From Seison nebaliae (lineage: Eukaryota > Rotifera > Pararotatoria > Seisonacea > Seisonidae), in NCBI GenBank assembly GCA_023231475.1, contig JALJEE010002175.1, forward strand, positions 62,001 to 126,000: a stretch of 64,000 nt of DNA, given 5' to 3'. Each line of letters starts with the position of its first letter. Positions within the stretch are counted from its first letter, which is position 1. The notes below the pieces were generated by a model. That model saw nothing but the letters and a program-made list of their open reading frames with translations, did not search any database and was not told the origin of the DNA. Positions 1 to 64,000 of this stretch are shown here, one piece after another. The translations under genes and the position numbers were made by a program.

Positions 1-1670
1 GTGGCGAACGAGTTGATAAGAAAAGAATTATTCGTCAAATAAGTTAAGCAACTCGTCACTTATAAGGAAAAAATTTATACGGCAATACATACGTAGTATA
101 AGGCAACCCCTGCCACTAACCACGATTCGATGACAAAATTTTCCTGATATGAATTTGGTGGCAGAAGATTCTGTAAAGTGTCGATTCTATAGAGAATGGA
201 CTAGGGAATAGATGAATTGCAACAAGTTTGATCATGGATGTGACGTCATATTGCCAAATTTCATCCACAATTCACAACTTCTCACCATTTTAATTCAATT
301 TGATACCGTTATGCCATCACATTTTCATGAGAGATAAATAAGAGACACGGAAATAATATGGAATCGGGAAAAGTAAACTGATTAAAAAAATTAGTTTGTA
401 GATCGATGGCGATATACAGCAACTGTCCATTTTTATTTCCTTCATCAATTATAACATCACCAAAAAAATATTCATAAGATAACAACATATCATTCATATT
501 ATTCACTTCTAAATCGGTCAATTCATTTAATTGGAAAATAATACACTTTAAAAGATTCCCAGAAAATCGTCTACTAAATATACAAAAATATACAGACTAT
601 TTGGAGGCAATTTTATTCAATTCAAATATTTTTCATTTAAATAAAAACAATTCCGCTAATTCCGTTAAGATGGACGGTTTAATTTTCTTTTAAAACATTC
701 TTTACAGTTTTGAGTTCTTTGGTTGAAAAAGAAAGAAAGTGAGAACGAAATTAACTGACCTTATTCGAATGAGAAGGTAAAGGACTCGAGTAGTGTTGTC
801 CGATACTACCGATAAATCGACCTAACACCTTCAGATATGTGGACAACTCCCGTCTGTTTCAATTGACAACTTAACTTGTCAATTGACTATTAAACTGAAT
901 CGAACAACAAATTCCCTACTACTTGATAATCAGATGAGATGTATGTTGAAAAAGAAATCATATATTGAGGACAATTGACCGATTTGGTCACGGCGGCAAA
1001 TTGATGAAAGAAGACGCCATATTAGTCCTTTTCGGGGTCGAAATAAATAAAAGCCTAAATTGGATAAGTTGCAATTGTCAACGGTAGTTAACACAAAACA
1101 ATTGGGAGTCTCATCAAATGAAAACCAAATAAGGATTCACCTAAGAACTCAGCGGAGCAGTTAAGATTAGAAAGAAGATGTTATATTAATAAGGAGAAGG
1201 AGAAAAATGATGAGAAAAGAAATAGAGAGTTAAATGGAAACTCCTTGTTCGTTTTGAAGGTTACCATCCGATATTCCAAACATCTGACATCTATTATCAG
1301 AACATATATAGGAATATTCATCACATTTATTACGTTAGATCGTATCTGCTGTTAGAATATACCAGAAAATTTGGGAATATTACGATCTATCTCAACTACG
1401 AACATTTGAGACGATTTCCAGATGATTCGAAGCGTAAAGTGAAAGTTTCTTCATCTACCGTCGATCAAACTGAAATGCGGTCAACAAACTCATCTGCAAA
1501 TAAACAGTTTCATGGAATGGAAAGATAAAGTAAAAATGTCATTTGCTTACGGCAACTTACACTTCTTACAAAGGGTTCGATAACAATTTTTCCAACTACT
1601 CAACAAATCATTCACTATTTCCTAACGTTTATCTACATGTTGGCTCGTTATTACCAACCAAACGAATTTT

Positions 1671-1692
1671 ACACACACACACACACACACAA
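1671..1692. repeat. (AC)n microsatellite
   Basis: About 11 uninterrupted AC units in non-coding DNA, followed by A/C-rich sequence with scattered 'tacaca' motifs to about 1800. Confidence 0.9.
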
Positions 1693-2829
1693 TTACACGA
1701 AACTACACAAATATACAAATAATACCCAAAAAGTACACATACATACAAAAAACTACATAAAAATACATAACAACGATACACTTAACTTACCATAAACCTA
1801 CACGAACAACTTAACCCAAATTTTTCCTTAAATATCTTAATTTTCTTAATAAAAGTAAAAATAGATAAAGACAAGATATTGTTATCTAATGACGAGAATG
1901 ATGATCAAAGAAGAGAAATAAATTGTACTCAAAACGTTGTTGTTCCTGGTAGGAATGAAGTTCGAAAAGAAAAATTCAATTTTGAAATGAAAAACTTTCA
2001 ATTCTTCGTTAAACTATCTTCCATCGCTAAGTAACTGTATTGTAAATGGATAGAACTAAAGAAAACGGCTTATTTGCAGAAAGTTGAAGATGTGCAAAAC
2101 TTGAATATTCCGACGAAAATAAACAAGTGATGAGGAAAAAGGTCCATATGTTGGATGAAAGGTATTTCAATCTTTGACTTTGCTTCAGTTCAAACAGAAA
2201 ATGAAGTTCGTTCGACGAATGAACATGTGAGATGATAACGTGAAGAAAATTTAAAATTTTCCTCTAAATCTTTCATTCTTTTCCTCGTCCGAATCTCATG
2301 AATGTGTAAATAAACAATTTACATTTCCTCCTTTGATTCATGATTCAACACTTCCATTGTAATCAAATTGTTCGCCATATCAATACGAGTTTTCCTCCAC
2401 CATCTTTTCACTTGACTTTATTGTCTAAAAATTTGAATTATTTTTCCTACTCTGTTATTGTTGGTTCTAAGTTTTCTCATTCGAACAAGCAATTCTTATC
2501 ATTATTGTTCATCAATTTTCATCTGGACGTTCTTGACATACATATTTGGTCGATAAATCTATTTATTTATATTCTTCCATTGATAATAGAATGAAGTTCA
2601 AGTTCGATGCACAGAAATGCGGATGGAGAGGAATTATTAATTAATGAAATTTATTTATCTTTTTAGCCCGCCGGTACAGGAAGAGCTTTTCATGAACATT
2701 TTGTTGATTTAAAAAAAAGCAACACCCACTTGCAGTTACAATTATACACTCACAAACATCTACTATGTCACGTTAGAATGTCGGTTAGACCTGTCAACGA
2801 CAATTGTGTTACTGATAAAGTTGTCATCT

Positions 2830-2830
<1 letters not shown>

Positions 2831-2862
<32 letters not shown>
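2831..2862. repeat. (CT)n microsatellite
   Basis: A CT tract of about 16 units with one TT interruption near its end, in non-coding DNA. Confidence 0.9.
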
Positions 2863-5418
2863 GCAATTGATAAATATTGCTAAATTTGAATGTTCATTTC
2901 TGCACTGATCTGATAGTAACAGTAGATATCAATAAAAATCTTTTAAATAAATCTACCATAATAATATTGGAAGTTGATGAAATGTTAACACATCATTTAG
3001 AGAACAGGTAAAGAACCGAATGATTCATCATGAATATGAGAAGGAAAAAATCTTTTAGATGAGATCAACTTCCAATCTCCGGACAATTCTACTACTCCGA
3101 ATTTGTACTTCAAAACTTAAAAAAACGGACCATTTCCTACCATTGAAAAAGGGAATTTTTATCTCATGGAAAATTGGAAAATTACAAATGGAACTGTTGA
3201 AAGAAAATAGAAATTTGAATAAGAAACAATCTTAATTCCTTTAGTTGTCCGTTTGTTTGTTGAATGGAAGAAGAATTGATAAGTGTTGAAATGTCCCAAA
3301 ATTATCATATGAATCTAATAGAGAGTTCATTTAGCAAGCTACTGGTAAAAATAGTGGAAAAAAAGTGTGAAATTCTTCGGGGCTACTAAAATATCGGTGA
3401 AAATCTGACATTATTGTTTAGTTGTGAGGTCGCATTTTTGGATGAAATCAATAATTTATCTTTGTACATTCCCACCGACTTACACACCAAATTAGAGAAA
3501 GAAGGAAAATATCGATATGATGTGAAACATCTTTAACATAAGTTTACCATTTCACATCAAACTGACAATGAAGAGAAAATAATTAATTTCGAATTATTCC
3601 GTTTCTTCCTCAAGAACTTTCCTTTCGCAGACTTACCACTAAAGGAATGTCAGAACAACTAAAAATTTTATTGGACAGTGGTCAGTTGGGAGGAGGAAAA
3701 ATGTAGTAATAAAATTTATAATTTTATGATGGAAAAATTATTAATAGATCCAATTCCTTAGGAAATGGACATCAACGAATGGAAAGGTTAATGATTGCGA
3801 TAACGAGTTCTCTTCTGATGATTTTCAGATCAACAAAAAAAAAGTTATTTATGAATTTGTTATTGATGATATTGGAATGAGAATTCATCAATTCTTTGAG
3901 AATGATTAAAAGTGATTGTTTAAACTTTCGCCATCAACATCAAAAAAAAGGTTGCAGCAGATTTCTCTGGTACCACATTATCAACAATGGAACAAACAAA
4001 TAAATAAGAGAATCGAATGGTTATTGTTATATATGGTGAAAGGTATTGATTAGTTGAGGCATTTTGTATATTTTCGGTGGAAATCACGGGATACCACTCG
4101 TCTCTGTGTATATAGAAACGACTTCAAATGTATGACCTCAATTCTTGACATTAATGAATATACAAAAGCTCCATGATCATTTACACCAAAATGATACCAT
4201 ATGAGCAGACACATTAAATAATCACCTACCACAAATATCATTCTGTTGCCGTAGAATTTATTCAAAAATGAAAAAGAAATTGTAAAAGTTTTTTTTGTTT
4301 ACAATTCACATGTTCGTCGAGTACTCCTCGAGTAACTTTATATGATGAATGATAAAATGTTATGATGTAATTTATGAGTATTTACAACTAAATTACATGT
4401 CAGAATAAGATAGAAAACATGAGAACATCATCCTACTAATAAATTTCATCCAATCTTCAGTGACATGAATATGATTTGGATGGTGGGCAAATTGTGTGGT
4501 GGAGAAGTTGTGGAGGGCCCACACGCAAACATAAAATTTAGAAAGTACTTTAAATTAATCAATAAATGAAGAGCAAAATATAAAATGTTTCCAAGAAGTA
4601 CTGGTAAATGATGTTGGCTATCTGATTGAACTTGTTAGTGAACGACGATAAGATCTGGAAAATATCGATGAAATTATCGAAAAGAAAATTTTATGATAAT
4701 AAAAACCACAAAAATAACACGAAGGAAATCGATAGTCAATGTCTCATAAATAATAATGGGAAAAATAATGATTAATGTTCATCATGTCATGTTGATTGAT
4801 GGATCATCCAATGTCTGTTATAGGATTTTGGAGGGGAACCGACATTCTGATTCAAAAATCATTCAAAATTCAGTTCTGCTCAATGAAAAATATGGCGAAT
4901 GCAATTTTATTCACCATGAAACACTCAAATTAATTTGAGATTGGTTTGAACAGTTGGAAAAACAATGGGGAAGGTTTTTGTAAAGGATTTGTTATTAACA
5001 AATTATTTAGCCTAATGAAAAATACGTATTTTTTGCACTAGCAACTGCCAGTAATTGTTACTGGTGAGTACCATGATCAGACTACCATGGAAAATAATGA
5101 GAGTAATTGGAATAAAATTTCAACTGACCTATGTGTACGCTTCTGTTGCTGATAGGAAATTGAATTGAAGGGAAACGAAGGAGAGAATGTAAATAATTGT
5201 TACATTAATTCCTTTCATACAGAGACAACGAGTCATATAAAGAGATGATCTTGGTATTGTGAATATTGGAAGGAGAATGTGCAGTTCACTTGAAGGAAAT
5301 GGATGAGAGTAAATGAAGCAGAAGAAGAGAAAGGAAAGAGGAAAAACAAATTATCCGATGTCCGTTATCGCTCCAAATTGGACTGGGTTATTGTTCTCTT
5401 CTCTATACCGGACATACT

Positions 5419-5453
5419 CATCATCATCATCAACAACAACAACAACAACAACA
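5419..5453. repeat. (TCA)n/(CAA)n compound microsatellite
   Basis: A short TCA run passes directly into about seven CAA units. It lies inside a weak 64-codon plus-strand ORF that I do not regard as a gene. Confidence 0.8.
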
Positions 5454-6739
5454 GAAACATTATCAAGTGGGCAGAAGTGGTGGTAGGTGTGTGTTAAATG
5501 TGGTTGGTGAAAGGGAATATTAGAAATTCTTTCCTTCTAATAAATTCTTGTGATTTATCGTCATTGACAGATGATGATGACTCATTTGACGTCGGAAGTT
5601 TTTCGGGAGCGGTAAAAGAGAAAATTTCAAAGACAAAAATCATCAACGGAAAAGACAAAGATGGAAAATGATATTGTCATTTCTAATTATTAGAGAAAAA
5701 ATTAAAAAAAGATTTACCTATCGACAGAATTATTAAGGGAAATTATAAGACAAAGAGAACGATAAGCGACTTGATGAATTGATAAGTGAAATGGTCTGAT
5801 GATTTCAATTTGAAGGGATCGATCCTTCTCTCGTCGAAGACTAATAATTTATTTATTTTCTTCTAACGTACGAAAAGAATTCATTTCCATTAATGTCATA
5901 GATAATGTTTTCAATCTCCATCACTCTCATTTGAATGATATTGATTAAATGCCTAATTAAAAATGAATTATTCGTCACCTTCGTTCGGTGTCTTCTTGTG
6001 ATATTCTCTTCCAATCGAATGATATGAGTCGAAAGAAATGAGATTAATGAAAATGGAAGACAACAATGGACGGAGAAGAATGACGTTTAATATTTCCGTT
6101 AACTACAAATGACGATATTGAACAGATGTGAAAGGAAATGATGAACATGTGAAATTGAATGAACTATTGGAATGACTATCAATTCAATCATCTAAATGAA
6201 AGAGGTTTGATGATATTAGAAAGGTGGGAAGAAAAAGATTTTTGGGGGAAAATGATTATTTTCTTTTCCCCCTGAATTGTTTTGGACGAGGGTGAAATTA
6301 TTAGTAGGTGGTCGCCAGATATATTCACATAATAAGAAAGAATGAGGAGAGGAGTGAAAGGAGAAATGATCGACGTGCATTCAATTGAGAAATGAATGAC
6401 CAAAAATAGAATATACTTTTTTGGCACAGGCGGAAGTGGCTGAGTCCCTTCGTGTTACCTCAACTGAAAATTTGATACGAGATGGAAATTTAAATAAAAA
6501 AATTTTTCCATTTTTTATTCGGAGAAGAATTCCATTAATTCATATGTGAATGATGGGAGAATTGATAAACATTCTCATAAGAAAAAGAACTTTTCTTCTT
6601 CTTGATGAATAGTTAATGAGAATCGATAAATTTCAGACAAAATTTGAGACGATGGGTAACTTTACTTTAATATTTTCTCTCAAAAAGAGCAGCATTCTTT
6701 TAATCGAGTCGAATAATCGGTGAAACGAGTCAATTTGTT

Positions 6740-7930
6740 TTAATGTTTAAAATTCTCATGGAAATGGGAAATGGAATGTCGATAACTAACTTTTATCATC
6801 GGAGTACTTGAATGGTAACGTTGTCTATCGTTCAAGGTCCCAACTTGAGAGTGATGTCGATAATGATTATGAGTCAATTTCTTTCTCTCCTGTTTCTTCT
6901 CATATCGATGGAACGGTTCTTCTGGTTTCTGCGTTGACTTTCTCTCCAATGAAATGATTTCACTCGATGATTGTTTAGATTCGTAGAATGATAAGGATGA
7001 TGAAGTATTGGTGGTGGTGGTGGTGGTGATGATAGTAGTGGAGAATGGAACTGATGGAATTGCAATTACTGGAGAATTGGATGAAATGAATGAAGTTGAC
7101 GATGATGTTGAGGGTGAAATGAGAAATGTGGATGATGAACGTTTTGAAAGTGGATTATGATATGAATATCGATTAGAATACGAACGGGAATTCGAACCAA
7201 TTTTTGCTTCATTATTCAGTTGAGACAAACAATTGTTCGTCGTCGACGAAGAACCTTGATGGTTACAATTCTTAATTGGATGATATAACTGCGTATTATT
7301 CTCATAAATTATTACATCGTCAGGATGATCGATTAAGAAATTAGTCATTTCTTTATTGTTTGTATTTGTATTATTGGAATTAGATGTTGAAGAGATCGAA
7401 GATGAGAAAAATGACGACGACGACGACGACGACGATGATGATGATGATAATGATGAAGATGAAGAAAAGATAATTGGTGGCGTCAAAGACAATGATGATA
7501 AATTGAAATTATTCGTATTATGATGACGAATTGGAGAATCCTTCGAATGTGCTTCAGTTGAATTAGTGAAATTTTTCATTTTATACAAATGTTGTTGACA
7601 TTCCGATGGTTTGTCCGAAATTGGATATGGTTTTAGCGTGGAACGTTTGTTTGTTGTGGGAGAGAAAATGATAAGAAACTTCTTATTTGGATTATCATTC
7701 TTCGTCTTATTTATAGTAAGTCGTTGAATGAAATTTGTTAGTTTCTTATTAAATTGATTTATTCGGGTATTCACCTCTTCTTTACGTTTGTTCATCCGAT
7801 TACTTCCACTTTTATTTGATGATTTCATGTTCGTATGAATATGTATACCAATGTGATGTAACAATACGTTCACTTGATATGGTTCGGTCTGATCTGCATT
7901 GATCAAGTCATTCAGATATCGCTGATTTTT
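6740..7930 (-). CDS. Ser/Thr/Asn-rich protein of unknown function, 3'-terminal exon
   Basis: A 397-codon open frame on the minus strand ends at TAA (6740-6742). Its 5' end looks like an exon start: the frame is preceded by a pyrimidine tract and 'cttatcag', a good 3' splice site, just above 7930. The first in-frame ATG is only at 7826-7828, so either upstream exons are missing or the protein starts there (362 aa). The first 25 residues are ordered in composition (for example INADQTEPYQVNVLLHHIGI). The rest is low complexity: a poly-Ser run of over ten residues near the middle, Ser/Thr/Asn runs, and a basic His/Arg/Lys-rich C-terminus. No known domain was recognised. No upstream exon could be picked out in 7931-9896. 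Confidence 0.5.
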   Translation of the reverse strand, partial: KNQRYLNDLINADQTEPYQVNVLLHHIGIHIHTNMKSSNKSGSNRMNKRKEEVNTRINQFNKKLTNFIQRLTINKTKNDNPNKKFLIIFSPTTNKRSTLKPYPISDKPSECQQHLYKMKNFTNSTEAHSKDSPIRHHNTNNFNLSSLSLTPPIIFSSSSSLSSSSSSSSSSSSFFSSSISSTSNSNNTNTNNKEMTNFLIDHPDDVIIYENNTQLYHPIKNCNHQGSSSTTNNCLSQLNNEAKIGSNSRSYSNRYSYHNPLSKRSSSTFLISPSTSSSTSFISSNSPVIAIPSVPFSTTIITTTTTTNTSSSLSFYESKQSSSEIISLERKSTQKPEEPFHRYEKKQERKKLTHNHYRHHSQVGTLNDRQRYHSSTPMIKVSYRHSISHFHENFKH

Positions 7931-9896
7931 CTGATAAGAATTGAAACAAGAAAAGAAAATTATTCAGTTCTTCGTCTATTCTCCCGCCTAGTAACGAACA
8001 TTCATTTCTTTCATTATAACATCCAAATGGATTAAAGAAACTCGAATTGAATGATGATGAATGATCTGGTCAGTTGTTCTTCCACATCTTAATAATCATC
8101 AAATGGTATGAAAACGAATAAATCATTTTACTGATTTCCTATGAAACACGAATGTTCAATCGACTAATGTAAATAGGAGAATGATGATGGGCACTGATAT
8201 TTGTTTCTTCGAGTTGTAAACACATCAAACCGAAAAGTCGTCAAGTTTTTGTTTAAAGAATTCACTCCTCCCTATCCCATTCAGAATTTCAGAAATGACG
8301 TGTGTTCGAGAGACATCTAATATGTGTCAGGGATAGATTGTGGGATCGGAATGAATAGAGAAAAAATGGACTGGATTTGAGAAAGTTTTTCTGCTTTTCT
8401 GGATTATCTTTTCATCGACTACTTTATGAATTAGAGACATATCTTATTTAGTCGGCCATTCATTGATAGAGTAATAAATTTATTATCATGGAAAACATCT
8501 AAATTTGAGGATCATTGTTATGAGAAACAATCGAAACTTTTAACTTGTTGACGAAGAAAAATAATAGAAAAGGAACGAATGTCGATCCTTTCGAGAAAAT
8601 TTGGGTTAATGTCCAAATTATTATGAGAATGGATATTTCACTACTATCACACCATAGAAAGAATGATGACCGACAATGTCACGTTGTATCAATATCACAC
8701 AAGCAATAATTTTCCCAAGAATTTCAGAAAAAGAAACATTGATTCGGTTAACTAACAAGCGCCTGTCAATTCCGATGATTGGACTTGTGTCATTAACTAA
8801 ATAATATTTAGTAAATAAGTTTTTCGATGAAATGAGAAAGAAATGAAGTTTGAAATTTGAAATATAATTAGTTCCTCTAATTTGTCGGTGGTTGTTTCTA
8901 GCGTGCTAGGCCGGGTTAAAATGACCTCTTAAACAAGAAAAGAAGGCAGATAAAATGAAAGGAAGTATCGTGAGCGGTTTGATGATATCAATTATCGTAT
9001 GAAAAGCAATGGATGATGTTGGAGGATTTTATCGGAAGTGTCATCTATGTAAGACTGGTTGGTGATCGACGAAGAAAGCAATTTCCGAAGAAGTCTTTCC
9101 TCATTCTTCACAATTATCTTCATTATTTCTTCATGTAAGAAAAAGTTTAGTTAAACATATTTTCACTTGTACACGTTCATTCATACATTCTGCCAATCGT
9201 TTACATATCAACTTATTCTTTGACATTACTCTGCTATTAGGGAAAATAACGAGTTCGATTAAGACTTTTCATCATCAATCGCTCTCATACATATTTCGTC
9301 GTTTCCTCCTTCTTTTCTTACCTCTCAAATTGTAGGAGAAGTTACTTCTTTTCCTACATCTGTTTTTGGTTAATCAGTCTTTTCCGTTCTCTCACCTAAA
9401 AACCACAAGGTAAGCTTAAAATGATTACGAATTTTTTGAGGATTTATAAAAAATGAATTTCGTTTCCCAAACAACTCGACACTTCATAGGAGAAATGATA
9501 AGAATATGTAGAAATAGAATTTGAAGAAGGGAACGCAATGAAAAGATGGTTCAAATGTCGAACGACATAATCACCATCAACATAACTCCTATCGTGTTCG
9601 ATATTGGATGTTGAAGTAGAAATGTTGATCGAAAGGGAAATGAGATACATAAAAGATTTACTAAACGTATACAACTCATTTTACTCAATTACACTTGATT
9701 CATTTCCTTCTAACTTCTCACTCTTTAACGATCTTAAAGTTTTATTAATCAAAAACAAAGGACTTCACGCCCACAAATAATTCTGGCCTTTTTCTTCCGA
9801 CCTCATCTCATCAGAATTGCATATAAATTTAGATTGTTTCATTTCAATCGTCACTTCATAAGGAAACATAGCGAAGACATTTGGAGTTGGAGGAAT
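7931..9896. other. Intergenic or intronic stretch without recognisable gene
   Basis: Only short chance ORFs are visible. The 76-codon minus frame at 9444-9674 has no recognisable content. The missing 5' exon(s) of the gene ending at 6740 would be expected here or further right, but none could be supported. Confidence 0.45.
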
Positions 9897-10367
9897 TCAA
9901 TTGAGAAATAACAAGAGATTAACCTTTATATACAATATAGCTATTCGTAACAATAACTGAAGTACATGAAACTGATTGAAAGTGAGATCGATATTTTCAA
10001 TTTGAATTTCCAGATGTTGCCCGCCCTCATTCCCCCGCAATCTCTCCAAATAATTAAAAATCTCTTTCAATAAACAATCTTTCCAATTAAAATAATTCAT
10101 TTGCTTGACCGATTTGTATGAAAGAGCATAATCGAAAAATTCGTGAAATTTATTCATCGAAATGTTCAAAATTCGTTCTTTCATTTTCCAACTGATTTGA
10201 AACACCTCCAAACGTTTGAGTTCTTTTTGAAATTGTGATTGTTCTTTTGCTAAATCGTTTCTTCCATTGTTCTTTTCTACTAGTCGGCGATATTTCAAAT
10301 TTGCCGAAATGAAATAACCATCTTGAATTTGACGAATTTTACATAAGTGACTCTCAATAGTCTCCAT
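9897..10367 (-). CDS. Hypothetical 156-aa protein
   Basis: A single open frame runs from ATG (10365-10367) to TGA (9897-9899). The protein is Lys/Glu/Gln-rich and predicted largely helical by composition, with heptad-like stretches around residues 30-75 and 105-140. The last 15 residues are hydrophobic, so the true C-terminus could be altered by an unrecognised intron near the end (a GTTACG donor-like site lies there). It has a clean ATG preceded by A/T-rich sequence. No family was recognised and no close neighbours help. Codon use resembles the certain genes of the window (many CGA, GGA, TCG), which supports it being real. Confidence 0.55.
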   Translation of the reverse strand: METIESHLCKIRQIQDGYFISANLKYRRLVEKNNGRNDLAKEQSQFQKELKRLEVFQISWKMKERILNISMNKFHEFFDYALSYKSVKQMNYFNWKDCLLKEIFNYLERLRGNEGGQHLEIQIENIDLTFNQFHVLQLLLRIAILYIKVNLLLFLN

Positions 10368-11919
10368 AAAAAATTATCATTTGAACTATTTTTCTAAAGT
10401 GAATGTTTTTATTAAATCGATTGTGACAAAGAAGAATAAATTACGTAAAATTTAATGTTAGTTACGATCCAAAAATCAAAATTAAAAGATTTCTTATTAA
10501 AACTGGTCAAATGAATTAAATTAAATTATTGTTAATTAAACTACTTTATAATTATTAAATTAATTAAATTAAAGAAAGTTGGTTTGATGGGACGACATAA
10601 TTTAAGATTAGAGATGTTAATTATAAACCGTCTTCAAAATGAAAAATAGTGTGATGTTTAGGGAGAAAATTAATTAGATCTTCTCATTTCTCCTTTCTAC
10701 AATGAAGATGTGTCTCGAACTGAATGTGTCTAGCAACATGTTTGAGGAACTTGAAGAACACTCGTTGATTTATTTTGTTGTATAAAATTACATTGGTATT
10801 TTATTTGGATGATGGGAACATTTAGAAAATGTCTTTTAAGAGTTGGACGAGAAAGATGGTTTTTAATAGACAACAAATTTCGAACATAACGAAGATCAAT
10901 CGTAACGATAATCGATCGTCTACCAAATGTCCTACTCTTATCTCATTGTTTGGACGGGAGGAAGATAATTTATTTAATAAAGCGTTAATTGTTGGCAAAT
11001 AGATGGATAAGGCGAGAAAATTTGACATCTGCTCCAAATTATTGAGCATTCGCCCCTCAGATCGAAGGCAATTTGAAGAAGCGTAAAACGGTTTACGATT
11101 AAGACGTTCAATTTGGAAGATTCCTCTCCGAACTATAATATCGTTGTCAATTTACTAATTCTACTCATTCTCTTCAAATATTGAGTCGCTTCAGTTATTT
11201 TTCTTTCAGTTTTTTCTTATTTCCACTCTGCCATCTTCTCATCAAACAAAGTTTTAGTGTCATTCCTACCATTTCCAGTTAGCTGACTATTGACACCTCT
11301 TTCTCTGACGGTACCGCCCTTGTTGAGTTGATTTGATAGCATCCTTTAATCATTCGCATATATCGATTATCCTATCACTCCCATCGAACACATCGGGAAT
11401 GATATAAAAACTTCAATTTGTTCGTGTCTAATTTCAAACTCATTTTATTTCCACCAAACCATCTTCTTGTTTCTTATGTTATGATATTCAGATTTTTATT
11501 ATTATGGAAACATTTATGTATTCTTTTTTATCACATATATTTCATTTCAAGACACGTTTTTTTATTGTGCCATCAATAAATTTAGTTGTTGTTCGACAAG
11601 ATCATTATACTGAAAACTTAATAGTATTAAGTTGTTGAGATTGATTAAATTGTTGCACCAGATCGAGAATCATTCAAAAATAAATCTTTCTTTTTCTTGA
11701 GAATTTTAGAAGATTAATTTCATTAAAAACTTTCTCGATCGAAATAGTGGAATCGAATTAATCGTTCACTCATTAACAATTCTATGAAATTGTTTCATTT
11801 CCATTCCTTCGATTAATATATTTTCGACTAATCTCATTCTCTTATAAATATAGGAAAATTTATTGGAAAAGATTAATATTATTCTATTATTCTCTTAAAG
11901 ATCATTTTTGTTAGACATA
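10368..11919. other. Spacer with one doubtful small ORF
   Basis: Mostly AT-rich DNA with runs of 'aatta'. A 75-codon minus ORF at 10822-11049 starts with ATG, has coding-like codons and a hydrophobic C-terminal half. It matches nothing I know and has no supporting splice context. Nothing else is visible. Confidence 0.35.
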
Positions 11920-12808
11920 ATGGTAGTTGCGGAAAAGAAGTTCAAGCGAAACTTACAGCAATGTTTATCCGTGTTGAAAATGCGAGTTCGCCGCCAACGT
12001 ATTCGCCTGACAAGAAAAGCAAGTGATTGTGAAATGATCGGGAAATATTTTCCATCGAAGAAGGTCTCGCTAGTTAGCGGAAAATATAATGAAGAAAGGA
12101 AGACGACAAATTATACGAATAAAGTTCAACAATATCTCCACGAAGTTACTATTCCTCAATTTGACTCTTAATTCATTAATCTTTTCTCCTAATTAGATGA
12201 ATGATGACATGCAATTAACAACATTTCCGATGCCATTTTTACATTCGACACTTAACGAATATCATTTGGAAAGTTGGAGGAATGTCAAATGTCAAACAAT
12301 TCATGATATATCACAATGTTGTTGTTGTTTCTGTTTCACCTCCTCAATAAATCAAGAAGAAGAATTGATCAGTTTGGACGAAAGTGAAGAAATGATCAAT
12401 TTCGACGAATGTGAAGAATGCGCGAAAATCCAATGTAATACGAGTAGATCCGAGGAATTTATTGATTACGATTCCATCCAAAGCGAAGAGAATGTCGACG
12501 ATGATTGTAATGACATTAGTCTCCCAGCTAATTATCATGAATTCGAACTCATATTGAAAAGATCAACTTCCACCAACTACGACTCGTCCTCCGAACATTT
12601 CCATGATGATTCCAACCATTCCTATGAACACACAACTTCTAATGATGATCGAACGGAATGGACAGATTGTAGCGACATGTCGATAGAGAGTCGTCAAATC
12701 GTCAATAGAAATTCGAAGCGGAATCATTCCTCCCAACAACCTAATGAGTGTCACAGTGCTAAAATTCGTGAAATCGTATGTGCTAATAATGGATATTTGT
12801 TAATTTAA
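11920..12808 (+). CDS. Two-exon acidic orphan protein with Cys-rich patch
   Basis: Proposed exons are 11920-12144 and 12197-12808, giving 278 aa. The join uses a GTTACT donor and a TAATTAG acceptor (52-bp intron) and keeps frame. The N-terminal 75 residues are strongly basic (many Arg/Lys), perhaps nucleic-acid binding or a localisation signal. The second exon has a cysteine patch (CCCCFCF, about residues 115-121). It is followed by an acidic stretch with three related units, LISLDESEE, MINFDECEE and FIDYDSIQSEE, then a Ser/Asp/His-rich tail. The family is unknown. If the splice is wrong, the two parts are separate ORFs, each opening with ATG. It sits 0.6 kb upstream of the neuropeptide gene on the same strand. 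Confidence 0.5.
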
Positions 12809-13422
12809 CCTCATTCCCTTCCATCCTTCCATCTATCCATCCACCAAACCGATTATGTTCTTTTCTATTTATCTTATTTATTATTCTTATTATTATTAAA
12901 AGAAAGTCGATATAGTTCTGTTTCTTCGTTTTAGTTTGTCGTGGACGACAAACCGTTAATTCTCCAATTTTCTTATAATCTCTATCGAGATCAAATATCT
13001 GAATGGGAGAAATGATCGAATATATGTATAAATATTTGAAAAAAAAAACCATTTATGTACCATCGTCGTCGAGTTGCACACTCCATTGAGAAGAAACATT
13101 TGGGGTGGGCTAATGTAATTATGACCGACGATGTCAACGGATACGAATTAGGAAGAATAATGAAAGAATCTTCTTAATTTAAGAAGAGATTTTTGTGATT
13201 GATTGGAAGATTGCATTTTCGGTCTTCCGATTAATATTAGGATTGTTTCTTTCCATTTTCTTATGTTTCCCTTCATTATCGCCGTTTGTTTTCATAAGAT
13301 ACTTTCGACGAACTTTTCGAGTGACTTGATCATCTTCGATTCATTCTATTTATTCGACAGAACTATTCATTATTTTTCTTCTTATTCTCTCACAGAACAT
13401 TCACACAATTCCTTAACAACAC
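12809..13422. other. Spacer upstream of neuropeptide gene
   Basis: No separate gene is supported. The plus frame at 13203-13577 overlaps the neuropeptide CDS in another frame and is treated as a shadow. The 'ttctctcacag' near 13385-13395 could be a 3' splice site for a leader exon of the neuropeptide transcript. Confidence 0.4.
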
Positions 13423-13674
13423 ATGAAGAACATTCAATCATATATATTCATCCTTCTTCTTGTCATCACAATGACAATGGCCGCCGATTACACCGAAGAC
13501 AAACGTGCAATGTACATCCCGTTCGGGAAGCGCATGATGCCAAAGCAACAAGATGTTTTCGATCATGGCGAGCATGATGATAATCTATTGGAACTTCTCT
13601 TGCAATCCATTCGAAAGAATTCCCAACAAAGCTATCTAAAGAATCGACGGGCGATGTATATTCCCTTCGGTTAA
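13423..13674 (+). CDS. Putative neuropeptide precursor with two AMYIPF-amide copies
   Basis: An 83-aa secreted peptide precursor, ATG to TAA in one exon. Residues 1 to about 20 form a classic signal peptide (basic start, then IFILLLVIT, small residues before the cut). After a short spacer ending in Lys-Arg comes AMYIPFG followed by Lys-Arg. A 40-aa acidic linker ends in Arg-Arg, and a second, identical AMYIPFG is followed at once by the stop codon. Known neuropeptide processing (prohormone convertase at dibasic sites, carboxypeptidase, Gly to C-terminal amide by PHM/PAL) would give two copies of AMYIPF-amide. The second needs no carboxypeptidase step. I do not recognise this peptide as any standard arthropod family (not SIFamide, RFamide, allatostatin, kinin or pyrokinin). 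A candidate AATAAA lies at 13747-13752. Confidence 0.85.
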   Translation: MKNIQSYIFILLLVITMTMAADYTEDKRAMYIPFGKRMMPKQQDVFDHGEHDDNLLELLLQSIRKNSQQSYLKNRRAMYIPFG

Positions 13675-13746
13675 CGAGGGAACTATCAATAATTCTTATT
13701 TATCCGAATCAATTCTGTCATCTTATCTTCGAATTTTTTTTAGTTT

Positions 13747-13752
13747 AATAAA
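13747..13752 (+). terminator. Candidate polyadenylation signal of the neuropeptide gene
   Basis: AATAAA about 73 nt past the stop codon, at a normal distance for a short 3' UTR. The assignment is inferred from position only. Confidence 0.5.
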
Positions 13753-14210
13753 TATGACCATTTCCTATAAATGATCATTTATCGAACAGGATCCGTCTGT
13801 CATTTTATATATCATCACAAATTTCCTCTCTCATTTCTCCTTTTCATTGACTGACAAATAAGAAATCGTCATCACGGAAACTTTAAGTCATAATTCTTAT
13901 TTGTTAGTTCACATTAGTCAGTTTACTTTAACAAAACTTTAAAAATTGGACTTTGTCTTATAAAATTTGGTGAACATTTCTGGTGATTTTATTGAAGTAT
14001 TTGTAGTGGAGACGAAAAAAAGATAACCTGAATAAAAAGCTTTCTCTCCGTCTAATATAATCATCGGGAATTGACAATGAAAAGTATTTACAATGCTCAT
14101 ATCGATCAAGAGAAACAGTATAACATAAAAATTGGTTATAAATTCAAAATAATTTCAAATTAACTAAAAAATTTAGAGAAAATTAAAAAAGATTTAAAAG
14201 TTAATTTGGA

Positions 14211-14414
14211 TCAATTAAGTGACAACGTTTTCGACGAATACAACGCAAAGTTATTTCTCATCATCTCTCCATAATTCATTTCGATGAAGGATTTCTGTAG
14301 CATATAATAACGAGAAGAAAATTCAACATGAATCGAATCGTTTACAGAAGAATCTTCAGGAATTAGAAAAGAAGTCAAAGATGTGGGTGGCGATGGTGAA
14401 ACGATTCGATACAT
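14211..14414 (-). CDS. Doubtful small ORF, possible exon of a short secreted protein
   Basis: A 67-codon minus frame opens with ATG just after a 'tcttttagag' acceptor-like site and ends in TGA. Codon choice resembles real genes here. A hydrophobic frame just upstream (STLLVFVLLIILD) can be joined to it in phase through a GTAACG donor, which would place a signal-peptide-like segment before it. However, no start ATG was found for that segment. No family recognised. Confidence 0.25.
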   Translation of the reverse strand: MYRIVSPSPPTSLTSFLIPEDSSVNDSIHVEFSSRYYMLQKSFIEMNYGEMMRNNFALYSSKTLSLN

Positions 14415-14874
14415 CTCTAAAAGAATTAGGCGATTTAGAGAATTGGTCGCAAATCGTTACATCCAATATAATCAATAACACGAACACTAATAATGTCGAA
14501 TGATTTTAAGAATAATATTTTATTTGTTTCTATTTAAAATTTTATTATTTATTTCAAAGGTCTTTCTTTTTCGGAAAAAGCACATTTTTGACACTTATCT
14601 ATTTTATCTACTTTCAATAAAAATCTTTCCTGTTTCCGTAAACTTTCATTGAATTGGATTATATAAAACTTTGGTAAGAATCCTAAAAATATTTTTTGAT
14701 ACGTTTTCTTTGAAAACTTCACACATGACTGTGAAACAATTTAATAGTTATAAAGAATTAAAAGTTTGAAAAGAAAAAAGAATGTTTTCGATTGAAATTA
14801 ATGAAATTATTTTATTCTTCAAAAATTTCGTGGGAACAACTGAAAAAACCGATGGTGAAGAAAAGTAAAATTAA
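14415..14874. other. AT-rich spacer 3' of RBM39
   Basis: Low-complexity AT-rich DNA containing the 3' flank of the minus-strand RBM39 gene. Nothing else is seen. Confidence 0.4.
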
Positions 14875-16491
14875 TTAATTGATCGGTTCGTTAATTTGTT
14901 GAACATAAGGAAATAATCGATGATAATGATCACTTGGAATAAAGTTGAATGTCAAATGAGTATCTAAAAAGAAATATATAATGAAAAAATAATTAAATGA
15001 AAAATTGAAACCGTTGAATCTGGTAGTGTTGTGATAGAATTGAATGCATTTGAGTGCCATCGAAATATTTTTCAATTTGATATACCCATGTCCAAGAATC
15101 GAGAATACATCGATATAAATGTGATAAATGAGGAAATTATTCGTGCGGAATTGTTCTTTGATTAGAATTATTAATTCATCTTTAATTTTACTAATTATCG
15201 GTCCTTTAAATAGACCTGTAATCCATAAACATTGTGTGGCAACCACCGCCGGTTGAACTGATACAGGATTGGAAATATTCGACATTTCAGAAATGGAATT
15301 ATCACTAATTTCAATTCTCAATGAACGTCCCACTAATTGGAAACCGTTCATTTTCTCCATAGCACTCTGAGCGTCTTCTGCGTCTTTGAAAGTGACGAAA
15401 GCAAAACATTTTGATAATTTCGGTGCTTCTCCATAAGGAATTATCGATGATAAATTTGAAAATTTCGTCACATCCGTTTCCTCTCGTATTAAACGGATTT
15501 GATCGATGGAACCGAATGATGAGAAAATCAATTCTAACATATCTTCATTAATATTGAAATGTAAATTTCCCACATACAATTTCATCGGACCCGATTTAAT
15601 TATCGATTTCACAACTGGTATATCCGCCACTTTCTGATCAGTTTTCGATGACGATTTAAATATCGACATATCATTTGGTGCCGCTCCATTTCCATAATCT
15701 GATGGTGAAATTGAATTTCCGTTATTTATCATATTACAACATGATGATGTAATTTGATTCATTTCCATTGTATTTTCGGACATCATATTATTATTTAATA
15801 AATCATTCATTGATGATGGGACAACGATGGTGGTAGATGTGGTGGGACAAACGGATGCTCCTGTTGTTGGTGGTTGTGGTCGATTTTTATCGGCATTCGT
15901 CGGTCTCACCACAATTGGATGACCTAAAATCGGTTGGCCATGCATCGCTAATGCTGAAGCGACAGATTCCAATTCCGCAAATTCAACATATCCACAACCT
16001 TTGAATTTTCTTGTTCTCGAATCCATAATTAATTGTACGTCTCGTACTTTTCCCGCTTCAGCGAAAAATTCTTCAATGTCACGTTCACGAACTTTCAATG
16101 GTAATTGCATCAGAAATACAGTTCGTTGTCCACTATCAATATCATCTTTGTCTTCAATTACCGGTTTTGGATGTTTATCCGCATTCATCAAATTATTCGA
16201 ATTAGCAGAAAAGGGACCCGGTGCGATATTCGTCGATTTCTTGTGTCGATCGGGCGATTTGGATTTGGTCGATGAATGACGATGTCGATGTGATCTGGTT
16301 TTCGAATGACTCTTTGAACGACTACGATGGTCTTTTCGGTATGATCTCTTCTCTCGATCATATCGTCTTCGCTCTCGACTTTCATCACTCGATACTCGTC
16401 CACGATAACTATCAAATTGAAATTAAATCATTTTTAAATGGAAAATTTACAAACCTTTTCTTCGATCTTGACGAATAATATTTCTATCCAT
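14875..16491 (-). CDS. RBM39: RNA-binding protein 39 (CAPER alpha) homologue
   Basis: Nuclear splicing cofactor related to U2AF65. Exons are 16491-16451, 16408-15012 and 14963-14875 (introns 42 and 48 bp), giving 508 aa against about 530 in human. The N-terminus to about residue 72 is rich in Arg, Ser, Lys and His. RRM1 (about 109-187) has RNP-like VFLMQL and GCGYVEF. RRM2 (about 288-385) has KLYVGNL and CFAFVTF, plus an unusual insertion of about a dozen residues between beta2 and beta3. The C-terminal UHM-like domain (about 405-500) starts VATQCLWI and ends near DHYHRLFPYVQ, as in the family. Its Arg-X-Phe motif looks degenerate. The first ATG sits 41 nt before intron 1, and the GTAAAT donor gives the only join that restores the RS frame. 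It diverges from DCTN6 across 594 bp. Confidence 0.93.
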
Positions 16492-17085
16492 TCAACAATT
16501 GTGTGTGTTTGTGAGAGAGAGAGAGAGAGATAATGATCGAGAGAGAAGGAAAAATTGAAAATTATTATAAAGAAAATTTGAAATTTAAAGAGAAAATAGA
16601 AGAAAAATAATATTCATCTATCAAATCAGGAAATGATGAACAATCCTGGAAATGAACAAACTTTTTCATGACGTCTTAATCGATGATCTGAATCAGAATC
16701 CATTACGTCCAATCTTTTCTAAAAGATTTCTTATTCTCCAATATTCTCAGATAGCACAAGTACAAATTTCGGGATTTTTCATGAAACAATTTCATATTTT
16801 CATTTCTTTCAATTTCAAATATTCTTTAAATTTTATTATCATCTTTATTCAAAATTAATTTCTCTTCAAAAATTTAGCCACTCTAATACTCAATAATAAT
16901 GGAGAGATTTATAGTATTATTTTTATCAAACAATAAAATTTATGTATCATTCTATTAAAATGTCAAAGTTGAATTATCTATTATAAAATAAAAATAATTA
17001 GAGAATTATTTTCGAATGTTTCTCTCGAAAGACTTTTCTCCATTCATTCTATAGAGACCAAAATTTGGTCGTTTTCCGTTTCATA
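16492..17085. promoter_or_regulatory. Divergent intergenic region RBM39 / DCTN6
   Basis: A 594-bp spacer between two divergently transcribed housekeeping genes. It presumably carries both promoters (inference). It contains a (GA)n tract at 16511-16530 close to the RBM39 start, which could bind a GAGA-type factor. No TATA box stands out against the AT-rich background. Confidence 0.4.
16511..16530. repeat. (GA)n tract
   Basis: About ten GA units roughly 20-40 bp upstream of the RBM39 start codon, probably in its 5' UTR or core promoter. Confidence 0.8.
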
Positions 17086-17972
17086 ATGTCCTCCATTTCC
17101 GAACAATCAACTTCCAATAAGTTCATTTAAAATATTTTGTAAAATCTTTTCTTAATTTTTTTTTCTTATAGATCTCCGAAGAAACGAGCATGTCGTTTAA
17201 GATTATCAACTTCCACTTTGATTTGCCGTTCTCATTCATCGATAACTGGCGAAATCACGATAGGTAATCGAACGATCGTTCAACCGATGGTTTCTATTCA
17301 TGCGACTGATGGACCGATAGTCATCGGTTCCTCCACTCTCATCGAAGAGAAATGTTCCATATTAAATAAGTTATTTTTTGGAAAATATAAAAAATTCAAA
17401 AATTCAATTAATTAATTCAGCTCATTGATTGAAGAGGACAAGAAGAAGAATGAAGAAGAGAAATCGATCAGTTCGACGGAAAAGAATCAGCATGTGATGA
17501 TTATTGGAAATTATAATGTGTTCGAAGTGGGATCGATTATTCGATCATCGAAAGTATATCTTATTATTTTTTACGAAAAAAATAACTTCTGGATTTAGAT
17601 CGGAGATCAGAATATGGTGGAGACTTATGCGGAAATTGGACCGAATATTGAATTGACTAATAATTGCATAGTGAAAGCAGGAACGAAATTGACGGGTTAT
17701 ATGGTTTTAGAGCCTAATACGATTGTTGGAAGGAGAGAAATATTCCAAATGAATGACGACGTTCCATTATTCGAACCATTAGAAGGACATAAAGATTTGT
17801 TCATTGGGAAACATTCGAGTCGTGGAAATAATGTTAGTAAAATTATATTGAAAAATTAATATAAAGCGACATAAATGTCCATTTGTGGGTTTAGCATCAC
17901 GCATTACTCATCGAACATTTCATCAAAACATTACCTAGTTTCCAACCGATAGTGAAGACGGCACGAAAATGA
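17086..17972 (+). CDS. DCTN6: Dynactin subunit 6 (p27)
   Basis: Pointed-end subunit of dynactin, the dynein activator complex. Exons are 17086-17120, 17172-17369, 17421-17553, 17599-17832 and 17895-17972 (introns 45-62 bp), giving 225 aa against about 190 in human. The protein is a left-handed beta-helix of the hexapeptide-repeat type: ITGEITIGNRTI and GPIVIGSSTLIEE, then MIIGNYNVFEVGS, KIGDQNMVETYAEIGPNIEL and VKAGTKLTG. The conserved C-terminal helix (HFIKTLPSFQPIVKTARK) matches the family end. An extra Lys/Glu-rich loop lies after SLIEE, at the same place as the loop in animal DCTN6, and accounts for part of the added length. The start is the first ATG, and all four joins keep frame. It converges with the synaptotagmin-like gene, whose stop lies 75 bp away. 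Confidence 0.92.
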
Positions 17973-18022
17973 AGAATTAATTTATGATTTATTTGAATGA
18001 TGATAATATTTGGTGGATGGTA

Positions 18023-18028
18023 TTTATT
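18023..18028 (-). terminator. Candidate polyadenylation signal of the synaptotagmin-like gene
   Basis: AATAAA on the minus strand 19-24 nt past the TAG stop. Expected spacing for a very short 3' UTR. Confidence 0.45.
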
Positions 18029-18046
18029 AGTTAATTAAACGAATCT

Positions 18047-19381
18047 CTAATCCAATTGGTACCAGTCGAACGGTAATTGTAATGCGAGATTGATATCGAC
18101 TAATCCTGACGGTCCCAGAATTAATTTACCGATAACATCTATCGATTGAAATGATTGAGAGAAGAGAATAATGAAAGAAATGAACAATTAGAATATAGAT
18201 CGTTATCGATTGCTTCAATTAAAATATTTATCAATTTCCGATTGAGATCGGCATAAAGACCGTGAACGTCGAAAACGAAATTATTCTTGTAGGAAGCGAG
18301 TGCGTGAGAATTTAAGCAGATCGTCTCGCCCAATTTACTTGTAGCCAATTGTCCACCTCGAATTATTGACACCTTAAATTGCACTCCTTTCAAATTTAAA
18401 TTATTTTGTGTAAAAATTTAAATTTATTAAACTAACTTGGATTCTTTCCCGAATATTCGTAACGAATCGTATCGATTGTGACGAGTAATTCATTTTCGTT
18501 AACCAATTTCAATTTAAGACGAATTGATAAAACTGAGTCGTCATTGGGATGTTTAAGATCTTTATAAATTTTTGATGCTTCCGTAATGTGCCCAACGGCC
18601 ACATATTGGTCGAATGCGAAATGAGCTACTCCGATTGTTGTTTGATCTTTCTTTTCCGTACAATCAACCACTTGCAATCGAAGTGTTTGTTCATGTAATT
18701 TCTTCAGTTTACAATTGAATATCAAAATCTCGTGATATTTCGGTTTGAGACCAACAGCTTCCTCTGTTTTTTGTTTCTTCTTTCCTGGTAATAATTGTAC
18801 TTCAACGAAAGTTCTGGTTTCTATCGTTCTTTCTGGATCGGCTGCCCAGATATGTTCCGCATTCAATACCGTCACTGTTATCTCTTTCTTGCCATCATAT
18901 TGTACGATGAACCACAGACGACCATATTCCCCTATTTGAACCACATAATGTGTTGGGGCGTTCAATCTTTACGAATTTTTAATTTTTAAATTTTTTCAAA
19001 AATCGAACAATCTTTCCGCTTCTTTTTGATTCTCTACTTGTCGTTCCGTCCAATAAGTTACTCGACGATATCGTTCTCTAAATCATGAGAATGTTAAAAT
19101 TTAAAAAACCAAAAAAAAATTTTAGGAACCTCATAACGTCACTGATCATGTTGGGACAATAAGCACCAAAATTTGATTTGACTCGAATGAACAACCAGAA
19201 AATGAAAAGTACGAGAACAATAATGACCAAATACATGATAGTCCAACTCCATGAAACTGAAAGATTAATGAGAAGTTTGAAAGAATTCGAAACGTTCATT
19301 AAATGAATTGGGATACCGATCAAGTGAATTATCTGCATAATCCATCGGAATATATCCTACTCCATTTAAGATACTGTCCAT
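18047..19381 (-). CDS. Atypical synaptotagmin: one TM segment plus two C2 domains
   Basis: Exons are 19381-19294, 19256-19130, 19077-19009, 18966-18437, 18386-18186 and 18138-18047, giving 368 aa with all phases consistent. After a 34-residue extracellular/luminal N-terminus comes a single transmembrane helix (IMYLVIIVLVLFIFWLFI, about 36-53) and a basic linker. C2A (from about GRLWFIVQYDGKKEITVTV) and C2B (from VLSIRLKLKLVNENELLVTI) follow, ending ...GPSGLVDINLALQLPFDWYQLD. Synaptotagmins are membrane-trafficking proteins. The acidic residues that bind calcium in loops 1 and 3 are largely absent in both C2 domains, so calcium-independent membrane or SNARE binding is likely. This resembles divergent synaptotagmins, but I cannot name an orthologue. 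Exon 1's GTTTCG donor is the least certain join. Confidence 0.8.
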
Positions 19382-19541
19382 TATAAAATTTTTATAAAAT
19401 TCAAATTATTTTTTAAATATTCTATTCAAATCATTCCCAATGGCCAACGTCAATGGAATGAATCAGAAAATGAAAATAGATTGAAATTTTTATTTTTATT
19501 TCACTCAATGGAAAATATTCGATTTCCTGAATCTATGATTT

Positions 19542-20549
19542 TTAATCATCATTAGTTCCACCTTGTTGGAAGAGTTTAGGATCCGTTTTCACTACATATG
19601 GTAAATGAGGAATACGATAATATGGAATTGGTGCCAATCGTCGATTGTCCTTTTTCTTTTCGTCTCCCATCACTTTCATGGGACTACCTCGATATATTCG
19701 ACTATTTAACATCTCGTTAAACCAGCTGATAGAAATATTCTCCATTTGTGAATAAATAAGAGATTTGGGTTCGTTCACTAATTCTTTGCTGAAAGCGTCC
19801 AACCGTTCAAACGGTTGTATTTCCTCTAAGAATCTTGCATTTTCCGTTAAGAAACTTTTGATCCATCCCGAATGAACAGTATATTGATTCTCATCATCAA
19901 TCTCCAAATTAATTCGATGTACTAACAAGTAAGTAAGGAAGAATCAGAGAAAAAATTTTTAAATTTTTAAAAAAGAAAAAATTTAACAATCGGCTAAATC
20001 GGTCGGTTGTTCATATAATTGTTTTTCCAATTGTTTTTTTCTCTTAACTTGATCTGGTTCGTCTCGTTGAGCGTCATCCATCGATTCATATACTTCGGGA
20101 TAAAATCGTTTCAATAAATCAATATTGCACATTATCCATTCTTTAATTAAATTCTGTCGAACGATATCATAATCGGAATCGGCACCTTCCTCCCCACCCA
20201 ACATCGCCAATCGTCGAGAATTGATTGTGGAATAGAAGATGTCTAAATTCTTCCTCTGAAATTCGTGATCGTCTTCACATCGACGTTGCATGTATTGATC
20301 CCACGACTTGAATGATGAGGTATCGGGAGTGAATTTAAATTGATCGATCAATCGTTGCGCCACATAATACAATTGTGGATTGAGTCGTTTTGTTACTCGT
20401 ACATTATTGTCATACTCCAATTCGGGATTGGGTAATAATTTCGTTTCTGGTTTTGGAATGAAAATTATTCGATTCTTATAAATCAATCGAAACGAATCAA
20501 GATTCCTTCGACTATTCCCCTTCAAATGTTCTTGCATTAACAAATTCAT
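19542..20549 (-). CDS. Unrecognised 313-aa protein, two exons
   Basis: Exons are 20549-19988 and 19921-19542, joined by GTTAAA...TGTTAG (66-bp intron, frame kept). ATG at 20547-20549, stop at 19542-19544. The protein is soluble, charged and mostly helical by composition, with no signal peptide, TM helix or low-complexity run. Its centre carries an acidic/basic linker (MDDAQRDEPDQVKRKKQLEK), and the C-terminus is Pro/Tyr-rich (RRLAPIPYYRIPHLPYVV). Its ordered, Trp-containing sequence looks like a conserved cellular protein, perhaps a complex subunit, but I could not place it in a family. It lies in a tight minus-strand run with 18047-19381 and 20765-21358. Confidence 0.7.
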
Positions 20550-20764
20550 TTTTCCTTCTAATTCCTCTTCCTAATTATCACCAATTTCAAATGAAACTAT
20601 AACTGAAACTTAATATATTTCTTTAACTTTTTTTTCTTATTATTCTTTCAGATATTTATATATATATATAATTAAATTTAACTAATTTTTATTATAATTA
20701 TCATTTCCGTTGAAAATTCAAAGTATGTTTTATATGAAAAATTCAGTTGAAAATTTAAAAAAAT

Positions 20765-21358
20765 TTATTTTTCTTCATTTTTATCCTTCGTCTTTTCCAT
20801 CACACTCTCGACAATTTCATGAATCATATCATTGATATATAATCCTGTTTCTGCTTTCGTTTGTTCTAACGATTTGCTGCCATCATCAGAACTTGATAAT
20901 AAACTATTAATATTATTTCCACTTATCAATTGCTGATATTTGAACACACTTTCCAATTCTTCTCCACCTTTTCTCGATTCACTCTCATAATCTTCATATC
21001 TCTTCAAACTATTCAATCATTTTTCAAATTCAATAATTCATTCAACAATTATTGTTCAATTTACAAAAACTAACAGAACTTGTCGTAATTCGGAGAATTC
21101 ATGACAACCAATAAACGAACCACTAATAACTTCATCGTTCGAATCGACTTGTAATTTATTCACGTTCATTAACACTCGATCTAACTTCCTCCCATTATCA
21201 TCAATATTGGGCAATAACGGTACTGGACGTTCTAATGTTTTGTAGAGTGAAGCGAATTCCATTGTCTCATCGAACTTTTCAGATAGACCGAAAGTGTCTT
21301 CGATTCCTAATTGATGAATTCCATATGGAATTTTTGGTGGCGGTTTTTTTGATGGCAT
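20765..21358 (-). CDS. Unrecognised 175-aa protein, two exons
   Basis: Exons are 21358-21075 and 21008-20765 (GTTAGT donor, GAATAG acceptor, 66-bp intron). The start is the ATG at 21356-21358, within a Lys/Pro-rich opening (PSKKPPPKIPYG). The middle is mixed, and the second exon is Glu/Lys/Ser-rich with coiled-coil character, ending KTKDKNEEK. No family recognised. It could be a small subunit of a nuclear or cytoskeletal complex, but that is a guess. Its stop is 216 bp upstream of the next minus-strand start (20549). Confidence 0.6.
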
Positions 21359-21498
21359 CAAAAATTTTGATTTTTTTCACTTATTTTATTGGAATAAAAA
21401 AATGAGAAAGAAATAAAAAGAAAAATCAAATGGTATTCCACTTGGATTAGTCATTCACATTTCTCCTATTTGTCCTTGGGCGGAATTTGAGATTTGGA

Positions 21499-21702
21499 TC
21501 ATTTATCGATTCGATAAATAAATCCCACCAAAATGAAGAAGATCGACACATAAATGAGTAACATACCTCCTGCAAATGCCGTTGGCATTGTCAACGTTAA
21601 CGTTCCCATCTCTAAGAAATCTAAGGTGAACTAGTGAGAAAAAATGGTATTACCTTTATCGATGACGGTTCGGAAAGGATTTGGCATTTCCTCATTTTCC
21701 AT
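21499..21702 (-). CDS. 56-aa single-pass membrane microprotein with a 33-bp intron
   Basis: Exons are 21702-21654 and 21620-21499 around a 33-bp intron (GTAATA...CCTTAG). The product has a short acidic N-terminus (MENEEMPNPF), an amphipathic linker, then one long hydrophobic helix (AGGMLLIYVSIFFILVGFIY) and a four-residue RIDK tail. Both the join and the hydrophobic pattern support coding; the nearer CACTAG acceptor would shift frame and destroy the helix. Such proteins are often subunits of ER or mitochondrial membrane complexes or pump regulators, but no named family was recognised. It diverges from the small plus ORF at 21833 across only 130 bp. Confidence 0.6.
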
Positions 21703-21832
21703 ATTTCTTATAATAAATTTGATTTGATTTTTAATGCGCAATAAATTTTCGTTTATGTTTTTTTTAGTTTTTTTTTTATTTTACTATCATCTATTAAACC
21801 GGTAACAAATCGTTCTCACTCTTCTTCAAAAA

Positions 21833-22075
21833 ATGGAAATGAATCATGAATTCATTTATCGACGGAATACTTTCCCCACTCACACTTTAAATAATTATCC
21901 GAAAATTGATTCAGAAATGAACGACATATCTGATGTTACAATCCGTCCACGTTACGAAAATCAGAAAAATACGATAAGACACGAATATCCAAAGAATGAA
22001 AAAGAAGAGGCGTTATATTCATTTTATCATTCGATCCGACGACGACCAAAAGACGATAAAGAAGAGAAGAAATAA
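21833..22075 (+). CDS. Hypothetical 80-aa charged protein
   Basis: ATG to TAA in one exon. Polar and charged throughout, ending in a basic/acidic tail (RRRPKDDKEEKK), with no TM helix or signal. Codon use resembles neighbouring genes. No family recognised. It shares a very short divergent promoter region with the 56-aa membrane protein and converges with the gene ending at 22174. It may be a microprotein or a chance ORF. Confidence 0.4.
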   Translation: MEMNHEFIYRRNTFPTHTLNNYPKIDSEMNDISDVTIRPRYENQKNTIRHEYPKNEKEEALYSFYHSIRRRPKDDKEEKK

Positions 22076-22173
22076 TTGATTTTCAAAAATATTTTTAGTA
22101 AAATAACATTCCCCCCAAAAAAAATTTAATGGAATTTGAAATTTAAATTTTCCATTTTTTCTACCGTTTTTTT

Positions 22174-23884
22174 TTATTTGGGTCGTTTTCGATGAGAAGT
22201 TTTCCTCTCTCCACTCTCATGACGACGTCGATTGTGATGATCAGAATAATCGCGATGTTTATGTTCTCTTCGATGACCAGAATGATGTTTTCGACTTTTC
22301 TTCTTCTCATGTCGACGATCGAGGGAGGAATCATCAGATGATTCACTATGACGATATGATGACGACCGTATAGATCGTCGATTATGTTTCGATCGTATTG
22401 ATGGACTTTTTCTATGACGATGATGATGATTTCGTCTCTCCTTCTTTCTCGGTGATGGTTTTTCATGATTCTTCGATTCTTCACTCCTATCAGAAAAACG
22501 GTGAAATGACGATAATTTCTCATCGTCTTCTGATTCGTCAACGAACATTCGATTCAGTTCGCTATTATTCACATCGTCAATACTCGATTTACTAGGAGAT
22601 CTTTCGATTGTTCGATTTTCGATATCGGCAAAAACGTTTTTTGGTGTCACCGTTTCCGTACTAATTGGAGTCAAAGGATTCTTTGTATTCGTTTGTGATA
22701 TTTTGGCTTTTAAAGAAAAATTAATTTTCATCTTCTCATTACCCAACGACTTTGATGTGAATGGTTTGATATTTTTCTCCTTCTTTTTCTCTTCCACCGG
22801 TTTTTCATAATTATGAATTCTGACTAAATTTGGAATTTCTACTTCTCTTGGTATGGTGGGCGGTGGCGGTGCAATTGGGGGTGCGGGTGGTGCAGTTATA
22901 CTCCGACTCAACAATTTCTTCGCAGTAAATTGTAATTTCTTTTTCTTATTCTCCTCTTCCATTATCCATGCTAAAAGAAAGGATAATAAAAAGAGGAAAG
23001 AAAATGAAGAACTTTGATAATCATGAAGGAAAAGGAGATATTCATTACCATCATCTTCCGTTAGTAATAGATCAATTTTGAGGAATGATAACTGAAAAAA
23101 AAAATTTTGAAATTTAAAATAAATTAAAATTAAATTTACTAACAATTGCAATTGATTGTTGTTGATTGATTGCTAAAAAAGAAAAAAAAATTATGAGAAA
23201 TGTGGAAATGGAAAAAATGAAACGACAATTGTTGATCGGAAAAGTTCTCCAAAAGTTTATCGATGCGATTTAGAATTTAGAAGGAAAAATTCATTAGAAG
23301 ATTTTCATCTTCGTCATGAAAAGGGAAATTTTAGAAGAAAATCTCGCAAACAATCTCTTCTATTAGAAATTTAACGAACTTTTCCGATTTATCAATTTTA
23401 ATTCCGAATATTTTTTATCTCGAATCTTCCCAAACTTTTTGCTGAGTTCCTTCTCGTTCGACATTTCACGAACGACATTCAATAATTCTCTCAGATCTAA
23501 AATTCATAATTAAATGGAAATAATGATAATATTAATTAATGGGAATTAACATTCTCTTATTTCGTCATCAATTGTCGATTCTAATGAAGATGATGACGGT
23601 GGTGGTGGTGGTGGTGGTGCTGGATGATTCTTAGGATGTTCGTTACTGTCAATAGAATTATTGTTATAAGCTGAACCAGAAGGATGATTACTTGTAAAAG
23701 AAAGGTGATCATTCAACAAATGGTCATTCTTCGACGAACAAATTGACGTCGGTGCAGTTTGTGGGGGAGGAGGTGGTGGTGGAGGCGGTACAATCATTGA
23801 CATGGACGGTTGTCCCATGGGTATCATTAGCGGTTGCACTTGACGCGGACCAGATGGATTGAAGAAAGTTGGAACTGATTTCAT
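22174..23884 (-). CDS. Pro-rich / Arg-Ser-His-rich nuclear-type protein, five exons
   Basis: Exons are 23884-23551, 23496-23380, 23172-23144, 23091-23049 and 22970-22174, giving 439 aa with consistent phases. The N-terminus carries two poly-Pro runs (nine and seven residues) in a Met/Pro/Ser-rich context. A conserved-looking helical block follows (DDEIREYLRELLNVVREM ... LSFLKIDLLLTEDDAWIMEE) spanning exons 2-5, then more Pro runs. The last 110 residues are very basic, rich in Arg, Ser, His and Lys with RS and SD dipeptides, typical of pre-mRNA processing or chromatin proteins. I could not name the family. The central helical block is the part to search. The 29-nt exon 3 and the 207-bp intron before it are inferred from phase and are less certain. 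Confidence 0.65.
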
Positions 23885-24868
23885 GTTTGTATCGAGAACA
23901 CTCTGTCTTCAACTTGAATAACGAATAAACTAAAATTTGTTGGGAAGAGAATATTCTCTCAAAATCTATGAGAAATTGTTGTTATTGTTCCGAATTAATT
24001 AGAAGCTTAAAATTTAAATGATCTATATTTTAATATTACTGATTCAATTTAGTGTCGTTACTATTCGCTAATGTTGTAGATAAAGAGTGAACAAACGTCG
24101 TTGCTCTTTATAATGTAGACAATTTATATTTTTACAATCATTAAAACTGGTTCAAATAAGAAAGTAAGCTCAATTCTTCAACATCTTCAATTTACCCTCG
24201 TCTGTAATTTTCTCAAATCTAACTTTCATATAATTTTTCCTGCAACCTGTCTGAATTTGAACATCTCATTTATCAGTTCATTTTTGGGTAGTTTTTCAGT
24301 AATCGTAATAATCTACATTCGGCATTCTTGAATAATTCAATTACCTGTTCAAACTTTATTTTTACTTATATATACTTTATTTAGACAGTTATTAAACAGA
24401 AATTAGACATTTGCACTTTATGTGCATTATAAGGCAATATTTAATTTATCTTTATCTTGTATTATAATTTGATTGATATTTTACTATCGTAATTATTCTT
24501 TGTACTATTTATGAGATTTTCCATTAAGAAACATCGAACAAATTATTAGGAATGAATCATTATCCTGATGAGTTTTTACGAGAACTATAAGTTTTGGGAG
24601 GAAGAGAATCAGGGGATAATCGCGTAAGAATTGCTGTATTTTGGTTGTTCAAAAAATAAATTAAATAAAATTTGCTTAATAAAATCGAATGACAATTAAA
24701 TAAAGGACAAGAGGAGAATGGTATGAGGATATGACGAAAAGTAAATTGGTGGAGAAGGGTGAAGACAGGACGATGAAAACAAGATGGCTCTTAAACTTAA
24801 ACAAATAATTTGTTCGTTTGTTTCACAACTAAAGTTTCATTTTTCCAATAGGAGATTTATCTAGCATC
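23885..24868. other. AT-rich spacer
   Basis: No gene seen. It contains the 5' flank of the minus-strand Pro-rich gene and the 3' flank of the BEN-domain gene. Some T/A-rich microsatellite-like patches (for example 'tatatatactttattta') are present. Confidence 0.4.
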
Positions 24869-27163
24869 TCATCTAGAATTTGTCTCATTCATGATGGATG
24901 GTGTTCCAGCGTTAGTGGAATTCTCCAATTTATCATTCATTCGTTTGCGCAATTCACGGCATTTTGAATTACATGAATCGCGTACAGATGGCCACAACTT
25001 TTCATAATCGACAGATCCCAATCGTTGACGGAGACAATCTTTTTAGAAGAACTCTTGAAGAAAACTTTAAGTGTAAAAGTGGAAACCTTTTAGCAATTGA
25101 ATTTTGGAAGAGTCTAATGTCTTAAAACGGGAGAATCGTTCGGTGCCATCAGTTCCTGGCATAATACCATACGCCATTTCATCCCTTGTAAATAGCCGTG
25201 TTAATATTGATCGGGCATATCGATTCAATTGTTGCTTTCCTGACCAACTCACAATCTGCATTAGATCATCCCCATTATAATATACGGAATGATAATCTTT
25301 CTCGAAACTGTTTTGTTCTTGGTCTTCGAATTTCATTTTCTTCCCATTCGTTTCCGAATGTTTCATTGAATCGAGTAACGACTTTTTGGTGGCTTTGTTG
25401 AGGGGGTTTGGAAGAATGTTATTTGAGAATGGAGGATAGTCCTTTGGCATATCATCTACGTCTCTAATAATCTTCTTTTGAGTATTGTTGATGGTTTGGA
25501 GGAGAGTTTTCAACATCGGTAAGAAATTGTGATTACTCTCGTGATCGGAAGATCTGGTTTCATTGTTCGTTTCAGAATTGGATAATAAATTAGTTTGGAT
25601 AAGAAAATTTTGGAGATTGTCCTGTTGGAATAAGGAATTATTAAAATTGATATTATTCTGATCATTGTTAATTGTTGATGATTTATCCGTTTTGATGGAA
25701 TTACTATCAGATAAGTTAATGGAAGAGGTGGGAGATGTTTGTGCTTTTCTCAAAATATTCGAAGGAGAATTATTGAAATTGGAAGTGAAATTGAGATTGT
25801 TGCCATTGGTGGAAGTGTTACCAAAATCGTTGGTGAGAGCCGAAATGGTTTTTTGAGTGTTGATGCTGGTGGGAGTGGAATTGTTCTGTAAGTTTTGTTT
25901 GGCTTCCGATATTCGTTGTAACCAATTCTTATAGAATGTGGTGAATCGACTTGGATCCTCATTCTTTTCATTTAAACTTTTCTTTTTATTATTTAAATGA
26001 TTATTTTGACGGTAATTATCCGTTACGGCAATTGGTGCACTCTGCTGGAAGTAAGAATATTGATTAGTTAATAATTGTTGGAGCATTGTGCGGAAATTAG
26101 AATGTTGCAACAATTCGGACGATTCGTTACAATTGAAATTATTATTTAACTCATTAAAATGAGAAAGAATTTGTGAGAATTGCATATTATTCCCCTCATC
26201 GGACACATTGTTTATTGACGTTGTGTTTGATGTGGTATTAGACGAAGGAACAGAAGAAGACGTTGTTGTGGTCGTTGAAGAAATATTATGTTGATCGTTT
26301 AACTGTTGTTGTTGTTGTTGTTTAAGAATTGAGAGGAATTTTGATAAATTAAATTCGTTATTATCCAATTTATCTTCATTATTATTGTTGTTGTTGTTAC
26401 TATTATTATTATTGTTGTTGTTTTTGCTGTTGTTGCTGTTGTTATTTTGATGTTGATTTTCATTATCATAATTTACCGGGTTTTGTTGATAATTATCTTT
26501 ATTGTTGTTGTTGTTGTTGTTGTCGTTGTTATTATGATTGTTGTTATTATGACTAGGTAACAGGGTATTTAAATTAGATATTTTATTATTAAACATTCCA
26601 TTCAATTCCATACCATTTAGACCGATATCATGATGGAGGTCGTTGTGGTCTTTGGGGAACTTGCGTTTTTTATCCTTCTCATCCATGTGACAAGAGCATT
26701 GGCAGAAGAGATTCTCTTTGTCTAACGAATCATTGGAACGTTTGAGAAACAGCTTTAATAGAGTTTCCATTTTATCAACTTTGATCTCCAAGTGATTTAT
26801 GGAGGAAGCAAATGAAGAGGATAATAATTGAAAACGATCTCTGATTAATTGCAACACATTTGTTTCTAAAGTCTGTTGTTTATTTTGAATGTCTTCTTCT
26901 TCTTCTTCTTCTTCCATTGAATCTATCGGAGGAGTTTCTTTTCTTTCCTCGTTATTCATCTCATCAATTCTTTCTACCATTTCTTCATCATCTACATTCT
27001 CCTCTTCATTATTGCCCGTTATTCCCTTATTGTCGTCTTCATTCCGATCTAATTCGCAGTTATCCTCGTTCTCGTCGAAGATGCAATGTTCATTTTCTTT
27101 CAATTCCGAATTAAATCTCTTTTCATTTTCGTTCAAATGAATTTTTTGTTCATTTCGCAACAT
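24869..27163 (-). CDS. BEN-domain protein with poly-Asn/poly-Gln tracts
   Basis: Exons are 27163-25087 and 25038-24869 (48-bp intron), giving 748 aa. The C-terminal about 110 residues form a BEN domain, a DNA-binding/protein-interaction fold of chromatin factors: NRYARSILTRLFTRDEMAYG, then FKTLDSSKIQLLKDCLRQRL across the splice and DSCNSKCRELRKRM at the end. The N-terminus is very acidic (Glu/Asp/Asn), followed by a helical segment with a FCQCSC motif. A long middle region carries Asn runs (up to about seven), a QQQQQQ run and Ser/Thr runs. Role by family: transcriptional repression or insulator function, in the nucleus. Without the second exon the BEN domain would be cut short, which confirms the join. 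No MADF, BTB or zinc finger is visible. Confidence 0.88.
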
Positions 27164-30100
27164 TAAGGTTTCATGAAAATTTTAGAAGTTTTTCAAATTA
27201 AAATAAATTTTGTAATTCAATTCCGAGACGATATCTTCCCTCAAATCTTTAATTCATTCGAATATTGTGAGTGAGAGAATTTGGTGAGTTCACTTCGTCT
27301 TCTATCGATCTATGGGTGAGGGGTGAGAAGGGAGAAAGAATAATAATGAGGACGAAAAAAAAGTTTATCTATGATTTTTGAGGAATGTGTATATTCTCTC
27401 TAATCGATCGATTCCACGCAAATTGAAAGAAGCGACCGGAAAGCATTGCGAGCAAAGGAACGTGATATGCGATGAGACGTATCAGTAATGATGGAATATA
27501 AGGTAGGAGAAAAGGAAGGAATAAGTGTAACAGAATGGAATAAGTGTTACTTGACTCTTCGTACGTGTTCTTCATTCTCTTAAACAACTTTTCTTCCTTG
27601 ATTCGCACGTAACGAATTCGTGCGCGAGACCTTCTGAAAATGTCATTAGTCATGATAGACGATGAAAGTGAACACGAAAAGTATAGAAGAAAGACTAAAT
27701 GAAGAGGAAAATTAGTTGCGATTACTAAAACAAGAAATATTAATGAAAATAAGACGAATTATAATTATTACAATATTATCACAACAGATAATAATGGCAT
27801 TGATGATCGTGACGAATTCGTCCCACCTAACTTTCAATTACCAATAAAGACGAGATAGATCAGGAGGTAGCAATTCACTACTAACGAATTCCGTAATGAA
27901 TGCACAATGCCTTCTCTCGATTCTCCTTTACACACACCATCCATTAGTTGGTCGTTTCGGGAGTGAGAATTGGCGAATAGGCCGTTGCGTCTCGTGTTCC
28001 ACAAACTTGACTATTCTTTATTTATGACGATTGTTCTATTTGGCTCAACGACTCTCGTACGAGCAATGAACGACTGTGGAATATTTGGGGGGGAGATATG
28101 TATACACAATCATTACATATTGATTAGTGTCTATCTTCATTCTCGATGATGGAGAGACGAAGGTTCGGACTCTACAGTACGACGCATTATATGGTAGTGA
28201 TGTGTATAATATTGTACGTATATTAATAGCATCAGCTAACAAACTTGGTTAAATAAGAGATAGAAATCATGTAAAAATTCTCATTCGTGCAGATGGCACT
28301 CGCTTGTGCTCGTTACATAAAAATTGTGTTTGTGCGAATGAATCGTGAAATAATCACGAATGCCACTCCGATGTCATTAGTATCACGCTATCGACTTCAG
28401 ATAACTGTATCATAGTTGTCATCAGACAATTCTTTGACAAGAACGATAATAAGAGGGGAATGAGCAACAATCAGGTCATATCGATAGAGTGATGGGACAA
28501 GAGTGAAAAGATGAAAGAAGAATCCAAATAAGAAAGTAGTGAGTATTTGTGAACATTTTATATTTTCGTAAGCACATCCCCAATAATGGAGTTATAGATA
28601 AATAAAGTCATCTCTGATTTGTTTCTTATATGATCATTCGTCCAACTACCTCTATTACACAGATTCATCATAACACCATATAACCATTTGAGATGGATGA
28701 GAATGCGATGTGGCTCCTCCTCTATGTGACTGATGGTTATACCGGAATAAATTATTTCACTTCTCAACATTCGACTTTAATTATATTTGGCATGTGATCC
28801 GAATTTTCGATTCGACCTTCTCCATTATACTTCTTCAAAAACTAATTTTTCATCTACTTTCCAAGATTAATCGACGTCCTTTTCATCGAAGAAGCATTGC
28901 ACTTTTGGAGATAAACTTTCTCTAAAAGCATCAACCAAGCACACCGAACTCCGTTCGTGTTTAATTCTGACATTAAACTACTCGTACGTGAGCAACACAT
29001 TCTCCACTTGTACCCGATCGCTGACTCTACATGCTGCCGTGTTGTTCTTATCAGCTAATAATAAATTGCCGCTATGCTAAATTGATAAGTACATGTCCAT
29101 CAATTTTAACTTAGCCCTTCAACTTTACTCTCATGACAAACATTACTTCTTCTCAACTTCTTCTCAACTTCTTCCGATTCTTACGTGATAACCATTTTGA
29201 AGGAAATTACCGTGATGAATCTTGTGCCTATTACCATCTCTCCCAACGGAAAATAGTTCATTAAAATCCTCAACCGTGAACACTAGTGTGATCTACGAGA
29301 TTACGTCACTGATATCGAAAAAACAAAATAAACTTTTCGAAAGAGTCATTACATAAACTTGTCGACTAATTTAAATTAAATATTAAAACTTATTGGCAAA
29401 CACATTATTTAAATCAATCTTCAACTTAATCCCAATTTCATTTCAAGATCCAATAAAGTAGATAAAACTGAATGTTATCGAATAACCAAATCTTAACATA
29501 ATTTCTCTCTTACCGTTAACATGATAATTCTTCTAATTCAGATTGCTGCTCAATAAAAAGAAAATTAATTTTTTTAAATTTATCTTTTCTTTAAAACATT
29601 TCACTAGATTTCTAAATTCGACTCAATTTTAATTTTAAACGGCGGGTACACCTAAAATGATGATATGAATAAAATGAAATACCACAATATTGGTAACAAA
29701 TTGAATTAGGGAAAAGGAAGAAATGAAGGATTTCCTCTGAAATTCAGTAGGAGAAAATCGGTTAATTTGTAGGGAGTCACCCTCGCTAATCATAACAGTT
29801 ATTTGACTTGGAGATAGAACGATGATGAATGTTATGATATCGTTTGGTTTGACGTGATCGACATCGTAATAACAATGACTCGCTTAGCTTGTTGACAAGG
29901 CGATACTACATAGTTGGGTAGGAGATTTCAGTGTAGAAAGTTTTATATGATAATCGTGTATCTAATAGTCAACGTAACTTCCACTTATTTGTGTCACTTT
30001 TTTGATGGATGATTCGTTTCTTCTTTTTTTTCTTATCTGTATTTGTCCTTTAAGAGACTTTATTTCGTTCACTTTTCGGACAATTGCGATTAACCTTCGA

Positions 30101-33058
30101 TGAGATACAACATATTATGAATTGTTTATTCCTTCGCATAAAATTCGTTTGTCTAATGATAATTATTATTGATCCTTTCGGTTGGAGCGAAATGGAGAAG
30201 AAGTTGAGAAACATAACACGGAATTGGAGGAATAATCTCTATGTCGACTAAGAGAGAGGATGGTGGCGGGTTTGTTGGGGGGAGAAGTTGACATGTGGAA
30301 ATGATGGAAGGGTGGGGGGGAATGACGATGATAATTATCGAAATCATCGAAATTTATAAAGGAAATTTTGAGATGCGAATATAAACATGACTGGAGGAGA
30401 AGGAAGAGCAGTGTAGCGATAAACGAAAGAGGAAAATGAAATTGAAGAATTAGTTCTTTTTTCTTATTTATTATCTGCACCAGTTATGTAATATGAGAAC
30501 AATATTTTATGGATAAAAGGTTCGATCTCTCGTCACGATTTTCACGATGCGTGCTCTTGTCTCCATTGAAAGGATTCGTGTGACAAGAGGATAGAACATT
30601 TGCACAGAATAGATGTCTATTATTCATTTTGCTTTTTCTCTCCCCTTCTCTCTCATTCCTTTTCTCGTTCATTTATTCCTTCCAATGTGGAATGGAGAGC
30701 TCATCTATTCGGAACAAGGACCGAACTCGCCAAACTATCAAGATGAAAAACAATGATAAGTAATGAATCGAAAACAACTAAATATGAAACTGAAGATCAA
30801 TGGTCATTCCGACAATATAGAATCTGAATGATTGCACTGCAGTCAAAAGCATAAATTTTCCTCGTTCATTCTACATAAACGAGTCGGAAGGACTCCGAAG
30901 AGAAAACGTGACATTTCATTACGTGTTCGAAATCTTGCCTCCTTCGCGACTATTGGATTTTCTCCATAGCGGCAGATAACTGACAATGGAAACAAGAAAA
31001 AGTTCATCATCATACTCATGAAAATGAAAGATGAAGATGAATAATCTTCCTATTGTAGCTATAGTGATTATCGTAAACTATCTCCACATAACAATCTCCA
31101 GCAATTATCTCATTATTAAAATGTGCTAGAATAATATTAAATATTATTTCGAATATATTTCAATAAGAATTTTTTCTATTAAGTTCTCCTCTAATCGATT
31201 TACATAACATCAATAAATATAAGATGAAATTGTTCGATCTGATGAAACTCATCCATTATCCTGAGGTTTTCCATCGTGTTATCATTTTCATTTCATAATT
31301 CATCTCTCATCGTAAAATGTTCAACGGATAAATTCATAATCAAACTATCAAAATTCATCAATTATTTGAAAATTTTTAGTTTAAAGAGACAATTATTAAA
31401 TTATTAAACGACATTATAAAGAGTTGTTGGACTGACGATGGATAACTTATCGATTATTTAGAATGGGAAGAAGTGACAAAAGAAAAACTATAAGTAAAAT
31501 TCTCGTTGTATTTGGAAGAATAGTAATTATTTATTACTAAAATAACTTAATTAGATCGAGAGTTTATTTTCGAATGATGGAATAAATAAAAACACGGATT
31601 GGTGTTGAATGGGACAATTGGTTATCTTATAAATATTGTTGTATGGTTGGAGAGTGGATGAAGAGCTGGGCTTCCTGTCACTATTTTGTTGTCACGTTAA
31701 CTGTCGATAGAAGGAATGTCATATGCATAATATCAGTACGTATGAATGAGAAGTGGAGGTATATCATTTACGATGACTATTTCAATCGATTTGAGGTGAA
31801 GTTGGTGTCTCATTCATCGTAATTGAATGAAAGAAGAGAAAATAAAAAAAGAAACATTGGCAAATATCATCATCATGATCTTTATTATATTGATTGTGAT
31901 CATGATGAATTTCATTGGGACGAGCACCTCGTTCCTACAATCTACAAGAGTGAAATGAGAAAGTGTTGTACGATTGTGTCACGAGTAGTGAGGAACGTAT
32001 CATTTTGTTCGACATTCAATCTGCAGCGTCATCATTTCCTCACGAACATGCGAGAAGTGTCTTAGCAGCATGAACGATTTTCGAGGAATGATTGTGCTTT
32101 GTTCAGAGAATTCTTCATTTGGCGTCCTCTTCTCTTGTTCTTACATCATCCCAGAAAGCTTTCCTTAATATTTTCCTACTTCGAAGCAAGTCGTCAAACT
32201 TTTTAAAGCCAGCAATTATTCGGGAGAAGAGAATGTGGAAATCATTAGAGATTAATACTCGCTTCGTGTCTCACTAACTACAGGAGAAGTTCTCAAGTCA
32301 CAGGCAAGAAATGCAATTTTCTTCTGCCTCATTTTCATCATTTGTCGCTAGCATATGTACAGCGAATAATCGTTGTTATCATGTAAAATATGTGGGAAGG
32401 GTGAACGACGAGAGACCACACAAGAAATGAATAAAAAGAAAACTATTCTCCTATGTGAACACAATGAGGCAAGATTGTCAACATCGCATTTACTTTCTTT
32501 GACATGCAACTCGTGCCAAAATGAAGCAGAATAATCAATTGACACGTAGAATAGTGTTCGGTGGTACCATTTCACTCCCATTGTTGATCTATGTACACAC
32601 AATTACACACAATTTGAGACAAGAAGTGCTCCCTCATATCCCGTCCTACCTTTACCCCACAATTGCCCGTTGTCATTGTGAATAGACATCCTATTCCTAT
32701 CTAATACGTTTATGGAAAACATTCCTCATAATCTTCCTGTTCTTTCATTGAGTGCCAATCTCCAATTATTTCCAAATTTTCGTGTCATTTTCATTCCAAA
32801 TATCATCAACCGTTAATGTTTTTATTATCGTTTAAAATGGAACGTAATCAAATTAAGAATGTTTTTCTTGCAGAAATGTTGAGGATGTTAAAGAAAGAAA
32901 TTGTAAATTTAATTTAAGATTGCGAAGAAACTAAAGGAATTGCAGTGAATAAAAAAATTTTTGGAGGTTAAACTATTACACGTTAAATAGATATAATACG
33001 GAAAGTGGATAATGTTTTTTGTGTTTGAGACCGGTATAATAAAATGGAGTTCGTTCAT
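27164..33058. other. 5.9-kb gene desert
   Basis: Only short frames are seen. The best is a 94-codon minus ORF at 27369-27653 with an ATG and a hydrophobic centre (LLHLFLPFLLPYIPSLLIRL), 200 bp upstream of the BEN gene; no family, no splice support. No tRNA, snRNA or rRNA was recognised by eye. The stretch is an obvious candidate for regulatory DNA of the BEN gene or of the protease gene. Confidence 0.5.
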
Positions 33059-35417
33059 TCATTTGATTTCATTCAACCTATTCACGGTTCTTATGATCCA
33101 AGATAAATAGGAACCGATTCGTGTGTAAATTCCGTAGCCTTGGCAGAATTCGTCACCGAAACTTACCAAACCGGTTTGTATCCAGACATGTTTCGGTAGA
33201 ACTTTATCCTTTTTAGGGAAATAAACATTCCGTTGCATTTTCACCATTAATGGCGAACCGCTATCACCCTAAAATAATTATTAAAATTTTGAAAAAAATT
33301 TAAATTTCAGTTTCAGGGTAATGAAAAAGAAAACATTGCAGGAATCTAATTGATGGACGATATCGCCTGCACAAATTTGATTTGATCGATTGACACGAAC
33401 ACCTACTCGATCCGCACAAATATCGATAGGTTGTGCTCGTACAATTACTTGCCGTAATGGTACACTCGCCTTTCCGTTATCTGGATATTTTAATATCCGT
33501 AATATATAGATGAATATAAAAGAAGATGGAGATGAACAAGTTGTGTAGCCCCAGCCACTCACTATCATTGGTTTCGTCTCCAGTTCGTGCACTTCGGAAG
33601 GAGCAGGTAAACAGATGGGACTGATTTTATTTGTATATGTCACCGGTTTGTTTAATCGGACTAGGGCGATATCATTCTTTTCAATCAATGCTTCATAATC
33701 CGGGTGCTTCAAACAGACGTATAATGGAAAGTATATGAGTTCAAACTCGTTCAAAAATTGCGGCCGTTCTCGCTTGAATGTCGCTATTCTTGTCATGAAT
33801 TTCCGTATATTTATGAATACCGAAATAGAGACTGACATTATTTCTAAAAATTGACACAGATTTGATATACACTACATATTCAAAATGGGACAAACATATT
33901 ATTATAACAATGCGCAGCGGTTAAGACGAAATTGTTATTGAGGAGAGCACCTGCACATAATTTGTAACCTTCAGAATGAGCCCGTTCTGACAGAATGAGA
34001 ACCACCCAAGGATACGAATTCGGATTGACAATATTACCACCAACAATTCTACCGATCGTTGCTGATGATTTCTTTTTCGCCATTCCACAAAGATCGGGAA
34101 AATCTTAAGAAAGAAATTTGAATTGATTAAATTTAAAAAATTCGAACTCTTTTTATACAATTTCTGGAGATCTTCATTTAATTCCTTCACAATTTTTGGA
34201 ACGAATTTCACATCTTCCGTACTATCTGGAGAATAGAGAATAAATATATTATTCAGAACTATTCATTCATCACGTACATATAAGAACTACACTTCTATCA
34301 GACGATTATGATCTAACTCGAAAATCCCGAAAGTTATTAAAAATTTGCACAAAATATGATTTTTCGACGTTTTTTTTTAATTAAATCACTGGATTGTTCT
34401 ACGGAGAATATTATTGTAAAAATTATGGAAGAGAAGACTTTGAAGTCTATTTATTTAATTATTATTACGTCCACCAAAAATTTTGAAGCTTACCAATTTC
34501 ATCATTATAAGAAAAGAAAGACGATAAAGATGATGATAATGATGATGATGGGATGACATGTGATGATGTAATTAATTGGGGCACAAGACTTAATTGGTTG
34601 GAGGGGAGAAGTGGCCATTTGTTCGTCTCATCATCTTTATTCTTTAGAATCTCCAATTTCTCAATAAGATAATTCAAACTATGAAGAATACTTTGTTCCC
34701 ATGATGCAACGTATTGGGGGAATGTTGTAGTGACGAGAAGGAGATCACTCGAATTTAATAAGATCTTCGTTGTCTGAGGTTGTTTGGGTTGTAAGGCGTT
34801 GAAGAAGTTGTGATCAACATCCGTTTCATAATCATAATCGTTATCAAATATTTGTGAGTCACTTTCGTGATTTGGATGATCTGATTGAACATCATTTAAC
34901 ATCAATCAATCGATCAATCATAAAAACAATTAAACAAACAAAAAACGAGTTTTTAACCTGTGTTTGGTACAACTGAATAAATGACGAAACCGAGAAAAGC
35001 GCCCATGATTAGGAGGATAATTATCACCACAACCCACCACTGCCGATAATTCTCTTTGAGATTCTTCAGAAACCTTTTCCCAATTTCTCTCCTTTTTCTT
35101 TTCACTTTTTTGTGCTCCTCATCAATTTCTTGTCTTTTCTTCATCAATTCGCCGGCTCTCAATGGCGTCAATTGGTAGATTTGTTGGGGTGAGGATTGAG
35201 GGGTATAATTATCGGAGAGAAATGCTAAATTCTCATAGTATAACGTCTGAATGTTAGCATGCTGATCGGCGACGGATGGCAAACTGATATTATAAACGGA
35301 CAGTTGACTTTTCGGCAAATGGGGCAGAGGCTGTTGTGAGTCTTCTTCGTCGTAGGAGGAGGTGGTTGAGATGGAGAATTCTCCGGGTGAAACATAATTT
35401 TTTTGTTGCGTCATCAT
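33059..35417 (-). CDS. Type II transmembrane serine protease (S1, trypsin-like)
   Basis: Exons are 35417-34958, 34880-34494, 34225-34148, 34103-33896, 33843-33747, 33706-33538, 33480-33335 and 33268-33059, giving 584 aa with all phases closing. The cytosolic N-terminus (1-126) ends in a Lys/Arg-rich stretch. TM helix about 127-150 (WWVVVIIILLIMGAFLGF) predicts type II topology. A stem of about 160 residues without recognisable LDLa, SRCR, CUB or clip modules follows, then the S1 domain activated at IGR|IVGG (about residue 328). Catalytic triad: His in LTAAHC, Asp in NDIALVRL, Ser in GDSGSPL. The Asp of LDSC before the active Ser gives trypsin-like cleavage after Arg/Lys. A Cys just before the activation site (DLCG) can tether prodomain and protease. 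A 268-bp intron precedes exon 3; a missed exon there is possible. Confidence 0.88.
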
Positions 35418-38400
35418 CTGAGATTAAGTACTGAATGATGTTTATTAATCCATTCGGTCGAGTTCCTCGATCAGAGACGACGATGGACTGATAAATGGTC
35501 AATGGTGAATGTCTGACCAAATCACTTTACATAAGACGGAAATTGAATAAGAAATTGTGGAAGAGATTTAATTCTCTCATACGAACTCATGCCATCGAGA
35601 CATCAATGTATAGAAGAGGAAACATCGATTTGTTGAGATCTGTTTCTATTAGTTGATTATCTGTAGAAGTTACGAATAAATCTATCAGGAGTTACAGAAT
35701 GCCGTGTTGGAAGAAAGTTAAGAGGAAATAAACTAGGAAAGTTCATATTTCTTAATCGAATGGAAAGAATGGATAGAAATCGTAAGAAATACCATTGCGA
35801 ATGTCTAATCGTCTAGTCGTCAGAGATGATGTAAAGAGAATTTGAAAATCGTTTCTCGATCAACTTCACAAGTACCTAAGAAATTTCGTAATTATTTCCT
35901 ATCAATCATTTTTAATATGATCAATTTCACTAATCATAGTCATCATGATCTGCATAGAATGTTCGGAGTAATCTCATAAAAATTTAACGATGAACTTAAA
36001 AGTCAAATTATTAATTTCCGTATTCTGACGACAAGCCACCACAACTTACGAATGACTTATGAATTATCTGCTGTCAGTAAATGCCAATCGAATGAAGATC
36101 ATCATCTGTTAAATTTTCCACTAGAAGAGTGGATTCCAATTGATAAAAGTGTGAGAAATGACGGACAATCTATTGTGAGTATGGAAATGTCGATGGAGGA
36201 AACCATCATATTCTACATAATAATTTCTTTGCTGAAGAATTTCACTCGGAGAAATTACTCTCTCGTTTATTAGATGAAAGAAAAGGAAAGAATTCATTTA
36301 TATCCACTTACGAAATATGACGACGACGAGACGTAATGGTTACCAAGAAAGAAAACGTTATGTATGATGATAAGGAGGAAATAGATGATAGTGGATTTCA
36401 GGAACAGTAGAAGTGAAGAAAAGGAAGGAAAAACTTATCGGCAGTTACATACCGAAAATGGACTTATTTAGCACGATCGTTCTATGAAATAATTACTTAA
36501 ATTACACCAGTTCCCACAAACATAACTTTATGGAACATTTTCGTTTCATTTCAAAAAAAAACTAAAAGTTCTCCAGGCGACAATCAGGGAAATTTGCAAT
36601 AATTTCTAATAATCATTTCTCATTAATTCTCTTCTCAATGACGACGTTTCAGTGAAGAACTCTTGAAAAATTGAAGAGAACTTTGTTCTATTTGACGGAA
36701 GTAAAAAAAACCGTTCAAATACCATAAACATTTGGAAGACTCTCAAAATAACCGTATGTTTAGTGGCGGGGACAAAGGAACTTGTTATTAAGGAAAAAAG
36801 GAACGTATATTAGGCAACGGAATTTATTGAATATAGAAACCATGAGATGGTGGCGGAAAAACTGTTTTATGGAATTGGATAAAAACGATGAATAAAAAAT
36901 AGTCAATCAATCATCAAGTTTGGACGACAATGAGCATAAAGTGAGAGCGGATGTGTAACTGGATAAGGAAATGTGAGAAGGTACTTCCATTAATTGGATG
37001 TATGATTTGTAGGGAAAGAATTTTCATATTCACATGTCGTAGATACGTTCGTTATTTTACCGTTCCTTTCCAATTCCCCATTTCAAATAAAGTAGAATGA
37101 TTTATAAAAGTTCCTAATCCTGACATTCAATGACGTCAAGTCGTCTTCAATCATTTCTTCCGTATCCATCTTTTCTACCTGAGGGGAGGAAAGTTGTGAA
37201 CATTATAAGTTTACTTCTCCGCCATGTACATGTATATGTGGATCTCATTAAATCTATTCCGCGTTAGTCATCATTATGCTATTTCATGGGTCCTTATGTC
37301 GTCATTCGATTGGAATTGATATCAAATAACGATGACGCCTGATTCGAATAAATTAATTGTTTACAATGAGAAATAAAAGAATAAAATCATTAGCAAACCA
37401 ATTCTTCTATTATCCTCTCAAACACATCTCTTTGATCTACTGATTATCTTCCACTAATCGAACGATAAGACGAGGAAATGACGAATAACATCATCAATTC
37501 CTCCCACCAATCTGTTATCGATCGAATGGAGTTAGACAAAGTAATTTTAAATTTACCTCACCATTTTGGACGAGAAGTTGAAGAAGAAGAAGAAGAAGAA
37601 GTTGAATAATTTGCGGAAACTATTGGAAATTAGTTGCTTTAAAATGATTCCAATATTAACATATTATTTCACTATTAACACGACGGAGAATTGGAGATGA
37701 GAGGAAAGGAAGAGGCAGAAAACTTCATTCATAATTTGCCCTCGAACCCAAATACCTTGAACTTGCATCGTAGGAAAATGAGAGAAAATTGAAAAATATC
37801 ACAAAGTTTCATGTTCCATATGATTCGATTCCTTCCTGAAACAAAAATTTGGAGTTATAATTGAACGTATGGGAAGAAACGATATCGTCCTTCAAATATC
37901 ATTGTCGTTTTCGTAGTATTAACACGGCACATAAAAAAAGACAACAATGAAATGAATTTCAAATGAAATTCTCTCAATTCTTCCTCGTTTTAACTAGTCT
38001 CCTTCGTTAACGAATCGATTTCTCCCCAAATGACTAATCGATAGAGACATATGGAAGAAATGAAGTGGATGTGATGAAGTGAGTATAATGTGTGTTTTCT
38101 GCACCATCTGCTAATGACTCATCATCAACAATGTAGAAATTAGAGAAATATTTAGAAATTAAATTTATAGAATAAAAGGTCGTTACGTGTCATTACCGCA
38201 TCAGATGATTCCATCGAAGGCCTCCATTTCCATGAAACGTTTGACGATTAAGGACGAATGTGATAAGAAGAAGAGACACGATGTCTCTTTTTATTCTCTT
38301 CTAGCGTAAGTGTTCGATGTCAGTAATGTCATTGCAACTTTCCCGTGTAACTTATCAGAAAATATCAGTTGATCGTAACATAGAAATTGTAGTCCTTCAA

Positions 38401-39140
38401 GTAAAGTGTTGAGAAGGGAAACATTTAGAATTTTCCTTTGTAGAATTAGTAATTGTGTAGAGGTGGAATGTGAAGATAAGAGAAAAAGTTCGTATCGTCG
38501 GCGAAAGAGAAGACAAAAAAAGGAGTTGATTGGAACTGAAATACAAATAACATCTCAAAGAAGGCTTCAGTCGTATGAGTCGTCCTTCAACTTCATTCCT
38601 CATCTTTTCTTCACTGACATCTTATCGTCTATCAGTTGACGACCGGTAGCGTTACATTCGAAATGGAAAGTGGCTGATCCTCGAATCAATCCATTTCATA
38701 TTAGAAGGAATGATGGAATTCCATCCTTCTTCCACACACGGAATTCTCGTGTTAATTCGACGGATATATCGTGAGAGAAGAAACGGGGAAATGTTTCACC
38801 AATCCAAATCATTATTATTGATAGGGAAATTACTAATTTTGTCTTTAATAGAATTTCACTTCTCTTCAATTGAGAGGAGAGACAATTGAATCAATTCCAC
38901 CGTTTCTCTAATAAATATGTATATGCTCTTTGTATGAATAGATTACAGCTGTCACTATTCATTTGTTTTCTACTTAAAAGGAGAAATAACGGAAAGTCAC
39001 TTCCGTTCATTTTATTAGTATTATTAACAAATATACAAATGTTACACATTGTAAATAAGTCACTTTCCTCCTCATCTTACCATTTCCTTTACGTACTACG
39101 TTTATCAATTCAATTATTTGTTTATTACACAATTTGCTAA
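35418..39140. other. 3.7-kb gene-free stretch
   Basis: No supported gene. Small frames at 36052-36273 (+) and 38397-38639 (both strands) lack recognisable content. It contains a (GAA)n tract at 37578-37603 and the 3' flank of the trehalose-phosphatase gene, with a minus-strand AATAAA at 39121-39126. Confidence 0.45.
37578..37603. repeat. (GAA)n microsatellite
   Basis: About seven to eight GAA units flanked by 'gaagttg' on both sides. Confidence 0.75.
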
Positions 39141-40374
39141 TCAATTCCGCTTATCCAAATCGACGATATACTCCGACAGTTTTCTCAGATATTTCTCCAC
39201 CAACTCCACACTCATCAATCGATAATTTGCGAATGTTTTGCTCTTCCTCAATTTCTCTTGTTTGTTCGTCATTTGTAGTAGACCGCGGACTAATATCGCT
39301 TCATAGTTCTCACTTCGCATATGATCCTGACCATAAATCTTCTTCAATTCTTTGAATGCCGGTTCGTCAGATAATTCGTCTCCCAAACAGATTGTTATCG
39401 TTCTCTTCCATTCTTCCACATTGAAATTCCTCATCAATTCATCCACCACATTATGGTTCTTGATCTTGAGAGTGGAATCCGTATAATTACTTCCATTGTG
39501 CACATATTCGGCAAGCCAAATTAATGCTTTGCCTTTATTCCAATCGAAATCTGGAGAGACCTCATATAAACCATTACCTGAAACATATCATCATATATAT
39601 TAAATAAAATTATAAAAAAATAATAATTTTAAATTTTAAATAATTCAAATTTAATTCAATTAATACAATATAATTAAATATGAAATATAAATATTTTATT
39701 AATGAAACTATTTAAATCTAACCAGGAACCATCGATAAACGAAGTGAATTGGTTTTTATAATTTTTTCCATGATCTTCAAAACCATCCCACAATATTTCC
39801 GTTCCAATTTCACTTTCTCTTCTTTCGACGCTGGACTGGCTTCGATGTAATGTCGAATTCGCTTCGTAAACACCGAACTGCCAATCTGTTTCACTTGAAT
39901 ATCGACATAGTCCATAAGAATTTTATCGTCGATGAATTTCGTTTTTTTCAATTCATTCTCCAAATTCTTATGGAGAGTATCAAAATCATCAACGTAATCC
40001 TTCCCGATATTCTTGATCTCCACGTTCTCATAACCTTGTGATGTCACGCTGTATTTCTTGATGTCGTAACCATGACAACCAGCCACCAATATATCATATT
40101 TTCCTAATTTCTCAGCACCTTGATCAGAATCGCGACCAGTTATCAGGAAAATGTTCACCTGCAATGATTTACACGCCTTCGCTTTCGAAAATAATTCGTC
40201 CAGTGCACTTTTCATTTCATTGGTGAGTGTGGCATTGACGGGATCAATTTCAGGAATGTTCACCAAAGTTCCGTCGTAATCGAGAAAGATATTGAGATAT
40301 TGAACATTCTTCAAATCGAACGCCAATTTCGGTTCAACTAATTTCTTTATATCAACTTCTTCCACTTGAGACAT
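39141..40374 (-). CDS. Trehalose-6-phosphate phosphatase, single-domain
   Basis: Hydrolyses trehalose-6-phosphate to trehalose, the last step of trehalose synthesis, in the cytosol. Exons are 40374-39723 and 39577-39141 (145-bp AT-rich intron, GTTAGA...TTTCAG), giving 362 aa. It is a HAD-superfamily enzyme: nucleophile/acid pair in FLDYDGTL (Asp32, Asp34), motif II in FLITGRD, the family's GCHG segment, the lysine motif WNKGKAL, and the metal-binding GDELSDE (about residue 283 onward). There is no N-terminal trehalose-6-phosphate synthase (GT20) domain, unlike the usual fused insect TPS/TPP. The start is the ATG at 40372-40374, with short helical residues before the core. FAAH lies 228 bp further on in the same orientation. 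Confidence 0.92.
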
Positions 40375-40602
40375 TTGGAGGAAAAAAATGAAAATTGAAT
40401 TCTACAAAACTAAACAAAGAGAAATAATAAATTTTTCGAATTGAGTCACTTTATACCGTTATGTTACTGCTCTTTCCTTTCGAATGGCATCGATTGGAAT
40501 ATGCTTTTATTTCAACAACTAAAATATCTACTGATAATGGAAAAGAATTATGCAAATAATTTTGAGTATTTTTCTTATTCATATTGTTGAGCCTAAAAAT
40601 TT

Positions 40603-42956
40603 TTATAAAGAATTTTTTAATTTATCTAAATAATTCGGTTGGAGTTGTTGTATTAATCTTAGAATTAATTCGTCATCGAACGGCTTCGCCGCTATTTGAA
40701 TTCCAACTGGTGCACCTACATTTCCCATTGCGTACTAAACGTAAGATAAATAGAATATAAAGGATAAATAAATAATAAATAAATGATAAATAAAGGATAA
40801 ATATAATTAAACTCGCAGCACATTAGTTTCATGTAGATTTTGTGAATTGTGGAATAATTGCCTCAATGCTTCTTCATCCTCCTCCGTTACATTTGTCATT
40901 GGTACAACACCCACCGGATAATCGTTCACATTATACAAAGCAGTATAAGAGAATGCGTCTGAAAAAAAATTATTTATCAGGATAATATTCAAGAATTCTA
41001 CCTCTCAATTGGTTCGTTTTTCCAACATCAACTTGATTGCAACCAAATCCGGGGAAGACACAAGCATCTAATTTTAACTGATTCCATTCATCCGTAAATT
41101 TCTGAATATATTTCTTGATATGAAAAAATTGAAAATTATTCTGAATTAAACTCGAAAAAATTAAAACTTGTTTCTTGAGGGCCACTTCATGTAAATTCTT
41201 CACGTCTCTACAAAACAAGTTTAGAAATTATTAAAAAAAATCTCAAACGAGTATTGAGTCATTGCACGAATAATATCTCCCTTAATTTTATCCTGTAAGA
41301 GAAAATGAATATGAAAATTTTTGAAAAAAAAAGGAACTTTCATAGAATAAAATGGTATAGCTAATTTCAACAGGAAATCGGGCAATCTAGCTGCCATAAT
41401 GAATTCCTTCACAATATCATCTACCGGTTCTCCTTGGCTTTTGGAAATTTAGAGAAAAATTATAAAGGATTCATAAAAGCTAACAAAGCTTCCGCCACAG
41501 ACCTCTTATTGGACATCAATGCTGGATAATAAATTTCCATCAAAGCTTCGTAAACATCCGGTGGGGTAAATTGGACAATCTTTTTAAATAATTTCATATG
41601 AAAAAATGAATTCGTAATTAAACTTTATGTCCCAATCCTTCTAATGCTTTCAATGCCATATCTACGGCTCTTTTGTACGCGGGAGTTGTGGGAATGAAAC
41701 CATCATCATGATACCATCCGATTGTAAGTGATTGAGTTGATTTAAACATCTGAAAAATTGAAAATTTTAAAATTTATATTATATGTAAAATTATAAAAAA
41801 GGTAACTTCTTTATTAAATGGGACTGGGGTACAAGTCGGATCTAAAGTCCACATGGGTTTGGAGAATAAGACTTGACAAGCTCTAACAAGAGATTCGGCT
41901 TCATTAGCCAAAGGTCCCAAAACTGAGTGTACTAAAGAGACGTATAAAATAAGTATTTATATAAATAATAGAAGTCGAACAAACAAAAGTTGCTTTTGAT
42001 GGACCTTTCGCTCCCACTGAACTTACACGATTGACCGTCGGTTTTATACTAAATATACCACACATCATTGCTGGTATACGTAAACTACCTCCGATATCAC
42101 CACCCAAACCAATGATTGATTTATTCTGTCCGATTAACGAACCTTCACCAGATGAACTTCCACCTGATGTTTTCTTCACGTTATGTGGATTTAATGTTGC
42201 ACCATGAATGGGATTGCTACTATCGAAACTTAACATGGATTGAGGTACGTTAGTTCGAATGAATGGCAACGCTCCATGACATTTCATCACACGAATAATA
42301 ATAGCATCTTCTTTAGCTAATTCTTGAAGATTTTTCACTAGACCATATTGTGTGTAATAATTCTGGAAAAATTGTATGTTTAAATTTTATTTAGTTTAAA
42401 ATAAAATTAAAAAATTAATTTAAACTTTCATATTAATGTTCGATTTGACGGAAATTGGAACACCACTCAATAATCGTTCCTCTACTTCACATTCTTTAGT
42501 AACGTCGTCTATTTCAATCGCATCATTCTAATGGAAATCTTATGGAAATCGGAATGATAATTTAATGGTAACATAATTGACATAAGCGACAATGGGATTT
42601 GTTACTTTTGCAGTTTGCGCCGCATCGATTTGATAAGCTTTGAAAATTTCTTCTTTCTTTTCATCAGTTACATCTCCGAATTCGGAAACTCTTCGTGGTA
42701 TTTTATTCTTTTAATTCAAGTTTAGTCAATTAAAAATTTCAGGTAGAAATTAAACTATTTCAATTCCTTCCAATCCTTCTAATAATTCATCCGTCTCATT
42801 TTGGAGAGATTGTCTCGCTTCGGTGATTACTTGTTTATTCATTGTTTTCTTACCAACGCAATCCATTAATTTAAATCCTAAAGTTGTGATGGTCAAAACC
42901 GAAATTGCTAGTATTGTTTCATTGGAATAATCTAACAATAATTCAATCATGTCCAT
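40603..42956 (-). CDS. FAAH: Fatty-acid amide hydrolase 1-like (amidase signature)
   Basis: Membrane serine hydrolase that degrades fatty-acid amides such as anandamide. Thirteen exons: 42956-42756, 42707-42606, 42527-42426, 42362-41981, 41931-41825, 41749-41624, 41579-41503, 41437-41338, 41292-41249, 41207-41168, 41113-41002, 40958-40813 and 40734-40603, giving 556 aa against 579 in human FAAH. An N-terminal TM helix (about 15-33) precedes the amidase fold. The Ser-Ser-Lys triad is visible: Lys in VPISVK (about 129), Ser in GGSSSGEG (about 204) and nucleophile Ser in GGDIGGS (about 228). TNVPQSMLSFD and DAFSYTALYNVNDYPVGVVP are FAAH1 hallmarks. Exon 5 is odd: extending it to the better-placed GTTACC donor breaks frame by one base. 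I used an upstream GTCCAT donor, which drops about six residues. Confidence 0.9.
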
Positions 42957-43610
42957 CTTCTTCTAACTCGATATCAATCAATCTTTTAGTAATGTCTCTA
43001 ATTTCTTCTTATTCCATTTCTATGGATACTCATCGAAATTAAGTCATTCTAAAGGAGAAACTTTGTCAAATCATGAGCCTTGAACTCTAAGGATGCCATT
43101 GGCCTTAATTAATCTTGCCTAATCATTTCTGAATAATTCACATGATTTCGAATTTAGATTAAAGATTGATAAAAACATTATCTCAACTTGACATATTTCA
43201 AATTAACAACAAGGTCGAACAATAAAGGCTAATATTTTTGGATTGATCTCTTCCTCCCTTGATAAGAATTAGAATTTTTTTTTATAGGAATTAGAATGTA
43301 ATTTGGAATTTATATGAATTTATTAAAATTTACTAATCAACTTAATTGTTAGTCAAATTGTTAATTTAATATTTAAAATAGAACTTATGAGATCTATAAA
43401 GATAACCAAAAAATTTTCTTTTTCCGTAAGAAAATTAAAAATTTTTTTATAATTTTAATGACATGCGATTTAAATGAAAGATATATAATTTAATGATGTT
43501 AAATTCCATTTAAATTTACAAAGTATAATAGATGATTCATTTGCTGAATCAATCATAGTACGATGTGCAATTTCACACAATAGGAAAAAACGAAAGAAAG
43601 ATGGAGAAAA
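42957..43610. other. Spacer FAAH - DDX24
   Basis: 654 bp of AT-rich DNA between two minus-strand genes, holding the FAAH 5' flank and the DDX24 3' flank. No gene seen. Confidence 0.4.
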
Positions 43611-46024
43611 TTATGTTTGTAGTTGTTGCATTAATTCTTCGAATTCAATAAAATCAATTTTCATTCTCTTCGTCACTTCTTTCACATCAGCAGTTTGTTC
43701 ATTTCGTTCCTGTCGTTCCATTGCTCTCAATTCCTTACTGATATGAATGAATAGAAATGGAAAAAAAAGATGAATAAATTAAATTGGAACTTGGATGTAG
43801 GTTGATAATTGTTGAGTGCTTCATTCAAATCTAAATCGGCTTCTTTCGCCATTTTGCTAAGCCAATTCTCTTCAAACTTCTTCTTTTTCAATTGATGAGA
43901 AAGATGTTCAATTTTCATGACATATTGTGCCAATTGTTTAACTGAAAGAAAAAATAATTAAAAAAGCCAAGAAGATTAAATATTTAATTAAAGATTAATT
44001 AGGAGAGACCTTTCTTTTTCAATTCATCAACAATTCTTCGATTATTTATATCAATCTGATTAAGTGATGATTCTTTTATAGTCGTTTTCACTTTACACAA
44101 TTCTTCGAATGTAAATTCTTCTATTCGATTCATATCAATTTCAACTTTTTCTTCCGATTCATCTACAATTCAATTATTTCTACAATTCAAATTCCAATTA
44201 AAAACTTTGACATAATGACGTTATAATTTTCGAATAGGAATGCCATTCATTATCTGACAAGAACATAACAGATATACCAGATTTATTACAACGTGCTGTT
44301 CGACCACTACGATGAACATATGATTCGAATGTTTTCGGTACATGAAAATGAATCACGTTATCAACGGAAGGAATATCAAGTCCTCGAGCGGCAACGTCCG
44401 TTGCTATTAGAGCCGTATTATCATTTCGACAAAATGACTCAATATTTTTCAGTCTTTGTTTCTCATGTAAATTCCCATGTAAAGTGAGTAAATGACATTT
44501 ATTTTTTGTTGATTGAAGATCGAATAATTGTTTCAATATCGATGTCAATTTTCGAACTGTATTTGTCGAATTCACAAAAATGATGGATCGACCTCGATTC
44601 ATGAGAAGGAAAAGGAACAGGAATGCTTCTTTCTCCTTCGTCGAACACATCAATTTTTTCTCTAATAAACTACTCGCCATTATCTGTCGTCGAGAGATAT
44701 CGACAATTGATCGATCTGATCGAAAAGGTAATTTTCCGATAATTTCGTCTAATAAAAAATAGAAATTTAATTAAAATTAATAATAAAAAATAATAACCGA
44801 TTTTCTCCATTTTACTTTTCTCTATTTCTTGTACGGTTGACGTGGTGGTTAATCGAATGGATGGAATTGCAGTTAATGTCGCCGAAAATACCATCAATTG
44901 ACGATTACTTTTACATTCGTCAGAACTGGAAAAAGAGATTTGAAATTGATGTTGATAAATTAAAAAATTACCATTGATTGAGATATTGGAATATTTTCAA
45001 CAAATCTTCAAATTGTCCACCTTCAATCATTCGATCAACTTCATCAACTACCACCGTTTTCACATATCGTAACGGTTTTAATAAATTCTTCAAAATAATT
45101 TAATTAATTTAAATTAATTTATTAATTGAGAGAATTAAATTCAAATTTAGAAAAAATATGGAAATTAAACCATTTCCATTAATTGGATCAATCTACCTGG
45201 TGTCCCCACCACAATATGAGGCGACGAACTTAATTGTCGTTTCTGTTTGACGATAGACAAACCACCAACAACCACACAAGTCTAATTGAATAGAAATTAT
45301 AAATTGGGAAATTAGAAAAATAAACTTTTATGGAAGTGGATTGTGAAAGTGACGAACAATTCGCCTTAATTTGAACGGCCAGATCTCTAGTTGGAGTAAG
45401 AATTAATGTGAATAAATCAGTGGGATGATCATCATCGTCATCTTTATCAAACAAATTTTTCAAATGATCATCTTTCCCAAAATCCATTTGCATATCATTC
45501 AATTGATATTCTTGAGCCAAATCGATTTTTTCAAATTTTGAAATTTCTTTTTTCTTCTTCTTCTCTTCCATTTTCTCATCTTCTTTCACTTCTTCTGATT
45601 TTGATAGAAGTCGATGGAAAATGGGTAGAAGGAATGCCAATGTCTTTCCACTTCCAGTTTGTGCCGCTGCCAAAACATCTTTCTTTCCATCTAATACTTC
45701 TCTAATACATTTAAGTTGAATCTCCGTCGGATTGACATAGTTCAAAGTAGCGAGTGTTTTCAATAATCGATCGTTCAATCCTAAATCTTTCCAATTGGCA
45801 GTGACATCATGAAAATTGATGGGTGCCACATTCACCGAACTCACTGTATCAGCTTGATGATATAATGACGATGTAGTTCGATGTTTCCTTGATTTATTTC
45901 CCTTTTTTTCAACTTGTTTCGTGAAAATTTCAGAAGTTTTCTAAATCATAAAATTTTTTCAAAATTTTTCCTTATAGGAAAAAAAATTAACTTTTTTCTT
46001 TTTCGTTATTTTCTTTCTGGACAT
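43611..46024 (-). CDS. DDX24: DEAD-box RNA helicase DDX24 / Mak5 homologue
   Basis: Nucleolar ATP-dependent RNA helicase of large-ribosomal-subunit biogenesis. Exons are 46024-45992, 45940-45326, 45281-45171, 45087-44972, 44925-44798, 44748-44212, 44162-44010, 43941-43791 and 43737-43611, giving 656 aa. The N-terminus is Lys-rich ([11 protein letters not shown]). Motifs in order: Q-motif region NPTEIQ, Walker [10 protein letters not shown] (about 103-111), a Lys/Asp-rich insertion typical of this subfamily, [15 protein letters not shown], motif II DEVD (about 268) in place of [24 protein letters not shown] and [25 protein letters not shown] is characteristic of DDX24. The C-terminal tail is helical and basic/acidic. 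It is tandem with FAAH on the same strand. Confidence 0.93.
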
Positions 46025-47114
46025 GCTTTCCTCTTAATTTTAGGTATGCAGCTAAATTTTCTAATCCGAAAAAGTGATCAAAAATTAATTGATATTATAG
46101 AGAAGATAATAAAAGTGAAATTACTTAACCAAAGCTAAATCTTCCACGATTTACCTTCGTTTCTTCCATTAATTAAACAAATTTTTTATAAACGTATATA
46201 AACGTGATCAATATCAATAAATAAATTTTATAAAAATTTAAAAAAAAATAGTCGACGATGAATTCGTCATACACAATAATAATGATAATGAAAATCAGTT
46301 AAATAATTCAAAAAAAAATTTATCGAATTTACTTCAACTATCTTGAAATAAATTATATCTCGATTGTTAAGCATTTTATTGATAGGAACACCAGGATTGT
46401 TTACATGAGTTCTCTGTCTCCTCAGACGACACGTCTCCATTTTCCTCTTCTCCCAATGAGTCAATATCCTAATCAGAATTCTCTTCGGTCTCAAAATACA
46501 CAATTCTCAATAATTTAGTTCTTCCATTATACTCTTTGGAAAATATTTCCTTATGTACGCAACGTTCATTTCTGTCAATTGATCGCGCCTACAATCTGCT
46601 TATCAGGAGATTACCCTATCATACAAAATCAGGCTAAATAACGTCTAATTTTGAGGGTTTAAAAAAATCACTTTATTTAGCGTTTAAATTAAGTGTCTTT
46701 AGACCGAAAAGGTGAAAAAACGGTCTAATTAACCTCTAATTAAATACTCAGATGAGTACTTAAAATCAGACTTGTTTTTGTATGATCTTTACTCGTTCTT
46801 TACTCTTCGTCACCTTTGGTTTTCTTCCATTGCCTATTCTCTTTTTACGTCGATTTTTTTCTCTCATGGACAAAATTCCAATTTCTAATCCTCTCACTTC
46901 TTTTACTACTTATACTATACTAATGCTTTCCACCTTCACTCAATCTTTTCTCATACTATCCGCTACTACGATTTACCACGAGATATTCTCCTTCCCGATT
47001 TTTAGGATTTCATTTTTTCTTACGATTCGATCACATCTTATCCAATTAATCAAGAAACTCTTATCGAATTGCAATTTTGCCACTTGATCAAGATTGGTGG
47101 GGACCGGAGGTTTT
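46025..47114. other. Degenerate region with pseudogene-like fragments
   Basis: No intact gene. On the minus strand an acidic Glu/Ser frame around 46400-46500 (LGEEENGDVSSEETENS) is broken by stops. Short frame pieces around 46900-47100 also look like decayed coding sequence. An inverted-repeat element lies at 46618-46786. Confidence 0.35.
46618..46786. repeat. Possible MITE-like element or hairpin (169 bp)
   Basis: The 11-bp sequence ATCATACAAAA at 46618-46628 recurs in inverted orientation at 46776-46786. The interior is AT-rich, has repeated 'gtctaatt' words and an almost perfect small palindrome (TACTCAGATGAGTA near 46745-46758). No obvious target-site duplication was confirmed and no second copy is seen in the window, so mobile-element status is only a suggestion. 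Confidence 0.25.
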
Positions 47115-47935
47115 TTAATATTTTTCTAATTTATCCGGACGGGAATTTTCATAATAAATAATAAAATGTTCCCTTTGAAGAGCGAATATTTCCTGCAATA
47201 TTTCCAGAAATTGATGTTTGTTGTCCGTCAGTTTGTCTACCAAAATCAAAATCATAAAAGACCACAAATTTTTAACCAGTGCAAATTCCTATAAACAATT
47301 CATTTCACCATAAATTTCTGAAGTTATCTTACATTTCTTATGTTGTTGGGTAATGTTAATTTGGGTCATTTCTTCTTCTGGAAAAGGAGAAGAATCTTAG
47401 TTTTTACATTTCTCTAATTCCTTCTGCAACTGTCCATAATCGAAATTAGATACCAAATCTTTTTTCAAATAATCAAAATCTTTAATTATTTCAAACGATT
47501 ACTTATCAAAAATCATATCTTCCACTTTCCTCAATGTTTTCTTTGGTTTATTCATAATGGCGTTTGAATGTTCCTCGATCAAATCTAGTAATTTTTGTTT
47601 CGGTAAAAATCGGCATCTAATTTGTCTTTTTGCTTCCAATGTGCTTTATTTATGATAGATTCGAGTAATTTGTACTTCTTATAATTTTTGTCAATTGTTT
47701 CTGTGGTGAAATTGATCAAGCACTCGTATTCTGACTTTATGATAGTCAACGATTTTAAATGATCTCTTAATTCATCTGAACAGAATTCGGACAGTTTCAC
47801 TTTCTTATGTCCTTTATGGTCATCCTAATCATTAATGATACATTTAACACATATTTTCTCTACACAAGTTGTGCAATAAAATTCTTTATAGTTCTTATGT
47901 AATTCGCAAAATAAATCTTCTAAAATATCATCCAT
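47115..47935 (-). pseudogene. Decayed B-box/coiled-coil (TRIM-like) gene
   Basis: From ATG 47933-47935 the frame reads a B-box zinc finger (LFCELHKNYKEFYCTTC, then EKICVKCIIND, stop, DDHKGHKKVKL). The Cys/His spacing is that of TRIM B-box 2 domains. An in-frame TAG at 47825-47827 falls between its Cys and His ligands. Beyond it a coiled-coil-like frame continues (LSEFCSDELRDHLKSL onward), then a one-base shift near 47595 moves it to KLLDLIEEHSNAIMNK. A further stop follows (around 47500), and after that more helical frame ends near 47397. Another related-looking frame (NKHQFLEILQEIFALQREHF) ends at 47115. The multiple independent lesions indicate a pseudogene rather than a missed intron. No RING was seen upstream. 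Confidence 0.65.
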
Positions 47936-48522
47936 TTATTGTAGGAAGTAAATGTTTCAATTCTTCCAATTTTGTTTATCATTCTTTATGAAAATATAGT
48001 TTTACGTTTGAGATTAATGGCGAAATTTTTCAATTTGAGATTCTTCGTCACTGACTTGTAATTAACCCACTTTCCTGCAATTATTAACTGCAATAGTTAA
48101 GTCGTTAAATTGATAACGGATTGAAGAATACGGCTTAACAAATCAAAAACAATTTCAACATTTTAAATTGTAGACAACTTATCCATTTAAAAAGGGAACT
48201 ATTAGAAGTAGAAATTTTAATGAGCATAACATAGAAATCTTCCTTCATCATTGTTTATAATTTTAAATTTATTATTATTACAATTATATAGAAAATTAAA
48301 ATATTTTAATAATTTTTACAAATGACCATTAAAACGTTAAATTTTGAGATTAATTATGAACAGAGACAAATTGACGTCTTTATTTGAAATGCGGCGAAAT
48401 TTACATCAGTTTTGAAGAAAAGATTTACAGAAATCTGTTAAAACTTTTGAAAAATTTGGAAGGGATTTGAGCGCTATGATGAAAGAATATGAATATAAAA
48501 CTGAAAAATAATTTATTAAACT
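47936..48522. other. AT-rich spacer
   Basis: No gene seen on either strand. The 3' flank of the minus-strand gene starting at 49131 lies here. Confidence 0.4.
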
Positions 48523-49131
48523 TCAGAAATTCTTGTACAACTTGAATTTTTTCAACAAACTCAAATAATTTTGAATTCCCGCCTTTCTTTCGTCCAAATA
48601 TTTAGGAATGAGATTATTCGTTTCTGCGTCTGTCTTTTGTGTTTCAGTGTAAATGACCTTTATTATCTGTGAAGACCATTTTGGAACATTCTTGTTCTTC
48701 CTTTGACGACGAAAGAGTGATTCCAAATTATCAAATTTGTCCGTGTCATTTAGTGCCGATTTGGAGAAGAGAGAAATTTCGTAGTTATTTTCAGGTTTGT
48801 GATCAGAAATATCTATGTTTTTCGACACTTTCATATTCTGTTCCGCCAAATCAAGATCGAATGTCGATTTAACCAAATTAGAGTTCTCGAATTCCTTTCC
48901 ATTTTTTCCATCACGTTTCGGTGTTGAACTTATCGGATATGTCATTGGTTTGAATATTATACAATCTTTCTCCAAATTTTCTTTCGATAATTTAGGTTGA
49001 ACATCCTTTTTGTTGTTCTTTCCACTTTCCAACGTCAACATTTGTTTAGTAAACGGTTTTCTTACTTTACGAATCTTACGCACTGTACTCTTATCGCTAT
49101 AACTATATTTCTTTTTATTTCTCAGCTGCAT
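48523..49131 (-). CDS. Unrecognised 202-aa basic protein
   Basis: Single open frame from ATG (49129-49131) to TAA (48523-48525). Strongly Lys/Arg/Asn-rich and probably disordered in the first 130 residues (KKYSYSDKSTVRKIRKVRKP at the start, KPMTYPISSTPKRDGK in the middle). The C-terminal 65 residues look more ordered: LESLFRRQRKNKNVPKWSSQ, then IPKYLDERKAGIQNYLSLLK. Composition and the P-x-W-S motif are reminiscent of small nuclear/chromosomal regulators, but I cannot assign a family. It is unclear whether it is intact, given the neighbouring pseudogene. Confidence 0.55.
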   Translation of the reverse strand: MQLRNKKKYSYSDKSTVRKIRKVRKPFTKQMLTLESGKNNKKDVQPKLSKENLEKDCIIFKPMTYPISSTPKRDGKNGKEFENSNLVKSTFDLDLAEQNMKVSKNIDISDHKPENNYEISLFSKSALNDTDKFDNLESLFRRQRKNKNVPKWSSQIIKVIYTETQKTDAETNNLIPKYLDERKAGIQNYLSLLKKFKLYKNF

Positions 49132-49774
49132 CTTTTCTATTTAATTTTATCCTCTTCTAAATCTTTTGGACATCAACAAACGTTAATTTATTGGATGTAC
49201 TATGAGTAAATTCTCTTTCTATCTTTGTAATATTTCGATTGTGCACATAACTGTACATTGGACAAACTTCAAAAGTTTTCGAAATATAATGAATATTTCA
49301 CTAACTTTTCTTCCGTTTTGTGAAATTTTGAATTTTAAATATTAAGTTTATTCATTTCTATAATTGAACTTTTATTTTATAAATAATTAATGCAGAAATA
49401 TTCCCAATATTTTTGATAAAATTTTTCCATTAAAAATATTTCCAGGCAAGCAATAGCCAAATGGGAATTTTTTTAATAGCAAAAATTTTTTTTTAATTTT
49501 CTTTTGTAATTTAAAGTTTAAGCTTTATTTGGAATAAATGGAAATAAAGTAATATTAAAATATTTCTGATTTGTTTCTAAAATTGTAAATGGAAATTTTC
49601 TAAAAGATCCAAATCTATTTTTAATTGCCCGAAATTTTTTGGGTTTAAAATTTAAGCTTTAATGGAATTTTTTGAAATTATATAACTAAATAATTTGTTT
49701 GACAATCGAATTTAATTTTCCGAATAAATGCAGAAATTCTTATATAATTTTTATGAGAATACTCAAAATTAATA
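49132..49774. other. Divergent spacer upstream of the DPF-like gene
   Basis: 643 bp of very AT-rich DNA between the divergent 48523-49131 (-) and 49775-52345 (+) genes. It contains repeated 'gaaattttt' and 'tttaaagtttaagctttaa' words. Presumably holds both promoters; no discrete element was identified. Confidence 0.35.
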
Positions 49775-52345
49775 ATGACGTTAACGAATCAACATCGATC
49801 TTATAATGACATTGTAAGTAGTTCGAGAAGATTCAATTCAAATTTATTGAACGGAAGAACTAAACGAACATTAATGATCAATTCATCGACGCATTTGTGG
49901 CAGCAGAATAGCAACAACCATTACACAGCGTTTGAACGATCAGTAGATTTGAGAGGATCTCAACGAATTACATATCCGACATGTGATTGGAGGAAATATA
50001 AATCACTTCCATTAGATGGTGATTTGTTGAAGATATTGGACGAGAGAGATGAAGAGAGAATTAAACTGAAATTGAAAGACGAGAAAGAGAAACGATTGGG
50101 GAAACGGAAAATAATCGAAGAAGAGAAGAAAGAATTCAATAAATTGTTGAAGAAAGATGGGAATGTGGTGAAGAATTGTTCGTTGATCGCTGCGAAATAT
50201 GTTTATGAGAAAGAGAGTGAAGAGACGAAAGAAGATGAAGTAATTGTGGAATTGAGTCGATTATTTCCATCCAAGAAGAAATTTGTGAAAAATGAAAAAA
50301 TTCTGAAAAATTTGTCATGTGATAATCTGGTGAAAATGGAGAATGATTCTGATAACAAAAAAGACGTGACAGATCTTCCACCAAATGAATCAAATGGAAT
50401 TAAATGTGAAAAGGAAAAAATTTTAAATTCATCAATTCGGAATGATTCGAAAATTGATAAAAATTCTTCATTCCATCAACAAATGGAGGAGAAACAAATA
50501 ATTAACTTCAATACTCACAACAAGACGAAAGTGAATGAATCGATAATTAAAGAAGAAATGAAACCAATTCCATTTAACAATCAGATAACGGTGAGTAATC
50601 CGTCAACATATTCCAACAAAATATTACCAAATGCAAATCAACATGTCACTTCAAATTCGACGAATGGTCAAATATCAACGACAATTCCATCAACAAATCA
50701 TCATTATCAAATTCCGTCGAATGTTCCACCAGCAAACTATAATCAAATTCCAGGAAATGTTCCCTCAACAAATTTTCATCATCAGATTCCATCGAATATT
50801 CCACCAACAAATTATCATCATATTCCAGGAAATATTCCATCGACAAATTATCATCATCATATTCTAGGAAATATTCCATCTACAAATTATCATCATAGGA
50901 TTCCTGGAAATATTCCATCTACGAATTATCATCAGCAAATTCTCGGAAATATTCCTTCAACAAATCTTCCTCAACAATTTCCTGGAAATATTCCGTCAAA
51001 AAATCATCATCAACAAATTCCTGGAAATATTCCGTCAACAAATCATCATCAACAAATTCCAGGAAATATTCTGTCAACAAATCATCATCAACAAATTCCT
51101 GGAAATATTCCGTCAACAAATCATCATCAACAAATTCCAGGAAATATTCCGTCAACAAATCATCATCAACAAATTCCTGGAAATATTCCGTCAACAAATC
51201 ATCATCAACAAATTCCTGGAAATATTCCGTCAACAAATCATCATCAACAAATTCCAGGGAATTTTCCATCTACTAATCATCAGATATCGACGACAGTTGC
51301 ACAATCGACAAATGGAATTTCTCCATCGGTGAGAAGTGGAAGTGAAATATCAGTTAGTATTCGAGAACAGAAGAAGACTGAAAGTAAAACTGTTGAAGAG
51401 AAAGTGAAAGGAAATCGAGGGACATCAACATCATCGTCGGCGACATCGGTGAAAGCGCTATCAGAAGAGAAACCTTTTAGTTGTAAATTTTGTTCGATTC
51501 GATATAAAACTAAACCGGGATTAACTTATCATCAGAATCGATGTATCTCCAATCCCGCCTCCACCAAATATCAACAGGAACAAGCGAAACGTGCAGCTGC
51601 TGCTCAAGTAACAGCGAAATTGAAGAATGAGGAACGATTAACTACAACGAATAGTCCGAAACAATTTAATGGTTCCTCATCGAATGGTGGTGGTGGTGGT
51701 GGTAGAACTACACCGATTGCTAATAAAACAAAAGAGATGAATCATGTAAAGAATGAGAATAATAATTTGCCATCGGTTATTCAACGGAATTATAATCAAA
51801 TGAGAGGAATGCATATGTCAATGTCGATGATGATGTCACCACAACAAAATCAATTATATCAACAAATGTATCAACAAACTCATGGAACGAATGAAATGAA
51901 GAAGAATGATGAAGATCAAAAAGATCATCATCATCAACAACAACAACAACAACAACAATATATGAGACATCAATTAAATACACAATTATTAATGCAACAA
52001 CAACAACAACAACAACAGCAAAGAATGTTATCATCAAATATGTATAATGTAATGATGCCAAAAGATGTGAATAATTTATCGACAACAAATAATAATAATA
52101 ATAATAATAATAATAATTCAGAGAGTTCTGGTACGAATTCTCCACAATTATTTCCCCCACAAACATTCCATCAATTTCAAATGTGCTCCAAACAACAACA
52201 ACAACAACAACAAGCGTATTATAATTCTTTAGCACAACAACAACAGTTATTGCATGCACAAATGAATCGAGCGAATGCGATCAAATCACCGATACGATCA
52301 CCATCGTCACATTCGTCCATCTCATCTAAACGTGATGGAAATTGA
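49775..52345 (+). CDS. DPF/requiem (d4) family-like protein lacking PHD fingers
   Basis: 856 aa in one exon. Residues about 8-75 match the Requiem/DPF N-terminal domain of BAF chromatin-remodelling subunits (YNDIVSSSRRFNSNLL ... HLWQQ ... RITYPTCDWRKYKSLP). Near residue 567 is the DPF-type zinc finger KPFSCKFCSIRYKTKPGLTYH. Its last ligand is Cys (H-x3-C) instead of His, giving C2HC. DPF proteins normally end with two PHD fingers that read acetylated/crotonylated histone H3. Here no PHD is present before the stop, and CDK5RAP1 begins 88 bp later. Between the two domains lies a Lys/Glu-rich helical region and about 15 copies of a 13-residue repeat (HHQQIPGNIPSTN). After the finger come Ala/Gln/Asn/Gly runs. 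It resembles the PHD-less DPF3a isoform of vertebrates. Confidence 0.78.
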   Translation: MTLTNQHRSYNDIVSSSRRFNSNLLNGRTKRTLMINSSTHLWQQNSNNHYTAFERSVDLRGSQRITYPTCDWRKYKSLPLDGDLLKILDERDEERIKLKLKDEKEKRLGKRKIIEEEKKEFNKLLKKDGNVVKNCSLIAAKYVYEKESEETKEDEVIVELSRLFPSKKKFVKNEKILKNLSCDNLVKMENDSDNKKDVTDLPPNESNGIKCEKEKILNSSIRNDSKIDKNSSFHQQMEEKQIINFNTHNKTKVNESIIKEEMKPIPFNNQITVSNPSTYSNKILPNANQHVTSNSTNGQISTTIPSTNHHYQIPSNVPPANYNQIPGNVPSTNFHHQIPSNIPPTNYHHIPGNIPSTNYHHHILGNIPSTNYHHRIPGNIPSTNYHQQILGNIPSTNLPQQFPGNIPSKNHHQQIPGNIPSTNHHQQIPGNILSTNHHQQIPGNIPSTNHHQQIPGNIPSTNHHQQIPGNIPSTNHHQQIPGNIPSTNHHQQIPGNFPSTNHQISTTVAQSTNGISPSVRSGSEISVSIREQKKTESKTVEEKVKGNRGTSTSSSATSVKALSEEKPFSCKFCSIRYKTKPGLTYHQNRCISNPASTKYQQEQAKRAAAAQVTAKLKNEERLTTTNSPKQFNGSSSNGGGGGGRTTPIANKTKEMNHVKNENNNLPSVIQRNYNQMRGMHMSMSMMMSPQQNQLYQQMYQQTHGTNEMKKNDEDQKDHHHQQQQQQQQYMRHQLNTQLLMQQQQQQQQQRMLSSNMYNVMMPKDVNNLSTTNNNNNNNNNNSESSGTNSPQLFPPQTFHQFQMCSKQQQQQQQAYYNSLAQQQQLLHAQMNRANAIKSPIRSPSSHSSISSKRDGN
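50690..51290 (+). repeat. Coding minisatellite, 39-bp unit
   Basis: About 15 tandem units of 39 bp encode HHQQIPGNIPSTN with variants. Units in the 3' half (about 51000-51250) are almost identical, while the 5' units are more diverged, as expected from recent expansion by unequal exchange or slippage. Confidence 0.9.
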
Positions 52346-52432
52346 TTGACATTTTTTCTTTCATTATTTTCCATTTAATAATAACAATCATTATCTTTTC
52401 CTTCATCTTCATTTATATATTATTAGATCGAA

Positions 52433-54047
52433 ATGTTTCTCATTCGAAATATTCGAATTATTTCTAATCATTTCCGTTTCCATTCGACAATTCCCGTTTT
52501 CGTTGAAGTGTATGGATGTCAGATGAATGTTAATGATACGGAGATTATTTATTCCATTCTCCATCGAAGTAATTTCCAGAATCACATAAAATTGTCAAAA
52601 GCCAAAACTTCTTCCGACGCTCAATGTCTCCTCATCAATACTTGTTCTATACGTGACGGTGCTGAACAACGTATATGGAATCGATTGAAGTCATTGCAAA
52701 GTCGTCGTTCCCACAACTTGACAACAATCGGTATTTTGGGCTGTATGGCTGAGAGATTGAAAAACCGTTTAATTGAGAGTGGTCTAGTGGATATGGTTTG
52801 TGGACCAGATTCCTATCGTACTTTACCATCTTTCATTCGTGCAGCTGCTTCTAAATCTCAATCTCCTGATGAATTGATCGATGTAAAATTGTCAACTGAC
52901 GAGACATATTCTGATGTGATTATCGATCAAATATCATCAAATTCAAAAATTTCTAGATATCTTACCATCATGCGTGGTTGTAATAATCATTGTTCATTTT
53001 GTATAGTACCTTTTGTGAGAGGTGTGGAGAGATCTCTTCCTTTCCAATCTCTCATCGATCAAACTATAAATTTAATAAAGAATGAAAATTGTAAAGAAAT
53101 TATTTTGTTGGGACAAAATGTGAACACTTATCGATATGAACGGGATGATCTTCCTAAACCAATATCGTTTCGTCCATCGCAAAAATATGAATCGAATAAA
53201 AAAGCTAAGGAAGAATTTCTCTCATCAAATTTCAGTTCGAATATATTGCTCCGTTACGAAACCATTTCCACCAGTTATCGATTTGCTCATTTGTTGGAGA
53301 CGGTGGCGGAAATCGATCCTAACGTGCGAATTCGATTTACTTCCCCACATCCAAAAGATTTCCCTGACGAAGTTATTTAATTCCATAAAAATATTAAATT
53401 AAATAAATTTCCATAAAACCGTTCTGCAGGTTCTCCAAGTGATGAAACGTCACAGAAATATTTGTCAATCAATTCACTTACCGGCCCAAAGTGGAAGTAA
53501 TCGAATTTTAGAATTAATGAAGAGGAATTATACAAAAGAAATTTATCTGGAATTGGTGGAACATATTCGTTCCATTCTCCCAGATATTTCATTCACATCA
53601 GATTTTATTGCAGGATTTTGTGATGAAACAGAAGAAGATCATCAACAAACTTTAGATTTGATAGATAAATGTCGATATCGATTTGTTTATTCGTTTCCGT
53701 TCAGTCTTCGTGAGAAAACGAAGGCTCATCGTCATCTTTCAGATAACGTCGATTTTCACACGAAAAGGAGAAGACACGAAGAAATTTGCGAATTATGGAG
53801 ACGAATAGCAACGGAAGAGAATGAGAAATTGATCGGAATGAATCGAATAGTTTTGGTGGACGGAAGAGCGAAAAGGAGGAAGGAAGATCATGTCCAAGGT
53901 AGAATTGATGAAGGCGTTCGATGTAATCTCTTACATCAAGTCAATGGTACGATGTTGAAAGACGGAGATTATGTGATGGTGAAAATTTTATCTGTCTCCT
54001 CTCAATCCGTTTATGGGAAACCGTTAGAACTTATTCAGAATTTATAA
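52433..54047 (+). CDS. CDK5RAP1: CDK5RAP1, mitochondrial tRNA methylthiotransferase
   Basis: Radical-SAM enzyme of the MiaB family that converts i6A37 to ms2i6A37 in mitochondrial tRNAs. Exons are 52433-53371 and 53430-54047 (58-bp intron, GTTATT...CTGCAG), giving 518 aa. The N-terminal MTTase domain has the three auxiliary-cluster cysteines: GCQMNVNDTE (Cys29), NTCSIRDGAE (Cys71) and LGCMAER (Cys104). The radical-SAM motif is RGCNNHCSFC (Cys183, 187, 190), followed by ILLGQNVNTY. The second exon holds HLPAQSGSN and SDFIAGFCDETEEDH, then the C-terminal TRAM domain (VLVDGRAKRR to the end). The first 20 residues (MFLIRNIRIISNHFRFHS) are basic and hydroxylated, fitting a mitochondrial targeting peptide. 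Starts 88 bp after the DPF-like stop on the same strand. AATAAA at 54096-54101. Confidence 0.95.
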
Positions 54048-54095
54048 TTGTTTTTATAAACGAATTTAAATTAATTTTAATTTTAAATTTAATTT

Positions 54096-54101
54096 AATAA
54101 A
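54096..54101 (+). terminator. Candidate polyadenylation signal of CDK5RAP1
   Basis: AATAAA about 50 nt after the stop codon. Further copies follow in the AT-rich spacer, so the exact site is uncertain. Confidence 0.4.
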
Positions 54102-54413
54102 TTCTCTTAATTTCTTATTAAATTTAATAAATTCTCTAATTTCTCAAAAAAAATTTATATAATTTCCTTTCATTTCCAAATAATTTTAATAAATTATCTT
54201 AACTTTTATTCTACTATTAGAACTTTAATAGATCAAATAAACATTCAAGATTAAAATGCGATTTTTGTTCATTTTTTTGGGGAAATTTTGCGAAGAAATA
54301 TCGATGAAGAAAAGATAAAATAGAAATCCATTCACAATTTAAAATTGATAGAGAAAATGATGACGAAGAAATTAGAGGCGAAAAATAGAGAAGTCATTCT
54401 CAAATGTGTCAAT

Positions 54414-57400
54414 TTAATTTTGAAAATGGGCAGAATAAGATTTCTTCAATATCGATCGATAATCGTCATAATTATTCTGATCGTTAAATCTCATTAGATT
54501 CTTTCGTCTAATTTTGTCAATATTGTTGTTGTTGTTGTTGTTATTGTTGTTATTATTGTTATTTGAATTATTCATCGAATTATTTTTATGAGAATTCGAA
54601 AGATTTTGACTCTTTCTATGACAATGACGTTGTTGTTGTTGTTGTTGTTGGGAGTAGTTGAGGAAATGTTGATTTGGAGATAATTGTTTCGATGTTTCCA
54701 TCATACGTTCATGAATCGATGTACTAATGATATCGGCATCAGCATCATCATCCAAATTCACTTGATCATTTGACAATAAATCATCATCCATAAAACTGTT
54801 ATTATCATCCTGGAAACTTAATTGACCATGCATGTCTAATGAAGTGTTATTGGAGCGATTGAGAGTATTCTGGTAACGTTGTGATGAATTGGTCGGCGTT
54901 GAAGATAAAATTCTTCCGTTTTTCTTCAGAGTCGAATAATCGTTGAATGTAATATCGTCTGTCTCTTGTTTCTGTCGGTTCTTCATTTGAAGCTCATATT
55001 GTTGTCGTTTCTGTCGTTCGACCATTCGTTCTCTTTGATCATTCAACATCAAATTCTCTTTCACAAGAAACTTCGTATAATCATTCGGATTGAGTGCCAA
55101 ATTCTTCACATTTCGATTCGGAACATCTTTCGGAATATTCGAATTAATTATCGTCTCTAACGATCTCATCATATTAGCGAGACAAGGCGATTGAGACGTT
55201 TGACAATTCTTCATAATCTCATTCAATTTCTCCTTGTCTAATTGGACGGTTTCGCATCGTTTCTGTTGTTGAATGATATCTCGATAGAATTGAAGTCTCT
55301 GAGTTGTTTGAGCATACACTTCATGAAGTGGGGAAATTCCATCATCATTACCATCATTATTCCTACTCTGATGCATTGCACTTGATGAATTTTCGATTTT
55401 TTCATTTAAATTGTGTAATTTGTCGAATTCTTTTTCGAGACATTTTCTCGTTTCCAAACTGAAATCATCATAATAATCGTGGAGTATTTGAATGATATTT
55501 TCTGGATGTAATTCTTGGAAATTCTTCGAATAATCCACCAAATTCATCCCTTCTCTTTTCTCCGTTGTTTGTCCATTTTCGTCTTCTACCAATGAGTGAG
55601 TGGTCGACCTTTGAGGTGATTGACATTCGGATGAGACTCCACTCGATGAACTAGCCACATCGATCGGTTTAACTTGACTAATGAAAACTCTGTCCAGTGG
55701 CAATTCTAAAGAATCGTGAGAGAAACGTCCGGAATCGGTTGATGATTTATTTTTGGAAGAATCGGAATGTTGATTCAATTGTCGAAGTTCGTTCGATAAT
55801 CTCGACGAGTTAGTATAAGACGAATAAGCGGTAGAAGTGGAGGATGAACCAGTGGAGAATGGAGAACAAAGTGTACCACAATTCATTCGATTTTTCGTTA
55901 TGGTCGATCTCGCTCGATGTGATTTGATCGATTGTTGTTTATCGAGTGATCGACCGAATCGTTTATGGATAGACGGCTCTACCGAATGACTGCGCTTCAT
56001 TTCAGAACGATTCGATTCATCAACAACTGATCTTGCCGATTGTAATAACGGTTTTCTTAAATGACGTTGTCTTTGTGATTTCCATCTTCTTCCTCCGTCT
56101 TTCTCATTCTCTTCACTCATCCGATGATGATATAATAATTCGTTTCTCAATTCATAATTCTCCACTTTCAAATCGGTGAATTTCGTTTGTAGATTCCTCT
56201 CGAACGAGGAAATATAATTTCGGAAAGAATCGAGAAATTTATACAATTCCGATTGTTGTTGGACAACATATTCCGTGTTCAATTTAATCGCCTCCTTCAA
56301 TTGAATATTGATCACATTCTTCTCTTCCATTAGTTCTCGTTTCTCCTTCGATAAAACCGCCACCTTCTCTGAGAGAAGAGAACAAGTTTCCACCATTTTC
56401 AAATATCTCACACATTCCGAATGACCATTATAATCGGCGAGAATGATGGGCGTATGTCCCGCATTGTTCGCTTCTATCGTACTCACATTCAACTCCACTA
56501 AAATTTGCAAGCACGACATATGACCATATTTGGCCGCTAGATGAGCCGCATTATTACTATTATAAGCATTCTTCAAATTGAGACTGATATTCATTTTCAT
56601 CATAATATCACAAATGAATAATAGACATTTATCTTCTCCATATTTCGCAGCGATATGCAACAATGGTTTCTTCCCGTTCGAATGTCTAATTGAATTCGTC
56701 TGATTCATTTCGATGAAATCCGAATAAGGAATCTCTTCAGTTTTTCCTTCATGTGTACTGAAAGAATTACAAATTGGAAATGTACTTGTTGCAGCTGAGA
56801 TTGTCTCGTCATCATTTTCTTCATTTGGATTTATATAATTCTCATAATCATAAAATAACAGATCTTTCCAAGAAGAATGATTCTCAAATAACGTTTTTAA
56901 CACTTCCAATTCTCCGTGCTAAATAGAAATGGCGTTAATATAAAAGAGAAAAAAAACTTAACTTTTACTGCAACACAAGCAGCCGTGAATCCTTTATTGT
57001 CCATGGTGCGCGCCAAAATCGGTTTCTCTTTCAATAGGAATCTGACACTCTCCAAACAACGCTGAGCCACGGCTACATGGAGTAGACTGTTCTCATGTTT
57101 GTCAGAAATGAGAAAGAGATCTTTTTGATTCGAATACAAATTCCTTCCTTCCCAATCTTTTATCAAATTGGCGAAATTCTATGGAAGAAAATGGGAAAAA
57201 ATTATAATTTGAAATAATTTTTAAAATAAAATTTTCAGTATAAAATTTTGCAAAATAAAATTTAAAAAACATTAAAATGTTCCCGGAAAGAAATTGAAAA
57301 TGTTTAAATTTTCAAAGAAAAAAATTTCCTTACAAAAATTTGTTGAATCAAATTGAAATACATGAAAAAGTGTCAAGGAAAGGAATTTTGTTTCAAATAA

Positions 57401-60400
57401 TGAAGATAAAAATGAAGAGAATTTTTTTTGTCACTAGAAAACTTTTATAAATTTTTCAAACTAAAATATTATTTAGGTGGATGAGGCTACGAATCCTTCG
57501 CTGTCACATTCTTTTCGTTCGAATTCTAATGACAAAAAAATAGATACATTATGAGAATGCAGTCAAGTGGAAGAATATAATTGTGTTGTCATTCCACAAG
57601 AAATATTCCTTTCTCTCATCGTATAATCATTGACCGTAATTAGATTTAAGTTGCTCGTCTTTTCCTTAGTCGAGAGAGAATTGTTCGATATTTGTACGAG
57701 AACTGTTGATTTCCTCACCCAGAACAACCGTTAATAAAAATACGAGTGATTCGATTTAGATCGGATGAGATTATTGAATGTTGGAAGATTCCGGGTGATG
57801 GAATATTGGAGAACGACTCACCGGATAATGAGATAGAGTCGGGGAGTAATACTTCTCAATACGTAACATAATTGATAAGTTGCCGAGTGTGGTGTATGTG
57901 GTAGAATAATAGAATGGAATTAGAATCTGATATCTGGTCATTATTCTTTTCTACTCAATGAATTTGTGACAAAGTTTGATGAAAAGGAATGACCGACAAT
58001 GAAAGTGGGTCGAATAGATTTCTTCTTTTTTCTCCACCGCCAATACATGAATTCCATCAGTCTTATTAAATGAATTCCATGATATCTTCCAAGGTATCTC
58101 CTGCCCGATTACGAGCGGCAATTGCTTAATATTGCTCCGAGACAAATGGAAACTTTTCACTCATATGACGTGAACTGTTTGGTTAGACTTAGAGTAAACA
58201 AACAAACTCAATTATCAAATTCCTAATTAATCGATGTACCTCGAAGGCGTTCCTACATTTATTATCTCTTCCTAAACAACGATAATCTTCCCAATTGATT
58301 GGAATTGTTATATTCGTGGGAATAATCCGGAAAAAATAATCAATAGAACCCTATGGTACCACAGACGCCTCTCTCACTTTCTCTCTCTTCTCTTTATCAT
58401 CAATCGGTCAATCGTATTATCATTATCATATATCAGAACTTTCACAAATATCGATCATTAAAGGTGATCAACATGTCTTCCAGAGATGTACTTCATCCAA
58501 TGTACACATGTACTCGCCACCCCTCACACTATCTCCCTTCTAATGCATACTTCTCATACACTCTGATACTGATGATGATGATAATGATGAATGATTGAAT
58601 TTTGAAGCAGAAAAAAGCTTCCCAGACCACGAAGCAAAGATTTAATATAAATAAATGTCGAAAGTGACGTCCATTGGGAGAATTTTCTAATCAGATACAG
58701 GAATATGTACATTGATAAATTGGGAGAAGAAAACGATTATCTGAATATTTCCTCCACAATTCCTCTGAACGACCAAACTGTTCTGGAAGAAACATTCACA
58801 TGAGAACCATTCGCTTTCAAATGAAGCATACCAAATTGGGAGAAAAAGAGAGTGTGAATTGTTTTCGTTTATCTTATCAAATGTCTTCGTTAGAAGGGTA
58901 ATTTGACGGGAAGAAGTTTGAAAGAAATTCCTGAGAATTCATTTAAAGTTTTCGAATTAGACGAGAAAAAAAATTGGAAAATCGTTTGAGATATATTATC
59001 AATCAGACAACGAGATTCCATATGAATGAATGAATTAAAAGGAAACTCTTTCTCTGAAGAATATGAAGCAATTTGGTTGATGGTGAGAATGTGAAGCAAG
59101 TAGTAATAATTAACGAGAACTGATAATGGAAAAAGATTTTTGTTTTCATTTCGACATTTGTAGTTGTAAAAAGAGTGAACAAGTGAACTCCGATCAGTTT
59201 TATGTTTTCTCTTACCTTTTGTTTCACATGCGAACAATGGAAATGGAAATGTATTCCGTTATAAAAACACATTTAGAGAATTGAGTACAATGACCAATTC
59301 ATATAATATGATGTCAGGAGAATTGTTTGCAACTACGACGAGTAGTCACGATGGCGATACACTGTTGTCTAATGCTGGTAAATTAATGGTATCTTTCTCC
59401 AATTGACAGAATTATTTTCAGATGGAATTGATGTTTATTTCTAATGATTTTCCTTTCCTACCATACTCAGATTAGCATTCGTCTTACATAATTTATGAGT
59501 TGGTAAATATGGGTGAGGTAAATTACGTGAACATTTAGAATTCCTTCTACAACTGAACCCTGAGACGAAGGCAAAGAAAATTGATAAATAATTTTTTGGT
59601 TGATTAATCAATTGAAAACAGAAAAAATTGTTCTGTTATTAATCAACCAATTTTCTCCAGGAGGAATATGAGTCGTATCGATTTATATAAAAAACAAGAA
59701 TTCTCTAATTGTTTCGTTGGTTGGGGAAAGTAGAAAACGTTTAGGCTTAAGGCGAAGTTTATTTGACTGAACTAGAATTGTGGAAATCTTTCGATTTCGA
59801 ATCAACAAATATCGTCACTTTATATGACTGAATGTGAAGAGGATTGATTGTGGAATAATTTATCATGTTAGTGAAGTAGATCGATTGATGAATTGTGTAT
59901 ATGATTCTACATTTGCATATGCAATATCATATAATTTAATTTATCTCCACAATCAAATAAGTTGTTGATTTGGGGAGAGGAAATGACCAATGGCTATTTG
60001 GTGGTCTATCTCCAATTCCATGTATCTCCTCCTCATCCACGAAGTGTATTGTCAAGTTGTAAAGATGAGAAATGGAATGAACAGTCCCACATCTCTCCAA
60101 CACCATAAATCTATGGTTTGATGGTAGAAATGATGGAAATGGTGGGAAGAGTAGATATAGTTTCGATTTGTTGAGAATGTATGGAGATGTTTGATCTATC
60201 AATTCACAATTGGAATATACATCAGATGCTGCTACTCTTTCTTATTATAATTGATTAAGGAAAAATAGTTTATGATGTCGAATAAACATTTATTAGATGA
60301 TTCGACTTGAATAAGAAGAAGAAGAAGAAATTCATATTTCTCCCACAATGAGGTTGGTTTAAAGAGGTTACTCTTCAAGAAACATCTGAGGAAACATGAT

Positions 60401-63400
60401 TAGATGAATCAAATGTTCATAATCGATTACATAAAATCGATCGATCTATGACATAAAACCATAAATCTACTAACGATCGAGAGTGAAGAAGAAATTTATC
60501 GGCGCAGCTGTTTATCTCCAGATTTGATGAATTGTTTTCATTCAACTACATTTCAAGTAGAGTAAACCACTATCCGGTCTATTCAAATAAGTGAAATAAT
60601 TTCGAAATTCAATTCACTCACAATCAATAAAAGTCTGTCCGAACAAACGGAAATGGTTTGATTATTCTCCTCATTTTCCTTATTTATCACCCAAAATAAC
60701 AAATGGATAAGAATTGCGGAGAGTTGTGCAGGATATGCAATAAATGTCGCGGCGATTGATTTACGCAGAAGTCCATTCAAAGGAAAGAATTGGAACGTAT
60801 TCATAAATCAAACAGAAAACAATTTGATTAATTCAAATAAGTTAAGAGGCAAATTCTTAAATGGAAAACGGTTGGATGAGGAACCTGAAGATCGGAAGAA
60901 GAATTAGAAGAAGTAAACTGAAGAAGAATTAGAAGAAGTAAACTGAAGAAGAATTAGTAGAAGTAAACTGAAGAAGAATTAGAAGAAGTAAAATACAGAA
61001 GAATTAGGTAAACGAGAATGTGGGAGTGACGGAAATCGTTTGCTCAATAACTGATAAATATGTGAGGTAGAAAAAAACATATAATTGAATTGAGACTAAT
61101 AACAATAATTGAGTGTATGATGTTGAATAGGATACTTTGACTAGGAGAAGAGGAAAAGTTGGAAGAAATAGTAGTTTCATTTTCATGTTCCGATTTTCTC
61201 CGGAAGGAAAGTTTCGCGAATATTTTCATTCTCTATTACATGATACGATGATAAAATGATAATCTACCAAACTCTCCTTTTCCTCCTCTCCATTCTTCTC
61301 GACGTTCTTATATCTAAACAGAACGGAATGAGATAAGAAAATAAATTTAATTTCTTCAAAAATATTGATTTCATTTAATCAGGTAACACCAGACACACGA
61401 CCACCTCAAAGATGATAATGTTACATTTGATTTGTTTTCAACGAGACAATAGGAGGGAGAGAAGGCACCCGATGGTGAAACATAAAATCGAAATACATTT
61501 CAATCGATATATCGTCCCCATGTTTTCCTTACCGACGACGACGATGACGACGACAACCATAATTAGAACAAAAATAAAAGACAAGAATGGAATGCGGAAC
61601 TTGAAACAAGAAGATGAGAGGCAAATTACACATTTTCCTTAGTTTTAATGACGATGTAATTTTGATCTGAATTAAATGAAAAACATAAAACTTAAAAAAA
61701 CTTCCTCCACTCTCACGGATGGCCGTACTCTGTGTTATATCGAAAATTAGTAAAATAAATTTTTGAAAAAATAATATCTACTTTTATTGGAGATAAATGA
61801 TTGAAATAGATGTTTGATAATCGTCTAATTCTACATCATCGATGAAATGGAAATAATCGGGTAGTCGATTATTTTGGAAATATAACGGTTGAATCGAATT
61901 GATAGTGAAAGGTGTTGAAATATTTTCCTTTTATTTTTCAGAAACTACCTTGAACTCCAAATACATTTCTGTGCATGGAATTCCAACAAGTGCTTATATT
62001 GATACCAGTTACCATAGAAACGGAGTCCGCTACTCATGATTAATTTTCAATCATTTAATTGGATGGAGTTCAATGGAATGTGTTTAGATGAAATAATGAG
62101 AAACGATCGACATTCATTTTGACAATTGTGAAATTTATATTATTATGATTCCGATCATAATCGAAGGGTTCTTAGGGAGAAGGACTCCCTCACTTTCCCT
62201 CACCGAATTTTCTACTTCACTTCATGCAAATAATTCTTTCAATTAATCGGAAAACAACTCGATGAATGAAAGAATCATATGATTCTCCATACAATGAGAC
62301 AAATGCATCAGAAGATCAAAGAGGTGTGGGGAAATTATCAACACTGAAATTTAGGTCATATGTTGGGAGAGAGGGGAGGGGCGAGAGAGGAAAAACTTAA
62401 ATTAAATGGTATTGATTCGATTGATAACGTTTGTCAATAGGATAACAACAAATTTTGAGTATATCATTGACACAGTTCGAATGTTCATCATCTCGTCAGA
62501 TTTGACTAACGTAAGAATTTTTTTTCTTTATTCATTCGAATGTTCAATATTCTAATAGATGATATGATGATATTGAAGAAAAACTTTTGAATTTCTCTGA
62601 GAACGGACAAGAAAATATTTTCGAAGATAAATTTCTTCCATGAACAGAAGATCCTAAAGATAGTTAAATATGTACTGGTAATGGAATGTATTTTAACAAT
62701 CAAATTAACCAAAAGAAAATGGAGAAGGTTAGTGAAATAGAAGATGATGGAAATACGAATCGTTTGGTGTTGAGACGTTCCGAATAAGAAGATCGATTAC
62801 ATAACAAACAGCTAAAGCCGAATGGATGAAGATATCGGAAAGATTTTCCTTCAATTACATCTTCTCAAGGAATGAATGAATATGTTATCCGGAAAATTTA
62901 TTCCCTTTTATTCTCGTTTTCCTCACTTCGAATTCTTCATTCTTTCATTTCAAATCGGTTTGGATATGAGACGATTTTGTTCGAATGTTCATAAATAAAA
63001 ATATTCTGTCACAAATAATTCTTATCTTGTCAAATTCCTTATGATTGTGCGAACAATTTACGTCTAGCGATAAGTGAGAAATCGTGATGAAGATGAATCA
63101 TATTGAATGGGGGGAAAAGAATTCCGATAAACTTCTCTCCAACTTTTCTGGAGCAATCAACTATTCGTTATCGGGTGGTGTGATGAGCAGAAATTATTAA
63201 TAATATCTTCCGATTAATATCGGAAATGATAAGAAACACTTCCGCTCCCTCCGACAAATACACGTTAAGTCAATATTGAACTTGGAGTATTTGTAGATGG
63301 GCAAATGGTTTTGCTCCATCTTTCTAACATATCTCTTCTCCGCTCAGAATGGTTGGAGGAAATGTACAGGAAATGTTTGTTAATCACATTGAAAACAAAC

Positions 63401-64000
63401 ATATTTACACCAACTGATCGCCTTGTTCCTTTTTTGGGGAAAGACTTCCGAATTATTCTCCTAAATTGATCTTCTAAATTTTCTTCTTCTTCTACTCATT
63501 TATTGGAGATGTTTTTGAAAGATAAATAAATATCAATTTCAATCAATGATGAATTATAATTATAAATAAATTATCTTTCTTCCAGAAAAGAAAAGAAGTT
63601 GATGGAAAACATTTCAGTCTAAAATGATGATGGAAATGATGAAAATGAGAGTTCGTTGAAGAGAAAGAGAATGATGAAAAGAATTGATAATTAAAAAGGT
63701 CTTTCTTATCTAATCAAGTTCATGGGAGAAGGTGATAAAAAGGCAAACTTGTAATTCGACCAAATCCTCATGAAGAACAGCATGAATCATCTGACGTCTT
63801 GCACGACGATAGAGTGCGTTCTTCTTGTTTGATTGCATTCCCTTCAAGGAAGTAATGACAGTTGCTGCATCATCTGATTGTAAGGAATTGTTGGAAATGT
63901 CAAAGACGTCATTGTCGCCGTTCGAACGGTTGGTATGGTGACGTCCAGAATTCTTCTTCCCACCAATCCCACCATTCATGGCAGATAGGGAAGAATTCTC
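54414..64000 (-). CDS. Synphilin-1-like ankyrin/coiled-coil protein (5' end outside window)
   Basis: Visible exons are 64000-63749 (open at the edge), 57178-56963 and 56918-54414, about 990 codons. Joins are phase 0 (TTACAA|GTTTGC, CCATAG|AAT; GTAAAA|GTTAAG, TTTAG|CAC). The ankyrin region (HENSLLHVAVAQRCLESVRF, KKPLLHIAAKYGEDKCLLFI, NNAAHLAAKYGHMSCLQILV, GHTPIILADYNGHSECVRYL) runs straight into a coiled coil beginning VETCSLLSEKVAVL. This repeat order and the VETC...L coil start match vertebrate synphilin-1 (SNCAIP), the alpha-synuclein-interacting cytoplasmic protein. The remaining 600 residues are disordered: Ser-rich basic linker, scattered helices, a QQQQQQQ run, a 14-Asn run. The large first visible intron is 6,570 bp. 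Converges with CDK5RAP1. Confidence 0.8.
57179..63748 (-). other. 6.57-kb intron of the synphilin-1-like gene
   Basis: Bounded by GTTTGC donor (minus strand, 63748) and a TTCCATAG acceptor at 57179-57180. More than 100 times longer than the usual intron here. No exon on either strand could be supported inside; frames such as 58890-59237 and 59936-60202 have no recognisable content. Contains a 25-bp tandem repeat at 60898-61007. Likely to hold regulatory elements or an alternative promoter (inference). Confidence 0.6.
60898..61007. repeat. 25-bp tandem repeat, four copies plus partial
   Basis: Unit starts GAAGAATTAGAAGAAGTAAA; copies begin at 60898, 60923, 60948 and 60973, with a partial fifth at 60998. 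The third copy has one substitution and the fourth diverges at its end. Confidence 0.9.

Follow-up and report, generated by a model that had tools for sequence, protein, structure and literature searches.

The neuropeptides of rotifers and of their gnathiferan relatives are hardly known. In the passages of a 2021 survey that deal with them, Syndermata are described as still without deeper sampling, and a gnathiferan survey is called "the next frontier" (PMC8557429). The same passages state that very few precursors had been identified in a study with three Rotaria species (PMC8557429). In excerpts of two further papers, FMRFamide and RYamide are reported for Rotifera and FCAP-like peptides for Rotaria (PMC6425005), and an APGW/AKH precursor for Brachionus plicatilis (PMC10730642). 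As far as these excerpts go, the known rotifer proneuropeptides carry peptide sequences other than the AMYIPF described below, and the FCAP-like units have 11 residues and occur in 8 or 9 copies.

Peptides with a similar C-terminal end are described from other animals. The starfish peptides MagS3 (AYHSALPFamide) and MagS4 (AYQTGLPFamide) are L-type SALMFamides in the pertinent passages of their paper (PMC3594158), and an amphioxus kisspeptin-type precursor is described in part of another as having a PFamide peptide (PMC4062910). The LPFamide end of MagS3 and MagS4 resembles the IPFamide end of the peptide from Seison nebaliae, but the two starfish peptides, as given in those passages, are echinoderm peptides of 8 residues with a different N-terminal part (PMC3594158). 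Seison IPFamide is, by these partial accounts, a near miss to the L-type SALMFamide end, and one sea cucumber peptide has Ile in place of Leu. The NLP-10 peptides of Caenorhabditis elegans are amidated and contain IPF. Unlike AMYIPF-NH2, they are nematode peptides with IPF near the N-terminus and a GGMYamide end.

In 5.39 million openly licensed papers (supplements apart), AMYIPF-type spellings had no match, the 4 papers that matched YIPFG-type spellings were unrelated by title, and 2 of the 6 papers that matched PFamide-type spellings dealt with neuropeptides. None of four motif spellings was contained in a paper on schistosome peptides (PMC13026224), and the main text of the S. nebaliae genome paper contained neither "neuropeptide" nor "hormone". 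The AMYIPF-NH2 precursor is of a known kind; as a peptide, AMYIPF-NH2 appears to be new within the searches made.

The putative precursor ORF and its host genome

The gene at 13423-13674 of the window (the whole 64-kb stretch of S. nebaliae DNA that was analysed) is probably a proneuropeptide gene whose product would release two AMYIPF-NH2 peptides. The translation of the plus strand, MKNIQSYIFILLLVITMTMAADYTEDKRAMYIPFGKRMMPKQQDVFDHGEHDDNLLELLLQSIRKNSQQSYLKNRRAMYIPFG*, has 83 residues and runs from ATG to TAA. The features of the locus are as follows.

13394..13395 (+): AG of an acceptor-like site, with 18 pyrimidines among the 20 bases that precede its CAG context
13423..13674 (+): putative peptide precursor ORF, 83 aa, by translation
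13423..13482 (+): signal-peptide-like start, residues 1-20, by hydrophobicity; the -3/-1 rule predicts cleavage behind A20
13501..13506 (+): KR cleavage site 5′ of unit 1, by translation
13507..13527 (+): AMYIPFG unit 1, residues 29-35, with Gly as amide donor, by translation and pattern
13528..13533 (+): KR cleavage site 3′ of unit 1, by translation
13534..13644 (+): spacer between the units, 37 residues, by translation
13645..13650 (+): RR cleavage site 5′ of unit 2, by translation
13651..13671 (+): AMYIPFG unit 2, residues 77-83, by translation and pattern
13672-13674 (+): stop codon directly after the Gly of unit 2, by translation
13747..13752 (+): AATAAA, 72 bases after the stop codon

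The precursor start is led by a lysine and has an 11-residue hydrophobic core from residue 8 with a mean Kyte-Doolittle value of 2.95; the signal peptide was called by a crude hydrophobicity test and the cut after A20 was read by eye. An N-terminal signal peptide (by the crude test), dibasic sites and a Gly in each unit, which define membership among amidated peptide precursors, were all found. An RK inside the spacer may be a further cut site. The AG, which lies 27 bases before the ATG, weakly suggests an acceptor of a 5′ UTR intron or of trans-splicing; with a threshold of 16 pyrimidines in 20, each strand of the window has about 30 such sites. The AATAAA is a similarly weak candidate for a polyadenylation signal in AT-rich DNA (window GC 32.5%). 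The precursor protein was found at one place in the 36.03-Mb assembly, and the AMYIPFG pattern matched only the two units, both inside this gene.

Three other ORFs of the window were noted. Upstream of the precursor on the same strand lies a 203-residue ORF (12197-12808, +) that contains a tandem repeat of 27 bases (12359-12418) and matched no Pfam family at E≤1e-3. On the opposite strand, the first long ORF downstream of the precursor (14875-16422, −) encodes an RRM protein, which we take to be RBM39-like, and is a useful synteny anchor. The ORF at 39718-40401 (−) matched the trehalose-phosphatase domain PF02358 (35.5 bits; cut-off 27) and no PDB sequence at E≤1e-3; for the bdelloid Adineta vaga, the relevant passages of a published study report that no trehalose-phosphatase gene or domain was found (PMC4498783).

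The preliminary description had placed the DNA in an arthropod or chelicerate frame. This was wrong, and such an origin of the window was rejected because the window encodes all 748 residues (748/748) of a named Seison protein. A region of the prospero-like ORF (25067-27181, −) had one protein match at E≤0.001, the hypothetical protein SNEBB_005959 of Seison nebaliae, with 100% identity over 94% of the region; the coding sequence of this protein in the window divides into a stretch for 692 residues and a following one for 56. Seison nebaliae is classified by NCBI in Rotifera, class Pararotatoria, and its published assembly GA2 is given, in the part of the paper concerned, as 43.9 Mb with 31.9% GC (PMC8351084). 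Profiles of arthropod cuticle (PF00379) and of an astigmatid mite allergen (PF11642) had 0 matches in the assembly, and that of nematode cuticle collagen (PF01484) had 1 candidate and 0 matches; none of the three matched a control genome either, so these results prove nothing alone. COX1 also had 0 matches in the assembly.

Processing and probable action of AMYIPF-NH2

A PF01082 profile search of the assembly gave 9 matches; this domain is also present in related hydroxylases. One exon in locus L010 matched 13 PDB sequences, all of them peptidylglycine alpha-hydroxylating or amidating monooxygenases (best E 7e-19), and the His and Met positions of the copper ligands are present in two successive ORFs of this locus. 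The P_proprotein profile had 9 matches, and one convertase (L025) matched furin at 7.5e-95 and kexin at 1.7e-77. With 7tm_1, 118 matches were obtained at E≤1e-3, a count in which the exons of one gene are counted separately and some matches lie below the cut-off. Judged by these matches, the assembly encodes a peptide-amidating monooxygenase, a furin-like convertase and many class-A receptors. Because genes of the first two kinds are present, Seison should, as far as tested, be able to make an amidated peptide.

If the gene is transcribed and its product is processed in neurons, the signal peptide of the prepropeptide would be removed first. Furin/kexin-type convertases would then cut the precursor at KR, KR and RR, and a carboxypeptidase would remove the basic residues left on unit 1; unit 2 would need no trimming because the stop codon directly follows its Gly. 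A Gly that follows a peptide is converted to a C-terminal amide. The amidating monooxygenase would convert the terminal Gly of each unit in this way and yield two AMYIPF-NH2. The released peptide would most likely be a transmitter or hormone that acts on a class-A GPCR, and from the anatomy of the precursor and the enzyme content of the assembly we infer that a secreted, amidated class-A GPCR ligand is its likely mode of action.

The preliminary description had claimed an 83-aa ORF at 13423-13674 with a signal-peptide-like start, and two identical AMYIPFG units with KR on both sides of one and RR and the stop codon around the other. All of this was borne out by translation and by the hydrophobicity test, with the units at the residues listed above. 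Its reading of the ORF as a precursor of amidated AMYIPF-NH2 is well supported by the anatomy together with the amidating and convertase enzymes of the assembly. Taken as a whole, with its mistaken host, its interpretation is partly supported.

Related sequences in Seison and Rotaria

A DNA pattern covering R-A-x3-P-F-G-[K/R]-R matched only the precursor gene on both strands of the 36-Mb assembly, and its reversed control had 0 matches there. The looser pattern Y-x-P-F-G followed by two mostly basic codons had 6 places in the assembly, one of them the precursor gene, against 8 for the reversed control. Five loci were rejected as paralogues: the matches in L018 and L021 fall within repetitive DNA, in short ORFs of 47 and 29 aa, the matching frame of L020 lies in no ORF of at least 20 aa, and L022 (FPFGNR, ORF of 69 aa) and L023 (HPFGNR, ORF of 36 aa) are not dibasic. 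Around base 1500, L018 and L021 carry YQPFGKR and YRPFGRR in one frame, which looks like a dispersed repeat. In bacterial genomes the motif pattern matched 6 places, presumed, without a calculated expectation, to be chance matches; in viral contigs it matched 0.

A query made of tandem units gave 1545 candidates, only one of which had E≤10 (1.7e-3). This was P0004 of Rotaria magnacalcarata, an uncharacterised protein of 121 aa with a signal-peptide-like start that reads as a secreted precursor. Its units are, in order, ASLRPFAG, ASLRPFG, ASLRPLG, ASLRPFG and ASLRPQSYVG, with KR/RR sites between them. Like the Seison precursor, it is a rotifer protein in which a signal-peptide-like start is followed by A-x-x-x-P-F-G units between KR/RR sites, and A-x-x-x-P-F-amide units in a secreted precursor are present in both species. 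ASLRPF-amide agrees with AMYIPF-amide in length, in the first residue and in the last two residues, whereas all three middle residues differ (SLR in Rotaria, MYI in Seison). The layout differs as well, with five neighbouring units in Rotaria and two spaced units in Seison.

The two peptides may come from one ancestral gene and represent a rotifer-wide AxxxPF-amide family, which would be a stronger form of the proneuropeptide reading and which we hold only tentatively. That the sole protein with E≤10 among the 1545 candidates comes from another rotifer and has a like plan argues for it, as does a control in which none of 300 random hexapeptides in the same tandem frame scored as high on P0004 (best 35.0 vs 35.4 bits). 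Part of the likeness is, however, built in, since the tandem query favours proteins that share the words PFGKR and FGKRA. Eight of 300 shuffles of AMYIPF scored above AMYIPF itself on P0004, most of them with the PF end kept; the match thus owes nothing to the middle residues. The precursors differ in copy number, layout and the three middle residues, and their direct BLASTP comparison gave 20.0 bits over the motif only (E 0.003, for a single comparison). A tblastn search of the Seison assembly with P0004, run without a positive control, gave nothing at E≤10. In viral contigs the 14 pattern matches of P0004 included 0 that were confirmed, and ASLRPF-type spellings had no match in openly licensed papers (supplements apart). 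The rotifer family is a lead, not a result. A fuller picture, which is doubtful, is that AMYIPF-NH2 belongs to an undescribed A-x-x-x-P-F-amide family of Rotifera that already existed before Seisonidea and Bdelloidea diverged and was retained when the epizoic lineage lost genes, and that its receptor would be an orphan class-A GPCR of Seison.

Other readings of the ORF and significance

Signal peptide, dibasic sites and Gly indicate secretion and probable amidation only, and these would equally be expected of a non-neural product of the same pathway, e.g. a gland, epidermal, adhesive-organ or antimicrobial peptide. The choice of a neuropeptide over another secreted peptide is something we infer from the peptide itself and from the genome. 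Class-A receptors are plentiful in the assembly, and a short, uncharged, exactly duplicated and cysteine-free hexapeptide fits the usual pattern of receptor ligands and not that of antimicrobial peptides. A non-neural product is, on this evidence, unlikely.

A six-residue peptide in only two copies leaves little sequence for testing the proneuropeptide reading. A chance ORF or a decayed gene without a product also has to be weighed against a gene. The codon-usage score does not support coding: at 0.02 per codon, the frame lies under the median (0.129) of 326 open stretches elsewhere, 70% of which score at least as high as the frame, although it lies above the remaining five frames at this place (−0.34 to −0.53). 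The precursor also matched 0 Pfam families at E≤1, and no homologue of the whole precursor was found, a search of 5.8 billion proteins (scope, proteins of about 46-145 residues) having returned only its own 67-residue form (1/1 candidates).

The repeated unit speaks against chance. The window has 641 stop-to-stop ORFs with lengths of 40-300 aa. Six of them contained a repeated 7-mer that was not of low complexity, and only in the AMYIPFG ORF were both copies preceded by dibasic residues. In the other 5, all repeats lay at multiples of 13 residues, as in tandem-repeat DNA; these five ORFs, found on both strands, are made of 13-residue (39-base) repeat units. No repeated 7-mer occurred in 60 simulated windows with 34,272 ORFs, a lenient control because the first-order Markov model used is unable to make tandem repeats. 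The crude hydrophobic-start test was passed by 6 of 182 ATG ORFs of 40-200 aa in the window, and the AMYIPFG precursor was the one of these 6 with a Gly followed by two basic residues.

The start and stop codons of the ORF are intact and its units diverge only silently. The AMYIPFG units have silent differences at 5 of 6 degenerate codons; over the 8 codons of RAMYIPFG, 6 of 24 bases differ, all silently. When 6 changes were placed over RAMYIPFG at random, all were silent in 1 of 400,000 placements, a value biased upward in favour of a gene because the finding was picked for its identical peptides. No direct DNA repeat of at least 12 bases was reported in 13400-13700. Since the differences are all silent and no such repeat is present, a recent duplication of the units is improbable, and the peptide has probably been maintained. 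We regard a chance or decayed ORF as very improbable.

The least probable reading is that the peptide diverged within a known family, chiefly that of the L-type SALMFamides of echinoderms or that of the kisspeptin-type peptides. Certain members of these have LPFamide or PFamide ends, but only the last two residues are common, the length and the N-terminal part differ, and the compared peptides, as partially presented in their sources, come from deuterostomes.

As a kind of system, the proneuropeptide proposed here is ordinary, a further case of an amidated peptide precursor. Its predicted processed peptide is clear and a bdelloid counterpart may exist, and it would nevertheless offer a concrete entry point to rotifer neuropeptides, and AMYIPF-NH2 is short enough for immediate synthesis and testing. 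Seison is portrayed in parts of two papers as an epizoic animal with marked gene loss (PMC12256650, PMC8351084), and the precursor is relevant to the question of what such an animal may have kept.
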